This document shows positions 1 to 42,359 of a stretch of 42,359 nucleotides of DNA, piece by piece; position 1 is the stretch's first letter, and each line of letters begins with the position of its first letter. Under the pieces are notes generated by a model. The model was given only the letters and a program-made list of their open reading frames with translations. It made no database searches and was not told the DNA's origin. The position numbers and the translations under genes are program-made. This DNA comes from Desulfovibrionaceae bacterium (lineage in GTDB: Bacteria > Desulfobacterota > Desulfovibrionia > Desulfovibrionales > Desulfovibrionaceae), in the NCBI GenBank assembly GCA_016932995.1, contig JAFGBU010000039.1:1-42359 (forward strand), written 5' to 3'.

Positions 1-2
1 AA

Positions 3-389
3 TGGTGGAGGCGGGGGGAATCGAACCCCCGTCCGAGAACGCTTAGCTCAAGGCGTCTACAGGCTTAGGACAGGTTTAAGTTCTCGCCGCGCGGATTGTC
101 CCTGCCCGGACGGCCGCGCGGCCAGCTTGCCTATGATCTCGTCTCCCGCCGGACAGACAGCAGCAGGAAACCAGCCCGAGGGGTGTCGTCGACGTCTCCG
201 GTTTATCGGGCGTAGCCCGGAGAGCCGCCGGGGTCATGCCCCGGGACTACGGCTGCCTAATTAGGCAGCCATAGCGTATGCGTAGTCGTTTTCGGCACTT
301 GTCGTGCTTGCCGCTTTTTTACGAGGCCAGCGGCGACCTCGACCTGCAACCCTGGCCTCGATCATCCCCGTCGAAACCAGTGCGCCCCC
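3..389 (-). ncRNA. ssrA: tmRNA (transfer-messenger RNA)
   Basis: The 3' end reads, on the minus strand, as a T-arm (GGGTTCGATTCCC) followed by an acceptor strand and an encoded CCA. The 5' end at 389 begins GGGGGCG and pairs with CGCCTCC near the 3' end. The downstream tRNA-like signature CTGGTTTCGACGGGGAT is also present. The tag frame is complement(261..296), with resume codon GCC and peptide AENDYAYAMAA followed by TAA. The stop sits in a strong hairpin (GGCTGCCTAA/TTAGGCAGCC), as in other one-piece tmRNAs. The molecule rescues stalled ribosomes by trans-translation with SmpB, which is not in this window. The length of about 387 nt is normal. Both ends are visible, so the gene looks complete. 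Confidence 0.95.
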
Positions 390-410
390 ATGTCAAAGAC
401 CTATTGAGTT

Positions 411-438
411 AATATAATGTCTCGCCCGCCCCTGGCAA
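411..438 (-). promoter_or_regulatory. Probable ssrA promoter
   Basis: On the minus strand a TTGCCA -35 (433-438) and a TATATT -10 (411-416) are 16 bp apart. Transcription would start some 15 nt before the mature tmRNA 5' end, leaving a short leader for RNase P to remove. A perfect TATAAT on the plus strand (413-418) overlaps it and could serve the divergent gene at 523, but I see no good -35 for that direction. Confidence 0.5.
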
Positions 439-522
439 GAGCGGACCGGCCACGGTGGACCAAAAACGCATATCTTGATACGGGAACTACATGGGATAAC
501 ACTTTAACCTCCAGGAGGAGTC

Positions 523-822
523 ATGGACCGGCAGGGAATCCAGGACATCTTCGAGGCCTATTTCCAGAAATACAAGAAGACCGAGGGCGACGAGAGCGCC
601 TGGTCCTGTTTCTGGACGACCATCAGGTCCGGCGGGAACCTGGACATCAACATGACCAAATGCCCGCGCGGCCAGGTGTTCAAGTTTTTCAAGAACAACA
701 AGAAGTTCAAGGAGGTCGTCGGCTGGGAGGCGTTCTTCGACGAGCTCGACAGGCTCAAGCAGGAGGAGCCCGACCTGTTCGACGAAGAGGAGTTCTTCAA
801 GGGCATGGAGGAAATGACCTGA
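523..822 (+). CDS. Small acidic protein of unknown function
   Basis: This 99-residue soluble protein has a strong ribosome site (AGGAGG) just before ATG. It has no signal peptide and no membrane segment. It is rich in aromatic and charged residues: a basic middle (FKFFKNNKKFKEV, about residues 65-77) and a very acidic end (DLFDEEEFFKGMEEMT). Cysteines occur at about residues 29 and 47. I do not recognise the family. It is divergent from ssrA and ends just before a perfect hairpin shared with the convergent RRM gene, so it appears to be a one-gene transcript. The larger overlapping frame starting at 417 has no ribosome site and is not believed. Confidence 0.75.
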   Translation: MDRQGIQDIFEAYFQKYKKTEGDESAWSCFWTTIRSGGNLDINMTKCPRGQVFKFFKNNKKFKEVVGWEAFFDELDRLKQEEPDLFDEEEFFKGMEEMT

Positions 823-829
823 AATTAAG

Positions 830-860
830 AAGGCCCGCCGCTATTAAAGCGGCGGGCCTT
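830..860. terminator. Bidirectional intrinsic terminator
   Basis: A perfect 12-bp stem (AAGGCCCGCCGC / GCGGCGGGCCTT) has a 7-nt loop between two convergent genes. On the minus strand it is followed by TTCTTAATTT, so termination is probably better for the RRM gene than for the gene on the plus strand, where only a short T tract follows. Confidence 0.8.
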
Positions 861-885
861 AACCCGTTTCAACCTCGGCTGAAAA

Positions 886-1152
886 CTACCAGCGCGAGCT
901 GCGCTCGGGCCTGGGCTTGGCCTCGTTGACCTTGATGTTCCGGCCGCCCATGTCGGTGCCGTCCAGCTTCTCAATGGCCTCCATGGCGCCTTGGTCGTCC
1001 ATCTCGATGAACCCGAAACCACGGGGACGGCCGGTTTCGCGATCTTCGATCAGTTTCACGCTCATTACCTCGCCGTAATTGGCGAAGGCCTGACGTATCT
1101 CGCTCTCAGTGACGCTCCAGGGCAGGTTGCCCACATAAATGTTCTTGGACAT
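886..1152 (-). CDS. RRM-domain RNA-binding protein
   Basis: The protein has 88 residues and is one RNA recognition motif. RNP2 is IYVGNL near the N-terminus and RNP1 is RGFGFIEM in the middle (about residues 44-51). A short basic tail (PRPERSSRW) resembles the glycine- or arginine-rich tails of bacterial and cyanobacterial Rbp proteins. It should bind single-stranded RNA; proteins of this type are often cold-induced. The start chosen is the ATG at 1152, preceded by GGAG, because the longer frame upstream would read through a terminator hairpin and a tRNA-like sequence. The leader and terminator upstream may matter for its regulation. Confidence 0.9.
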   Translation of the reverse strand: MSKNIYVGNLPWSVTESEIRQAFANYGEVMSVKLIEDRETGRPRGFGFIEMDDQGAMEAIEKLDGTDMGGRNIKVNEAKPRPERSSRW

Positions 1153-1202
1153 GGAAATCGTTCTCCAAAAAGTAAGTAGTTGATTACACGCGTCAAATGC
1201 CA

Positions 1203-1243
1203 ACAAAAAAGGAGCTGCGTACAAGTTGCGCACGCTGCTCCTT
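1203..1243 (-). terminator. Intrinsic terminator upstream of the RRM gene
   Basis: On the minus strand AAGGAGC and GCTCCTT pair, then one mismatch, then GCG/CGC. The stem is followed directly by TTTTTGTT. It lies about 50 nt before the RRM start, so it ends the short upstream transcript or acts as an attenuator in the RRM leader. Confidence 0.75.
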
Positions 1244-1308
1244 GTAAAACCCAGTTTCGAATCGAACTAGCTTCGGCCGCGTATCTCTCGGCCACGCCCC
1301 AACTGGCG
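1244..1308 (-). pseudogene. tRNA-like remnant (Ser/Leu-like), possible small RNA
   Basis: On the minus strand the sequence contains GTGGCCGAGAG, which matches the D-arm of class II tRNAs such as tRNA-Ser. Further on is GTTCGATTC, which resembles a T-loop. GCCAGTT and AACTGGG at the two ends pair at six of seven positions like an acceptor stem. The distance between them is only about 58 nt, and no intact anticodon arm can be drawn. I read it as a shortened, decayed tRNA gene or a tRNA-derived small RNA. It has its own promoter and terminator. Confidence 0.35.
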
Positions 1309-1328
1309 ATGCTAGATATAACTAACCC

Positions 1329-1357
1329 TACATAATTTCGTTTGAATCAGATGTCAA
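1329..1357 (-). promoter_or_regulatory. Promoter for the tRNA-like unit / RRM leader
   Basis: A perfect TTGACA (1352-1357) and TATGTA (1329-1334) are 17 bp apart on the minus strand. It begins only a few bases after the stop of the EF-hand gene, so it restarts transcription for whatever lies downstream. Confidence 0.5.
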
Positions 1358-1365
1358 GTAAAAAA

Positions 1366-1641
1366 TCACTGAATATCCGGCAAAGCGCCTCTGAAGCTGA
1401 TCACCCCAAGCCATTCCGATTCAATGATCCGTCCGTCCCTGTCCGCGTCGGCCTGCTCGAAATAGGCGAAGGCCTCGGCGGAGTCCCGCTCGCTGGGCCA
1501 CCAGACGATGATCTCCTCCATGGTCAGGGCCCCGTCCAGGTTCACGTCCATCTCCTGGAACTCCTCCGCGGTCCCTGCCAGGCAGGTGCCGGCGGCGAAC
1601 AACATCAGCAGCGTGAATATCAAAAAGATCAATCTTTTCAT
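1366..1641 (-). CDS. Exported EF-hand calcium-binding protein
   Basis: This 91-residue protein has an N-terminal signal peptide (about residues 1-22: basic MKR, then a hydrophobic stretch ending in CLAG). Two canonical 12-residue EF-hand loops follow: DVNLDGALTMEE (32-43) and DADRDGRIIESE (65-76). Both keep the acidic ligands at positions 1, 3, 5 and 12 and the glycine at 6. It should bind two calcium ions in the periplasm; the partner is unknown. The start is the ATG at 1641, preceded by AGGGGTG; the 22 upstream codons in frame have no such site. The tRNA lies upstream and the promoter of the next unit follows its stop. Confidence 0.85.
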   Translation of the reverse strand: MKRLIFLIFTLLMLFAAGTCLAGTAEEFQEMDVNLDGALTMEEIIVWWPSERDSAEAFAYFEQADADRDGRIIESEWLGVISFRGALPDIQ

Positions 1642-1814
1642 TGGTTCACCCCTGTGATTGCCGAAGGCGGTCGACCGTTGTCCAAGGCATCGCGGATATC
1701 GCCTCAACCCGCCGGGCGTCGCTGATCAAAGACCGAATCCGGGCGCTTCGCCCGCGGCCTGATCGTTGTCAAAACGACCTAGGATTGAACCTTCAGTCGT
1801 TGCGCCGGGTTTTT

Positions 1815-1891
1815 TGGTAGCGAGGGAGGGACTTGAACCCCCGACACTGCGGATATGAGCCGCATGCTCTGACCACCTGAGCTACCTCGCC
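1815..1891 (-). tRNA. tRNA with CAU anticodon (Met elongator or Ile2)
   Basis: This is a complete 77-nt cloverleaf on the minus strand. Acceptor GGCGAGG pairs with CCTCGCT (one G-U). The anticodon stem TGCGG/CCGCA encloses loop CTCATAT, so the anticodon is CAT, and the T-arm contains GTTCAAGTC. CCA is encoded. It lacks the three G-C pairs at the base of the anticodon stem that mark initiator tRNA. Whether C34 becomes lysidine (Ile) or not (Met) cannot be read here. Confidence 0.93.
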
Positions 1892-2044
1892 ACGCAACCC
1901 GTTCAGGCGGAATCGCTGTATAGCCATTCTCGGTCCTGTTTGCAAGGGCAATCAGCCGGGATTTTTCGGCTCGTCCGGGCGGAGGGCGCTTTCGACAAAA
2001 TGAAGGGGGGCTTGAACCGGGTGAACCGATTTCCCCACCCCGGC

Positions 2045-2836
2045 CTATGTCCAGAGGATCACCAGCATGGCCAGGCCGAGGCGGTAGTAGGCAAAGGGCC
2101 TGAGCGTGAAGCGGGCCAAAAGGGCGATGAAGCCCTTGACCGCGGCCCAGGCCGCGAAAAACGAGACCCCGAACCCCAGGGCCACGAAGACCAGGTCCTG
2201 GGCGCCGAACAGATCGAAGTTCTTGAGCATCTCGTACCCGGTGGCCGCGAACATGACCGGGACCGCGGCGATGAACGAGTACTCGGCCGCGGTCTTGCGC
2301 TCCAGCCCGAGGATCATCCCGCCCATGATCGTGGCCGCGGAGCGCGAGAACCCCGGCCACAGGGCCAGGCACTGGAACAGGCCAACGCCCAGGGCGACGA
2401 CGGGGGTGATGGAGTCCAGGCCTTCGATCTTCGACCTGCGCCTGAGGCCCTCCACAACCAGGATCATGGCCGCGCCCGCGAACAGGGCCCAGGCCACGCT
2501 CTCGGTCCCGAACAGCTGGGCCTTGATGAGCTTGTGGCCCGCGAGCCCGAGCACGCAGGCGGGCAGGGTGGTCAGGAACAGGAGCCAGACCCCCCGCGAC
2601 CCGGACAGGCCGCCCGGGCCGGCGGGCCGGACCAGGCCCAGGAAGCGCTCTCTGTAGGCCACGACCACGGCCAGGATCGCCCCGAGCTGGATGAATATCT
2701 CGAAGCTGGCCGCCTTGGCCCCGGTGAAGCCCATGAGCCGTCCGGCGATTATCAGGTGCCCGGTGCTTGAAACGGGCAGAAACTCGGTCAGGCCCTCGAC
2801 CAGGCCGAGGACCACGGCGACCAGAAGCGAGTCCAT
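2045..2836 (-). CDS. uppP: Undecaprenyl-diphosphatase (UppP/BacA)
   Basis: This 263-residue polytopic membrane protein dephosphorylates undecaprenyl diphosphate, recycling the lipid carrier for peptidoglycan and O-antigen synthesis. The N-terminal motif EGLTEFLPVSSTGHLII (E14, E18, H27) and the second motif PGFSRSAAT are the family's two active-site segments. Length matches the usual 260-280. The start ATG at 2836 is preceded by GGAGGTG. A much longer open frame continues upstream on this strand through the lptF region, but only because of base composition; the family's N-terminus begins here. It is divergent from the small gene and lptF. Confidence 0.95.
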   Translation of the reverse strand: MDSLLVAVVLGLVEGLTEFLPVSSTGHLIIAGRLMGFTGAKAASFEIFIQLGAILAVVVAYRERFLGLVRPAGPGGLSGSRGVWLLFLTTLPACVLGLAGHKLIKAQLFGTESVAWALFAGAAMILVVEGLRRRSKIEGLDSITPVVALGVGLFQCLALWPGFSRSAATIMGGMILGLERKTAAEYSFIAAVPVMFAATGYEMLKNFDLFGAQDLVFVALGFGVSFFAAWAAVKGFIALLARFTLRPFAYYRLGLAMLVILWT

Positions 2837-2917
2837 GAACGCCACCTCCGGCTGGAGTGGCGCGCGCCGGTTCGCGCAACGCCTTTGCCGGCCTGGCCTA
2901 GCGCATGGGGACCGAAG

Positions 2918-2946
2918 TTGCAAGCCCGGCGGAGCTGGTGTATTCC
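2918..2946 (+). promoter_or_regulatory. Possible promoter of the lptFG operon
   Basis: TTGCAA (2918-2923) and TATTCC (2941-2946) are separated by 17 bp, about 40 bp before the first start codon. It matches sigma-70 only partly. Confidence 0.35.
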
Positions 2947-2983
2947 CTGAGCGCGGGCTAAATATCATCCTGCGGGAGGGACA

Positions 2984-3166
2984 ATGACCACCATCATGCC
3001 TCAGAGCGAACTGACCAAAAAGGCGGTCAAGTGGATCAGCGACAAGAGGCGCGACGATGCCGGGGCCCGGCTGGCCCAGCTCATCGAGCAGGCGGCCATG
3101 CGCTTTAACTTGAGCCCCAAGGACGTGGAATTCCTGCAACGTTTCTTCAAGGACCAGGAAAAATAG
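2984..3166 (+). CDS. Small conserved-looking protein upstream of lptF
   Basis: This 60-residue soluble protein is probably two or three helices (LTKKAVKWISDKRRDDAG, then LIEQAAMRFNLSPKDVEFLQ), with no signal peptide or membrane segment. The ATG follows GGGAGG. Its stop lies 12 nt before the lptF start, which itself has no visible ribosome site, so lptF translation may be coupled to it. I do not recognise the family; it could be a small regulator or accessory of the LPS-export operon, but only position suggests this. Confidence 0.7.
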   Translation: MTTIMPQSELTKKAVKWISDKRRDDAGARLAQLIEQAAMRFNLSPKDVEFLQRFFKDQEK

Positions 3167-3178
3167 CCTGCCACTTCG

Positions 3179-4342
3179 GTGAGCCTTCTCCATAGACAGA
3201 TACTCAAGGATCTGGCGTCCCTTTTCGGCCTGATCGTGGGCTGTCTGCTGACGCTCATCCTGCTCGGCCGCATGCTCCAGCTCCGGGACCTGTTCTTGTC
3301 CCAGAACGTGAGCGTCTGGGAGCTCGCCCGGCTCTTCATGTACCTCACGCCGTTCTTCCTGCTCCTGATCACGCCCATCGCCTGCATGCTCAGCGTGTTT
3401 CTGACCTTCCTGCGCATGAGCACGGACAACGAGCTCATGGCCCTCAAGGCCAGCGGCATAGGTCTGTACCGGCTGGTGCGTGCGCCGCTCATCTTCTGTC
3501 TGGCCTGCACCATGCTCAACTTCTACTTTTCCTTCCACGGCCTTTCCTGGGGCATGGACCACTTCCGGAGCACCGTGGTCGAGTACGCCAGGACCAGGAC
3601 CAAGCTGGCCATGCAGGCCGGGGTGTTCAACCAGGAGTTCCCCGGGCTGACCTTCTACGCCCACCAGGTGGACAACGAGTCCGGGAAGATGAAGTTCGTG
3701 TTCGTCCAGGACCGGACCCACAAGGACACAGTGGTCAACATCGTGGCCCCGGAGGGCGAGGTCAACAGCGACCCGCAGAAGGGCCAGGTGAGCATCATGT
3801 TCAGGAACGGCCGGATATATCGCCGCGAGGGCGAAAAGCTGGACGTCCTGCAGTTCGGCTCCTATTCGGTCAGGCTGCCCCTGGGCGGCCTGCTGGCGGG
3901 CTACGGCATCGACCCCAACCGGCCCAGCGAGATGTCCTGGGCCAGGCTTTTTAAGATAAACAACGATCCCCTGGAGCTGGCCAAACACGACGCCGTGTTC
4001 GGCCGCAAGGTCCTGGTGGAGATATACAAGCGCATGACCCTGCCCGTGGGCTGTTTCGTGCTCGGGCTCTTCGCCCTGCCCGTGGCCTGCGTGTTCCGCG
4101 GCCTGAGGCAGCAGTACGGCCTGATCCTGTCCATGGGCCTGTTTCTGGTCTATTACACCCTGTTCTCCCTGGGGATCACCTTGGGCGAGTCCGGGGCCCT
4201 GCATCCGGCCGTGGGCCTGTGGTTTCCGAATGTCCTGTTCACCGCGGCAGGCGTCTACGGGCTCAGGCTGGCGGCCCTGGAGAAGAACGCCCGGGTAATG
4301 GTCTGGTTCGCCCACTTCCGGCTCAGGAGGAGGGCGGCGTGA
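3179..4342 (+). CDS. lptF: LPS export permease LptF
   Basis: This 387-residue YjgP/YjgQ-type permease is the inner-membrane subunit that, with LptG and the LptB ATPase, extracts LPS and passes it to LptC/LptA. Two N-terminal membrane segments are followed by the coupling-helix region (STDNELMALKASG, about 80-92). A periplasmic beta-jellyroll domain spans about 125-270, and three or so membrane segments end the protein. The start is GTG at 3179; it aligns with the usual short N-terminus (LLHRQILKDL) but has no clear ribosome site. The stop overlaps the lptG start in GTGA. Confidence 0.93.
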   Translation: MSLLHRQILKDLASLFGLIVGCLLTLILLGRMLQLRDLFLSQNVSVWELARLFMYLTPFFLLLITPIACMLSVFLTFLRMSTDNELMALKASGIGLYRLVRAPLIFCLACTMLNFYFSFHGLSWGMDHFRSTVVEYARTRTKLAMQAGVFNQEFPGLTFYAHQVDNESGKMKFVFVQDRTHKDTVVNIVAPEGEVNSDPQKGQVSIMFRNGRIYRREGEKLDVLQFGSYSVRLPLGGLLAGYGIDPNRPSEMSWARLFKINNDPLELAKHDAVFGRKVLVEIYKRMTLPVGCFVLGLFALPVACVFRGLRQQYGLILSMGLFLVYYTLFSLGITLGESGALHPAVGLWFPNVLFTAAGVYGLRLAALEKNARVMVWFAHFRLRRRAA

Positions 4343-5502
4343 GGCGCCTGCTGGTGTTCGGCGTCCTGGGCAGGCACCTGGCCAGGCAGAACATGTTCAT
4401 GTTCCTCCTCTGCCTGGGCATAGGCTCCGGCCTGTACCTGTTGACCGACGTCTTCGACCGGCTGGACGACTTCGTGTCCGCGGGCCTGGGGTCCGGCGCG
4501 GTGCTCACTTATTTCACGGTCAAGATCCCGCTCATTTTGTCCCAGATAATGCCCGCGGTCTTTTTTCTGGCCATGATCGTCCAGATCAGCCTCATGGCCA
4601 GAAACCGCGAGCTTTTGGCCCTGCGCTCGGGCGGGGTGTCCCTGAGCTGGTTCGTGCGCTTCTTCGTGGTCTACGCCGTGTTCTGGAGCCTCGGCCAGCT
4701 CGCCTTTTCCCAGTACATCGGGGTCATGGGCGAGCAGGAGGCGAACAGGATATGGAAGGAGGAGGTGCGCAAGAAGGAGCTGGACCAGCGGGTCATCAAG
4801 GACATCTGGTTCAGGGACGGCCCGTACATCGTCGAGGCCAGGGAGGCCACCCCGGCCCAGAACCGGGCCAGGGGGGTCACGGTCTACGAGTTCGACCCGG
4901 GCAGCCAGAGGCTCGCGCGCGTGCTGACCGCCAAGAAGGCCCTGGTGGACGACAACGGCTGGGGCCTGTTGGACGTGTTCGAGATCGACACCCGGACCTT
5001 CGAGTCCGTGAGGCGTCTGTCCCAGTTCTTGTCCGTGCGCCAGGACCTCAAGTCGTTCATGGCCGTGGAGTTCGGCGAGGACAGGGCCCAGCTTCCCCTC
5101 TGGGAGCTGGGCAAGGTCATAGACGACCTCAAGGAGTCCGGGTCCAACGTGGAGCGCCTCAGGACCGCCTGGCACGCCAAGTGGGCCTATGCCTTTTCGA
5201 TCCTGGTCATGGCCCTGATGGCCCTGGCGGTCGTCTCGGTCATGGAAAACGTCTATCTGAACGTGCTGGTCGGATTGGTGCTCGTGTTCACCCATTACGG
5301 CCTTTACGTCCTGGGGGTCTCGGCCGGGCAGAAGGGGGTCCTGTACCCGGTGCTCGCCGCCTGGATGGGCAACGCGGTCATGGCCGGGCTGGCCGGTCTC
5401 CGGCTGGCCTGGGTCTGCGTGCCCGGGCTGGAAAAGGAGGTTCGGGCCTACCTGGAGCGGACCGTCAAGCGCATTCCGGGCAGGTTCGGGACCCCGAGGT
5501 AG
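4339..5502 (+). CDS. lptG: LPS export permease LptG
   Basis: This 387-residue partner of LptF has the same architecture: membrane segments at about residues 15-35 and 60-85, a coupling helix with SLMARNRELLALRSGG, a periplasmic jellyroll domain, and C-terminal membrane segments. The start is GTG at 4339, inside the lptF stop (GTGA overlap), with AGGAGG 8 nt before it. The extra 40 codons readable upstream in the same frame belong to lptF in another frame. The 3' end runs 38 nt into the 3' end of the convergent engB. Confidence 0.93.
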   Translation: MRRLLVFGVLGRHLARQNMFMFLLCLGIGSGLYLLTDVFDRLDDFVSAGLGSGAVLTYFTVKIPLILSQIMPAVFFLAMIVQISLMARNRELLALRSGGVSLSWFVRFFVVYAVFWSLGQLAFSQYIGVMGEQEANRIWKEEVRKKELDQRVIKDIWFRDGPYIVEAREATPAQNRARGVTVYEFDPGSQRLARVLTAKKALVDDNGWGLLDVFEIDTRTFESVRRLSQFLSVRQDLKSFMAVEFGEDRAQLPLWELGKVIDDLKESGSNVERLRTAWHAKWAYAFSILVMALMALAVVSVMENVYLNVLVGLVLVFTHYGLYVLGVSAGQKGVLYPVLAAWMGNAVMAGLAGLRLAWVCVPGLEKEVRAYLERTVKRIPGRFGTPR

Positions 5503-6070
5503 CCTTGGCCAGGGCCTGCCACAGGTCCTCCCTGCCCAGGCCGGTCCTGCTGGAGAAGAATATGGCCGGCTCGTCCAGGCGCAGGATGTCCCGCCACTGG
5601 GACCGGCGCAGGCTCCGGTCCCTCTGGCCGCACTTGTCGGCCTTGGTGAGCACGGCCAGTATGGGGATGTCCTGATGCCGGAGGTAGGCGGCCAGCTCCA
5701 GGTCCGGCTTCTGGGGCGGCAGGCGGCAGTCCAGGAGCATGGTCACCACCCGGAGCCAGGGGTTGCCGCGCAGGTAGGCCTCGATGAGCCCGCCCCATTT
5801 GGCCCGCTCGGCCTTGGAGCGCTTGGCGTAGCCGTATCCGGGCAGGTCCACGAGGCAGAATCCGTCCGGCCGGACCAGGTAGAAGTTGACGCTCCTGGTC
5901 TTGCCCGGGGTGGAGCTGATCCTGGCCAGGGTCTTTCTCTCGGCCAGGCAGTTGATGAGCGAGGACTTGCCCACGTTGGAGCGTCCGGCCATGGCCGCCT
6001 GGGGCATCTCCACAGGCTCCAGCTGATTGATTTCGTATGCGGTTTTGACTAACTCGATGGTTCGGTTCAT
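5465..6070 (-). CDS. engB: Ribosome-biogenesis GTPase EngB/YsxC
   Basis: This 201-residue GTPase is needed for late 50S subunit assembly. G1 is GRSNVGKSS (29-37), G3 is DLPGYG, G4 is TKAD, and the switch region contains STPGKTRSVNF, all typical of the family. I prefer ATG at 6070 (MNRTIELVK), matching the usual length; neither it nor a TTG at 6115 has a convincing ribosome site. The last 38 nt overlap lptG on the opposite strand. It is divergent from aroQ. Confidence 0.92.
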   Translation of the reverse strand: MNRTIELVKTAYEINQLEPVEMPQAAMAGRSNVGKSSLINCLAERKTLARISSTPGKTRSVNFYLVRPDGFCLVDLPGYGYAKRSKAERAKWGGLIEAYLRGNPWLRVVTMLLDCRLPPQKPDLELAAYLRHQDIPILAVLTKADKCGQRDRSLRRSQWRDILRLDEPAIFFSSRTGLGREDLWQALAKATSGSRTCPECA

Positions 6071-6205
6071 AAGGGGGGTGCCCGTAATAGGTTGGCTGCG
6101 GAACGCGTCTCGCAATGTTCTCGTTTTTCAGGCTCCAGTCAAGCGCGGCCCAAGGCGTTGTTTTCAACCAGGCTTTGAAACAGAAAAAAGATCAGCGGTG
6201 AAATC

Positions 6206-6679
6206 ATGGCCAAGCACAGGATATTGATAATGAACGGCCCCAATCTGGGGTCCATAGGCCTCAGGCAGCCGGAGATATACGGCTCCCAGACCCTGGACGA
6301 GCTGCCCGGCCTGCTCGCGGGGCTCATGGGCAAGGACGCGGCCGGGGTGGCCCTGGAGTTCTTCCAGTCCAACTCCGAGGGCGCGCTCATAGACCGCCTG
6401 GAAAAGGCCCGAGAGGACAAGACCGACGGCGTGGTCCTCAACGCCGGGGCCCTGACCCACACCAGCCTGGCCCTGGCCGACTGCCTGGCCTGGATCGGGG
6501 TGCCCTGCGTGGAGGTGCACATCTCCAACATCCTGGCCCGCGCGGACCAGCCCCTGCGGCGGCAGAGCCTCATGGGCGCGCACTGCCTGGGCCTGATTGC
6601 CGGTTTCGGGATTCTCGGGTATGCCCTGGCTGTCCAGGCCCTGTGCCGGACCCTGTCCGGGCCGGGCCGACGGTCCTGA
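6206..6679 (+). CDS. aroQ: 3-Dehydroquinate dehydratase, type II
   Basis: This 157-residue enzyme makes 3-dehydroshikimate in the shikimate pathway. The family motifs are present: NGPNLGSIGLRQPEIYG near the N-terminus (with the catalytic Arg and Tyr), FFQSNSEGALID, NAGALTHTSLAL, and EVHISN with the catalytic His. Residues GSIG replace the more usual NxLG, a mild deviation. ATG follows GGTGA. The next gene is efp, 47 nt on, and aroQ-efp neighbourhood is common in bacteria. Confidence 0.94.
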   Translation: MAKHRILIMNGPNLGSIGLRQPEIYGSQTLDELPGLLAGLMGKDAAGVALEFFQSNSEGALIDRLEKAREDKTDGVVLNAGALTHTSLALADCLAWIGVPCVEVHISNILARADQPLRRQSLMGAHCLGLIAGFGILGYALAVQALCRTLSGPGRRS

Positions 6680-6726
6680 CCGATTTTTCCCCCTAAAACC
6701 TTGCAAGCGCAACAAGGCGGATATCC

Positions 6727-7284
6727 ATGTATTCGACCACGGACTTCAGAAAGGGGCTCAAGATCGAGCTTGAAAACAAGCCCTACGAGATAGTCGAGTT
6801 CCTGCACTTCAAGCCCGGAAAGGGCGGGGCCATGGTCCGGACCAAGCTCAAGAGCATCCTGACCGGCCGGGTCGTGGACCACACCTTCCGCTCGGGCGAG
6901 AAGGTGGGCAGGCCGGACATGGGCACCAAGGAGATGCAGTATCTGTACAGGGACGGCGAGGACCTGGTGTTCATGGACCTGGAGTCCTACGAGCAGGTCC
7001 ACGTGGCCTCGAACAAGGCCGGCGGCAAGGACGGCTACGTCAAGGAGGGCGACACGATCAAGGTCCTGCTCTACAGGGGCGATTTCGTGGACATGGACCT
7101 TGCGGCCTCGGTGGTCCTCAAGGTCGTGGAGACCGAGCCCGGGATCCAGGGCGACCGGGTGAGCAACGCCACCAAACCGGCCAGGCTGGAGACCGGGCTG
7201 GCCGTCAACGTGCCCCTGTTCATAAACACGGGCGACAGGATCAAGGTCGACACCCGGAGCGGCGAGTACATCAGCCGGGTCTAG
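6727..7284 (+). CDS. efp: Translation elongation factor P
   Basis: This 185-residue EF-P relieves ribosome stalling at polyproline. It comprises an N-terminal KOW-like domain and two OB domains. The modification loop is HFKPGKGGA with Lys32 at the tip, the position modified by EpmA/EpmB or other systems; no modification enzyme is in this window. The C-terminal signature lies around [20 protein letters not shown]. The start ATG is preceded by AAGGCGG. Length is normal. Confidence 0.96.
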
Positions 7285-7357
7285 CCCGGCCCGGAACGGA
7301 TTTGACTGAAATGACGTCGGCCGCGACCCGGCCGGCGAGCGGATTTTGCAGGCAACA

Positions 7358-9559
7358 ATGAGCGCCGCGGACAAGAAAAACGAGGGCCGCAGTGAGGCCA
7401 AGGGCTGGAGGCGGGAGATCCTGGCCATGTGCTGCCTGTTCCTGGCCGCCTTCCTGTTCATGAGCCTGTTCAGCTTCGATCCCGGGGACCCGGCCCTGAA
7501 CCAGGCCGTGAGCAAGGGCTGGAAGGTCCGAAATGTGGCCGGCGCGGCCGGGGCCTATGCGGCCGGGCTGCTCGTGGACATGTTCGGCCTCGGGGCCCTG
7601 ATCTGGCCCTTCGTGTTCCTGTACCTGGGCCTGAGCCGGTTCATCACCAGGCTGCGCATCCCCAAATGGCGCCTGCTGGGCGCGGCCGGGCTGTATGTGT
7701 CCATGCTGGCCTGGCTGAGCCATCCCTGGTTCTGCCCCACGGCCACGGCCGAGTACGGCCTTGCGGGCGGCGGGGTCTTCGGCCACGAGGTCATAAACAG
7801 ACTGACCATCCCCTTTCTGCGCCCGGCCGGGGCCTTTCTGCTCTGGCTCTTCCTCTCCGCGATCTGCCTCCAGGTCTTTCTGGGCTTCAGCTGGGCGGGC
7901 CTGCTCAGGCGGATCAGGTCCCTGGCCTATGATCTGTGGTGCGCGTGGCTCGAACGCAGGCGCACGAGCCGGGCGCTCAAGGCGGCCAGGCTGGAGGCCG
8001 AGCTGGAGAAAAAGGCCGCCTCAGGCCAGACCGGGGGCGCGGCCGTCCGGAGCAGGACCGAGAAGCGGCCCCAGAAACAGCCCGCCAGGCCAAAGCCGGA
8101 CAACGGCGCCAAGCCCGGGGGCCGGGAGCTGCCGGGACTGGAGCTCCTGTCCCCTCCGCCGGTCAACAGGACCACGCTGGACCCCAAGTCCCTGGAGACC
8201 CAGGCCCAGAGGCTCATATCCTGCCTGGCGGACTTCAACATCCAGGGCGAGATACAGCAGATCAAGCCCGGTCCCGTGGTGACCATGTTCGAGTTCAAGC
8301 CCGCGCCGGGGGTCAAGATAAGCAGGATTGAGGCCCTGAACGACGACATCGCCCTGGCCATGAAGGCCCTGGCCGTGCGCATCGTGGCCCCGATCCCCGG
8401 AAAGGACAGCGTGGGCGTGGAGATACCCAACGAGAAGCGCCAGACGGTCTACCTGCGCGAGATACTCGAATCCGAGATTTTCGCCACCGCGGCCTCGCCC
8501 CTGACCCTGGCCCTGGGCAAGGACATCCACGGCGCGACCCAGGTCGCGGACCTGGCCAGGATGCCGCACCTGCTGGTGGCCGGGGCCACGGGCGCGGGCA
8601 AGAGCGTCTGCCTGAACGCCTTTCTGCTCAGCCTCCTGTTCAAGGCCGACCCGGACACGGTCAAGCTCCTGCTGGTGGACCCCAAGCGCATCGAGCTGGC
8701 CGTGTACGCCAGCCTGCCGCACCTGGTCCATCCCGTGGTCACCGAGACGGCCATGGCCAAGAGCGCCCTGGAGTGGGCGGTCTTCGAGATGGAGTCCCGC
8801 TACGAGGCCATGGCCCGGCTCGGGGCCAAGAACATCGAGGCCTACAACCAGAAGCTGGCCGGCCTGGGCGACGACCGGCCCGAGGACATCCAGGACCTGA
8901 AGCCGCTTCCCTACCTGGTCATAGTCATAGACGAGCTTGCGGACCTGATGATGACCGCGGCCAAGGAGGTCGAGCTGTGCATCGTCAGGCTGGCCCAGCT
9001 CTCCCGGGCCGCGGGCATAAACATGATCCTGGCCACCCAGCGGCCCAGCGTGGACGTGGTCACCGGGCTGATCAAGGCCAACTTTCCGACCAGGATATCC
9101 TTCCAGGTCTCGTCCAAGCCCGACTCGCGGACCATCCTGGACACCGTGGGCGCCGAGAACCTCCTGGGCCGCGGGGACATGCTCTTCAAGCACAGCGGCT
9201 CCAGGCTCCAGCGCATGCACGCCCCGTACGTGGACGACAGGGAGATCGCCGCGGTGGTCAGGTTCTGGCAGCAGCATAGGCCCCAGGAGTTCGAGATCGA
9301 CTTTGCCCGCTGGACCAAGGACAGCCAGGGCAACGGGGGCCTCGGCGCAGAGGAGGGGGGCATGGCCGACGACCCCCTGTACGCCGAGGCCGTGGACTTC
9401 GTCCTCTCCCAGGGCAAGGCCTCGATCTCCCTGATCCAGCGCCGCTTCCGCATCGGGTTCAACCGCGCGGCCAGGTACATCGAGCAGATGGAGGCGGACG
9501 GCCTGTTGGGCCCCCAGGAGGGCAGCAAGCCCAGAATGGTGATCCCGCCCAAGGACTAG
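7358..9559 (+). CDS. ftsK: DNA translocase FtsK
   Basis: This 733-residue septal DNA pump moves the terminus through the closing septum and activates XerCD recombination. It has four or five N-terminal membrane helices (about residues 20-185), a short basic linker, and the RecA-like motor with Walker A GATGAGKS (about 408-416) and Walker B LVIVIDELADL (about 520-530). The C-terminal winged-helix gamma domain (about 670-730) reads KOPS sites. The linker is much shorter than in E. coli, as in most other phyla. ATG at 7358 is preferred; a TTG 12 nt upstream is also possible. lolA follows. A XerD is encoded at 28292. Confidence 0.95.
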   Translation: MSAADKKNEGRSEAKGWRREILAMCCLFLAAFLFMSLFSFDPGDPALNQAVSKGWKVRNVAGAAGAYAAGLLVDMFGLGALIWPFVFLYLGLSRFITRLRIPKWRLLGAAGLYVSMLAWLSHPWFCPTATAEYGLAGGGVFGHEVINRLTIPFLRPAGAFLLWLFLSAICLQVFLGFSWAGLLRRIRSLAYDLWCAWLERRRTSRALKAARLEAELEKKAASGQTGGAAVRSRTEKRPQKQPARPKPDNGAKPGGRELPGLELLSPPPVNRTTLDPKSLETQAQRLISCLADFNIQGEIQQIKPGPVVTMFEFKPAPGVKISRIEALNDDIALAMKALAVRIVAPIPGKDSVGVEIPNEKRQTVYLREILESEIFATAASPLTLALGKDIHGATQVADLARMPHLLVAGATGAGKSVCLNAFLLSLLFKADPDTVKLLLVDPKRIELAVYASLPHLVHPVVTETAMAKSALEWAVFEMESRYEAMARLGAKNIEAYNQKLAGLGDDRPEDIQDLKPLPYLVIVIDELADLMMTAAKEVELCIVRLAQLSRAAGINMILATQRPSVDVVTGLIKANFPTRISFQVSSKPDSRTILDTVGAENLLGRGDMLFKHSGSRLQRMHAPYVDDREIAAVVRFWQQHRPQEFEIDFARWTKDSQGNGGLGAEEGGMADDPLYAEAVDFVLSQGKASISLIQRRFRIGFNRAARYIEQMEADGLLGPQEGSKPRMVIPPKD

Positions 9560-9599
9560 TGTCCGGGCCACGATTTTTGGGATACAAGGGGTGAGTCTC

Positions 9600-10256
9600 A
9601 TGCGCAAGGTCTTGTTTTGTCTGTGCCTTCTGAGCATGGTCTGGGCTCGGCCCGCAGGGGCCTCGGACCTGCCGGACCTGATCCAGAAACGCTACGAGAC
9701 GGTCGAGTCCTTCAAGGCCGACTTTGATCAGGAGCTGACCCACGCCGCGAGCGGGCAGCAGGAGCTCAGGCACGGCCAGATATGGTTCAAGCAGCCCGGG
9801 CTGGTGCGCTGGCAGATCGAAGACCCCGAGGAGCTGTTCGTGGTCGCCAGGGACCATGTCTGGGAATACGTGGCCGAGGACCGGATAGCCATAAAACACA
9901 AGGCCCAGGACCTGTTCAAGTCCGAAATAATGCTGCGCATCCTCTCGGGCCGGGCCAATCTGAAGGACGACTTCAAGGTCGAGGATCAGGGTGAGGACCA
10001 GGGCCTGACCAAGGTCAAGCTCGTGCCCCACAAGCCGGAGATGAACATGGTCCTGGCCTACATCTGGGTCGATCCGAAGTCCTATCTCATGCGCAGGGTC
10101 CTGGTGGTCAGCTTCTACGGCGACGGCAACCAGGTCGCGCTCAAGAACCTCAAGACCGGGGTGGCCATCCCGGCCAAGACCTTTGAGTTCAGCCCGCCGC
10201 CCGGGGTCGAGGTCCAGGACAACACCCAGGGCCAGGCCGGCCGGCCGGATTTCTAG
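9600..10256 (+). CDS. lolA: Outer-membrane lipoprotein carrier LolA
   Basis: This 218-residue periplasmic chaperone carries lipoproteins from LolCDE to the outer membrane. A signal peptide occupies about residues 1-22 (ending ARPAGAS). The mature part starts LPDLIQKRYETVESFKADF and holds the W-F-K-x-P-G-x-x-R-W pattern (IWFKQPGLVRWQIEDP) typical of LolA. The start is ATG at 9600, 10 nt after AAGGGG; a GTG at 9591 is too close to it. The stop codon shares the palindrome CTAG with the convergent rluB stop. Confidence 0.9.
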   Translation: MRKVLFCLCLLSMVWARPAGASDLPDLIQKRYETVESFKADFDQELTHAASGQQELRHGQIWFKQPGLVRWQIEDPEELFVVARDHVWEYVAEDRIAIKHKAQDLFKSEIMLRILSGRANLKDDFKVEDQGEDQGLTKVKLVPHKPEMNMVLAYIWVDPKSYLMRRVLVVSFYGDGNQVALKNLKTGVAIPAKTFEFSPPPGVEVQDNTQGQAGRPDF

Positions 10257-11029
10257 CCGGGCCTGACCAGCGGCCCCTGGAGCCCCAGGGCCGTCTTCAG
10301 GTCCCGGACCTCGCGGTCGGTCAGCCCGCGCCACTTCCCGGCCGAGAGCCCGGCCAGGGACAGGGGCCCGATCGAGACCCGCTCCAGACCCAAGACGGTC
10401 AGGCCCAGGTCCCGGCACATGCGCCGGATCTGCCTGTTGACGCCCTGGATGAGGGTCAGCTCCAAAACACAGCCCGGCCCGGGCTTCAGGACCCTTGCCC
10501 GGACCGGGGCCAAGACCTCGCCCTCGGCCAGGGTCATGCCCGAGCGCATGGCCTTGAGCTGGCCCTCGGTCGCCTGCTCCCGGACCAGGACCCGGTAGAC
10601 CTTTGGGAGATGCCATTTGGGATGGGTCATGCGCCGACAGAGCTCGCCGTCCGTGGTCATGAGCAGCAGGCCGGAGGAGAAGTAGTCCAGGCGGCCCGCG
10701 GGAAAGGGCCTTCTGCGCCTGATCTCGGGCGGCAGCAGGTCCATGACCGTGTCCCGGCCGCGGGGGTCCTTGGCCGTGGTCAGGACCCGGACCGGCTTGT
10801 TCAGGATCAGATAGAGCCCCCCGGCCTCCCTGGGCGGCTCGACCCGCGAACCATTGACCTCGACCCGGTCCACGGCCGGGTCTATCTTGACGCCCATGCC
10901 GGTCACCTGTCGGCCGTTGACCGCCACCGCGCCGGAAGAGATGAGCCGGTCAGCGGCGCGGCGCGAGGCCAGGCCGCACTGGGCCAGAAACTTATTCAGC
11001 CTTATCAAGTTGTTGTCTGATCCGCTCAC
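10253..11029 (-). CDS. rluB: rRNA pseudouridine synthase, RsuA/RluB family
   Basis: This 258-residue enzyme isomerises uridine in rRNA; RluB acts on 23S U2605 in E. coli. An S4 RNA-binding domain (about 8-60) is followed by the catalytic domain with PAGRLDYFSSGLLLMTTDGE, the catalytic Asp being D115. Later motifs include PKWHLPKVYRV and NRQIRRM. Position 116-118 (YFS) differs from the common DTS or NTS. The start is GTG at 11029 within ATGACGTGA, with no good ribosome site. RluB rather than RsuA, RluE or RluF is inferred from general similarity. Confidence 0.88.
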   Translation of the reverse strand: MSGSDNNLIRLNKFLAQCGLASRRAADRLISSGAVAVNGRQVTGMGVKIDPAVDRVEVNGSRVEPPREAGGLYLILNKPVRVLTTAKDPRGRDTVMDLLPPEIRRRRPFPAGRLDYFSSGLLLMTTDGELCRRMTHPKWHLPKVYRVLVREQATEGQLKAMRSGMTLAEGEVLAPVRARVLKPGPGCVLELTLIQGVNRQIRRMCRDLGLTVLGLERVSIGPLSLAGLSAGKWRGLTDREVRDLKTALGLQGPLVRPG

Positions 11030-11126
11030 GTCATGATCGCGTAATTATCATGGACCTGGCCCCGACCGGGCGTGGCGGGATATTCGGGCACCCGGGCCGG
11101 GTTGTCAACGCCGGGCAGGGGCCGGA

Positions 11127-11750
11127 TCAGACCTTGATGACCTTGTCGGCCAGGTGCAGGCTGGTGACCACGTCGAGCATGTTGGTGGTCTCGCCGACCA
11201 TCTTTTGCTCAATCAGGCCGAAGTGCTCCAGGCAGGTGCCGCAGACCAGGATCGAGACCCCGGAATCGGCCAGGGACTTGATCTTTTCAAGGCAGGGGCT
11301 GGCCGCGACCGCCAGCCTGACCGCGCCGTTGACCAGGATCACGCGCCACAGATGGGGGCCGAGCTCGGGCAGGGTGGCCAGGAAGTTGAGCATCAGCTTG
11401 GCCCCCAGATCGTCGTCGCCCCGGCCCATGGTGTCCGAGGAGATGAAGACCAGGGTCCGCTGGCCAGGGGCCGGGGCGGCGGGTGCAGGGGCCGGGTCTT
11501 GGGCCGGAGACGGGGCCGGGCCGGCGGACCCGGAATCGCGTTCGGCCAGGACAAGCCACTGGCCGTTGTCCTCCTGGGCCGTGACCGCATAGCCCTGGGA
11601 GGTCAGAAAGCGGCCGACATTGTCCTTGGCCGCCGAGTTGTCCACCAGGACCAAAAGCGAGGCCGGGGCCTGGTCCGTGACGCAGGACCTGCATTTCAAC
11701 ACCGGCTGGGGGCAGGGCATCTGCCTGCAATCGAGACTGACCTCGGCCAT
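11127..11750 (-). CDS. yedF: TusA-DsrE fusion of the selenium-associated YedF type
   Basis: The protein has 207 residues. The N-terminal TusA/SirA domain has the CPxP motif (DCRQMPCPQPVLKC, C8, C13, C20). A Pro/Ala-rich linker spans about 77-95. The C-terminal DsrE-like domain (TLVFISSDTMGRGDDDLG at the start) has two further cysteines in SILVCGTCLEHFG. This matches the family annotated as selenium metabolism protein YedF, thought to handle persulfide or selenium, although its reaction is not proven. ATG follows AGGAGGTG. selD, its usual neighbour, is not in the window. Confidence 0.85.
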   Translation of the reverse strand: MAEVSLDCRQMPCPQPVLKCRSCVTDQAPASLLVLVDNSAAKDNVGRFLTSQGYAVTAQEDNGQWLVLAERDSGSAGPAPSPAQDPAPAPAAPAPGQRTLVFISSDTMGRGDDDLGAKLMLNFLATLPELGPHLWRVILVNGAVRLAVAASPCLEKIKSLADSGVSILVCGTCLEHFGLIEQKMVGETTNMLDVVTSLHLADKVIKV

Positions 11751-11896
11751 GGCGCACCTCCTGGAGCGGTTATCAACGCCTTGGGCCGCAAGGTCAAATA
11801 GCCAATATCTATCGTTTTGCGCGCATCAATAGGCTGAGCCGATGCGCTCGACGAACACAGGCCGGGCAGGATGGGGGCGGAAAGGGGTTTAAGGGC

Positions 11897-12982
11897 TCAG
11901 TCCAGGGGGTTTCTGGCCGTGCCCTGGGTGTAGAAGGGCAATGTGGCGCGCCGGGCGTCGAGCTCGGCGCGCTGGGCCGCTATCCTGAACGCGGGCTCCT
12001 CGGCCGCGTCCGCCCGGACATAGGCCAGGGCCACGCAGCAGCTAAGCGAAGGCGCGAACGACCCGCTGGTGACCGCCCCGACCTCCGCGCCCGAGGGCAG
12101 AAGGACCCGATCGTTGTGGCGCGCGGCCCTGCGGCCGTCGATCAAAAGCGGGATCAGGCGCTCGTTCACCCGGCCCAGGGCGGGCTTGCCCAAGAACGGC
12201 GCGGCCTTGCCGAGCAGGCGGCCGTAGCCCGCCTCGACCGGGGTGTGCTCGGGGTCCAGGTCCTGGCCGTACAGGGGATAGCCCATCTCCAGGCGCAGGG
12301 TGTCCCGGGCCCCCAGACCGGCCGGACGCGCCAGGGGGTGCCCGACCAGAGTCCGCCACAGGTCCAGGGCCGCGTCCGAGGGCAGGTAGAGCTCGTAGCC
12401 CAGCTCGCCGGTGTACCCGGTCCTGCTGATGAGCAGCCAGGCGTTTTGAAACCCGGTCTCGGCAAAGCCGAAGTAGGGCAGCCGGCCGCAGTCCTCACCC
12501 AAGGCGTCCTCCAGTACCTCGCGCGATCTGGGGCCCTGGAGGTCTATCTTGGCGGTCTTGGCCGAGATGTTCGTAAGGGCCAGGCTTTGGGGCAGCCTCT
12601 GGGACATCCAGACGAAGTCCGAGTCCTCGCAGGCCGCGTTGACCACGATCAGGTATCGGTCCGGGCCGCGCCGGTACACGATCAGGTCGTCGAGGACCCC
12701 GGCCTTTGGGTTGAGCAGAAACCCGTAGCCGCACCTGCCCGGGGCCAGTTTGCGGACATCCTGGGTCACCAGGCCGTCCAGGGCCTCGGCCGCGCCCGGC
12801 CCCTCCAGGGTGAACTCGCCCATGTGGCAGATGTCGAAGACGCTCGCCGATTCCCTGGTCTGGCGGTGCTCGGCGAGGATGCCCTCGTACTGCACGGGCA
12901 TGTCGTATCCCGCGAACGGCGCCATCTTGGCCCCGTTCTCCCGGTGCCAGGAGGTCAGCGGGGTGGTCTTGAGTTCCTGCAT
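11897..12982 (-). CDS. gcvT: Aminomethyltransferase, glycine cleavage T protein
   Basis: This 361-residue enzyme transfers the aminomethyl group from lipoyl-H protein to tetrahydrofolate, making methylene-THF and ammonia. Motifs include MAPFAGYDMPVQY near the N-terminus, DICHMGEF, GYTGELGYELY in the middle and GARDTLRLEMGYPLYGQD later; these are typical of true GcvT rather than the YgfZ branch. The start is ATG at 12982, preceded by CCGGAG; a GTG 9 nt upstream is possible. gcvH, gcvP and lpd are not in the window, so the operon is split. The 580-residue gene lies directly upstream on the same strand. Confidence 0.92.
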   Translation of the reverse strand: MQELKTTPLTSWHRENGAKMAPFAGYDMPVQYEGILAEHRQTRESASVFDICHMGEFTLEGPGAAEALDGLVTQDVRKLAPGRCGYGFLLNPKAGVLDDLIVYRRGPDRYLIVVNAACEDSDFVWMSQRLPQSLALTNISAKTAKIDLQGPRSREVLEDALGEDCGRLPYFGFAETGFQNAWLLISRTGYTGELGYELYLPSDAALDLWRTLVGHPLARPAGLGARDTLRLEMGYPLYGQDLDPEHTPVEAGYGRLLGKAAPFLGKPALGRVNERLIPLLIDGRRAARHNDRVLLPSGAEVGAVTSGSFAPSLSCCVALAYVRADAAEEPAFRIAAQRAELDARRATLPFYTQGTARNPLD

Positions 12983-13052
12983 GGCTTGCACTCCGGATTC
13001 ATAAGGGCCTAGGCCCGGACCCGTTCAGGGGCGCGGTCCTCGATGCCGGGGC

Positions 13053-14795
13053 TTAGAGGACGACGTCGATGCCCACGGTCATATCCTCGCCGACCCTTGT
13101 CTTTCTTATGGCCTCGAACTCGTCCAAGAGGCTCACCAGTCGGCCGCAGTATTTCTTCACCGCCCGGCCGTAATCGCTCAGCGAATCGTCGGGCCTTCGC
13201 ATGTAGCGGCGCTGGAGATAGGGGTCGTCGACCACCTGCCGGCCTATGGCCAGGGCCTTCACGACCAATTGATCGAAGTAGTTGACGATCTCGAACTTGA
13301 GCTCGCCGAGTATCTCGGTCATCTGGCGGATCGCCTCCAGGTGGCTCAGGCCCTTGCCCTTGTACTGCCTGTTCTTCAGGTCCTCCAGAATTCTGATCTT
13401 CCGGCCCTGCTGGATCACGCTGTAGCGCGACCAGACGTCCTGGTACAGGTCGTTAAGCTCGTTGAAGACCTTGTAATTCTCAGGCGAAAGCAGATAGCTG
13501 TCCATGACTTTCACGATCATGGCGAAGAACTCGTCGGAGTAGTCGATTATCCTGTGCTGGTGCTTGGAGAGCCAGCTGAACAGAAACTTGAGCCGCTTCT
13601 CGTGGCTGTCCGTGTCCTGGATGATCTCCTGGCGCTTGTAGGTGATCTTGCCCTGGAACTCGCCGCGCACGATGTCGTTCAGGCACAGGATCATGCTCGA
13701 GGCGTCCTTGATGATGTTCAGGTGGCTGAGGACCCTGCCGGTGAGCGGATGGATGATCTCCTGGGCCTGGACCGAAATGGCGCGGTCCTCGCGGATGTTC
13801 TTGGGGTTGTAGTCGTGCTGCTTGTAGATCACCCGCAGGATCACCACCCGCTTCTTCTCGTCCACGAAGAAGCCCTGGTCCTTGAGCAGGGTTATGGCCT
13901 CGGTCTGCCTCTGGTCCACCTGGACCAGGGCGATCTTCTCGATCCGGGGATAGCGCCTGTTCCTGAACCTTGAGGAGAGCGTGGTTATGGTCCGGTCCGA
14001 CTGGCCCAGGACCCGGACCATGAAGTTCTCGCCCATGCGCAGAAGCCGCCTGGCGAAAAGCGCGGCCGAGGTCCTGCGTTCGGAGACGATGGGGAAGCCG
14101 TGCTGCTCCATGAGGAACTGGTATACGAACAGCCGGTTGCACTCGTACCTCAGGTTGTTTCCGGGACTGAACTTGCCGATCTTCATGCCGAAGCGCTTGA
14201 GCTCGGTGTCCAGCTCCGAGGGCAGGGAGGCGTATATCCCGGTCAGGCAGTACTCCCCGGCGCTGTCCTTGGCCAGGATGTGGGCCCGTTCCAGGTGCAG
14301 GAGAAAGGGCAGCAGATCGAAGTAGTTCTCCAGCCCGCAGATGTCCGAGGCGCCGAACTGGCGCTCAAAGTCTTCGTGCAGCATCTTGGGCAGCCGGCTT
14401 TGGAACAGCCGCAGGTTGGCGGCGAGGACCGAGCTCTCCAGGACGCAGGCGTCCTTGATCAGGTCCTCCTTTTGCCAGTCCAGGAAGGGATGCAGCACGT
14501 CGTACTGGAATATCTCCTGAAAGGAGTTCAACGGCCGGTCAAAGGCCACGAGGCTGAAGCCCGGAAGCTGCTTGTACTCGAACAGGTCGATTTCAAAGGA
14601 CGGCAGGAGCTCCCGCCATTCCACCAGGGGGTAGTTTTCGGTCTCGAAATAGGGCCTGAGAAGGCACTGCGTTATGTGCGACCAGTCAAGGATGGTCTTG
14701 AGCTCACCGAGGCTGCCCGCCTTGACGGGGCAGGGGCCCCCGTCCTTCTTGTCCCAGCAGTAGCCGGACGCCTCGGTAAAGGCCTTCTCCCACAT
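13053..14795 (-). CDS. Uncharacterised 580-residue cytoplasmic protein
   Basis: I do not recognise this family. It is a long soluble protein with no signal peptide and no membrane segment, likely mostly helical, with regular aromatic and charged residues. The N-terminus has a small Cys-containing patch (CWDKKDGGPCPV, about 13-24). The central part has many RR/KR pairs (LFARRLLRMGENFMVRVLG, SSRFRNRRYPRIEKIAL), and a region near 370 reads HPLTGRVLSHLNIIKDASSM. ATG at 14795 follows AGGTG. It is well expressed by codon use and intact. It lies upstream of gcvT on the same strand with a 70-nt gap, and behind an AT-rich promoter region. Any functional statement would be a guess. Confidence 0.85.
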   Translation of the reverse strand: MWEKAFTEASGYCWDKKDGGPCPVKAGSLGELKTILDWSHITQCLLRPYFETENYPLVEWRELLPSFEIDLFEYKQLPGFSLVAFDRPLNSFQEIFQYDVLHPFLDWQKEDLIKDACVLESSVLAANLRLFQSRLPKMLHEDFERQFGASDICGLENYFDLLPFLLHLERAHILAKDSAGEYCLTGIYASLPSELDTELKRFGMKIGKFSPGNNLRYECNRLFVYQFLMEQHGFPIVSERRTSAALFARRLLRMGENFMVRVLGQSDRTITTLSSRFRNRRYPRIEKIALVQVDQRQTEAITLLKDQGFFVDEKKRVVILRVIYKQHDYNPKNIREDRAISVQAQEIIHPLTGRVLSHLNIIKDASSMILCLNDIVRGEFQGKITYKRQEIIQDTDSHEKRLKFLFSWLSKHQHRIIDYSDEFFAMIVKVMDSYLLSPENYKVFNELNDLYQDVWSRYSVIQQGRKIRILEDLKNRQYKGKGLSHLEAIRQMTEILGELKFEIVNYFDQLVVKALAIGRQVVDDPYLQRRYMRRPDDSLSDYGRAVKKYCGRLVSLLDEFEAIRKTRVGEDMTVGIDVVL

Positions 14796-15099
14796 GCCGC
14801 ACCTGGCCTAGCCCTGGTTTGCCGAATCGTTTGCTTGCCGAACCGCGCGGGCCTTTGGCCGCGCATGCCCGCAAGATCGAGCATTTCATTATTAATTTAA
14901 TAGTTTAAACTTTTTTTAAATAAAATACAACAAATTCCATGCGCAAGTCCCGAAGTTCGAGCCCCGCAGGCCCGCTGGACAGGGCCCGGCAATGGCTCCC
15001 GGCCTGGTTTCCCGGGCCAAGGGCCAGATCGCTATGGACTTTGGGCCGGGAATGAAACAAAATGTCTCCCAACGCAAGCACGCCACAGGAGGAGCGCAT
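14796..15099. other. Divergent intergenic region with AT-rich core
   Basis: About 300 bp without a gene separates the minus-strand 580-residue gene from the plus-strand DUF6485-like gene. The core at about 14884-14940 is strikingly AT-rich for this genome and contains the palindrome AGTTTAAACT (14902-14911), consistent with one or two divergent promoters. I cannot assign -35/-10 pairs with confidence. The flanks are ordinary GC-rich sequence. Confidence 0.5.
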
Positions 15100-15306
15100 A
15101 TGCAGAAGCAAGACCAGTGCCCCAGGGCCAAGATCAATCAGAGCTATTGCAATTGCACCTATTCATGCTCCAGGCACGCCATCTGCTGCGAATGCCTGCA
15201 CTACCACCGGCAACGGGGCGAGCTTCCGGCCTGCTATTTCACCGCGGACGAGGAAAAGACCTACAACCGGTCCATAGAGTTCTTCATCCAGCGCAGAACC
15301 AAGTGA
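15100..15306 (+). CDS. DUF6485-like cysteine-rich small protein
   Basis: This 68-residue protein has eight cysteines (7, 17, 19, 23, 29, 30, 32, 45) and several histidines in the pattern CNCTYSC...CCECLHYHR...LPAC. That agrees with my memory of DUF6485, a widespread small domain in anaerobes that probably binds a metal or cluster; no function is established. It ends with [15 protein letters not shown], also common in that family. ATG at 15100 follows AGGAGGAG; a longer reading frame from 14992 is not needed. suhB follows 110 nt later on the same strand. Confidence 0.8.
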
Positions 15307-15416
15307 CCCGGCCGATCCGACCGCGGCCCGGCAAGGGTCTCGGCCCGAACCAGGCGCCATCCGGCCCGAAGGGCTGTTTTTTCAACTCCCGGCCACTGAT
15401 CTGAAGAGATAACCGA

Positions 15417-16202
15417 ATGAAATCCTTGGAGCTGGAGAAGGTCTTGTCCGAGACCCGGGTCGCGGTGGGCCGGGCCTCCGCGCTGATCAGGGCCAACTGG
15501 GACCGGCCCAAGACCGTGCGCCACAAGGGCCGGATAGACCTGGTCACTGAGACCGATCTGGCCGTGGAGGCCGGGCTGCGGGCCGATCTGGGCGATATCC
15601 TCCCGGAGGCCGAGTTCGTGGCCGAGGAGTCCTACCAGGGATCGGGCCACTGGGACTCGGCCTGGATCGTGGACCCCCTGGACGGGACCACCAACTTCAC
15701 CCACAACATCCCGTTCGTGGCTGTTTCCGTGGCCCTGTGGCAGGGCGGGCGGCCGGTCCTGGGCCTCGTGGACCTGCCCATGCTCAACGAGACCTTCAGC
15801 GCCCTGGAGGGCCGGGGCGCGTTCCTGAACGGCTCGGCCATAAGGGTCTCCAAGGCCGAGACCCTGGAGCAGTCGCTGGTGGTCACCGGGTTTCCCTACG
15901 ACATCACCAACCATCTGGACGCGATATTGAAAAACCTCGGCGCGACCCTGGCCAGGGCCCAGGGGGTGCGCCGCCTGGGCGCGGCGGCCGTTGACCTGGC
16001 CTATGTGGCCTGCGGGCGCTTCGACGCCTTTTACGAGGCCGGGCTCAAGCCCTGGGACACCGCGGCGGGGACGCTTCTGGTCCAGGAGGCCGGGGGCCGG
16101 GTCAGCCGCTACGACCAGGGCCCCTACAGGCCCGGGGACCCGACCATGCTGGCCACCAACGGCCGCATACATTCGCTGATGAGCGGGATACTGGCCGCCT
16201 GA
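15417..16202 (+). CDS. suhB: Inositol monophosphatase family protein (SuhB-like)
   Basis: This 261-residue Mg-dependent phosphatase has the metal-binding set E70-E71, WIVDPLDGTTNF (D86, D89) and KPWDTAAG near residue 211. The substrate may be inositol-1-phosphate or a related sugar phosphate. In E. coli SuhB also joins the rRNA antitermination complex. The start ATG follows a modest AAGAG site. The tail overlaps nothing; the convergent Nudix gene ends 11 nt beyond it. Confidence 0.9.
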   Translation: MKSLELEKVLSETRVAVGRASALIRANWDRPKTVRHKGRIDLVTETDLAVEAGLRADLGDILPEAEFVAEESYQGSGHWDSAWIVDPLDGTTNFTHNIPFVAVSVALWQGGRPVLGLVDLPMLNETFSALEGRGAFLNGSAIRVSKAETLEQSLVVTGFPYDITNHLDAILKNLGATLARAQGVRRLGAAAVDLAYVACGRFDAFYEAGLKPWDTAAGTLLVQEAGGRVSRYDQGPYRPGDPTMLATNGRIHSLMSGILAA

Positions 16203-16212
16203 GCGCATGGGC

Positions 16213-16761
16213 TCAGGGATGCGGGAAGGGGATGTTGTTTTCCCAGAGCAGGACCAGCTCAGGGGTCAGAAGCTCCCGGAACTCTTTGACCAGACAGTCG
16301 AATTCGTCCATACTGTAAAAAAAGCCGCCCTGGGTCTCAACCGGGTTGGGCCTCGGGGGAGCGGCCGTGCGGCCCACGCTGTACACGCTCACGAACTCGT
16401 TGCCGGTCCCGGGCCCGGACGGGATGTCGGCCACGGGCCTGAGCCTTTCGGACTGGATGCCCAGGATGTCCCAGAGCTCCCGCTGGGCGGCCTCGAACCT
16501 GGACTCTCCGGCCAGGACGTGCCCGCCCGCGGAGATGTCCCAGCGGCCGGGGTAGATTTTCTTGGCGGAACTGCGTTTGCGCAGATAGATCCTGTTGTCC
16601 AGGTCATAGACAAGGACCAGGACCGAGCGGTGCGGGAGCAGTTGCCTGTGCGCCTCGCCGAGGGTTATCAGGGCCACGGGCCGGTCCGAGTCGTCGACCA
16701 CCTCGACGACCTGGGACAGATCAGGGGACTGATCAATATCTTTCTTCCCGGGCTGTTTCAT
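16213..16761 (-). CDS. Nudix-fold protein with a degenerate Nudix box
   Basis: The protein has 182 residues with an isopentenyl-isomerase/YfcD-like layout: an N-terminal segment with VVEVVDDSDRPVALITLGEAH, then YLRKRSSAKKIYPGRWDISAGG. The Nudix box runs from G80 to I102: G80-x5-E86-x7-R94-E95-L96 is intact, but the two acidic positions after it are D98 and I99 rather than Glu-Glu. The second is a metal ligand in MutT, so hydrolase activity is uncertain. The ATG at 16761 has no strong ribosome site. It is divergent from rimI. Confidence 0.85.
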   Translation of the reverse strand: MKQPGKKDIDQSPDLSQVVEVVDDSDRPVALITLGEAHRQLLPHRSVLVLVYDLDNRIYLRKRSSAKKIYPGRWDISAGGHVLAGESRFEAAQRELWDILGIQSERLRPVADIPSGPGTGNEFVSVYSVGRTAAPPRPNPVETQGGFFYSMDEFDCLVKEFRELLTPELVLLWENNIPFPHP

Positions 16762-16831
16762 TTTATCGTTCCTGAAACGACGTTGATGAGATCAGAGTGT
16801 ACATGTTTTCAGCCGGATCATCCAGACGATC

Positions 16832-17308
16832 ATGCACGGCGCCTCAATCGCAGCTGAAGGGATAACCCGGCTCGGCCCGGACGACCTGACCGCGGTCAAA
16901 GGCCTGGAGGGGATGTGCTTCGCCTATCACTGGAGCGAGGACCAGCTCCGGCTGGGCCTGGAAAAGGGCGCCTACGTGGTCCTCGGGCTCAAGGCCGGCG
17001 GCCTGCTTCTCGGATACATCGCCTTTTCCCTGGCCGCGGACGAGATGGAGGTCCTCAACCTGGCGGTGCATCCGGACCACCGGCGCAGGGGCCTCGGGTC
17101 CCGGCTGCTCGGGGCCATGCTCGAGCACGGCGAGGCGGCCGGGGTCCGCTGCTGCTACCTGGACGTCAAGCCCTCGAACAAGGCGGCCATTGACCTGTAT
17201 CGGAATTTCGGGTTTAAAAAGTACGGGGTGCGGAAGAAATACTACCCTGACAACGGCGAGGACGCGCTGCTTCTGAGGCGCTGTTTCCGGATCGCGAACG
17301 CCTCTTGA
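16832..17308 (+). CDS. rimI: Ribosomal-protein-alanine N-acetyltransferase RimI
   Basis: This 158-residue GNAT enzyme acetylates the N-terminal alanine of S18 in E. coli. The acetyl-CoA loop is HPDHRRRGLGSRLL (80-93); the beta-strand before it is EVLNLAV. The C-terminal part has NKAAIDLYRNFGFKKYGVRK with the catalytic Tyr region of RimI. The start ATG lacks an obvious ribosome site. pgk follows immediately; the two are probably co-transcribed. Confidence 0.88.
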   Translation: MHGASIAAEGITRLGPDDLTAVKGLEGMCFAYHWSEDQLRLGLEKGAYVVLGLKAGGLLLGYIAFSLAADEMEVLNLAVHPDHRRRGLGSRLLGAMLEHGEAAGVRCCYLDVKPSNKAAIDLYRNFGFKKYGVRKKYYPDNGEDALLLRRCFRIANAS

Positions 17309-17347
17309 CAGCCCATGACCCGCCAACCAGACCCAAAGGAGCCAGAC

Positions 17348-18553
17348 GTGTTGTTCCCATGCATCGATCAGATCGAAGTCAAAGGCAAAAGACTCCTCAT
17401 CAGGGTGGACTACAACGTGCCTCTGAAAGACGGGGTCATCGGCGACGACAACCGCATCCGTTCCGGGCTGGAGACCGTGCGCTACGCGCTGAAGAACGGG
17501 GCCTCGGCCATTGTCTGCTCGCACTTGGGCTCGCCGGACGGCAAACCCGTGCCCAAGATGTCGCTTGGGCCCGTGGCCCAGAGGATGAGCGAGCTCTTGG
17601 GCCAAAAGGTCGAGCTCGCGCCCGACTGCGTGGGCCCGGAGGTGCGCAGCATGGCCGCCCGGCTCAAGCCCGGCCAGGCCCTGCTGCTTGAAAACCTCCG
17701 CTTTCACCCCGAAGAGCAGGGCAAGAAGCCCGAGCAGCGGGGCGATTTCGGCAAGCAGCTCGCGGAGCTTGCCGACATCTACGTGAACGACGCCTTTGCC
17801 GTGGCCCACAGGAACAACGCCTCGGTGGTGGACGCGCCCAAGTGGTCCAAAAAGTGCTGCATCGGTTTCCTGCTCAAGGAGGAATGGGAGTACCTGGGCG
17901 AGAACCTCGCCCACCCCAAACGGCCCTATGTGGCCATCTCCGGCGGGTCCAAGGTGTCCACCAAGCTGGGCATCATCCGCAGCCTGCTGCCCCAGGTCGA
18001 CGACTTCATAATCGGCGGGGCCATGGCCAACACCTTTCTCCTGGCCCAGGGCCACGGGGTCGGCAGGTCCCTGGTCGAGCCGGACCTGGTGGACACGGCC
18101 CTGGATATCCTGCACACCGCGGAGGAGCACAAGGCCAAGGTGCACCTGCCCGTGGACTTCGTGGTCGGCAGGGGCGCGGAGGACAAGGAGCCCCTGGGCG
18201 TGTTCGACGCGGACAGCATCCCGGCCGAGGGCATGATGCTGGACATCGGGCCCAAGTCGGTTGCGCTCTTCAGCGCCGTGCTCAGGCCCGCGGCCACGGT
18301 CATCTGGAACGGCCCCATGGGCCTGTTCGAGAACCCGGCCTTTGCCTCGGGCTCCCTGGCCCTGTGCAGGGCGGTGGCGGACCTCGAGGCCTTGACCATC
18401 GTGGGCGGCGGGGACACCGTGGCCGTGCTGCACCAAACCGATCTGTCGTCCAAGTTCACCTTCATATCCACGGCCGGCGGGGCGTTTCTCGAATTTCTGG
18501 AAGGCCGGGAGCTGCCCGCCTTCAAGGCCTTGAAGGAGTGCTTGAACAGATGA
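17348..18553 (+). CDS. pgk: Phosphoglycerate kinase
   Basis: This 401-residue enzyme converts 1,3-bisphosphoglycerate and ADP to 3-phosphoglycerate and ATP. The signature LIRVDYNVP is near the N-terminus, ENLRFHPEE in the middle, and the nucleotide-binding GGGDTVA and TAGGAFLEFLEG near the end. I chose GTG at 17348, 6 nt after AAGGAG and giving the family's usual N-terminus; an ATG at 17315 in frame lacks such a site. The stop overlaps the tpiA start (ATGA). Confidence 0.95.
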   Translation: MLFPCIDQIEVKGKRLLIRVDYNVPLKDGVIGDDNRIRSGLETVRYALKNGASAIVCSHLGSPDGKPVPKMSLGPVAQRMSELLGQKVELAPDCVGPEVRSMAARLKPGQALLLENLRFHPEEQGKKPEQRGDFGKQLAELADIYVNDAFAVAHRNNASVVDAPKWSKKCCIGFLLKEEWEYLGENLAHPKRPYVAISGGSKVSTKLGIIRSLLPQVDDFIIGGAMANTFLLAQGHGVGRSLVEPDLVDTALDILHTAEEHKAKVHLPVDFVVGRGAEDKEPLGVFDADSIPAEGMMLDIGPKSVALFSAVLRPAATVIWNGPMGLFENPAFASGSLALCRAVADLEALTIVGGGDTVAVLHQTDLSSKFTFISTAGGAFLEFLEGRELPAFKALKECLNR

Positions 18554-19305
18554 AAAAACTCATGGCCGCGAACTGGAAGATGAACAAGACCCTGGCCGAG
18601 GCCGGGGCCACGGCCACGGACCTTGCGGCCCGCGTGGAACAAAGGCTTGCCGCGGACAGGGAGGTGCTGATCATCCCGCCGTTCACCGCCCTGGCCGCAG
18701 TGGCCAAGGCCGTGTCGGGCGCGGCCGGTTTTTTTGTCGGGGCCCAGGACTTCTACCCCAAGGACAAGGGCGCCTTCACCGGCGAGATAGCCCCGGCCCA
18801 GATTTTGGACTGCGGCGCGGTCTACGCCCTGACCGGACATTCGGAACGCAGGCACGTGCTCGGCGAGACGGACGCCTTTGTCGGCCAAAAGACCGCCTAT
18901 GGGCTCGGCTCGGGGCTCAAGGTCATCCTGTGCGTCGGGGAGAGGATCGAGGAGCGCAGGGCGGGCAAGGTCGAGGAGGTCCTGACCAGGCAGCTTTTGG
19001 CCGGGCTCGCGGACGTGCCCCGGGACCAGGACCCGGAGAACCTCGTGGTCGCCTACGAGCCGGTCTGGGCCATCGGCACCGGCGAGGTGGCCGGTCCGGC
19101 GGAGATCGTCGAGGCCCACGCCCTGGTGCGCTCCCGGCTCGGGCGCAAGTTCGGGGCCAACGGCGGAAAGATCAGGATACTGTACGGCGGCAGCGTGAAG
19201 CCCGAGAACTGCGCCGAGATCATGTCCCTTGACAACGTGGACGGAGTGCTGGTAGGAGGCGCGAGCCTGAGCGCTGAGAGCTTCAGCGCGATCGTCACGG
19301 CCTGA
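18550..19305 (+). CDS. tpiA: Triosephosphate isomerase
   Basis: This 251-residue TIM-barrel enzyme interconverts DHAP and glyceraldehyde-3-phosphate. Catalytic elements: N8-W-K10-M-N near the start, GHSERR (catalytic His), AYEPVWAIGTG (catalytic Glu) and the phosphate-binding LYGGSVKPEN and GVLVGGASL. ATG at 18550 overlaps the pgk stop, so translation is coupled. A larger frame running through pgk in this frame from 17842 is a shadow. Confidence 0.95.
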   Translation: MKKLMAANWKMNKTLAEAGATATDLAARVEQRLAADREVLIIPPFTALAAVAKAVSGAAGFFVGAQDFYPKDKGAFTGEIAPAQILDCGAVYALTGHSERRHVLGETDAFVGQKTAYGLGSGLKVILCVGERIEERRAGKVEEVLTRQLLAGLADVPRDQDPENLVVAYEPVWAIGTGEVAGPAEIVEAHALVRSRLGRKFGANGGKIRILYGGSVKPENCAEIMSLDNVDGVLVGGASLSAESFSAIVTA

Positions 19306-19342
19306 CGCGGGCCCGGACCGAGCAAGGCCCCAGGGGTATCGA

Positions 19343-19714
19343 ATGGAGACACTGGTTTTAACCGTACACGTCATCGCCTGCCTGTTTTTGATCGTGGTCG
19401 TGCTGTTGCAGACCGGCCAGGAGGGCATGGGGGTCATTTTCGGCGGCTCCAGCGGGTCCATGTTCGGCAGCTCCGGGGCCGGCGGCCTGCTGGTCAAGGT
19501 GACGACCGCCTTGGCCGTGATCTTTCTCGTGACCTCGCTGGCCTACAATCTTTTGGCCGGCAAGCCGCGGGTGCACGGCGACTCGATCATGCTCAACGCC
19601 AAGGAAGTGGAGGAAACGCTTCCCGAGCCGGTTAAGCAGCCGCCCGCCGGGGTGACCTTTGAGGAGAGCCAGCAGCCTCCGGTCGAGGCCCCGGCCGCTC
19701 CCGCGACCAAGTGA
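19343..19714 (+). CDS. secG: Preprotein translocase subunit SecG
   Basis: This 123-residue inner-membrane protein aids SecYEG export. Two membrane helices (about 3-23 and 52-72) flank the conserved cytoplasmic loop QTGQEGMGVIFGGSSGSMFGS. The C-terminal tail is long, Pro/Ala-rich and acidic, as seen in other proteobacterial SecG. tpiA-secG-tRNA-Leu order is common in bacteria. The ATG follows a weak GGGG site. Confidence 0.93.
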   Translation: METLVLTVHVIACLFLIVVVLLQTGQEGMGVIFGGSSGSMFGSSGAGGLLVKVTTALAVIFLVTSLAYNLLAGKPRVHGDSIMLNAKEVEETLPEPVKQPPAGVTFEESQQPPVEAPAAPATK

Positions 19715-19724
19715 ACGTTGACAC

Positions 19725-19811
19725 GCCGAGGTGGTGGAACTGGTAGACACGCTATCTTGAGGGGGTAGTGGGAGAAATCTCGTGGGGGTTCGAGTCCCCC
19801 CCTCGGCACCA
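19725..19811 (+). tRNA. tRNA-Leu (GAG)
   Basis: This complete 87-nt class II tRNA has acceptor GCCGAGG/CCTCGGC, D-arm GTGGTGGAACTGGTAGACAC, anticodon stem CTATC/GGTAG with loop TTGAGGG (anticodon GAG), a variable arm, T-loop GTTCGAGTC, and an encoded CCA at 19809-19811. tRNA-Leu genes are frequent integration targets; the following 550 bp is scar-like. Confidence 0.95.
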
Positions 19812-19823
19812 TCAATTGCCAGC

Positions 19824-19867
19824 AAGCCCTTGGAATCGCATAAGCGGTCCAAGGGCTTTTTCTTTTT
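19824..19867 (+). terminator. Intrinsic terminator after tRNA-Leu
   Basis: AAGCCCTTGGA pairs with TCCAAGGGCTT (11 bp), followed by TTTCTTTTT. It ends the tpiA-secG-tRNA transcript. Confidence 0.92.
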
Positions 19868-20420
19868 GCCTTCCCAACTTGGTATGCCAAGCGGGTATAC
19901 ACGGTGGCGTACCCTGGGCTGGACCTGTCGCATCTGAAGAAGTGAAGGGGCTGCCCTGGTATGGCACTTGCTTAAGTGAACCGAAACATGGAGGTGGACC
20001 ATGGGACGGGCCAGCGAAAAGATGATTGAGTTGGAGGTTGCCGGGCCTCTTGGAGAACAAATTCAAAGCCAGCAATTGATAAGGCTACTCGGGTAAGTAG
20101 CCGACCTGGAGGAAACACTTCACAGAACACAGTCCTGGAAGAGCCGCTGGAAAGATTGGATGGGCGGGGCAGTTGTAGGCACTGTGTTGACGATAATCGC
20201 CACCCTTGTTCTGAAACATTTTGGCCTAACCATTTGAACGTCCTCCTTTTTCCAGAGGGTAGCCGGTTGGACCTGTCCCACCTGCTACCGTGCTCCGGCG
20301 AGTAGGCCATACGCCCCCCGGAAGACTTTCGGATGAGGCGTGACTTCCCGCGCACCTTTCAAATTGAGGTGATCAGGACGTGATCAACACGGCCGCCGGG
20401 GTTGAGGCGCGGCCCAACAT
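19868..20420. other. Gene-poor scar downstream of tRNA-Leu
   Basis: Apart from the broken gene at 20001-20237 I see no gene here. The base composition is less GC-rich than the neighbours and codon use is unlike them. It contains a 5-bp inverted repeat around TATG (19878-19891). A similar block occurs twice: GGACCTGTCGCATCTG near 19920 and GGACCTGTCCCACCTG near 20270. No copy of the tRNA 3' end was found that would mark an attachment site. It may be what is left of an integrated element. Confidence 0.45.
20001..20237 (+). pseudogene. Small membrane-anchored protein interrupted by TAA
   Basis: A near-perfect ribosome site GGAGGTGG lies just before ATG at 20001. The frame runs 31 codons (MGRASEKMIELEVAGPLG to RLLG), then TAA (20094-20096). 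It continues in the same frame for 46 more codons to TGA: VADLEETLHRTQSWKSRWK, then DWMGGAVVGTVLTIIATLVL, a clear C-terminal membrane helix. The charged, helical front and single C-terminal anchor resemble small phage or defence accessory proteins, but I cannot name it. The in-frame stop suggests a recently broken gene; a sequencing error or readthrough are alternatives. Confidence 0.5.
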
Positions 20421-22544
20421 TCAGAACGGGTAGTCGCCGGTCTCCGTGCCGGCCCGGCTCTTGCCGGCCTTGGCCTCGATGGCGCTGAGCCGGGCCTTGG
20501 CCGCCTCGCGCTGCTCCTTGCGCTCGGCCTGCTTGATGACCGTATGCAGAAGCCGTTTGGCGGTCTCGAAGTTGCCGCGCTTTTCATAGATCATGGCCGA
20601 GCGGTACATGGCCGTCAGGGCCCAGATGTTCTCCTTGGGGTAGAGCCAGGCCAGCCTGAGATAGTGGTCCAGGGCCGCGCCCTCGTCGCCCATGGCCTGC
20701 TCGCCCTCGCCGAGCCAGAACAGGACCTCGGCCTGTATGGCGGGCGGCAGGTCGTCCCTGCGCTCCCAGAGCAGCAGCAGATGGCCCCTGCCGGCCGCAA
20801 GCTCGCCCTTTTGCTGCAGGAGCAGGGCGTACTGGAGCCTGACCATGTACGGCGCGTCCGGGGCAATGGCCAGTATCTGCCTGTACAACTCCAAGGCCTT
20901 GTCGTTGTTTCCCTTCTCAAGCTCGATCCGGGCCAGGACCTCGAGCCTGGCGGCGCACATCTCCGGGCCGAGTGCCTCGGGGTCCAGGGAGTCGGTGTAG
21001 AATTTGGCCAGCCGGAAATCGCGCTCCTTCAAGGCCTCCTGGGCCAGGTACAGGACGCACTTGTCGCCGAAGCCCGTGTCCCTGAAGAGCAGGGAGGCGC
21101 GCTTGGCCAGGTACTGCGAGGGACGCTGGCTCCATTGATCGAGCCAGTCCGCGAGCACCAGGAGCCTGTCCAGGGGCCGGGTGTTGCGGGCCAGCCCGTG
21201 CAGGTTGCCCTTGGAGGCCTGAAGCCAGAACGGGGCCGTGACCCCGGGCGCGAGGTTGACGCCCGCGGCCTCGCAAAGACAGGACACCAGGGGGTTGTCC
21301 GGCCCGGAGACCGGCCCGGCCTCGGGCCCGAGCAGTATCAGGCCCGCGACCTTGATCGGCACGGGCAGGGCGGCCGGGTCAAGGGCGGCCCAGCTCCTTC
21401 TCAATTCATATTCGCCCGCGTCCTCGAGCACGCCCATGGCAAAGCGCAGGACGCGGAGCAGGGCGGCCGTCTCGCTGGAAATGAGCAGGGACGCCGACTC
21501 CTTGTCAATGACCTCAAGGGCCTCCCCAGGGGCCATGGCCAGGAGGTTGTCCCTGAACTTGGTCCAGGCGCTCGATCCCGGGTCCCCAAGGAACCAGCGG
21601 GCGTTGTTCGCGGCGCAGCGCTCCAGGAGCCTGCCCTCCCAAAAGGCCGCGGGCTTGGGGAAGTTCGCCTCCCTGAACATCGAGGGGTCCGCGACCGCCT
21701 TCGGGGCCCGGAAATGCCCGGCCACGGCGCACCAAAAGGCCTTCAAGGCCTCGGCCTGGACCTGGCCGAGGCTGGCGTTGGAGGACTCGAAGTCGTGAAG
21801 GCTTAGTGAAATCAAGGCCTTGGCAATGAGCACCCGATCCGGGTCAGACACGACGCTGGGGTCCGGCTTGGGCTCGGCCTGGGGTCCGGCCCCTTGGACC
21901 TGGCGATCCTCGACGCCCTCGGGCCGCAGGGCCTGGGCGCACTGGTCCCAGAACGGGTCCCTGGGCCAGGCCCTTTTGGCCACGGCAAGGGAGTCCTCGA
22001 GCAGCGCGGCCTGCTCAACAGACGGCCGTGCAGGCGCAAGGGCCCAGGACCAAAAGGATTTTCTCCAGTTGTCCAGCCACAGGTCGTCCAGACCGGGCTC
22101 CAGGGAAAAGGCCTTGCGCAGGCCGTTGTCGTCCATGAACCCGGCGGCGTGCGCGAACCACAGAATCGCCTTTGCGGGCTGGCCCGCGGCCCGCCAGGCC
22201 TGGCCGCCGAGCCAGAGCCGCCTGGTCTCTGTGGCGTTGTCCGCAAACGCGGGGGTCATTTCAAGGGTCTCTATGGCCCGGCGCGCCTGGCCCAGGCGGA
22301 TGCTCGCCCCGGCCCTGGAGAGAACGGCCTCCGGCGAATCGTCGTCCGGGGCGAACGACTCCTGGACCTTGTCCCAGGCGGCGTAGTCCTGGAGCCAGTC
22401 CTCGAACTTTTGGCCCTTGTCGGCCTTGTGGGACGTTTTTGTGGCGTTGTCCGGGCCTTGGGTCGCGCCAGGGCTTGAAAAGGCCTCAGAAGGAAAGGCA
22501 AGGGCCAGGAAAAGGGCTGCGGCGAGCAAGCTGATCCTGCGCAT
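20421..22544 (-). CDS. Exported TPR-like repeat protein
   Basis: This 707-residue protein has a signal peptide (about 1-22: MRRISLLAAALFLALAFPSEA). The rest is helical. The C-terminal third holds recognisable TPR-like units, for example ALKERDFRLAKFYTDSLDPEAL, NDKALELYRQILAIAPDAPY, GDEGAALDHYLRLAWLYPKE and GNFETAKRLLHTVIKQAE. The N-terminal part has degenerate units such as RLGQARRAIETLEMTPAF and GQPAKAILWFAHAAG. It should act as a periplasmic scaffold; the partner is unknown. The start is ATG at 22544 after AGGCGG; a TTG 6 nt upstream is possible. It is a single gene, flanked by gene-poor DNA on both sides. Confidence 0.82.
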   Translation of the reverse strand: MRRISLLAAALFLALAFPSEAFSSPGATQGPDNATKTSHKADKGQKFEDWLQDYAAWDKVQESFAPDDDSPEAVLSRAGASIRLGQARRAIETLEMTPAFADNATETRRLWLGGQAWRAAGQPAKAILWFAHAAGFMDDNGLRKAFSLEPGLDDLWLDNWRKSFWSWALAPARPSVEQAALLEDSLAVAKRAWPRDPFWDQCAQALRPEGVEDRQVQGAGPQAEPKPDPSVVSDPDRVLIAKALISLSLHDFESSNASLGQVQAEALKAFWCAVAGHFRAPKAVADPSMFREANFPKPAAFWEGRLLERCAANNARWFLGDPGSSAWTKFRDNLLAMAPGEALEVIDKESASLLISSETAALLRVLRFAMGVLEDAGEYELRRSWAALDPAALPVPIKVAGLILLGPEAGPVSGPDNPLVSCLCEAAGVNLAPGVTAPFWLQASKGNLHGLARNTRPLDRLLVLADWLDQWSQRPSQYLAKRASLLFRDTGFGDKCVLYLAQEALKERDFRLAKFYTDSLDPEALGPEMCAARLEVLARIELEKGNNDKALELYRQILAIAPDAPYMVRLQYALLLQQKGELAAGRGHLLLLWERRDDLPPAIQAEVLFWLGEGEQAMGDEGAALDHYLRLAWLYPKENIWALTAMYRSAMIYEKRGNFETAKRLLHTVIKQAERKEQREAAKARLSAIEAKAGKSRAGTETGDYPF

Positions 22545-23628
22545 GGTCAAACCGCCTGGGTTTATGTTTCAAGGCCCGCGCCGAACGCGGGCTGTGTCAG
22601 CGGACCTAGGAATATCAGGACCTTCATGGCGAGGCAAGGCGCGGCGGGACAGGGCTTGCGGTTTTAAACATCCGGACACTGACCCGGCCCGGTTCGACGC
22701 CCGGCGCTCAGGGGACGGGATTGTTGGTCCGCACGCGCGGCGACAGGGGACAAAGCCCGGCTCGCCGAGCGATTGGCAAGGGCAAGGGATGCGGTTTTGG
22801 ATGCTGCCCGCGGCAGAGACGATCAAGGGGAAAATCCGTGAACGCGAACGCACGCGGCCAAGGGCGGATCAAAAGATCGCGGATCAAAAGATCAGGGCCA
22901 AATTGGGGCCGAATCAGGACCGGATTTGGGCCGGGGCGTTTGGACCAGGGGGCCGAGGGGCCGGGGGGAAATTTGGGCTGGGGCAGGCGGACAGGGCAGG
23001 TCCGAGCCGGCCGCGCCCTTTCCATCGGGGTCTGTATTTTTAAAAGTTAACATAATTAACATTATGAGACTTAGACAAACACAGAACAAGGCCTGGCCGC
23101 GAGTCTGGTCCGGACAATATTTTAGCAGCTAAAACAGTAAGTTATAGAAATGAAACCAGGGGTTGAACAAGGCCGTGGGCCTGTCCCGCGAGGAGATGGA
23201 CATTTTGGGCGTCAAGCACGCCGGCAACTGAGCCGGAGGTTGCGGCGGTCCAAACATGCAAGGCCCTACGCCAGGGCCGTGAAATCCAAGCCCGGCCTGC
23301 GGGCAACTCCACCGAGGCTTGGAAGGCCTCTGGCCCTCTTGTCTCGTTAGGCGCAATTTCATGGAAAACATGATCCACGGGCCGAGGTCCGGGGGCAAGG
23401 GCGCGTCCGGCGCACCGCGCGCGGCTCCTGCTTCAACTGCAACAACCGGGTGCCCGATTTCCGGTCCATCGCGATCAGGCCCTCATCAGGGCGGTCGGCC
23501 CAGCAACCGGGTCCATGCGGCCCGGCCTATTCTGATCCGGTTCCCGGTCTAGTTCCCTGCTTGATCTGGCGCGGGCGGGGAAACGCGCCCCAACACGCCC
23601 TGCCCCAACACCCGCCCTGCCCGAGGCC
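22545..23628. other. 1.1-kb gene-poor region
   Basis: No reading frame here has a ribosome site plus a plausible protein. It holds a tandem 15-mer (22864-22893), a dense G-run tract (22928-22984), palindromes at 23046 and 23120, a short AT-rich patch (23035-23065), and pieces that look like decayed coding sequence. One is a 20-residue tail with GLSREEMDILGVKHAGN ending at about 23231. Another is a CxxC stretch (RGSCFNCNNRVPDFRSIAI) around 23430-23480. It may be a remnant of deleted genes. Confidence 0.5.
22864..22893. repeat. Two tandem copies of a 15-mer
   Basis: GCGGATCAAAAGATC is repeated exactly, head to tail. Each copy holds the palindrome GATCAAAAGATC, so the pair could be a double binding site or a slipped-strand duplication. 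Confidence 0.8.
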
Positions 23629-24276
23629 TTATTTGGCCTGGGACTTTTTCCAGTCGTCCAGAAACTGCTGCAGGCCCTTGTCGGTCATCGGATGTCTGAC
23701 CAGGCTCATGATCACGGAAAACGGCACGGTCGCCACGTCCGCGCCGATCAACGCGGCCTCGAGCACGTGCATGGGATGCCTGATGCTGGCCACCAGGACC
23801 TGGGTGCTGAAATCGTAATTATCGAAGATGGTTGTCAGCTGCTCCACGAGCTCCATGCCCGACTGGCCGAGCCCGTCGAGCCGGCCGACAAAGGGGCTGA
23901 CGTAGGCGGCCCCGGCCTTGGCCGCCAAAAGGCCCTGCAGGGGCGAAAACACCAGGGTCACGTTGGTCATGATGCCCAGGCCGGACAAGATGTTGACCGC
24001 CTTGAGACCCTGCTCGGTCATCGGAATCTTGACCACCACATTGGGCCCGAACTTGACCAGCTCCTTGGCCTCGCTGACCATCTCCTCGGCCTCAAGGCCG
24101 ATGACCTCCAGGCTGACCGGACCCTCGACCTCGCGGCAGATTTTTGCGGCGATCTCCCGCCAGTCGCCGGTCTCCCTTGAAAACAGCGTGGGATTGGTGG
24201 TCACCCCGTCGATAAGGTTGTATTCCTTGGCTTTTCTGATCTGGTCCAGGTTCGCGGTGTCGATGAAGAACTTCAT
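23629..24276 (-). CDS. fsa: Transaldolase / fructose-6-phosphate aldolase (TalC/FSA type)
   Basis: This 215-residue class I aldolase has the short transaldolase fold. The signature GVTTNPTLFSRE is near the start, and the Schiff-base Lys lies in VVVKIPMTEQGLKA (about residue 84). It also has VTLVFSPLQGLLAAKAGA and VSPFVGRLDGLG; the last block and length fit FSA/TalC rather than the long E. coli TalB. Whether it works as transaldolase or F6P aldolase cannot be told from sequence. ATG follows AAGGGATG. A partial promoter (TTGCAC, 16 bp, TATCCT) lies at 24317-24344. Confidence 0.9.
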   Translation of the reverse strand: MKFFIDTANLDQIRKAKEYNLIDGVTTNPTLFSRETGDWREIAAKICREVEGPVSLEVIGLEAEEMVSEAKELVKFGPNVVVKIPMTEQGLKAVNILSGLGIMTNVTLVFSPLQGLLAAKAGAAYVSPFVGRLDGLGQSGMELVEQLTTIFDNYDFSTQVLVASIRHPMHVLEAALIGADVATVPFSVIMSLVRHPMTDKGLQQFLDDWKKSQAK

Positions 24277-24316
24277 TGATTCATCCCTTTAAGGTTTGAA
24301 TTTGAAAATCCGGTTC

Positions 24317-24344
24317 AGGATACCATTAATTTTCGCCAGTGCAA
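24317..24344 (-). promoter_or_regulatory. Possible promoter of the transaldolase-like gene
   Basis: On the minus strand TTGCAC (24339-24344) and TATCCT (24317-24322) are 16 bp apart, about 40 bp before the start. The match is partial. Confidence 0.35.
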
Positions 24345-24421
24345 CCCGAACCCGGGTCCGTCTCAAACTTAAAGTGATAAATCAAATTTTAAAAAGCTCA
24401 AGGAAGCCGAACTGTTGCCAT

Positions 24422-24439
24422 ATGATCACGAGTGATCAT
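24422..24439. repeat. Perfect 8-bp inverted repeat ATGATCAC/GTGATCAT
   Basis: Two 8-bp arms with a 2-bp spacer end on the first base of the stop codon (24439-24441) of the TPR membrane protein gene. No T tract follows, so an operator is more likely than a terminator. Confidence 0.6.
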
Positions 24440-26034
24440 CAGAGACGCGAAAGGTAGCGTTTGGCAATGGGCATGTCCGGATCGATGATCAGGGCCTTGA
24501 CGAAGTACTCGCGGGCCATGTTCCGCCAGCCCTGGCGCAGCAGAACCGCGCCCATGGTCACCAGGGCCGCGGGGTTGTCCGGGGCCACGGCCAGGGCCTG
24601 GCGCGCATACTCCTCGGCCTGGGCCAAGTCGCCCATGATCATGGACAAATAGGCGATCTGTATCCGCGAATCCAGGTTGCCCGGTTTGATCACGGCGACC
24701 TGCTTGAAGTGCTCCACGGCCTTGGGCAGGTCCTTGCGGCGCCGGTATTCATTGGCGATGTTGTTGTGGGCGAAGTAGTTGTCTTTGGTCACCGCCAGGG
24801 CCCGGCCGAAGAGGCTCAGGTTGTCCTTCCAATAGCCCGCCTGGACCCAGGATGTCGCGGCAAGGGCGATCAGAAGCCCCGCGGCGCAGGCCGCGGCCGT
24901 GCGTCGCTTAAGGCCAAGGGCCTTGACCGCGTCGGCCAGGCAGAGGCCAAGGGCCATGTACAGGCCCATGAACGGGACATAGGCGTAGCGGTCGGCCATG
25001 GCCTGGCCGCCCACCTGGACGATGCCGATCACCGGGACCAGGGTCCCCAGAAACCAGAGCCAGCCGACGAGCAGATACGGCCGGTCCCTGCGCTGCCTGA
25101 TCGCGATCAGGCTCAGGCAGATCAAAACCAGGGCCGCGGCAATGGCCTTCCAGAGCGGCACGAACTCCGGAAACGGATACCAGGCGGCCAGCCCGCTCGG
25201 AACCACCAGCTTGGCCAGGTAGGTCATGTAGGACACAAGCGCGTTTTCAAGCCGCAACCAGAACGGATAGGCCAGAATCGGGGCTACGGCCCTGGACTTG
25301 TGCTGGGCCAGGATCATGAGCGGTATCCAGGCCGAGACCAGGGCGAAAAACGGAATCTTTTCCCGGATCAGCTTGAGGACCCCGGCCCGAGGCCCGGGTC
25401 CGCCCGGTCTTGGGAAGCGCTCAAGGGGCCAGTAGTCGAGCAGGAGCATGACAAAGGGCATGGTCACCAGCATGGGCTTGGCCAGCAGCCCGGCCAAGAG
25501 GCAGAAAAAGGCCGCCAGGTAGTCCCTGCGGCCGGACCCTCTCGCGAACCGGACGTAGGCCATGAGCCCTAGGAGGAAGAACATCGTGCTGAGCACGTCC
25601 TTGCGCTCCGAGACCCAGGCCACGGACTCCACGTGCAGCGGATGCAGGGCAAAGAGAGCGGCGGCCAGCGCGCTCGGCCACTGTCTCTTGGTAAGGGTCA
25701 GCAGAAGCAGAAAGAACAGGACCGCGTTCAGGGCGTGCAGGCCCACGTTGGCCAGATGGCGCAGGCCGTGGCTTGAACCGAACAGCGTGCTGTCCAACTG
25801 GTGGGAGAGCCAGGTCAGGGGGATGTAGTTCCCGGTCTTGAACGTGGTCAGGGCCCACTTGGCGTTTTCAATGCCGAGCCCGCCGAGGACCTCGGGGTTG
25901 TCGGAGACGTATACGTTGTCGTCTAAGGTGGTCAGCTCAAAGCCGATGGTCCTGCCGTACAGGCAGAAGACCGCGAGGACCAGGGCCGCGCAGATGATCG
26001 CGACGGCTTTACGATTTGCGGCCTGCTCTTGCAT
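24439..26034 (-). CDS. TMTC/PMT-like membrane protein with C-terminal TPRs
   Basis: This 531-residue protein has about ten membrane helices (from residue 10 to about 400), then three or so TPR units at the C-terminus (AHNNIANEYRRRKDLPKAVE, MGDLAQAEEYARQALAVAP, RQGWRNMAREYFVKALII). The early loop LDDNVYVSDNPEV and the motif HPLHVESVAWVSERKDVLS are the hallmark of the bacterial TPR/PMT-like (DUF1736, TMTC) group, related to GT-C lipid-linked sugar transferases. It probably glycosylates an exported substrate; donor and acceptor are unknown. The start is ATG at 26034 after GGGGC. The YHS gene lies upstream on the same strand. Confidence 0.85.
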   Translation of the reverse strand: MQEQAANRKAVAIICAALVLAVFCLYGRTIGFELTTLDDNVYVSDNPEVLGGLGIENAKWALTTFKTGNYIPLTWLSHQLDSTLFGSSHGLRHLANVGLHALNAVLFFLLLLTLTKRQWPSALAAALFALHPLHVESVAWVSERKDVLSTMFFLLGLMAYVRFARGSGRRDYLAAFFCLLAGLLAKPMLVTMPFVMLLLDYWPLERFPRPGGPGPRAGVLKLIREKIPFFALVSAWIPLMILAQHKSRAVAPILAYPFWLRLENALVSYMTYLAKLVVPSGLAAWYPFPEFVPLWKAIAAALVLICLSLIAIRQRRDRPYLLVGWLWFLGTLVPVIGIVQVGGQAMADRYAYVPFMGLYMALGLCLADAVKALGLKRRTAAACAAGLLIALAATSWVQAGYWKDNLSLFGRALAVTKDNYFAHNNIANEYRRRKDLPKAVEHFKQVAVIKPGNLDSRIQIAYLSMIMGDLAQAEEYARQALAVAPDNPAALVTMGAVLLRQGWRNMAREYFVKALIIDPDMPIAKRYLSRL

Positions 26035-26088
26035 TGCGCCCCGGATCAGGCTTGGCTGCCGTGATCGTTGATGATCGCCAAAGGGCGG

Positions 26089-26373
26089 CTAGGCCTGCTT
26101 GTCCGAGTCGCCCTGCCCGGCCTCCAGCCTGCGGATGTACTTGTCGCGGCACTCGTAGGAGCAGAACACGTGGACCTTGTCCCCCTCCCGCACGCGGATG
26201 TCGCCGTCAGAGGGCACGTAGGTGCCGCAGACCGGGTCCTTGACCATGTCCCCGGAGGCGATGAGATTCTCGTCGACCTTGTCCTTCTTCAATTCCTTGT
26301 GCTTCTTGTCGCCCTTGAAAAGCTTCCAGAGAAGGACGGCGGCCGCGATCACTATCAGATACTTGATGATCAT
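26089..26373 (-). CDS. Membrane-anchored YHS/TRASH domain protein
   Basis: This 94-residue protein has an N-terminal membrane helix (MIIKYLIVIAAAVLLWKLF), a Lys-rich stretch, then a YHS-type metal-binding domain: MVKDPVCGTYV (C49) and VHVFCSYECRDKYI (C71, C75). Such proteins likely bind copper, heavy metals or iron at the membrane. ATG at 26373 follows GAGGAA. It sits between folK and the TMTC-like gene on the same strand. Confidence 0.85.
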   Translation of the reverse strand: MIIKYLIVIAAAVLLWKLFKGDKKHKELKKDKVDENLIASGDMVKDPVCGTYVPSDGDIRVREGDKVHVFCSYECRDKYIRRLEAGQGDSDKQA

Positions 26374-26436
26374 TTGGCGTTCCTCGGGTTGCTTATTTGG
26401 GAACCGTTGCCGGCTTCGGCCCAGGCTCCGGCCGGT

Positions 26437-26943
26437 TTAATCCTGCCATATCCTCTGGCCCTCGACCCGGTAGTCAAGGGCCGCAAGGCATTGCTCGACG
26501 CTCCCTGCCCCGGGCAGGACCAGATCAGGGGCGATCTCGCGCAAGGGTACGAGCACGAAGGCCCTTTTCAGCATCCTGGGATGGGGCAGGGTCAGAAAAT
26601 CGCTCTGCATGACCAAGTCATCCCACAAAAGCAGGTCCAGGTCGATGACCCTCGGGCCGCCGGGTTCGCCCCGCTCCCTGCCGAGCTGGGCCTCGATGGC
26701 CAGAAGCGTGGACATCACGCCCTCCGGGGACCAGATCACCGGGTCGATCTCCAGTCCGACCACCTGGTTGGCGAACCACTCCTGGTCCTTCTCGCCCTGG
26801 GGCTCGGTCAGGTACACGGCCGAGCGCCGGGCCACGCGGAGCCCGCCGCCGTATATCTCGAGCTTGGCCAGGGCGGTGCAGAGGTTTTCTTGGCGCTCGC
26901 CCAGGTTCGAGCCGAGGGAGACGTATGCGTCTAGAGCTTGGAT
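26437..26943 (-). CDS. folK: FolK pyrophosphokinase, start codon unclear
   Basis: About 168 residues form 2-amino-4-hydroxy-6-hydroxymethyldihydropteridine pyrophosphokinase, which makes the activated pterin in folate synthesis. DAYVSLGSNLGERQENL at the front, RVIDLDLLLWDD in the middle and LPHPRMLKRAFVLVPL later are all typical. The 5' end is odd: no ATG, GTG or TTG occurs in frame near the expected N-terminus. The nearest are deep in the upstream dapL frame. I set the start provisionally at an ATC (26941-26943); an ACG at 26947-26949 follows GGAGG by 7 nt. The 5' end overlaps the dapL stop by 13 nt. A sequence error is possible. Confidence 0.8.
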   Translation of the reverse strand: MQALDAYVSLGSNLGERQENLCTALAKLEIYGGGLRVARRSAVYLTEPQGEKDQEWFANQVVGLEIDPVIWSPEGVMSTLLAIEAQLGRERGEPGGPRVIDLDLLLWDDLVMQSDFLTLPHPRMLKRAFVLVPLREIAPDLVLPGAGSVEQCLAALDYRVEGQRIWQD

Positions 26944-28097
26944 ATCCGTGACACCGCCTCCATGAGCCGCTCGTTGTTGACCGTGAGCGAGATGCGGAAG
27001 TAGCCCTCCCCCGGGGCGCCGAACCCGTTGCCCGGAGTGACCACGACCCCGGTCTGCCTGAGCAGCCTGGTCACGAACTCCTGGGAGGAGAAGCCGTCCG
27101 GGGTCCGGGCCCAGACATAGAACGAGGCGTCCGGGATCCGGCAGGAAACGCCTATGTTCTTCAGGGCCGTGACGACCACGTCCCGGCGTTCCCTGTAGAT
27201 GTCCCTGAACTTGCGGGCATAGGGCTCGCCGCGCTTCAGGGCCGCTATGCCGGCCTCCTGCACGGCCTGGAAGGCCCCGGAATCGATGTTCTCCTTCACC
27301 TTGCCCAGGCCCTTGACCAACACCGGGTTGCCCACGGCCATGCCGATGCGCCACCCGGTCATGTTGTAGGTCTTGGAAAGGGAGTGGAACTCTATGCACA
27401 CGTCCTTGGCCCCGGGCAGCTCCAGGATGGACAGGGGCTTGTCGGCCTCGTCGAAGTATATCTCGGTATAGGCCGCGTCGTGAACGACTATTACCTCGAA
27501 CTCCTTGGCCTTTTCAATGACGCGCTGATAAAAGGACCGGGGCGCCGTGGCCGCGGTCGGATTGTTGGGATAGTTGATGAACAGGGCCTTGGCCCTGCGC
27601 CAGGCGTCGTTGTCCACCGCGTCCAGGTCCGGCAGGAAGTCGTTCTCCTCGAGCAGCGGCATGTACCGGACCTCGCCGCCGGCAAAGCCCACCGCCACCC
27701 CGTAGACCGGATAGTTGGGCGTGGCCACGAGCACCGTGTCCCCCGGGTCCACGAAGGCCAGGGGGAAATGGGCGATGCCCTCCTTGGACCCGATCAGGGT
27801 CACGACCTCGTCCCCGGGATCGAGCTCGACGTTGAAACGCTGTTTGTACCAATCGCTGACGGCGCGCCTGAACTCCAGCATGCCTACATACGAGGGATAG
27901 CGGTGGTTGACGGGCTTTCTGGCCGCCTGACAGAGCACGTCGGAGATGAAGTCGGGCGTGGGCAGATCGGGATCGCCGATCCCCAGACTGATGATGTCCA
28001 TTCCCTTTGCCTTGACCTCGTCCTTGGCCTTGTCAATGGCCGCGAAAAGGTATGGAGGCAGGGACTCCAGACGTTTGGCGAGCTTGAAACCGGGCAT
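26931..28097 (-). CDS. dapL: LL-diaminopimelate aminotransferase
   Basis: This 388-residue PLP enzyme of fold type I is most like DapL, which converts tetrahydrodipicolinate directly to LL-diaminopimelate and bypasses DapC/D/E. MDIISLGIGDPDLPTPD is near the N-terminus, NYPNNPTAATA in the middle, the PLP-binding Lys lies in HSLSKTYNMTGWRIGMAVG, and FRISLTVNNERL comes near the end. Other aspartate-type aminotransferases share these motifs, so the substrate is inferred. ATG at 28097 follows AAGGAG. lysA for the last step is at 37642; folK overlaps the 3' end. Confidence 0.85.
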   Translation of the reverse strand: MPGFKLAKRLESLPPYLFAAIDKAKDEVKAKGMDIISLGIGDPDLPTPDFISDVLCQAARKPVNHRYPSYVGMLEFRRAVSDWYKQRFNVELDPGDEVVTLIGSKEGIAHFPLAFVDPGDTVLVATPNYPVYGVAVGFAGGEVRYMPLLEENDFLPDLDAVDNDAWRRAKALFINYPNNPTAATAPRSFYQRVIEKAKEFEVIVVHDAAYTEIYFDEADKPLSILELPGAKDVCIEFHSLSKTYNMTGWRIGMAVGNPVLVKGLGKVKENIDSGAFQAVQEAGIAALKRGEPYARKFRDIYRERRDVVVTALKNIGVSCRIPDASFYVWARTPDGFSSQEFVTRLLRQTGVVVTPGNGFGAPGEGYFRISLTVNNERLMEAVSRISKL

Positions 28098-28291
28098 CAA
28101 CGCTTCTCCTTGATTGACGGAACCACCTTTTCTAATTGCCTCGCCAACCCATGTCAATGCTGGCATTCTCAAACCCGGACAACCTGCTTGAGGCCGTCCG
28201 GCTATGCGTGTATCATGCCCTACCGCGCGGGCCGACGAATCCGCCGTTCAGGCCTGAACAAAGAACGGCCTCGCGTGATGATAACGTGATC

Positions 28292-29215
28292 ATGAGAAAC
28301 GAGAGACATGCCCCCACGACGGACACCCATCCCTGGGTCGAGCGCTACCTGGAACATGCGGTCGTGGAAAAGGGCCTGTCCGAGAACAGCCTCAAGGGCT
28401 ATGCCCAGGACCTGGCCTCGTTTCTGGGCTTTCTTGGCGAGCACGGCGGCAGCGTCGAGCAGACCAGCAGCCAGACCCTGTTCCTGTACCTGGCCAGCCT
28501 GAGGGCCAAGGAGCTCAAGAGCCGCTCCCTGGCCAGGCACCTGTCGTCCCTGCGCGGATTTTTCGCTTTCGCCTTGGAAAACGGCCTGCTCAACGAGGAC
28601 CCCGCCCGGCTCCTGGAAAACCCCAGGCTCCCGCGGATGCTGCCGGAGTTCCTGACCACAGCCGAGGTCGAACGCATGCTCGAGCGGCCGGACAGGTCCA
28701 CGGTCCTGGGCCGCAGGGACAGGACCATGCTCGAGCTGCTCTACGCCGCGGGTCTGCGGGTCTCGGAGCTGGTGGCCCTGGCGGTCCTGGACTTCGACCG
28801 CCAGACCGGCGTGCTCAGGGTCTTCGGCAAGGGGGCCAAGGAGCGGCTGGTGCCCATACACTCCCAGGCCCAGCAGTGGCTCGAATCCTATCTCACGGAC
28901 ACCAGGCCGGCCCTTAAGCCGGCCGTGGACGCGGTGTTCCTGAACCGTTCCGGCCGGGCCCTGAGCCGCCAGGGGGTCTGGAAGCTGATAAGAAAGTACG
29001 CCGGGCAGGCCGGCATCAGGCGGACCATCTCCCCGCACACCTTCAGGCATTCGTTCGCCACGCACCTCCTGGAGGGCGGCGCGGACCTGCGGACCGTCCA
29101 GCTCCTGCTCGGGCACGCGGACATCACGGCCACGGAGATATACACCCACGTGCAGACCGGCAGGCTCAAGGGCGTGCACCGCAAATACCATCCCAGGTCC
29201 GATGTCCGGGACTGA
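28292..29215 (+). CDS. xerD: Tyrosine recombinase XerD
   Basis: This 307-residue site-specific recombinase resolves chromosome dimers at dif together with XerC or as a single Xer, triggered by FtsK. An N-terminal SAM-like domain spans about 14-105. The full catalytic set is present: R156 (AGLRVSEL), K180 (GKGAKERL), H249 and R252 (HTFRHSFATHLL), H275 (LLGHAD) and Tyr284 (TEIYTHV). ATG at 28292 has a weak ribosome site; the ORF upstream has no better start. It is divergent from dapL. The next gene begins 19 nt after its stop. Confidence 0.9.
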   Translation: MRNERHAPTTDTHPWVERYLEHAVVEKGLSENSLKGYAQDLASFLGFLGEHGGSVEQTSSQTLFLYLASLRAKELKSRSLARHLSSLRGFFAFALENGLLNEDPARLLENPRLPRMLPEFLTTAEVERMLERPDRSTVLGRRDRTMLELLYAAGLRVSELVALAVLDFDRQTGVLRVFGKGAKERLVPIHSQAQQWLESYLTDTRPALKPAVDAVFLNRSGRALSRQGVWKLIRKYAGQAGIRRTISPHTFRHSFATHLLEGGADLRTVQLLLGHADITATEIYTHVQTGRLKGVHRKYHPRSDVRD

Positions 29216-29234
29216 GCGCAGGCGGGCCCAAGCC

Positions 29235-31928
29235 ATGAACCAAGCCAAGAAGATAGCCGCCCGGACCGTGATCACCTCGCATTCCAATGCGGACTTCGAC
29301 GCCCTGGCGGCCATGATCGCCGCCAGCAAGCTGTATCCAGAATCCGTGCTCGTGTTTCCGGGCAGCCAGGAAAAGAACCTGCGCAACTTCTTCATCCAGA
29401 GCACCACCTACCTGTTCAACTTCAAGGAATCGAAAGACATAGACCCGGAAGGCGTGGAGCTGCTCGTGGTCGTGGACACGCGCCAGAGGTCGCGGCTGAG
29501 CCACGTGCAGAAGATTTTGGACAAAAAGGACGTGGTCATCCACGTCTACGACCACCATCCGGATTCCGACGAGGACCTCGCGGCCGCAAAAAGCGTGGTC
29601 AAGCCCTGGGGTTCGTGCACCGCGATCCTGGTCAAGGAGATGCGCAAACAGGGGCTCCACCCCCACAGCGAGGAGGCCACCATCCTGGGCCTGGGCATAT
29701 TCGAGGACACCGGCTCGTTCGGCTTCGACTCGACCACGGAGCACGATTTCGAGGCCGCGGCCTGGCTCCGGCGGCACGGCATGGAGCTCGGCGTGATCTC
29801 GGACCTGTTGAGCCGCGACCTGTCCGCCGAGCAGATAACCATCCTCGGCGACCTCCTGGACTCGGCCAAGACCCACGACATCCACGGCACCGAGGTGGTC
29901 ATCGCCGAGGCGACCACAGAGCACTTCGTGGGCGACTTCGCCTTTCTGGTCCACAAGCTCATGGACATGGAGAACATCCGCGTCCTGTTCACCCTGGGCC
30001 GGATGGGCGACCGCGTCCACCTGGTGGCCAGGTCCAAGAACCCCAACGTGAACGTCGGACAGATCTGCTCCTATTTCGGCGGCGGCGGCCATGCCTACGC
30101 CGCCTCGGCGACCATAAAGGACAAGACCCCGGCCGAGATCAGGGACGAGCTCTTCGCGATCCTGTATTCGCACATCAAGCCCCAGCTCCACGTAGAGGCC
30201 CTGGTCTCCAAGCCGCCCCTGGTCATAGAGGAGCATCGGCCCATGAAGGACGCCGTCGAGCTCATGACCCGCTTCGGGCTCAAGAGCGTGCCCGTGGTCG
30301 GCAAGGGCGGCATGTCCTGCGTCGGCATCCTGCAGCACAAGATAGCCGACAAGGCCATGTCCCACGGCCTGGGCGAGGTCCAGGTCAGCGAGTACATGCA
30401 GCGCAAGTACTCCAGCGTGGCCTCGGACGCCGACCTGTACGGCGTCATGGAGATAATCCTCGGCAAGCGCCAGCGCCTGGTTCCGGTCGTGGACAAGGGC
30501 CTGATCACGGGCGTGATCACCAGGACCGACCTGGTCAACCTGATGGTCGAGGAGCCTTCGAGGATCCCGGAGGCGCTTTTCCCGGAGCGCAAGCAGGACA
30601 GGAACATCCGTTCGGTGATGCGCAACCGCCTGCCCCAGGAGGTCTACGACCTGCTGACCACGGCCGGGGAGCTGGCCCAGGAACTGGGCTACGTGGCCTT
30701 TGCCGTGGGCGGCTTCGTCCGGGACATCCTCCTGGACAGGGTCAATTTCGACCTCGACCTGGTCATCGAAGGCGACGGCATAGCCTTTGCCCGGGCCATG
30801 GCCAAAAAGCTGGGCGGCCGGTTCAAGTCCCACAAGAAGTTCAAGACCGCGGTGGTCATCCTGCCCAACGACCAGCGGGTGGACGTGGCCACGGCCAGGC
30901 TAGAGTATTACGAATACCCGGCCGCCCTGCCCACGGTCGAGTTGTCCTCGATAAAGATGGACCTCTACCGCAGGGACTTCACCATCAACGCCCTGGCCGT
31001 GAACGTGAACCCCAACGTGTTCGGCAATCTGGTGGACTTTTTCGGGGCCCAGAGGGACATCAAGGACAAGGTCGTGAGGGTCCTGCACTCCTTGAGCTTT
31101 GTCGAGGACCCGACGCGCATACTAAGGGCCATACGCTTCGAGGCCCGGTTTAACTTCCACATCGGACCCCAGACCCTGAGACTGATCAAGAACGCGGTCC
31201 AGCTCTCGTTCTTCAACCGCCTGTCGGGCAGCCGGATATTCCACGAGTTCCAGCTGATCACCGAGGAGGAGAACCCCCTGCCCTGCTTCACGCGCATGGA
31301 GGAGCTCAAGCTGCTGGAGGCCATCCATCCCCTGCTCAAGCTCACCGCCGAACGGCTCCGGGTCCTCGACGAGCTGGCCAAGGTCAGGGGCTGGTACAGG
31401 CTCCTGTACCTGGAGCCCAAGGCCGCGCCCTGGAAGCTCTACCTGCTCGGCCTGACCATGAACGCGCCGCAGGACAAGGTCCCCCAGATATGCGCCAGGC
31501 TCAACTTCTCCAAACGCGAGGAGCGCGAGTTTCTGGCCCTGCGCGAGCAGATCGGCGAGGCCCTGGGCCGGCTCATGACCTGGAGCGAGGGCAAGGACAA
31601 GCTGAGCGAGCTCTGCCGGATACTGGAGCAGCTCCCGGTGGAGGGCGTGCTGTTCATGCTCGCCAGGAGCAAGCGGGAGAACATGCGCAAGCACATCTCC
31701 CAATACCTGTCCCGGCTGCGCTACATATCGACCGACGTCAAGGGGGGCGACCTGAAGTCGCTCGGGCTCTCGCCGGGCCCGGACTTCGCCAGGATACTGC
31801 GCCAGATCAAGGCGGCCAAGATAGACGGCCTGGCCGAGACGCGCCAGGACCAGCTGGATATGGCCCAAAGGCTTGCCGCCTCCATGTCCCCCAGGCCCAA
31901 AAAGGCCCGCCCAAGGCGCGGGAAATGA
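29235..31928 (+). CDS. DHH-CBS-tRNA nucleotidyltransferase fusion (A- or CCA-adding)
   Basis: This is a 897-residue multidomain protein. In order: a DHH phosphoesterase (NADFDALAAM near 17, DHHP near 108), DHHA1 with GGGGHAYAAS (about 282), two CBS domains (about 310-430), then a class II poly(A)/CCA polymerase head with AVGGFVRDILL (about 492), FDLDLVIEGDG, RRDFTINALA (about 578), and the neck and body helices. The head should add A or CCA to tRNA 3' ends; the DHH part may act as a phosphatase or nuclease and CBS may sense nucleotides. This fusion is known in Desulfobacterota and Aquificae. ATG at 29235 follows AGGCGG; an ATG at 29202 overlapping xerD is an alternative. The two intact tRNAs here encode CCA. 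Confidence 0.88.
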   Translation: MNQAKKIAARTVITSHSNADFDALAAMIAASKLYPESVLVFPGSQEKNLRNFFIQSTTYLFNFKESKDIDPEGVELLVVVDTRQRSRLSHVQKILDKKDVVIHVYDHHPDSDEDLAAAKSVVKPWGSCTAILVKEMRKQGLHPHSEEATILGLGIFEDTGSFGFDSTTEHDFEAAAWLRRHGMELGVISDLLSRDLSAEQITILGDLLDSAKTHDIHGTEVVIAEATTEHFVGDFAFLVHKLMDMENIRVLFTLGRMGDRVHLVARSKNPNVNVGQICSYFGGGGHAYAASATIKDKTPAEIRDELFAILYSHIKPQLHVEALVSKPPLVIEEHRPMKDAVELMTRFGLKSVPVVGKGGMSCVGILQHKIADKAMSHGLGEVQVSEYMQRKYSSVASDADLYGVMEIILGKRQRLVPVVDKGLITGVITRTDLVNLMVEEPSRIPEALFPERKQDRNIRSVMRNRLPQEVYDLLTTAGELAQELGYVAFAVGGFVRDILLDRVNFDLDLVIEGDGIAFARAMAKKLGGRFKSHKKFKTAVVILPNDQRVDVATARLEYYEYPAALPTVELSSIKMDLYRRDFTINALAVNVNPNVFGNLVDFFGAQRDIKDKVVRVLHSLSFVEDPTRILRAIRFEARFNFHIGPQTLRLIKNAVQLSFFNRLSGSRIFHEFQLITEEENPLPCFTRMEELKLLEAIHPLLKLTAERLRVLDELAKVRGWYRLLYLEPKAAPWKLYLLGLTMNAPQDKVPQICARLNFSKREEREFLALREQIGEALGRLMTWSEGKDKLSELCRILEQLPVEGVLFMLARSKRENMRKHISQYLSRLRYISTDVKGGDLKSLGLSPGPDFARILRQIKAAKIDGLAETRQDQLDMAQRLAASMSPRPKKARPRRGK

Positions 31929-32024
31929 CCTTTCGGCCCGACCGGGGAGCCCTGCGCGGCCTTGCCCTATCCGGACAAGGCGTGTAGAAATGATACTCCT
32001 TCCAAGCTCGGAAAAGGTGCGTTC

Positions 32025-32489
32025 ATGAAGGGGAAAACCGTTTCGGTCATCGGCGCCGGCAGCTGTCCGCCCGAGGTCTCGGCCCGGGCCGAAAGACTGG
32101 GCCGGCTCATTGCCGAGTCCGGCCTGGACCTGGTCTGCGGCGGCCTGGGCGGGGTCATGGAGGCCGCGAGCCGCGGGGCCAAAGCCGCGGGCGGCAGGAC
32201 CCTGGGCATCCTGCCCGGCCTGGACAAGCGCGCGGCCAACCCGTTCATCGACTCGGCCGTGGTCACCGGGCTGGGGCACATGCGCAACTTCCTGGTCATT
32301 GCCAACGGCGACGCGGTGATCGCCCTGGAAGGCGGCAACGGGACCCTCTCGGAGATCGGGCTGGCCCTGAAGAGCGGAAAGTTCGTGGTCGCGGTGGGCG
32401 CCTGGTCGGGCCTGCCCGGGGTCACGCCGGCCACGGGCCCCGAAGAGGCCGTGGACAAGATAAAGCAATTTCTCTCCAACGCGGGGTGA
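32025..32489 (+). CDS. LOG-like Rossmann protein (TIGR00725-like)
   Basis: This 154-residue protein begins KTVSVIGAGSCPPEVSA and holds CGGLGGVMEAASRGAKAAGG and EGGNGTLSEIGLALK. These match the DprA/LOG superfamily annotated as TIGR00725 or possible lysine decarboxylase/LOG, with GNGTLSE in place of PGGxGTxxE. The real substrate of this group is uncertain; LOG proteins are nucleotide 5'-monophosphate phosphoribohydrolases. ATG at 32025 follows AAAAGGTG. The HIT gene follows within 6 nt. Confidence 0.82.
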   Translation: MKGKTVSVIGAGSCPPEVSARAERLGRLIAESGLDLVCGGLGGVMEAASRGAKAAGGRTLGILPGLDKRAANPFIDSAVVTGLGHMRNFLVIANGDAVIALEGGNGTLSEIGLALKSGKFVVAVGAWSGLPGVTPATGPEEAVDKIKQFLSNAG

Positions 32490-32494
32490 GGCCG

Positions 32495-32983
32495 ATGGAC
32501 CTGCTGTGGGCGCCCTGGCGCATGGACTACATCCTGAGGCCCAAGCCCGACGAATGCGTGTTCTGCGTTCCAAAGGACACCCAGGAGGACGAGGAGCGCC
32601 TCATCCTGGCCCGGGGGACGCACTGCTACGTGATCATGAACAAGTATCCGTACAACAACGGCCACCTCATGGTCGCCCCGTTCAGGCACGTGAGCAACCT
32701 CACCGACCTGAGTCAGGACGAGGCCCACGAGGTCATGGACTACATAGGCCACTGCCTGGCCGCGCTGGACAAGGCCTTCAGGCCCCATGGCGTCAACGCG
32801 GGCCTGAACGTGGGCGAGGCGGCCGGCGCGGGAATCGCCGCCCACCTCCATTTCCAGATCGTGCCCCGCTGGAACGGCGACGCCTCGTTCATCACCGTGT
32901 TCAGCGAGACCAAGATCATACCCGAGCACCTGCAAACAACCTACAAGCGGCTGAAACCGTTTTTCGACCAAATCGGACAATAA
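32495..32983 (+). CDS. HIT-family protein with HxHxQ motif
   Basis: This 162-residue protein begins MDLLWAPWRMDYI and has CxxC (C21, C24), likely zinc-binding. The HIT core is GLNVGEAAGAGIAAHLHFQIVPRW, split here as GLNVGEAAGAG and HLHFQIVPRW: H117, H119, Q121. The third His of the classical H-x-H-x-H is Gln, as in nucleotidyltransferase or phosphorylase branches. It probably acts on dinucleoside polyphosphates or adenylates. ATG at 32495 follows GGGGTGAGG. Confidence 0.88.
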   Translation: MDLLWAPWRMDYILRPKPDECVFCVPKDTQEDEERLILARGTHCYVIMNKYPYNNGHLMVAPFRHVSNLTDLSQDEAHEVMDYIGHCLAALDKAFRPHGVNAGLNVGEAAGAGIAAHLHFQIVPRWNGDASFITVFSETKIIPEHLQTTYKRLKPFFDQIGQ

Positions 32984-32995
32984 GGAGTCTTTGCG

Positions 32996-33343
32996 ATGCG
33001 TTACCTGAAGATCGTCCTACTGGTCCTGTTTTTCGTGATCTCCATGATTTTTTTCATTCAAAACAACGATATACTCTCGCAAAAAATCGTGCTCGGCCTG
33101 AACGTCCTGTTCCTGGACCTCCATTCCGCCGAGATGCCCCTGTACTTCATGATCCTGGCCGCCTTTCTCCTGGGCGCGATCCTGACCACCGCCCATTTCC
33201 TGGTCGAGAAGCTCAGGCTCTCCAATCAGCTCCGGACCTGCCGCGCGCGCCTGAGCGGCCTTGAGGAGGAAGTGAACTCCCTGCGCAACCTGCCCCTTGA
33301 CGAACAGAGCTATTCCGGCGCCGGCGGCGGCCCCGAGGACTAG
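32996..33343 (+). CDS. lapA: LapA-type inner-membrane protein (DUF1049)
   Basis: This 115-residue protein has two N-terminal membrane helices (about 2-22 and 45-68). The cytoplasmic tail has a short coiled coil (LVEKLRLSNQLRTCRARLSGLEEEVNSLR) split as LVEKLRLSNQL and RARLSGLEEEVNSLR. In E. coli LapA/LapB control LPS synthesis by tuning FtsH degradation of LpxC. ATG follows AAGGAG. The LapB-like gene starts 10 nt after its stop. Confidence 0.85.
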   Translation: MRYLKIVLLVLFFVISMIFFIQNNDILSQKIVLGLNVLFLDLHSAEMPLYFMILAAFLLGAILTTAHFLVEKLRLSNQLRTCRARLSGLEEEVNSLRNLPLDEQSYSGAGGGPED

Positions 33344-33353
33344 GGGACAGGCG

Positions 33354-34508
33354 TTGCCCTGGAACATCTTCCGCAGGCGGCACAAGAGAGACGCCCTGGG
33401 CCAGTCCGGCGCGCAGATCACGCCCCGGACCGGGGTGACGCCCCCGGCCCAGGACACCAAGGCGGCCATTGACGAGCTTTCCCAGGCGGTCAAGAACAAC
33501 CCCGAGGCCGTGGAGATATACCTGGCCCTGGGCAATCTGTACCGCTCCCAGGGCGAGATCGAACGCTCCATACAGATCAGGAAGAGCCTCATTGTCCGGC
33601 CGGACCTGGACAACGACTTCAAGGCCAGGGCGAGCTATGAGCTGGGCCGGGACTTCAGGCGCGCCGGGATCCTGGACCGGGCCGGCGCGGCCCTTGAAAA
33701 GGCCGCGGCCCTGATCGGGCCGAATCCGGCCATAATCCTGGAGATGGCCAAGCTGGCCGCCCAGGGCGGCGACTTCTCAAGGGCCGCCAAGCTCTACTCG
33801 GATTTGAACTGGCCCGTGGCCGAGGCCCACTATCTGGTCCGGCGGGCGGGCGAGCTGTTCACGGAAAACGACGCGGAAAAGGGCCTCAAGACCCTAAAGA
33901 AGGCCCTCAGGGTCTGGCCCGAGTCCGTGGAGGCCTGGCTCGGCCAACTGATCCAGACCTCGCGCTCGGCAGGCCTTAACGAGCTCAAGGAGGTTTTGGG
34001 CGAGGCCCTGGCCAAGGTCGAACGCAACCTGCGTTTCGTGCTCCTGGAGGGCTATCTGGAGTCCATGTTCATCGAGAAGCGCAGGATACTGCTCAAGGAG
34101 GGCCTGCCCCCGGACCCCCGGACCAGGCTGAGCATAGACGTCGATGTGGCCGAGGCCGTGGTCTCGGTCATTGAACGCCAGGCGCCCGATGTCCTGCTTT
34201 CCTACTACGCCGGCAAGGTCCTGCTCTTCTGCGACCGGCCGGACGCGGCCCGGCCCTGGCTGGACAAGGCCCTGATACTTCGGCCCGGATTCTGGCTGGC
34301 CAGGCTCGAGCTCTTTTCCCTGGACCGCGAGGCCCAGACCCTCTCCCCGGCCTTCAAGGAACACTTGGACTTCTTCCTGGAGCAGGCGCGCAAGGTAAGG
34401 CGTTTCGTGTGCACCAGCTGCGGCCTCAAGCGGGACGCGATATTCTTTGTCTGCCCCCGCTGCCAGGGCTGGCACACCATCGCCTTCCGGCTGGAGTTCA
34501 CCCAATAA
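33354..34508 (+). CDS. LapB-like TPR protein with C-terminal zinc ribbon
   Basis: This 384-residue protein has TPR units from about 35 to 310 (for example AIDELSQAVKNNPEAVEIYL, LGNLYRSQGEIERSIQIR, ILDRAGAALEKAAALIG). A rubredoxin-like metal site sits at the end: CTSCGLKRDAIFFVCPRC (about 352-370) followed by GWHT. This matches LapB/YciM, but the N-terminal membrane anchor of E. coli LapB is missing; the start is LPWNIFRRRHKRD. TTG at 33354 follows AGGGGACAGGCG; another TTG at 33297 would not add an anchor. It follows lapA directly, so the pair fits LPS regulation, but position only suggests it. Confidence 0.8.
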   Translation: MPWNIFRRRHKRDALGQSGAQITPRTGVTPPAQDTKAAIDELSQAVKNNPEAVEIYLALGNLYRSQGEIERSIQIRKSLIVRPDLDNDFKARASYELGRDFRRAGILDRAGAALEKAAALIGPNPAIILEMAKLAAQGGDFSRAAKLYSDLNWPVAEAHYLVRRAGELFTENDAEKGLKTLKKALRVWPESVEAWLGQLIQTSRSAGLNELKEVLGEALAKVERNLRFVLLEGYLESMFIEKRRILLKEGLPPDPRTRLSIDVDVAEAVVSVIERQAPDVLLSYYAGKVLLFCDRPDAARPWLDKALILRPGFWLARLELFSLDREAQTLSPAFKEHLDFFLEQARKVRRFVCTSCGLKRDAIFFVCPRCQGWHTIAFRLEFTQ

Positions 34509-34525
34509 CCGAGAGCGCCGCGCCG

Positions 34526-37156
34526 GTGACCGTGGGCACTAAGAAACTCACACCCATGTTCGAGCAGTACCTGCAACTCAAGCAGGACTACCCGGACGCC
34601 CTGCTCTTCTACCGCATGGGCGATTTCTACGAATTGTTCTTCGAGGACGCCGAGACCGCGGCCAGGGAGCTCCAGATCGCCCTGACCTGCCGCAACCCGA
34701 ACTCGGAGCTCAAGGCGCCCATGTGCGGGGTGCCCCATCACGCGGCCGGCGCCTACCTCAGCCAGCTCCTGGACAAGGGCTACAAGGTCGCGGTCTGCGA
34801 CCAGGTCGAGGACCCCAAGTCGGCCAAGGGCCTGGTCAAGCGGGCCGTAACCCGGGTGCTCACGCCCGGGACCGTGGTCGAGGACGCCAACCTGGCGGCC
34901 AAGCGGCACAACTTCCTGGCCGCCCTGTGCTGGGACTCGAACAAGAACGCCGGCGGCCTGGCCTGGATCGACTTTTCCACCGGCCAGTGGACAGGGCTCT
35001 TCAGCCGCAGGGCCCCGGAGCTCTGGCAGTGGGTGCTCAAGGTCCGGCCCCGGGAGCTCCTGCTGCCGCAGGGCATGGAGATTCCAAAGGAGTTCTCCGA
35101 CCACGGGGCCCAGGTCAACGAGCTGCCGGCCGGCCATTTCTTCGACCCGGCCGGGGCCGCGCAGCGGGTGCTCAAGGCCCAGCAGGTGGCCGGCCTGGAG
35201 GTCCTGGACCTGGCCGGCAAGCCCCAGCTGGTCCAGGCCTGCGGCGCGCTCCTGGCCTACGTGCGCCAGACCCAGAAGCAGGACCCGGCCCACCTCGGCG
35301 AATTCAGGCCCCTGAATCTCTCCAGGCACCTGATCGTGGACGAGATAAGCGAAAGAAACCTCGAAATATTCCAGCGCCTGGACGGCGGAGGCGGCAAGGG
35401 CACCCTGTGGCAGGTCCTGGACCGGACCATGACCCCCATGGGCGGCCGCCTCTTGGAGGACCGGCTCAAGCGGCCGTGGAGGGATGCGGAGCCGATCGTC
35501 GAGACCCAGGACGCGGTGGCCTTCTTCTTTGAGCGCGACGGCCTGCGCATGGACCTGCGCGAGGGCCTGAAGGCCGTGTACGACCTGGAGCGCCTGTCCA
35601 CCCGGGTGGTCCTGGGGCGGGCCACGCCCAAGGATTTCGCGGCCCTGCGCCAGAGCCTGGCCGTGCTTCCGGCCGTCCGGCCCCTGCTTAGCGGCCGGGA
35701 CGCCCCGCGGGCCGTGGACCGGATCGCCGAGCGCTGGGACGACCTGGCCGACATGGCCGACCTGCTCAACCGCGCCCTGGCCGACAACCCGCCCCCGGTG
35801 ATCACCGACGGCGGGCTGTTCAGGCCGGGCTTCGACCCGCAGTTGGACGAGCTGATCCAGCTGACCGAGCACGGCCAGGCCAGGATGAACGAGCTCTTGG
35901 AGGCCGAGCGCCAGACCTGCGACATGCCCAAGCTCAAGCTCGGGTTCAACAAGATATTCGGATACTTCTTCGAGATATCCAAGGCCTACAAGGGCCGGGT
36001 CCCGGAGCACTTCATCCGCCGCCAGACCCTGGTCAACAGCGAGCGCTACGTCACTTTGGGCCTCAAGGACCTGGAGGAGCGCATCCTGTCCGCCAGCGAC
36101 CAGAGAAAGCACCTGGAGTACGCGCTCTTCCAGGACCTGCGGCAGACCGTGGCCGAGGCCCGTGATCGCCTGATGATCATGTCCAACTCCCTGGCCTGGC
36201 TGGACTATTGGCAGGGCCTGGCCGAGGCCGCCCGGGAGCAGGACTGGACAAGGCCCGAGGTCCATCCCGGCCCGGACCTGGACATCCGCGCGGGCAGGCA
36301 CCCGGTGATCGAGGCCGCCGTGGGCCGGGCCAACTACATCCCCAACAACCTGCGCCTGGACCCGGACAGGCCGGTCGTGCTCATCACCGGGCCGAACATG
36401 GCCGGCAAGTCCACGGTGCTCAGGCAGGTCGCCCTGATGGTCGTCATGGCCCAGATGGGCTCGTTCGTCCCGGCCGATTCGGCGAGCATGGGCCTGGCCG
36501 ACCGGGTCTTCTCCAGGGTCGGGGCCTCGGACAACCTGGCCCAGGGCCGGAGCACGTTCATGGTCGAGATGATGGAGACCGCGCGCATCCTCAGGCAGGC
36601 GGGCAAAAGGAGCCTGATCATACTCGACGAGCTGGGCCGCGGCACGAGCACCTTTGACGGCCTGGCCCTGGCCTGGGCCGTGGTCGAGGAGCTCTGCGCG
36701 CGCCAGGGCGGGATCAGGACCCTGTTCGCGACCCATTACCACGAGCTCACGGCCCTTGAGGGCGTGCTGCCCGGCCTCCGGAACCTGAACATCGCGGTCA
36801 AGGAGTGGCGCGGGGACATCGTGTTCCTGCGCAAGCTCGTGCCCGGCCCGGCGGACAAGAGCTACGGGGTCGAGGTCGCCAAGCTGGCCGGGGTGCCCAG
36901 GCCGGTGGTGGACCGGGCCAGGGACATCCTTGCGGTTCTCGAAGAAAAAAAGCACAATGCCGGGGCAATCGGGTCCCCGCGCCTTGCGGGCCAGCCCCTG
37001 TTGCCGGGCATGGAGCCCAGGTCCGAGGCCCGGGCCGAGGTCCAGGAGCACCCCCTGTCCGAGGCCCTGCGGGAGCTCGACGTGGACGCCATGACCCCCT
37101 TGGAGGCCTTGACATTGCTGCACAAATGGAAAAAAGACCTCGACGGCCAAGACTGA
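34526..37156 (+). CDS. mutS: DNA mismatch repair protein MutS
   Basis: This 876-residue protein recognises mismatches. The mismatch-binding Phe-Tyr-Glu motif is in RMGDFYELFFED near the start. The ATPase has Walker A GPNMAGKSTV (about 622), Walker B LIILDELGRGTSTFDG, and ATHYHELT. Start: GTG at 34526 is preferred, just after the LapB-like stop; a GTG at 34532 and ATG at 34556 are alternatives. mutL is not in the window. The C-terminal tail is long and has a LSEALRELDVDAM segment typical of MutS end domains. Confidence 0.94.
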   Translation: MTVGTKKLTPMFEQYLQLKQDYPDALLFYRMGDFYELFFEDAETAARELQIALTCRNPNSELKAPMCGVPHHAAGAYLSQLLDKGYKVAVCDQVEDPKSAKGLVKRAVTRVLTPGTVVEDANLAAKRHNFLAALCWDSNKNAGGLAWIDFSTGQWTGLFSRRAPELWQWVLKVRPRELLLPQGMEIPKEFSDHGAQVNELPAGHFFDPAGAAQRVLKAQQVAGLEVLDLAGKPQLVQACGALLAYVRQTQKQDPAHLGEFRPLNLSRHLIVDEISERNLEIFQRLDGGGGKGTLWQVLDRTMTPMGGRLLEDRLKRPWRDAEPIVETQDAVAFFFERDGLRMDLREGLKAVYDLERLSTRVVLGRATPKDFAALRQSLAVLPAVRPLLSGRDAPRAVDRIAERWDDLADMADLLNRALADNPPPVITDGGLFRPGFDPQLDELIQLTEHGQARMNELLEAERQTCDMPKLKLGFNKIFGYFFEISKAYKGRVPEHFIRRQTLVNSERYVTLGLKDLEERILSASDQRKHLEYALFQDLRQTVAEARDRLMIMSNSLAWLDYWQGLAEAAREQDWTRPEVHPGPDLDIRAGRHPVIEAAVGRANYIPNNLRLDPDRPVVLITGPNMAGKSTVLRQVALMVVMAQMGSFVPADSASMGLADRVFSRVGASDNLAQGRSTFMVEMMETARILRQAGKRSLIILDELGRGTSTFDGLALAWAVVEELCARQGGIRTLFATHYHELTALEGVLPGLRNLNIAVKEWRGDIVFLRKLVPGPADKSYGVEVAKLAGVPRPVVDRARDILAVLEEKKHNAGAIGSPRLAGQPLLPGMEPRSEARAEVQEHPLSEALRELDVDAMTPLEALTLLHKWKKDLDGQD

Positions 37157-37173
37157 TTGCAGGGGAACGGACC

Positions 37174-37623
37174 ATGACAATGCATCTGCGCGTAGCGCTT
37201 CTGGCGCTCCTTTCGGCCTGCCTGGTCCTTGGCGGCTGCCAGCTGGGCAAGAAGACCTGGCCCAGGCCGCAGAAGAGCGAGGACCGCTTCTCCTTCGGGA
37301 CCATCCGGGCCGGCCGGGACCAGGGCTGCCTGCTCATCGAGATCGAGATTCAGGGCGCGGCCCAAAACATCGCCCTGGTCAGCGTGCTCTTCGAGTCCGT
37401 GGGCCGGGACCCGGGCGACGGCTGCCCGACCTGCCCGTTCATTCCCAGGCAGGCCACGTCATATTCCCCGGGCCGGGCGGGCTTTGTCTTGTCCGGCAAC
37501 ACCCTGCGCATCACCCACTGCGGCCTGACCCCGGGCAAGACCTACCGCTGGAAGGTCACGGCGGCGAACGTCTATCCGGTCCTGGGGGTCGTTGAAACCG
37601 GGGTCTTTGAACTCGCGCCCTGA
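37174..37623 (+). CDS. Small lipoprotein with Fn3-like fold, upstream of lysA
   Basis: This 149-residue protein has a signal peptide with lipobox LGGC (C22), so it should be lipidated and anchored. The mature part contains two CxxC-like cysteines (CPTCPF) and ends with GLTPGKTYRWKVTAANVYPV, typical of a fibronectin III-like strand pair. ATG at 37174 follows AGGGGAAC. It is 18 nt before lysA, and lipoproteins upstream of lysA are known in other bacteria, but I do not know this family. Confidence 0.8.
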   Translation: MTMHLRVALLALLSACLVLGGCQLGKKTWPRPQKSEDRFSFGTIRAGRDQGCLLIEIEIQGAAQNIALVSVLFESVGRDPGDGCPTCPFIPRQATSYSPGRAGFVLSGNTLRITHCGLTPGKTYRWKVTAANVYPVLGVVETGVFELAP

Positions 37624-37641
37624 TCTTGGAGAAGAAATTTC

Positions 37642-38880
37642 ATGCATCATTTTCAGTATATAAACGGCGAGCTCTTTGCCGAGGACCTGGCGGTCAAGGA
37701 GCTTGCCGCCAAGCACGGGACCCCGCTGTACATCTACTCCACGGCCACCCTGAAGCGCCATTTCCAGGCCTTTGACTCGGCCTTCAGCGGCCTTGAGCAC
37801 CTGACCTGCTACTCGGTCAAGGCCAACTCCAACCTGCACCTGCTCAGGCTCTTGGCCGGTCTTGGCGCGGGCATGGACATCGTGTCCGGGGGCGAGCTCC
37901 ACCGGGCTTTGACGGCCGGGGTCGGGCCGGAGAAGATAGTCTACTCCGGGGTCGGCAAGAAGGCCGAGGAGATCGCCCGGGCCCTTGAGGCCGGGATACT
38001 GATGTTCAACGTCGAGTCCCGGGCCGAGCTCGAGCGGATCAACGCCATTGCCGGCCAGAGCGGCAAGCGGGCCCGGGTCTCCCTGCGCATAAACCCGGAC
38101 GTGGACCCCAAGACCCACCCCTACATCTCCACCGGGCTCAAGAAGAACAAGTTCGGCCTGGACATCGACCAGTCCCTGGCCGCGTACCAGAGGGCCAAGG
38201 AGCTCAAGGCCATAGAGCCCGTGGGCATCGACTGCCACATCGGGTCCCAGCTGACCAGCCTGGACCCGTTCATGGAGGCCCTGGACAAGGTCCTGGCCTT
38301 TTACGAGCGGCTCAAGGACCTGGGCCTGGACATCCGCTACCTGGACCTGGGGGGCGGTCTCGGGATCACCTACGACGAGGAGGACCCGCCGCACCCGAGC
38401 GAGCTGGGCCGGGCCCTGACCGAGGCCCTGCGCGACCTGCCCCTGACCCTGATCCTGGAGCCGGGCCGGGTCATCGCGGGCAACGCCGGGATACTGGTCA
38501 CCGAGGTCCTGTACACCAAGAAGACGCCGAGCAAGGAGTTCGTCATTGTGGACGCGGCCATGAACGACCTGGTCAGGCCCTCGCTGTACGGCTCGTTCCA
38601 CCGCATCTCCGAGGTCGTGCAGATGCACCGGCCGCCGCTGACCGTGGACGTGGTCGGCCCGATCTGCGAATCCGGGGACTTTTTGGCCCGGGAACGGGTC
38701 CTGCCCCTGGTCGAGCAGGGCGAGCTCCTGGCCCTGTTCTCCGCGGGCGCGTACGGCTTCAGCATGTCCTCCAACTACAACTCCAGGCCGCGCGCGGCCG
38801 AGATTCTGGTCGACGGGGACAGGGTGATCGTGGCCAGGCGGCGCGAGACCTACGAGGACCTGATCCGGCTCGAATCCTGA
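37642..38880 (+). CDS. lysA: Diaminopimelate decarboxylase
   Basis: This 412-residue PLP enzyme decarboxylates meso-DAP to lysine. The PLP Lys is K60 in CYSVKANSN. Other motifs: DCHIGSQLT, LDLGGGLGI, EPGRVIAGNAG, and GPICESGDF with the catalytic Cys. Length matches. ATG follows GGAGAAG. dapL (28097) and dapF, if present elsewhere, complete the DAP pathway. rsmE follows by 16 nt. Confidence 0.95.
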   Translation: MHHFQYINGELFAEDLAVKELAAKHGTPLYIYSTATLKRHFQAFDSAFSGLEHLTCYSVKANSNLHLLRLLAGLGAGMDIVSGGELHRALTAGVGPEKIVYSGVGKKAEEIARALEAGILMFNVESRAELERINAIAGQSGKRARVSLRINPDVDPKTHPYISTGLKKNKFGLDIDQSLAAYQRAKELKAIEPVGIDCHIGSQLTSLDPFMEALDKVLAFYERLKDLGLDIRYLDLGGGLGITYDEEDPPHPSELGRALTEALRDLPLTLILEPGRVIAGNAGILVTEVLYTKKTPSKEFVIVDAAMNDLVRPSLYGSFHRISEVVQMHRPPLTVDVVGPICESGDFLARERVLPLVEQGELLALFSAGAYGFSMSSNYNSRPRAAEILVDGDRVIVARRRETYEDLIRLES

Positions 38881-38896
38881 CCTTTGGGGCGAGCGC

Positions 38897-39646
38897 ATGG
38901 CCCGACTGAACTCCTTTTATCTGGCCGGCCGGGACTGGAAAGAGCCTTACTCCCTGGCCGGACCCGAGGCCCGGCACATGCTCGGCGTGCTGCGCACGGC
39001 CGTGGGCGACCAGGTCCGGCTGTTCGACGGCCAGGGCCGCGAGGGCCTGTTCAGGCTGGTCTCGGCGGCCAAGAACCGGGCCCTGCTGGAGCCGGTCGAG
39101 ATCAGCCTGGCCCAGAGGCCCGAGGGCCGCCTGTATCTGGCCTGCGGCTGGAGCAGGTCCGGCCGCAGGGACCTGGTCCTGGAAAAGGCGGTCGAGCTGG
39201 AGGCGGCCGGGATTGCCTTCTGGCAGGCCGAACGCAGCCAGGGAAAGGTCCCGGCAAGCCCCAAGCCGTCCTGGCAAGAAAAATGCCTCCAGGCGGCCAA
39301 ACAGTGCAGAAATCCATGGCTTCCCGAGCTGGTCGCCATCCCCGGCGGGACCGCCGGGCTCATCGCCTTTGCGCGCCGCTTTGAGCAATGCTATCTGATG
39401 TGGGAGTCGGACAAGGCCCTTGACAAGGCCTCGCCCGAGGCGCTGTGCGCGGGCAACGTGCTGGCGGTTGTGGGCCCTGAGGGCGGGTTCAGCGACCAGG
39501 AGGCCCAAAGGCTCCTTGACGCGGGCTTCAGGGCGGCCAGCCTGGGCCGGGGCGTGCTGCGCTGGGAGACCGCGGCCATCCTCTGCCTGGGGCTGGGCTA
39601 CTGGGCCAGGCAGAAGGCCGGAAATATTTCCCGGAGTCCCGGATGA
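38897..39646 (+). CDS. rsmE: 16S rRNA m3U1498 methyltransferase RsmE
   Basis: This 249-residue SPOUT methyltransferase has GRDLVLEKAVELEAAGI-like helices in the middle (here RRDLVLEKAVELEAAGIAFW), and the C-terminal knot NVLAVVGPEGGFSDQEA, then LGRGVLRWETAAI. The expected Leu-Arg-Xaa-Glu-Thr-Ala motif is present (LRWETA). The start ATG follows GGGGCGAG. Its stop overlaps the rarA start (ATGA). Confidence 0.92.
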   Translation: MARLNSFYLAGRDWKEPYSLAGPEARHMLGVLRTAVGDQVRLFDGQGREGLFRLVSAAKNRALLEPVEISLAQRPEGRLYLACGWSRSGRRDLVLEKAVELEAAGIAFWQAERSQGKVPASPKPSWQEKCLQAAKQCRNPWLPELVAIPGGTAGLIAFARRFEQCYLMWESDKALDKASPEALCAGNVLAVVGPEGGFSDQEAQRLLDAGFRAASLGRGVLRWETAAILCLGLGYWARQKAGNISRSPG

Positions 39647-40869
39647 AGCTCGAAATCACTGAAAAACAACCCCTGGCGGACAGGATCAGGCCCAAGGACC
39701 TGGACGAGTTCGTGGGCCAGAGGCACCTAAGGGACAGGATCGAGGCCATCCTGCACTCCAAGAGGCTGCCCAGCCTGCTGTTCTTCGGCCCGCCGGGCTG
39801 CGGGAAATCGACCCTGGCCATGCTCCTGGCCCAGGCCTCGGGCAAGCCCTTCATCCGGGTCAGCGCGCCCGAGGCCGGGCTGACCACCCTGCGCCGCAGG
39901 CTGCCGGGCGTGGAGCTGCTCATCCTGGACGAGCTGCACCGCTTCTCCAAGGCCCAGCAGGACTTCTTCCTGCCCCTCCTGGAGAGCGGGGACATGATCC
40001 TTTTGGCCACGACCACGGAGAACCCCTCGTTCAGCGTCACCAACCAGCTCCTCTCCAGGCTGCACGTGCTCAGGTTCAGGCCCCTGGACCGCGCGGAGCT
40101 GGCGGACATCGCCCGCCGCGGGGCCGCGGACCTGGAGATGAAGCTTTCGGACGAGAGCCTGGACCTTCTGGCCGCCATGGCCGGCGGCGACGCCCGGGTC
40201 CTCTTGAACCTGCTGGAGAACGTCTGGGCCATCCCGGAGGACAGGCGCGACCCCGAGGGCCTGAAACAGGCCCTGCCCGAGGTGGTCATAAGGGGCGACC
40301 GGGACGCGGACAGCCACTACGAGCTGGCCTCGGCGCTGATAAAATCCATTCGCGGCAGCGACCCGGACGCGGCCCTGTACTACCTGGCCTGCCTGCTGGA
40401 GTCCGGCGAGGACCCGCGATTCGTGTGCCGGCGGATGATAATCGCCGCCTCCGAGGACATCGGCCTGGCCGATGTCCAGGCCCTGGGGCTGGCCGTGGCC
40501 TGCCAGCAGGCCGTGGAGTTCGTGGGCATGCCCGAGGGCTACATCCCCATGGCCGAGACCGCCGTGTACCTGGCCCTTGCGCCCAAGAGCAACACGGCCT
40601 ACGCCGGGTACAAGAACGCCCAGAAGGAGATCCGGCACAACGGGTTGCAGCCCGTGCCCCTGCACCTGCGAAACGCCAGCACCGTCCTGCAGAAGGAATG
40701 GGGCTACGGCCGCGGCTACAAGTACCCGCACTCCTTTCCCGGCGGCTGGGCCGAGCAGGACTATCTGCCCGCTGAACTGAGCGGCAGGCAGTTCTACTTT
40801 GCCAAGGATCACGGGGACGAGGCCAGGATCGGGGCCTGGCTGGCCAAGTACCGGCGGCAGAAGAAGTAG
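39643..40869 (+). CDS. rarA: Replication-associated recombination protein RarA/MgsA
   Basis: This 408-residue clamp-loader-like AAA+ ATPase acts at stalled forks. N-terminus: LADRIRPKDLDEFVGQRHL. Walker A is GPPGCGKSTLA (about 49-59), Walker B LLILDELHRFSKAQQD, sensor TTTENPSFSV, and the C-terminal helical tetramer domain includes KSIRGSDPDAALYYLA. DELHR replaces the more common DEIHR. ATG overlaps the rsmE stop. Confidence 0.93.
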   Translation: MKLEITEKQPLADRIRPKDLDEFVGQRHLRDRIEAILHSKRLPSLLFFGPPGCGKSTLAMLLAQASGKPFIRVSAPEAGLTTLRRRLPGVELLILDELHRFSKAQQDFFLPLLESGDMILLATTTENPSFSVTNQLLSRLHVLRFRPLDRAELADIARRGAADLEMKLSDESLDLLAAMAGGDARVLLNLLENVWAIPEDRRDPEGLKQALPEVVIRGDRDADSHYELASALIKSIRGSDPDAALYYLACLLESGEDPRFVCRRMIIAASEDIGLADVQALGLAVACQQAVEFVGMPEGYIPMAETAVYLALAPKSNTAYAGYKNAQKEIRHNGLQPVPLHLRNASTVLQKEWGYGRGYKYPHSFPGGWAEQDYLPAELSGRQFYFAKDHGDEARIGAWLAKYRRQKK

Positions 40870-40897
40870 CGCCCGCAGGCCTCTCAGGGCCCCGACC

Positions 40898-42175
40898 CTA
40901 GTCCGGCCTTTTCCCGTAGAGCTTGCGCCATTCGTCGAGAAACAAGAGGGCCGTGTCCAGGTCGGACAACTCGCCCTGCTGTCGGCGCACGGCCCAGACA
41001 AGGTCCTTGAAGGACACGTCGGCGGGCAGGCCCAGCCTGGCGACCAGGCCCTGGATCTCGCGGCGCAGGTCCTCGGGGAAGTCCGGGGCGAACAGCTCGC
41101 CCGCGTCGCGCGGCCTGGGCCAGTTCGCAAGACGCTCGGACACGAACTCAAGGAGCCGGTCCATTCGGGCCTGGTAGGTGTGCTCCCTGAGCGCCCTGGC
41201 CCTGGCCCTGTGGGCAAAGGCCTCGCGCTCGTCCGGGTGGGCCAGGAAGTAGGCGATCTTGTCCTTGAGCTCCTCGATGGAGCCGAAGGTCGCCAACTCG
41301 TCCTGGTCAAAGGCCTCGGCAAGGAGCTCCCGCCGGTCAACGAGCTGGAAGGCCCCGCAGGCCGCGAGCTCGAAGGTCCTGGGGTTGACGAAGTCCCCGC
41401 TGCCGACCGCCTGCTTGGGATCGACGCTCGAGTGCAGGTTGAGGTTCACCTTGGTGGCGTTGAAAATCCTGACGCAGTCCTCGGTCGAGACCCGGGCCCC
41501 GGCCATCTGGACCAGGGGCCAGAGCACGTGGTCCCCCTCCCACTCCGTGCCCCAGATCCTGAGCCCGAACCCGGTAAGCTCGCGAAAGGCCAGGCGCCTG
41601 TTGGGATATCCGGCGCCCATGAACGACAGGTCAGAGCCGAACCTGCGGGCCTCGGCCGGGGTCAGGTCGAGGGGCCGGTGCACGTCCGGCTGGGCGGCCA
41701 GGGGCAGGTACAGGACATTTTTCTGGCCGATCTCATTCAAGTTTTCGAAGAAAGACCCCTTCTGGATGACCGCGAACACGTCGTACAGGGGCGCGAAGGC
41801 CTGCCAATAGGTGAACAGCCGGCAGTCCTCCACGAACCACATGGCCGTGGCCACCTTGTCCCGGCGCAGGCGCTTCAGGGCCTGGCGGGTCAGGGGGGCC
41901 TGGGCCAGGGCCAGGACCAGGTCCGGCTCAAAGGTCTCGACCTTGGCCAGCACGGCCTGGCTGACCACCTGCAGATAGCTGTTCTGGAGGAACTCCAGGC
42001 GGTCCGAGGTCACCCGGAGGCTGTCCAGACCCTGATACGAAGGATAAAAGTCAGGCCCTTCGAATACTTCCACCAGATGTCCGGCCTGGGACAGGGCCCG
42101 CGAGCAATACCTGCCGATGGGCAGGGACCCGCCGTAAAGAGGCAGAACGACCAATATTCTCAGGCTGTTAGCCAT
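40898..42175 (-). CDS. CgeB-like glycosyltransferase
   Basis: This 425-residue GT-B type protein has an N-terminal Rossmann half (LRILVVLPLYGGSLPIGRYC), an EPDLVLALAQAP segment, and FVEDCRLFTYWQAFAPLYDV. The C-terminal half has DLSFMGAGYPNRR, KVNLNLHSSV and PRTFELAACGAFQLVDRR, typical of the DUF3880/CgeB family with a glycosyl-transferase-1-like domain. Such proteins often add sugars to flagellin or surface polysaccharide. ATG at 42175 follows GGGGTG. It is convergent with rarA, with only 28 nt between the stops, and is preceded by an AT-rich promoter region. Confidence 0.85.
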   Translation of the reverse strand: MANSLRILVVLPLYGGSLPIGRYCSRALSQAGHLVEVFEGPDFYPSYQGLDSLRVTSDRLEFLQNSYLQVVSQAVLAKVETFEPDLVLALAQAPLTRQALKRLRRDKVATAMWFVEDCRLFTYWQAFAPLYDVFAVIQKGSFFENLNEIGQKNVLYLPLAAQPDVHRPLDLTPAEARRFGSDLSFMGAGYPNRRLAFRELTGFGLRIWGTEWEGDHVLWPLVQMAGARVSTEDCVRIFNATKVNLNLHSSVDPKQAVGSGDFVNPRTFELAACGAFQLVDRRELLAEAFDQDELATFGSIEELKDKIAYFLAHPDEREAFAHRARARALREHTYQARMDRLLEFVSERLANWPRPRDAGELFAPDFPEDLRREIQGLVARLGLPADVSFKDLVWAVRRQQGELSDLDTALLFLDEWRKLYGKRPD

Positions 42176-42292
42176 AAACACCCCGAAATTGTCTTATAAT
42201 ATACTGCATTCATGAATCTTTTTTATCAATATTTTGTTTAGACTTTCACGTTTCTTCAAGAAAAAGTTTAGACTTTTTTAAGCATAAATTTT
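42176..42292. promoter_or_regulatory. AT-rich region upstream of the CgeB-like gene
   Basis: The strip is strongly AT-rich for this genome. It has TATATT and TATTAT hexamers close to the start codon on the minus strand and TTGATA about 20 bp upstream of them. An 11-bp direct repeat GTTTAGACTTT lies at 42236-42246 and 42266-42276, exactly 30 bp apart. I cannot fix the transcription start. Confidence 0.45.
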
Positions 42293-42359
42293 TTATTCAT
42301 TAAATACACTATGTTTTGTCATCCAGTCGCGTTCCAGGTACAAACCCTCGGCCAGGGCC
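42293..42359 (-). CDS. C-terminal end of a gene cut by the window edge
   Basis: On the minus strand a frame open to the window edge reads ALAEGLYLERDWMTKHSVF then NE and TAA (42293-42295). Codon use matches the neighbours and the stop lies at the border of the AT-rich strip. Only 21 residues are visible, so the family cannot be named, though it may be a neighbour in a sugar-transfer cluster with the CgeB-like gene. Confidence 0.35.
   Translation of the reverse strand, partial: ALAEGLYLERDWMTKHSVFNE

Follow-up and report, generated by a model that had tools for sequence, protein, structure and literature searches.

The Chlorobi-RRM motif lies upstream of RRM genes and may be a site of feedback on them. 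The parts of PMC2864571 that concern this motif describe a candidate structured RNA, named for RRM, that is 'probably' RNA and 'probably' cis-regulatory, and the same source describes leaders of ribosomal genes as being bound by their own protein. Cyanobacterial rbp genes encode small single-RRM proteins, and the portion of PMC9333190 that deals with them links conserved boxes in their 5′-UTRs to the cold response. A structured terminator attenuator goes unmentioned in that portion, and the likeness of these leaders to the one reported here is one of description.

The present leader lies in a stretch of 42,359 nucleotides (the window), which is contig C46 of a Desulfovibrionaceae assembly of 2.48 Mb in 49 contigs. 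It apparently represents an undescribed family of folded RNA leaders that end in a terminator and precede RRM genes, and is classed as a new family of RNA within a known kind, the attenuator leader of an RNA-binding-protein gene. Nearest in kind is Chlorobi-RRM (RF01697), whose position upstream of RRM genes is shared by this leader (97 of 101 places), as an analogy and not as membership. The Chlorobi-RRM model has 73 positions, whereas the present element combines a three-way junction with a terminator bearing a near-constant loop and occurs in Desulfovibrionales. Across ten genomes, that of the window included, no place exceeded the 45-bit cut-off of RF01697 (best 18.7 bits), and none of the sub-threshold places coincided with these leaders. 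As in autogenous leaders of ribosomal and other RNA-binding-protein genes, a structured 5′ leader precedes an RNA-binding-protein gene and, in this case, recurs before its paralogues; it differs from them in that no known binding site was recognised and protein binding is putative. With intrinsic-terminator attenuators it shares the series of promoter box, structured RNA, terminator with U tract and gene, but no covarying antiterminator was found among five candidate pairings, and its terminator loop is unusually constant. No published description of this element was found in the open-licence library searched, and two pressure-response papers (PMC4162548 and PMC3559428) held no useful content on RRM, helicase or cold.

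Organisation of the leader in the window

The unit lies on the minus strand and consists, from 5′ to 3′, of an EF-hand gene, TTGACA, 17 nt, TATGTA, a structured stretch, a hairpin with six T, GGAG and the RRM gene; the promoter, structured stretch, terminator and RRM gene proposed by the sequence-only reading are thus all present, and relatives carry the same element. The EF-hand open reading frame (ORF list, Pfam) ends at 1366, with its stop codon at 1366-1368. The -35 box TTGACA (1352-1357) is followed after a 17-nt spacer by a weak -10-like TATGTA (1329-1334), which matches TATAAT at three of six positions, and this promoter is absent from the output of a mechanical promoter and terminator scan of the window. 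Within the structured stretch (1244-1317), P1 would pair CUAGC (1311-1315; columns 3-7 of alignment A2) with GCUAG (1267-1271), P2 would pair CGCC (1305-1308) with GGCG (1295-1298), and P3 would pair GGCCG (1289-1293) with CGGCC (1275-1279). P1 was placed by alignment A2, P2 and P3 by folding as well, and the 5′ strand of P2 also by the R3 alignment. The linker (1244-1266), delimited by the R3 alignment and column conservation, has GAACAGGUAUAUC as its counterpart in relatives. The terminator hairpin (1209-1243; folding and model R2), the upper part of whose stem was flagged as terminator-like by the mechanical scan, has 14 pairs and one A-A mismatch below the loop CAACU (1224-1228), and its U tract (1205-1210) has six T, two of which also close the stem. 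The gap between terminator and RRM start codon (1152) is 52 nt and contains the Shine-Dalgarno GGAG (1163-1166), a region kept in alignment A1. The RNA made from this unit is predicted to be about 118 nt long.

The RRM gene (889-1152, stop codon 886-888) encodes 88 amino acids that match Pfam RRM_1 at 78.9 bits, and its product is an ordinary RRM protein whose best-scoring solved chains are polyadenylate-binding protein (6r5k), HuD (1fxl) and 12RNP2 (2ki2). Between it and a tmRNA gene lies a 99-aa open reading frame on the plus strand (523-822) that has no Pfam match. The tmRNA gene (3-389 in the window; L191:3032-3385) is near a leader-bearing RRM gene in the window and in G132, and the short flanks of the 32 remaining scanned loci lack it.

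Compared with dinucleotide shuffles, the terminator segment of the window folds at z -4.6, the 120-nt leader at z -3.1 and a 116-nt version at z -2.5. The minimum free energy (MFE) structure of the 116-nt version shows P2 and P3; that of the 120-nt leader does not show P1-P3, so the junction in the window rests on comparison. Among four relatives folded as single sequences, L125, L191 and L003 gave the three-way junction and L121 a partial one.

Conservation of the fold

A plain DNA similarity search of 59 genomes (the window's own and 58 relatives) yielded for the most part short fragments, from which alone the element would have seemed unconserved, although its three best hits outside the window were, on reading, terminators before RRM genes. 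The leaders came to light through a search for the RRM protein, which gave 80 loci, the upstream DNA of 40 of which was inspected. Many Pseudodesulfovibrio-like genomes show a CTTGAC box, a CCAGC...GCUGG element, the linker GAACAGGUAUAUC and a hairpin with loop GCAUCUUGU, followed by a T run, a GGCGC-ACGG-GCGCC hairpin and a Shine-Dalgarno sequence. The window counterparts in the alignment are CUAGC/GCUAG for P1, CGCC/GGCG for P2 and GGCC(G)/(C)GGCC for P3. As predicted by comparison, the anatomy of the leader is a three-way junction (P1-P3), a conserved linker, a terminator with the near-constant loop GCAUCUUGU and a U tract.

MAFFT applied to the full leader misplaced the 5′ half of the window, and the ends were trimmed for alignment A2; RNAalifold on the untrimmed alignment recovered no more than three helices, namely P1, the terminator and the hairpin that follows it. 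In A2 (17 sequences, with a consensus structure set after inspecting the alignment), the share of paired cells is 92.4%, compared with 87.5% in shuffles and 33-52% when the structure is slid. Two-sided change occurs in 11 of 30 pairs, against 5.2 (sd 1.4) in shuffles, and the count of further pair types was equalled in 15 of 500 shuffles. At pair 4/51 the window alone has U-A, the other 16 rows having C-G. Alignment A3, with 99 matches (94 distinct) fitted to the model and hence biased towards it, is 93.1% paired, with two-sided change in 28 of 30 pairs against 13.5 (sd 1.9) and none of 500 shuffles as high; two weak extra hits among the 99 were excluded from later counts. In 47 of 80 rows the two central positions of P2 do not pair, most of these rows having A-C there.

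Three covariance models were used, whose E-values are rough (short calibration): R1, whose seed contained the window; R3, made from 90 leaders in an alignment that was guided by R1 and left the window out; and R2, which covers only the terminator of 36 leaders, again without the window. R3 detects the window at 1206-1317 on the minus strand with 75.3 bits (E 5.1e-19), the sole place in its genome at E<=0.001, and R2 detects it at 1204-1251 with 56.9 bits. R1 finds one strong place in this genome, the runner-up being the same place on the opposite strand (E 0.55). Conservation of stems and terminator in relatives had been set beforehand as one of two tests that could refute the sequence-only reading, and it was borne out.

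The elements flanking the fold also recur among the 97 RRM-linked leaders. A TTGAC is present in the 80 nt upstream of 92 of them, and in 85 it stands 37-43 nt ahead of the element, a distance at which the transcript start would fall a few nucleotides before P1. In the 10 nt 3′ of the stem, 91 leaders contain six or more T; of the other six, five have five T and one has four. This count was taken from the alignment, since a count from single-sequence folding (21 of 97 weak) was distorted by the following hairpin. A terminator hairpin with U tract therefore stands between promoter and gene, as in an attenuator. The terminator loop is GCATCTTGT in 49 of the 101 places matched by R1, GCATCGTGT in 17 and GCAACTTGT, the form of the window, in five. 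With 97 sequences weighted by 39 clusters at 80% identity, its letters C, A, U and C are conserved at 0.86, 0.94, 0.86 and 0.95, and the best linker positions reach 0.92. A hairpin 3′ of the terminator occurs in 83 of the 97 leaders, against 18.6% of mononucleotide shuffles, and is absent in the window. A conserved upstream open reading frame was rejected as a candidate: only 43 of the 97 leaders have an ATG in the P3 region, and the window has none there.

Distribution and association with RRM genes

At E<=0.01, R1 matched 101 places in 60 of 297 genomes of the order, a lower bound owing to stricter filters and a count that includes the seed's own genomes; the other 237 had no R1 hit. The matches span 10 of 55 genera, and only one genome, G039, lies outside the family of the window. 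Searched over the class at E<=0.001, R3 found 62 of 297 genomes, mostly those of R1. Over the phylum at E<=1e-4 it found two of 395, namely the window's genome and one with a weak hit that has no RRM gene downstream. Among that phylum hit and the six R3 hits missing from R1, L318-L321 and L296 precede RRM genes, and L317 and L322 do not. The element thus appears to be restricted to Desulfovibrionales and, within that order, to a minor part of the genomes sampled.

An RRM gene starts 44-86 nt downstream on the same strand in 97 of the 101 R1 places, covering all 60 genomes, of which 29 have one copy and 31 have two to four (27 with two, two with three and two with four). In these 60 genomes the leader is therefore tied to the gene of a candidate binding protein, the RRM protein, and to its paralogues, as expected of an autogenous leader. 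The window's genome has two further RRM genes, at which the leader models gave no significant hit: G000:C14:83292-83555(-) (L112), which by eye is followed by infA and has a long leader of another type, and C48:46784-47032.

The four remaining R1 places were read by eye. L211 and L212 (32.7 bits each) and L214 (30.7 bits) are ordinary-looking terminators, and L215 (28.3 bits) lies upstream of a DEAD-box RNA helicase gene in G210. In a search of 40 of the 60 genomes with the terminator model R2, this helicase site scored 41.3 bits (E 3.4e-7), and the places listed other than RRM leaders and this site reached at most 32.8 bits. The helicase of G184, 91% identical to that of G210, has a similar leader by eye, with an R2 score of 29.1 that is within background. 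Both sites (G210:C1:703136-703235, L215, and G184:C1:789905-789955, L305) have a terminator loop GCAUAUUCUUGU or GCACAUUCUUGU and their own CTTGACC box before the helicase. The DEAD-box helicase of these two close genomes is the one credible non-RRM target and may share the leader control, as a single evolutionary case and not a general rule.

Reading by eye of 20 lower-scoring R2 places gave one RRM leader (L296), the G184 helicase leader (L305), three leader-like sites before another gene (L298, L303 and L311) and 15 places that have no RRM gene and look like ordinary terminators. The three leader-like sites, from three genomes, have a terminator CCAAGAGGCCGCGG... before a gene starting MHLGKAIRMERIMN, which we take to be aldolase-like, and appear unrelated to the RRM element.

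Other leaders precede RRM genes elsewhere in the order. A second conserved type (L269-L295 and L220, from the genus of G210, and L031, L033 and L049), found mostly in RRM-infA-DEAD-box clusters and aligned for ten leaders, has a CTTGAC box, a helix resembling GUCGGUG/CACUGAC around GCGUCCAUGGGGACGC, a more extended GGUGAAAUG...UUUCACC region and a GGCG..CGCC hairpin, and shows no obvious terminator. L319, a weak R3 hit, is possibly intermediate between the two types. Two mutually different RRM leaders, in L062, L063, L066 and L067 (Desulfomicrobium and relatives) and in L100, L103, L104 and L108 (Desulfovibrio/Solidesulfovibrio), with sequences GGAGACGGGAAGGG... and GCACTCCAACTATCGGGCC..., look conserved by eye.

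Proposed attenuation and alternative readings

We favour, at a probability of roughly 0.55, the reading that the 5′ leader of the RRM gene holds a cis-acting attenuator of transcription, at which the RRM protein would set readthrough autogenously. Attenuation is the best reading because of the position of the element, its terminator and its near-confinement to one gene class. RNA polymerase would start at about 1322, as judged from promoter spacing, and the nascent RNA would form the three-way junction and then the intrinsic terminator. Some transcripts would end near 1205, giving an RNA of about 118 nt, and readthrough would yield the RRM mRNA. The RRM protein or leader-sharing paralogues may bind the junction, the GCAUCUUGU-type terminator loop or both and so set readthrough, in a loop that would match RRM production to need, possibly at low temperature. 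Comparison of the predicted structures among relatives establishes the leader, its helices, the terminator, the near-constant loop and the tie to RRM genes; the start site, the ligand and the sign of control are inferred.

Three features suggest a protein that reads the sequence: the near-constancy of the loop, the conservation of the linker and the occurrence of the leader before paralogous RRM genes. The encoded RRM protein would be the economical candidate. A mutually exclusive antiterminator, as looked for in an attenuator, did not emerge among five candidate pairings, which showed no clear excess over permuted partners (18 of 200 permutations did at least as well as the best, which joins the junction to the terminator 5′ arm); an attenuator that depends on a protein could do without one. 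Should readthrough be regulated, a protein is therefore likelier than a competing fold. The antiterminator, a linker-loop pairing and a kiss between the P2 loop and the downstream hairpin had seemed promising by eye (CCCGUG/CACGGG) and were rejected for this lack of clear excess. Strict matching or coevolution of protein and loop is counted against by the close paralogues L123 and L158 of G237, whose loops differ (G vs U) though their proteins are only about 0.04 changes per column apart.

The sequence-only reading had left open an attenuator, a small RNA or a decayed tRNA gene. The attenuator is well supported by comparison, through its position before RRM genes in 97 of 101 places, the covarying stems and the conserved U tract, and its further suggestion that the RRM protein uses the attenuator to control itself would fit the mechanism outlined above. 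A tRNA gene or tRNA-like relic is the least probable reading and was rejected. The letters GTGGCCGAG and GTTCGATTC do resemble tRNA arms, but the stretch aligns with P1-P3 of the conserved junction, and these helices and the terminator covary across homologous leaders. Over the leader, a cloverleaf was recognised neither by ARAGORN, which in the window called a tmRNA, a tRNA-Met and a tRNA-Leu elsewhere, nor by Rfam (RF00005), and ARAGORN likewise called no tRNA in 33 scanned loci out of the 97 RRM-linked leaders. More widely, Rfam at gathering score found only the tmRNA and tRNA-Met in the window, both away from the leader, and at E up to 5 one sub-threshold match over it, which lay on the opposite strand and scored 18.1 of 75 bits with a snoRNA family of nematodes. 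Rfam 15 at gathering score had no match in 13 RRM loci, nine of them carrying this leader according to an R1 scan of 85 sources (the window, the 80 RRM loci and four others), and low-threshold scans of three leaders gave one, none and four matches, all far under gathering scores. Scarcely more probable is a plain terminator of the EF-hand gene accompanied by chance structure: the element does lie shortly 3′ of that reading frame, but a promoter box separates the EF-hand stop from it, and promoter box, junction and terminator recur jointly before RRM genes in 60 genomes. A small RNA derived from the 5′-UTR, in which the product of about 118 nt would be a stable trans-acting RNA or a sponge for the RRM protein and the terminator would serve mainly to make it, is improbable, if less so. 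A conserved promoter and terminator do frame a compact fold, and loop and linker are conserved enough for pairing or binding sites. Such an RNA is compatible with attenuation, of which it would be the terminated product. A free small RNA would however be expected alone somewhere, and the 101 R1 places in the order include only four without an RRM gene, which by eye are three ordinary-looking terminators and one helicase leader, not solo RNAs.

The main rival, itself unlikely, is a cold- or stress-responsive attenuator that acts without a protein ligand, its leader refolding or polymerase or its factors raising readthrough at low temperature, so that RRM proteins are made once RNA structure becomes a problem. 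In a related genus, where a helicase search matched in 33 of 36 genomes, 23 of the 30 helicase loci read carry RRM, infA (IF-1) and DEAD-box helicase genes in succession, a set that presumably resembles cold-shock genes, and a terminator leader of similar kind precedes the DEAD-box helicase gene of G210 and G184. In those RRM-infA-helicase clusters the RRM gene has another, related-looking leader by eye (21 read). On a tree built from 118 RRM rows, which comprise 95 of the 97 bearing this leader, 21 with the second type and two others from the window's genome, the leader label requires four changes against a shuffled mean of 21.1, on few columns and with many forks unresolved. A pure thermosensor, by contrast, needs neither a near-constant loop nor conserved linker letters, and a competing fold with covariation was not found among the five pairings. 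Temperature control stands as the main rival to protein-set attenuation, or as a second layer on it, because of the RRM-infA-helicase clusters and the cold boxes of cyanobacterial rbp genes.

For the protein-set attenuator, a tentative extension, which we hold somewhat less probable than not, is an undescribed family in which RRM proteins would sense their own level through the terminator loop GCAUCUUGU, bringing paralogues and, in some species, a DEAD-box helicase into one circuit of RNA-chaperone homeostasis. It is unusual for a terminator to be conserved in its loop as well as its stem, and this suggests that the hairpin is itself what a regulator acts on. To our knowledge, the way in which the dose of small single-RRM proteins is set in bacteria has been little studied, and about 100 natural variants of a covarying leader that is almost exclusive to RRM genes offer a handle on the binding targets of these proteins and on the timing of their production.
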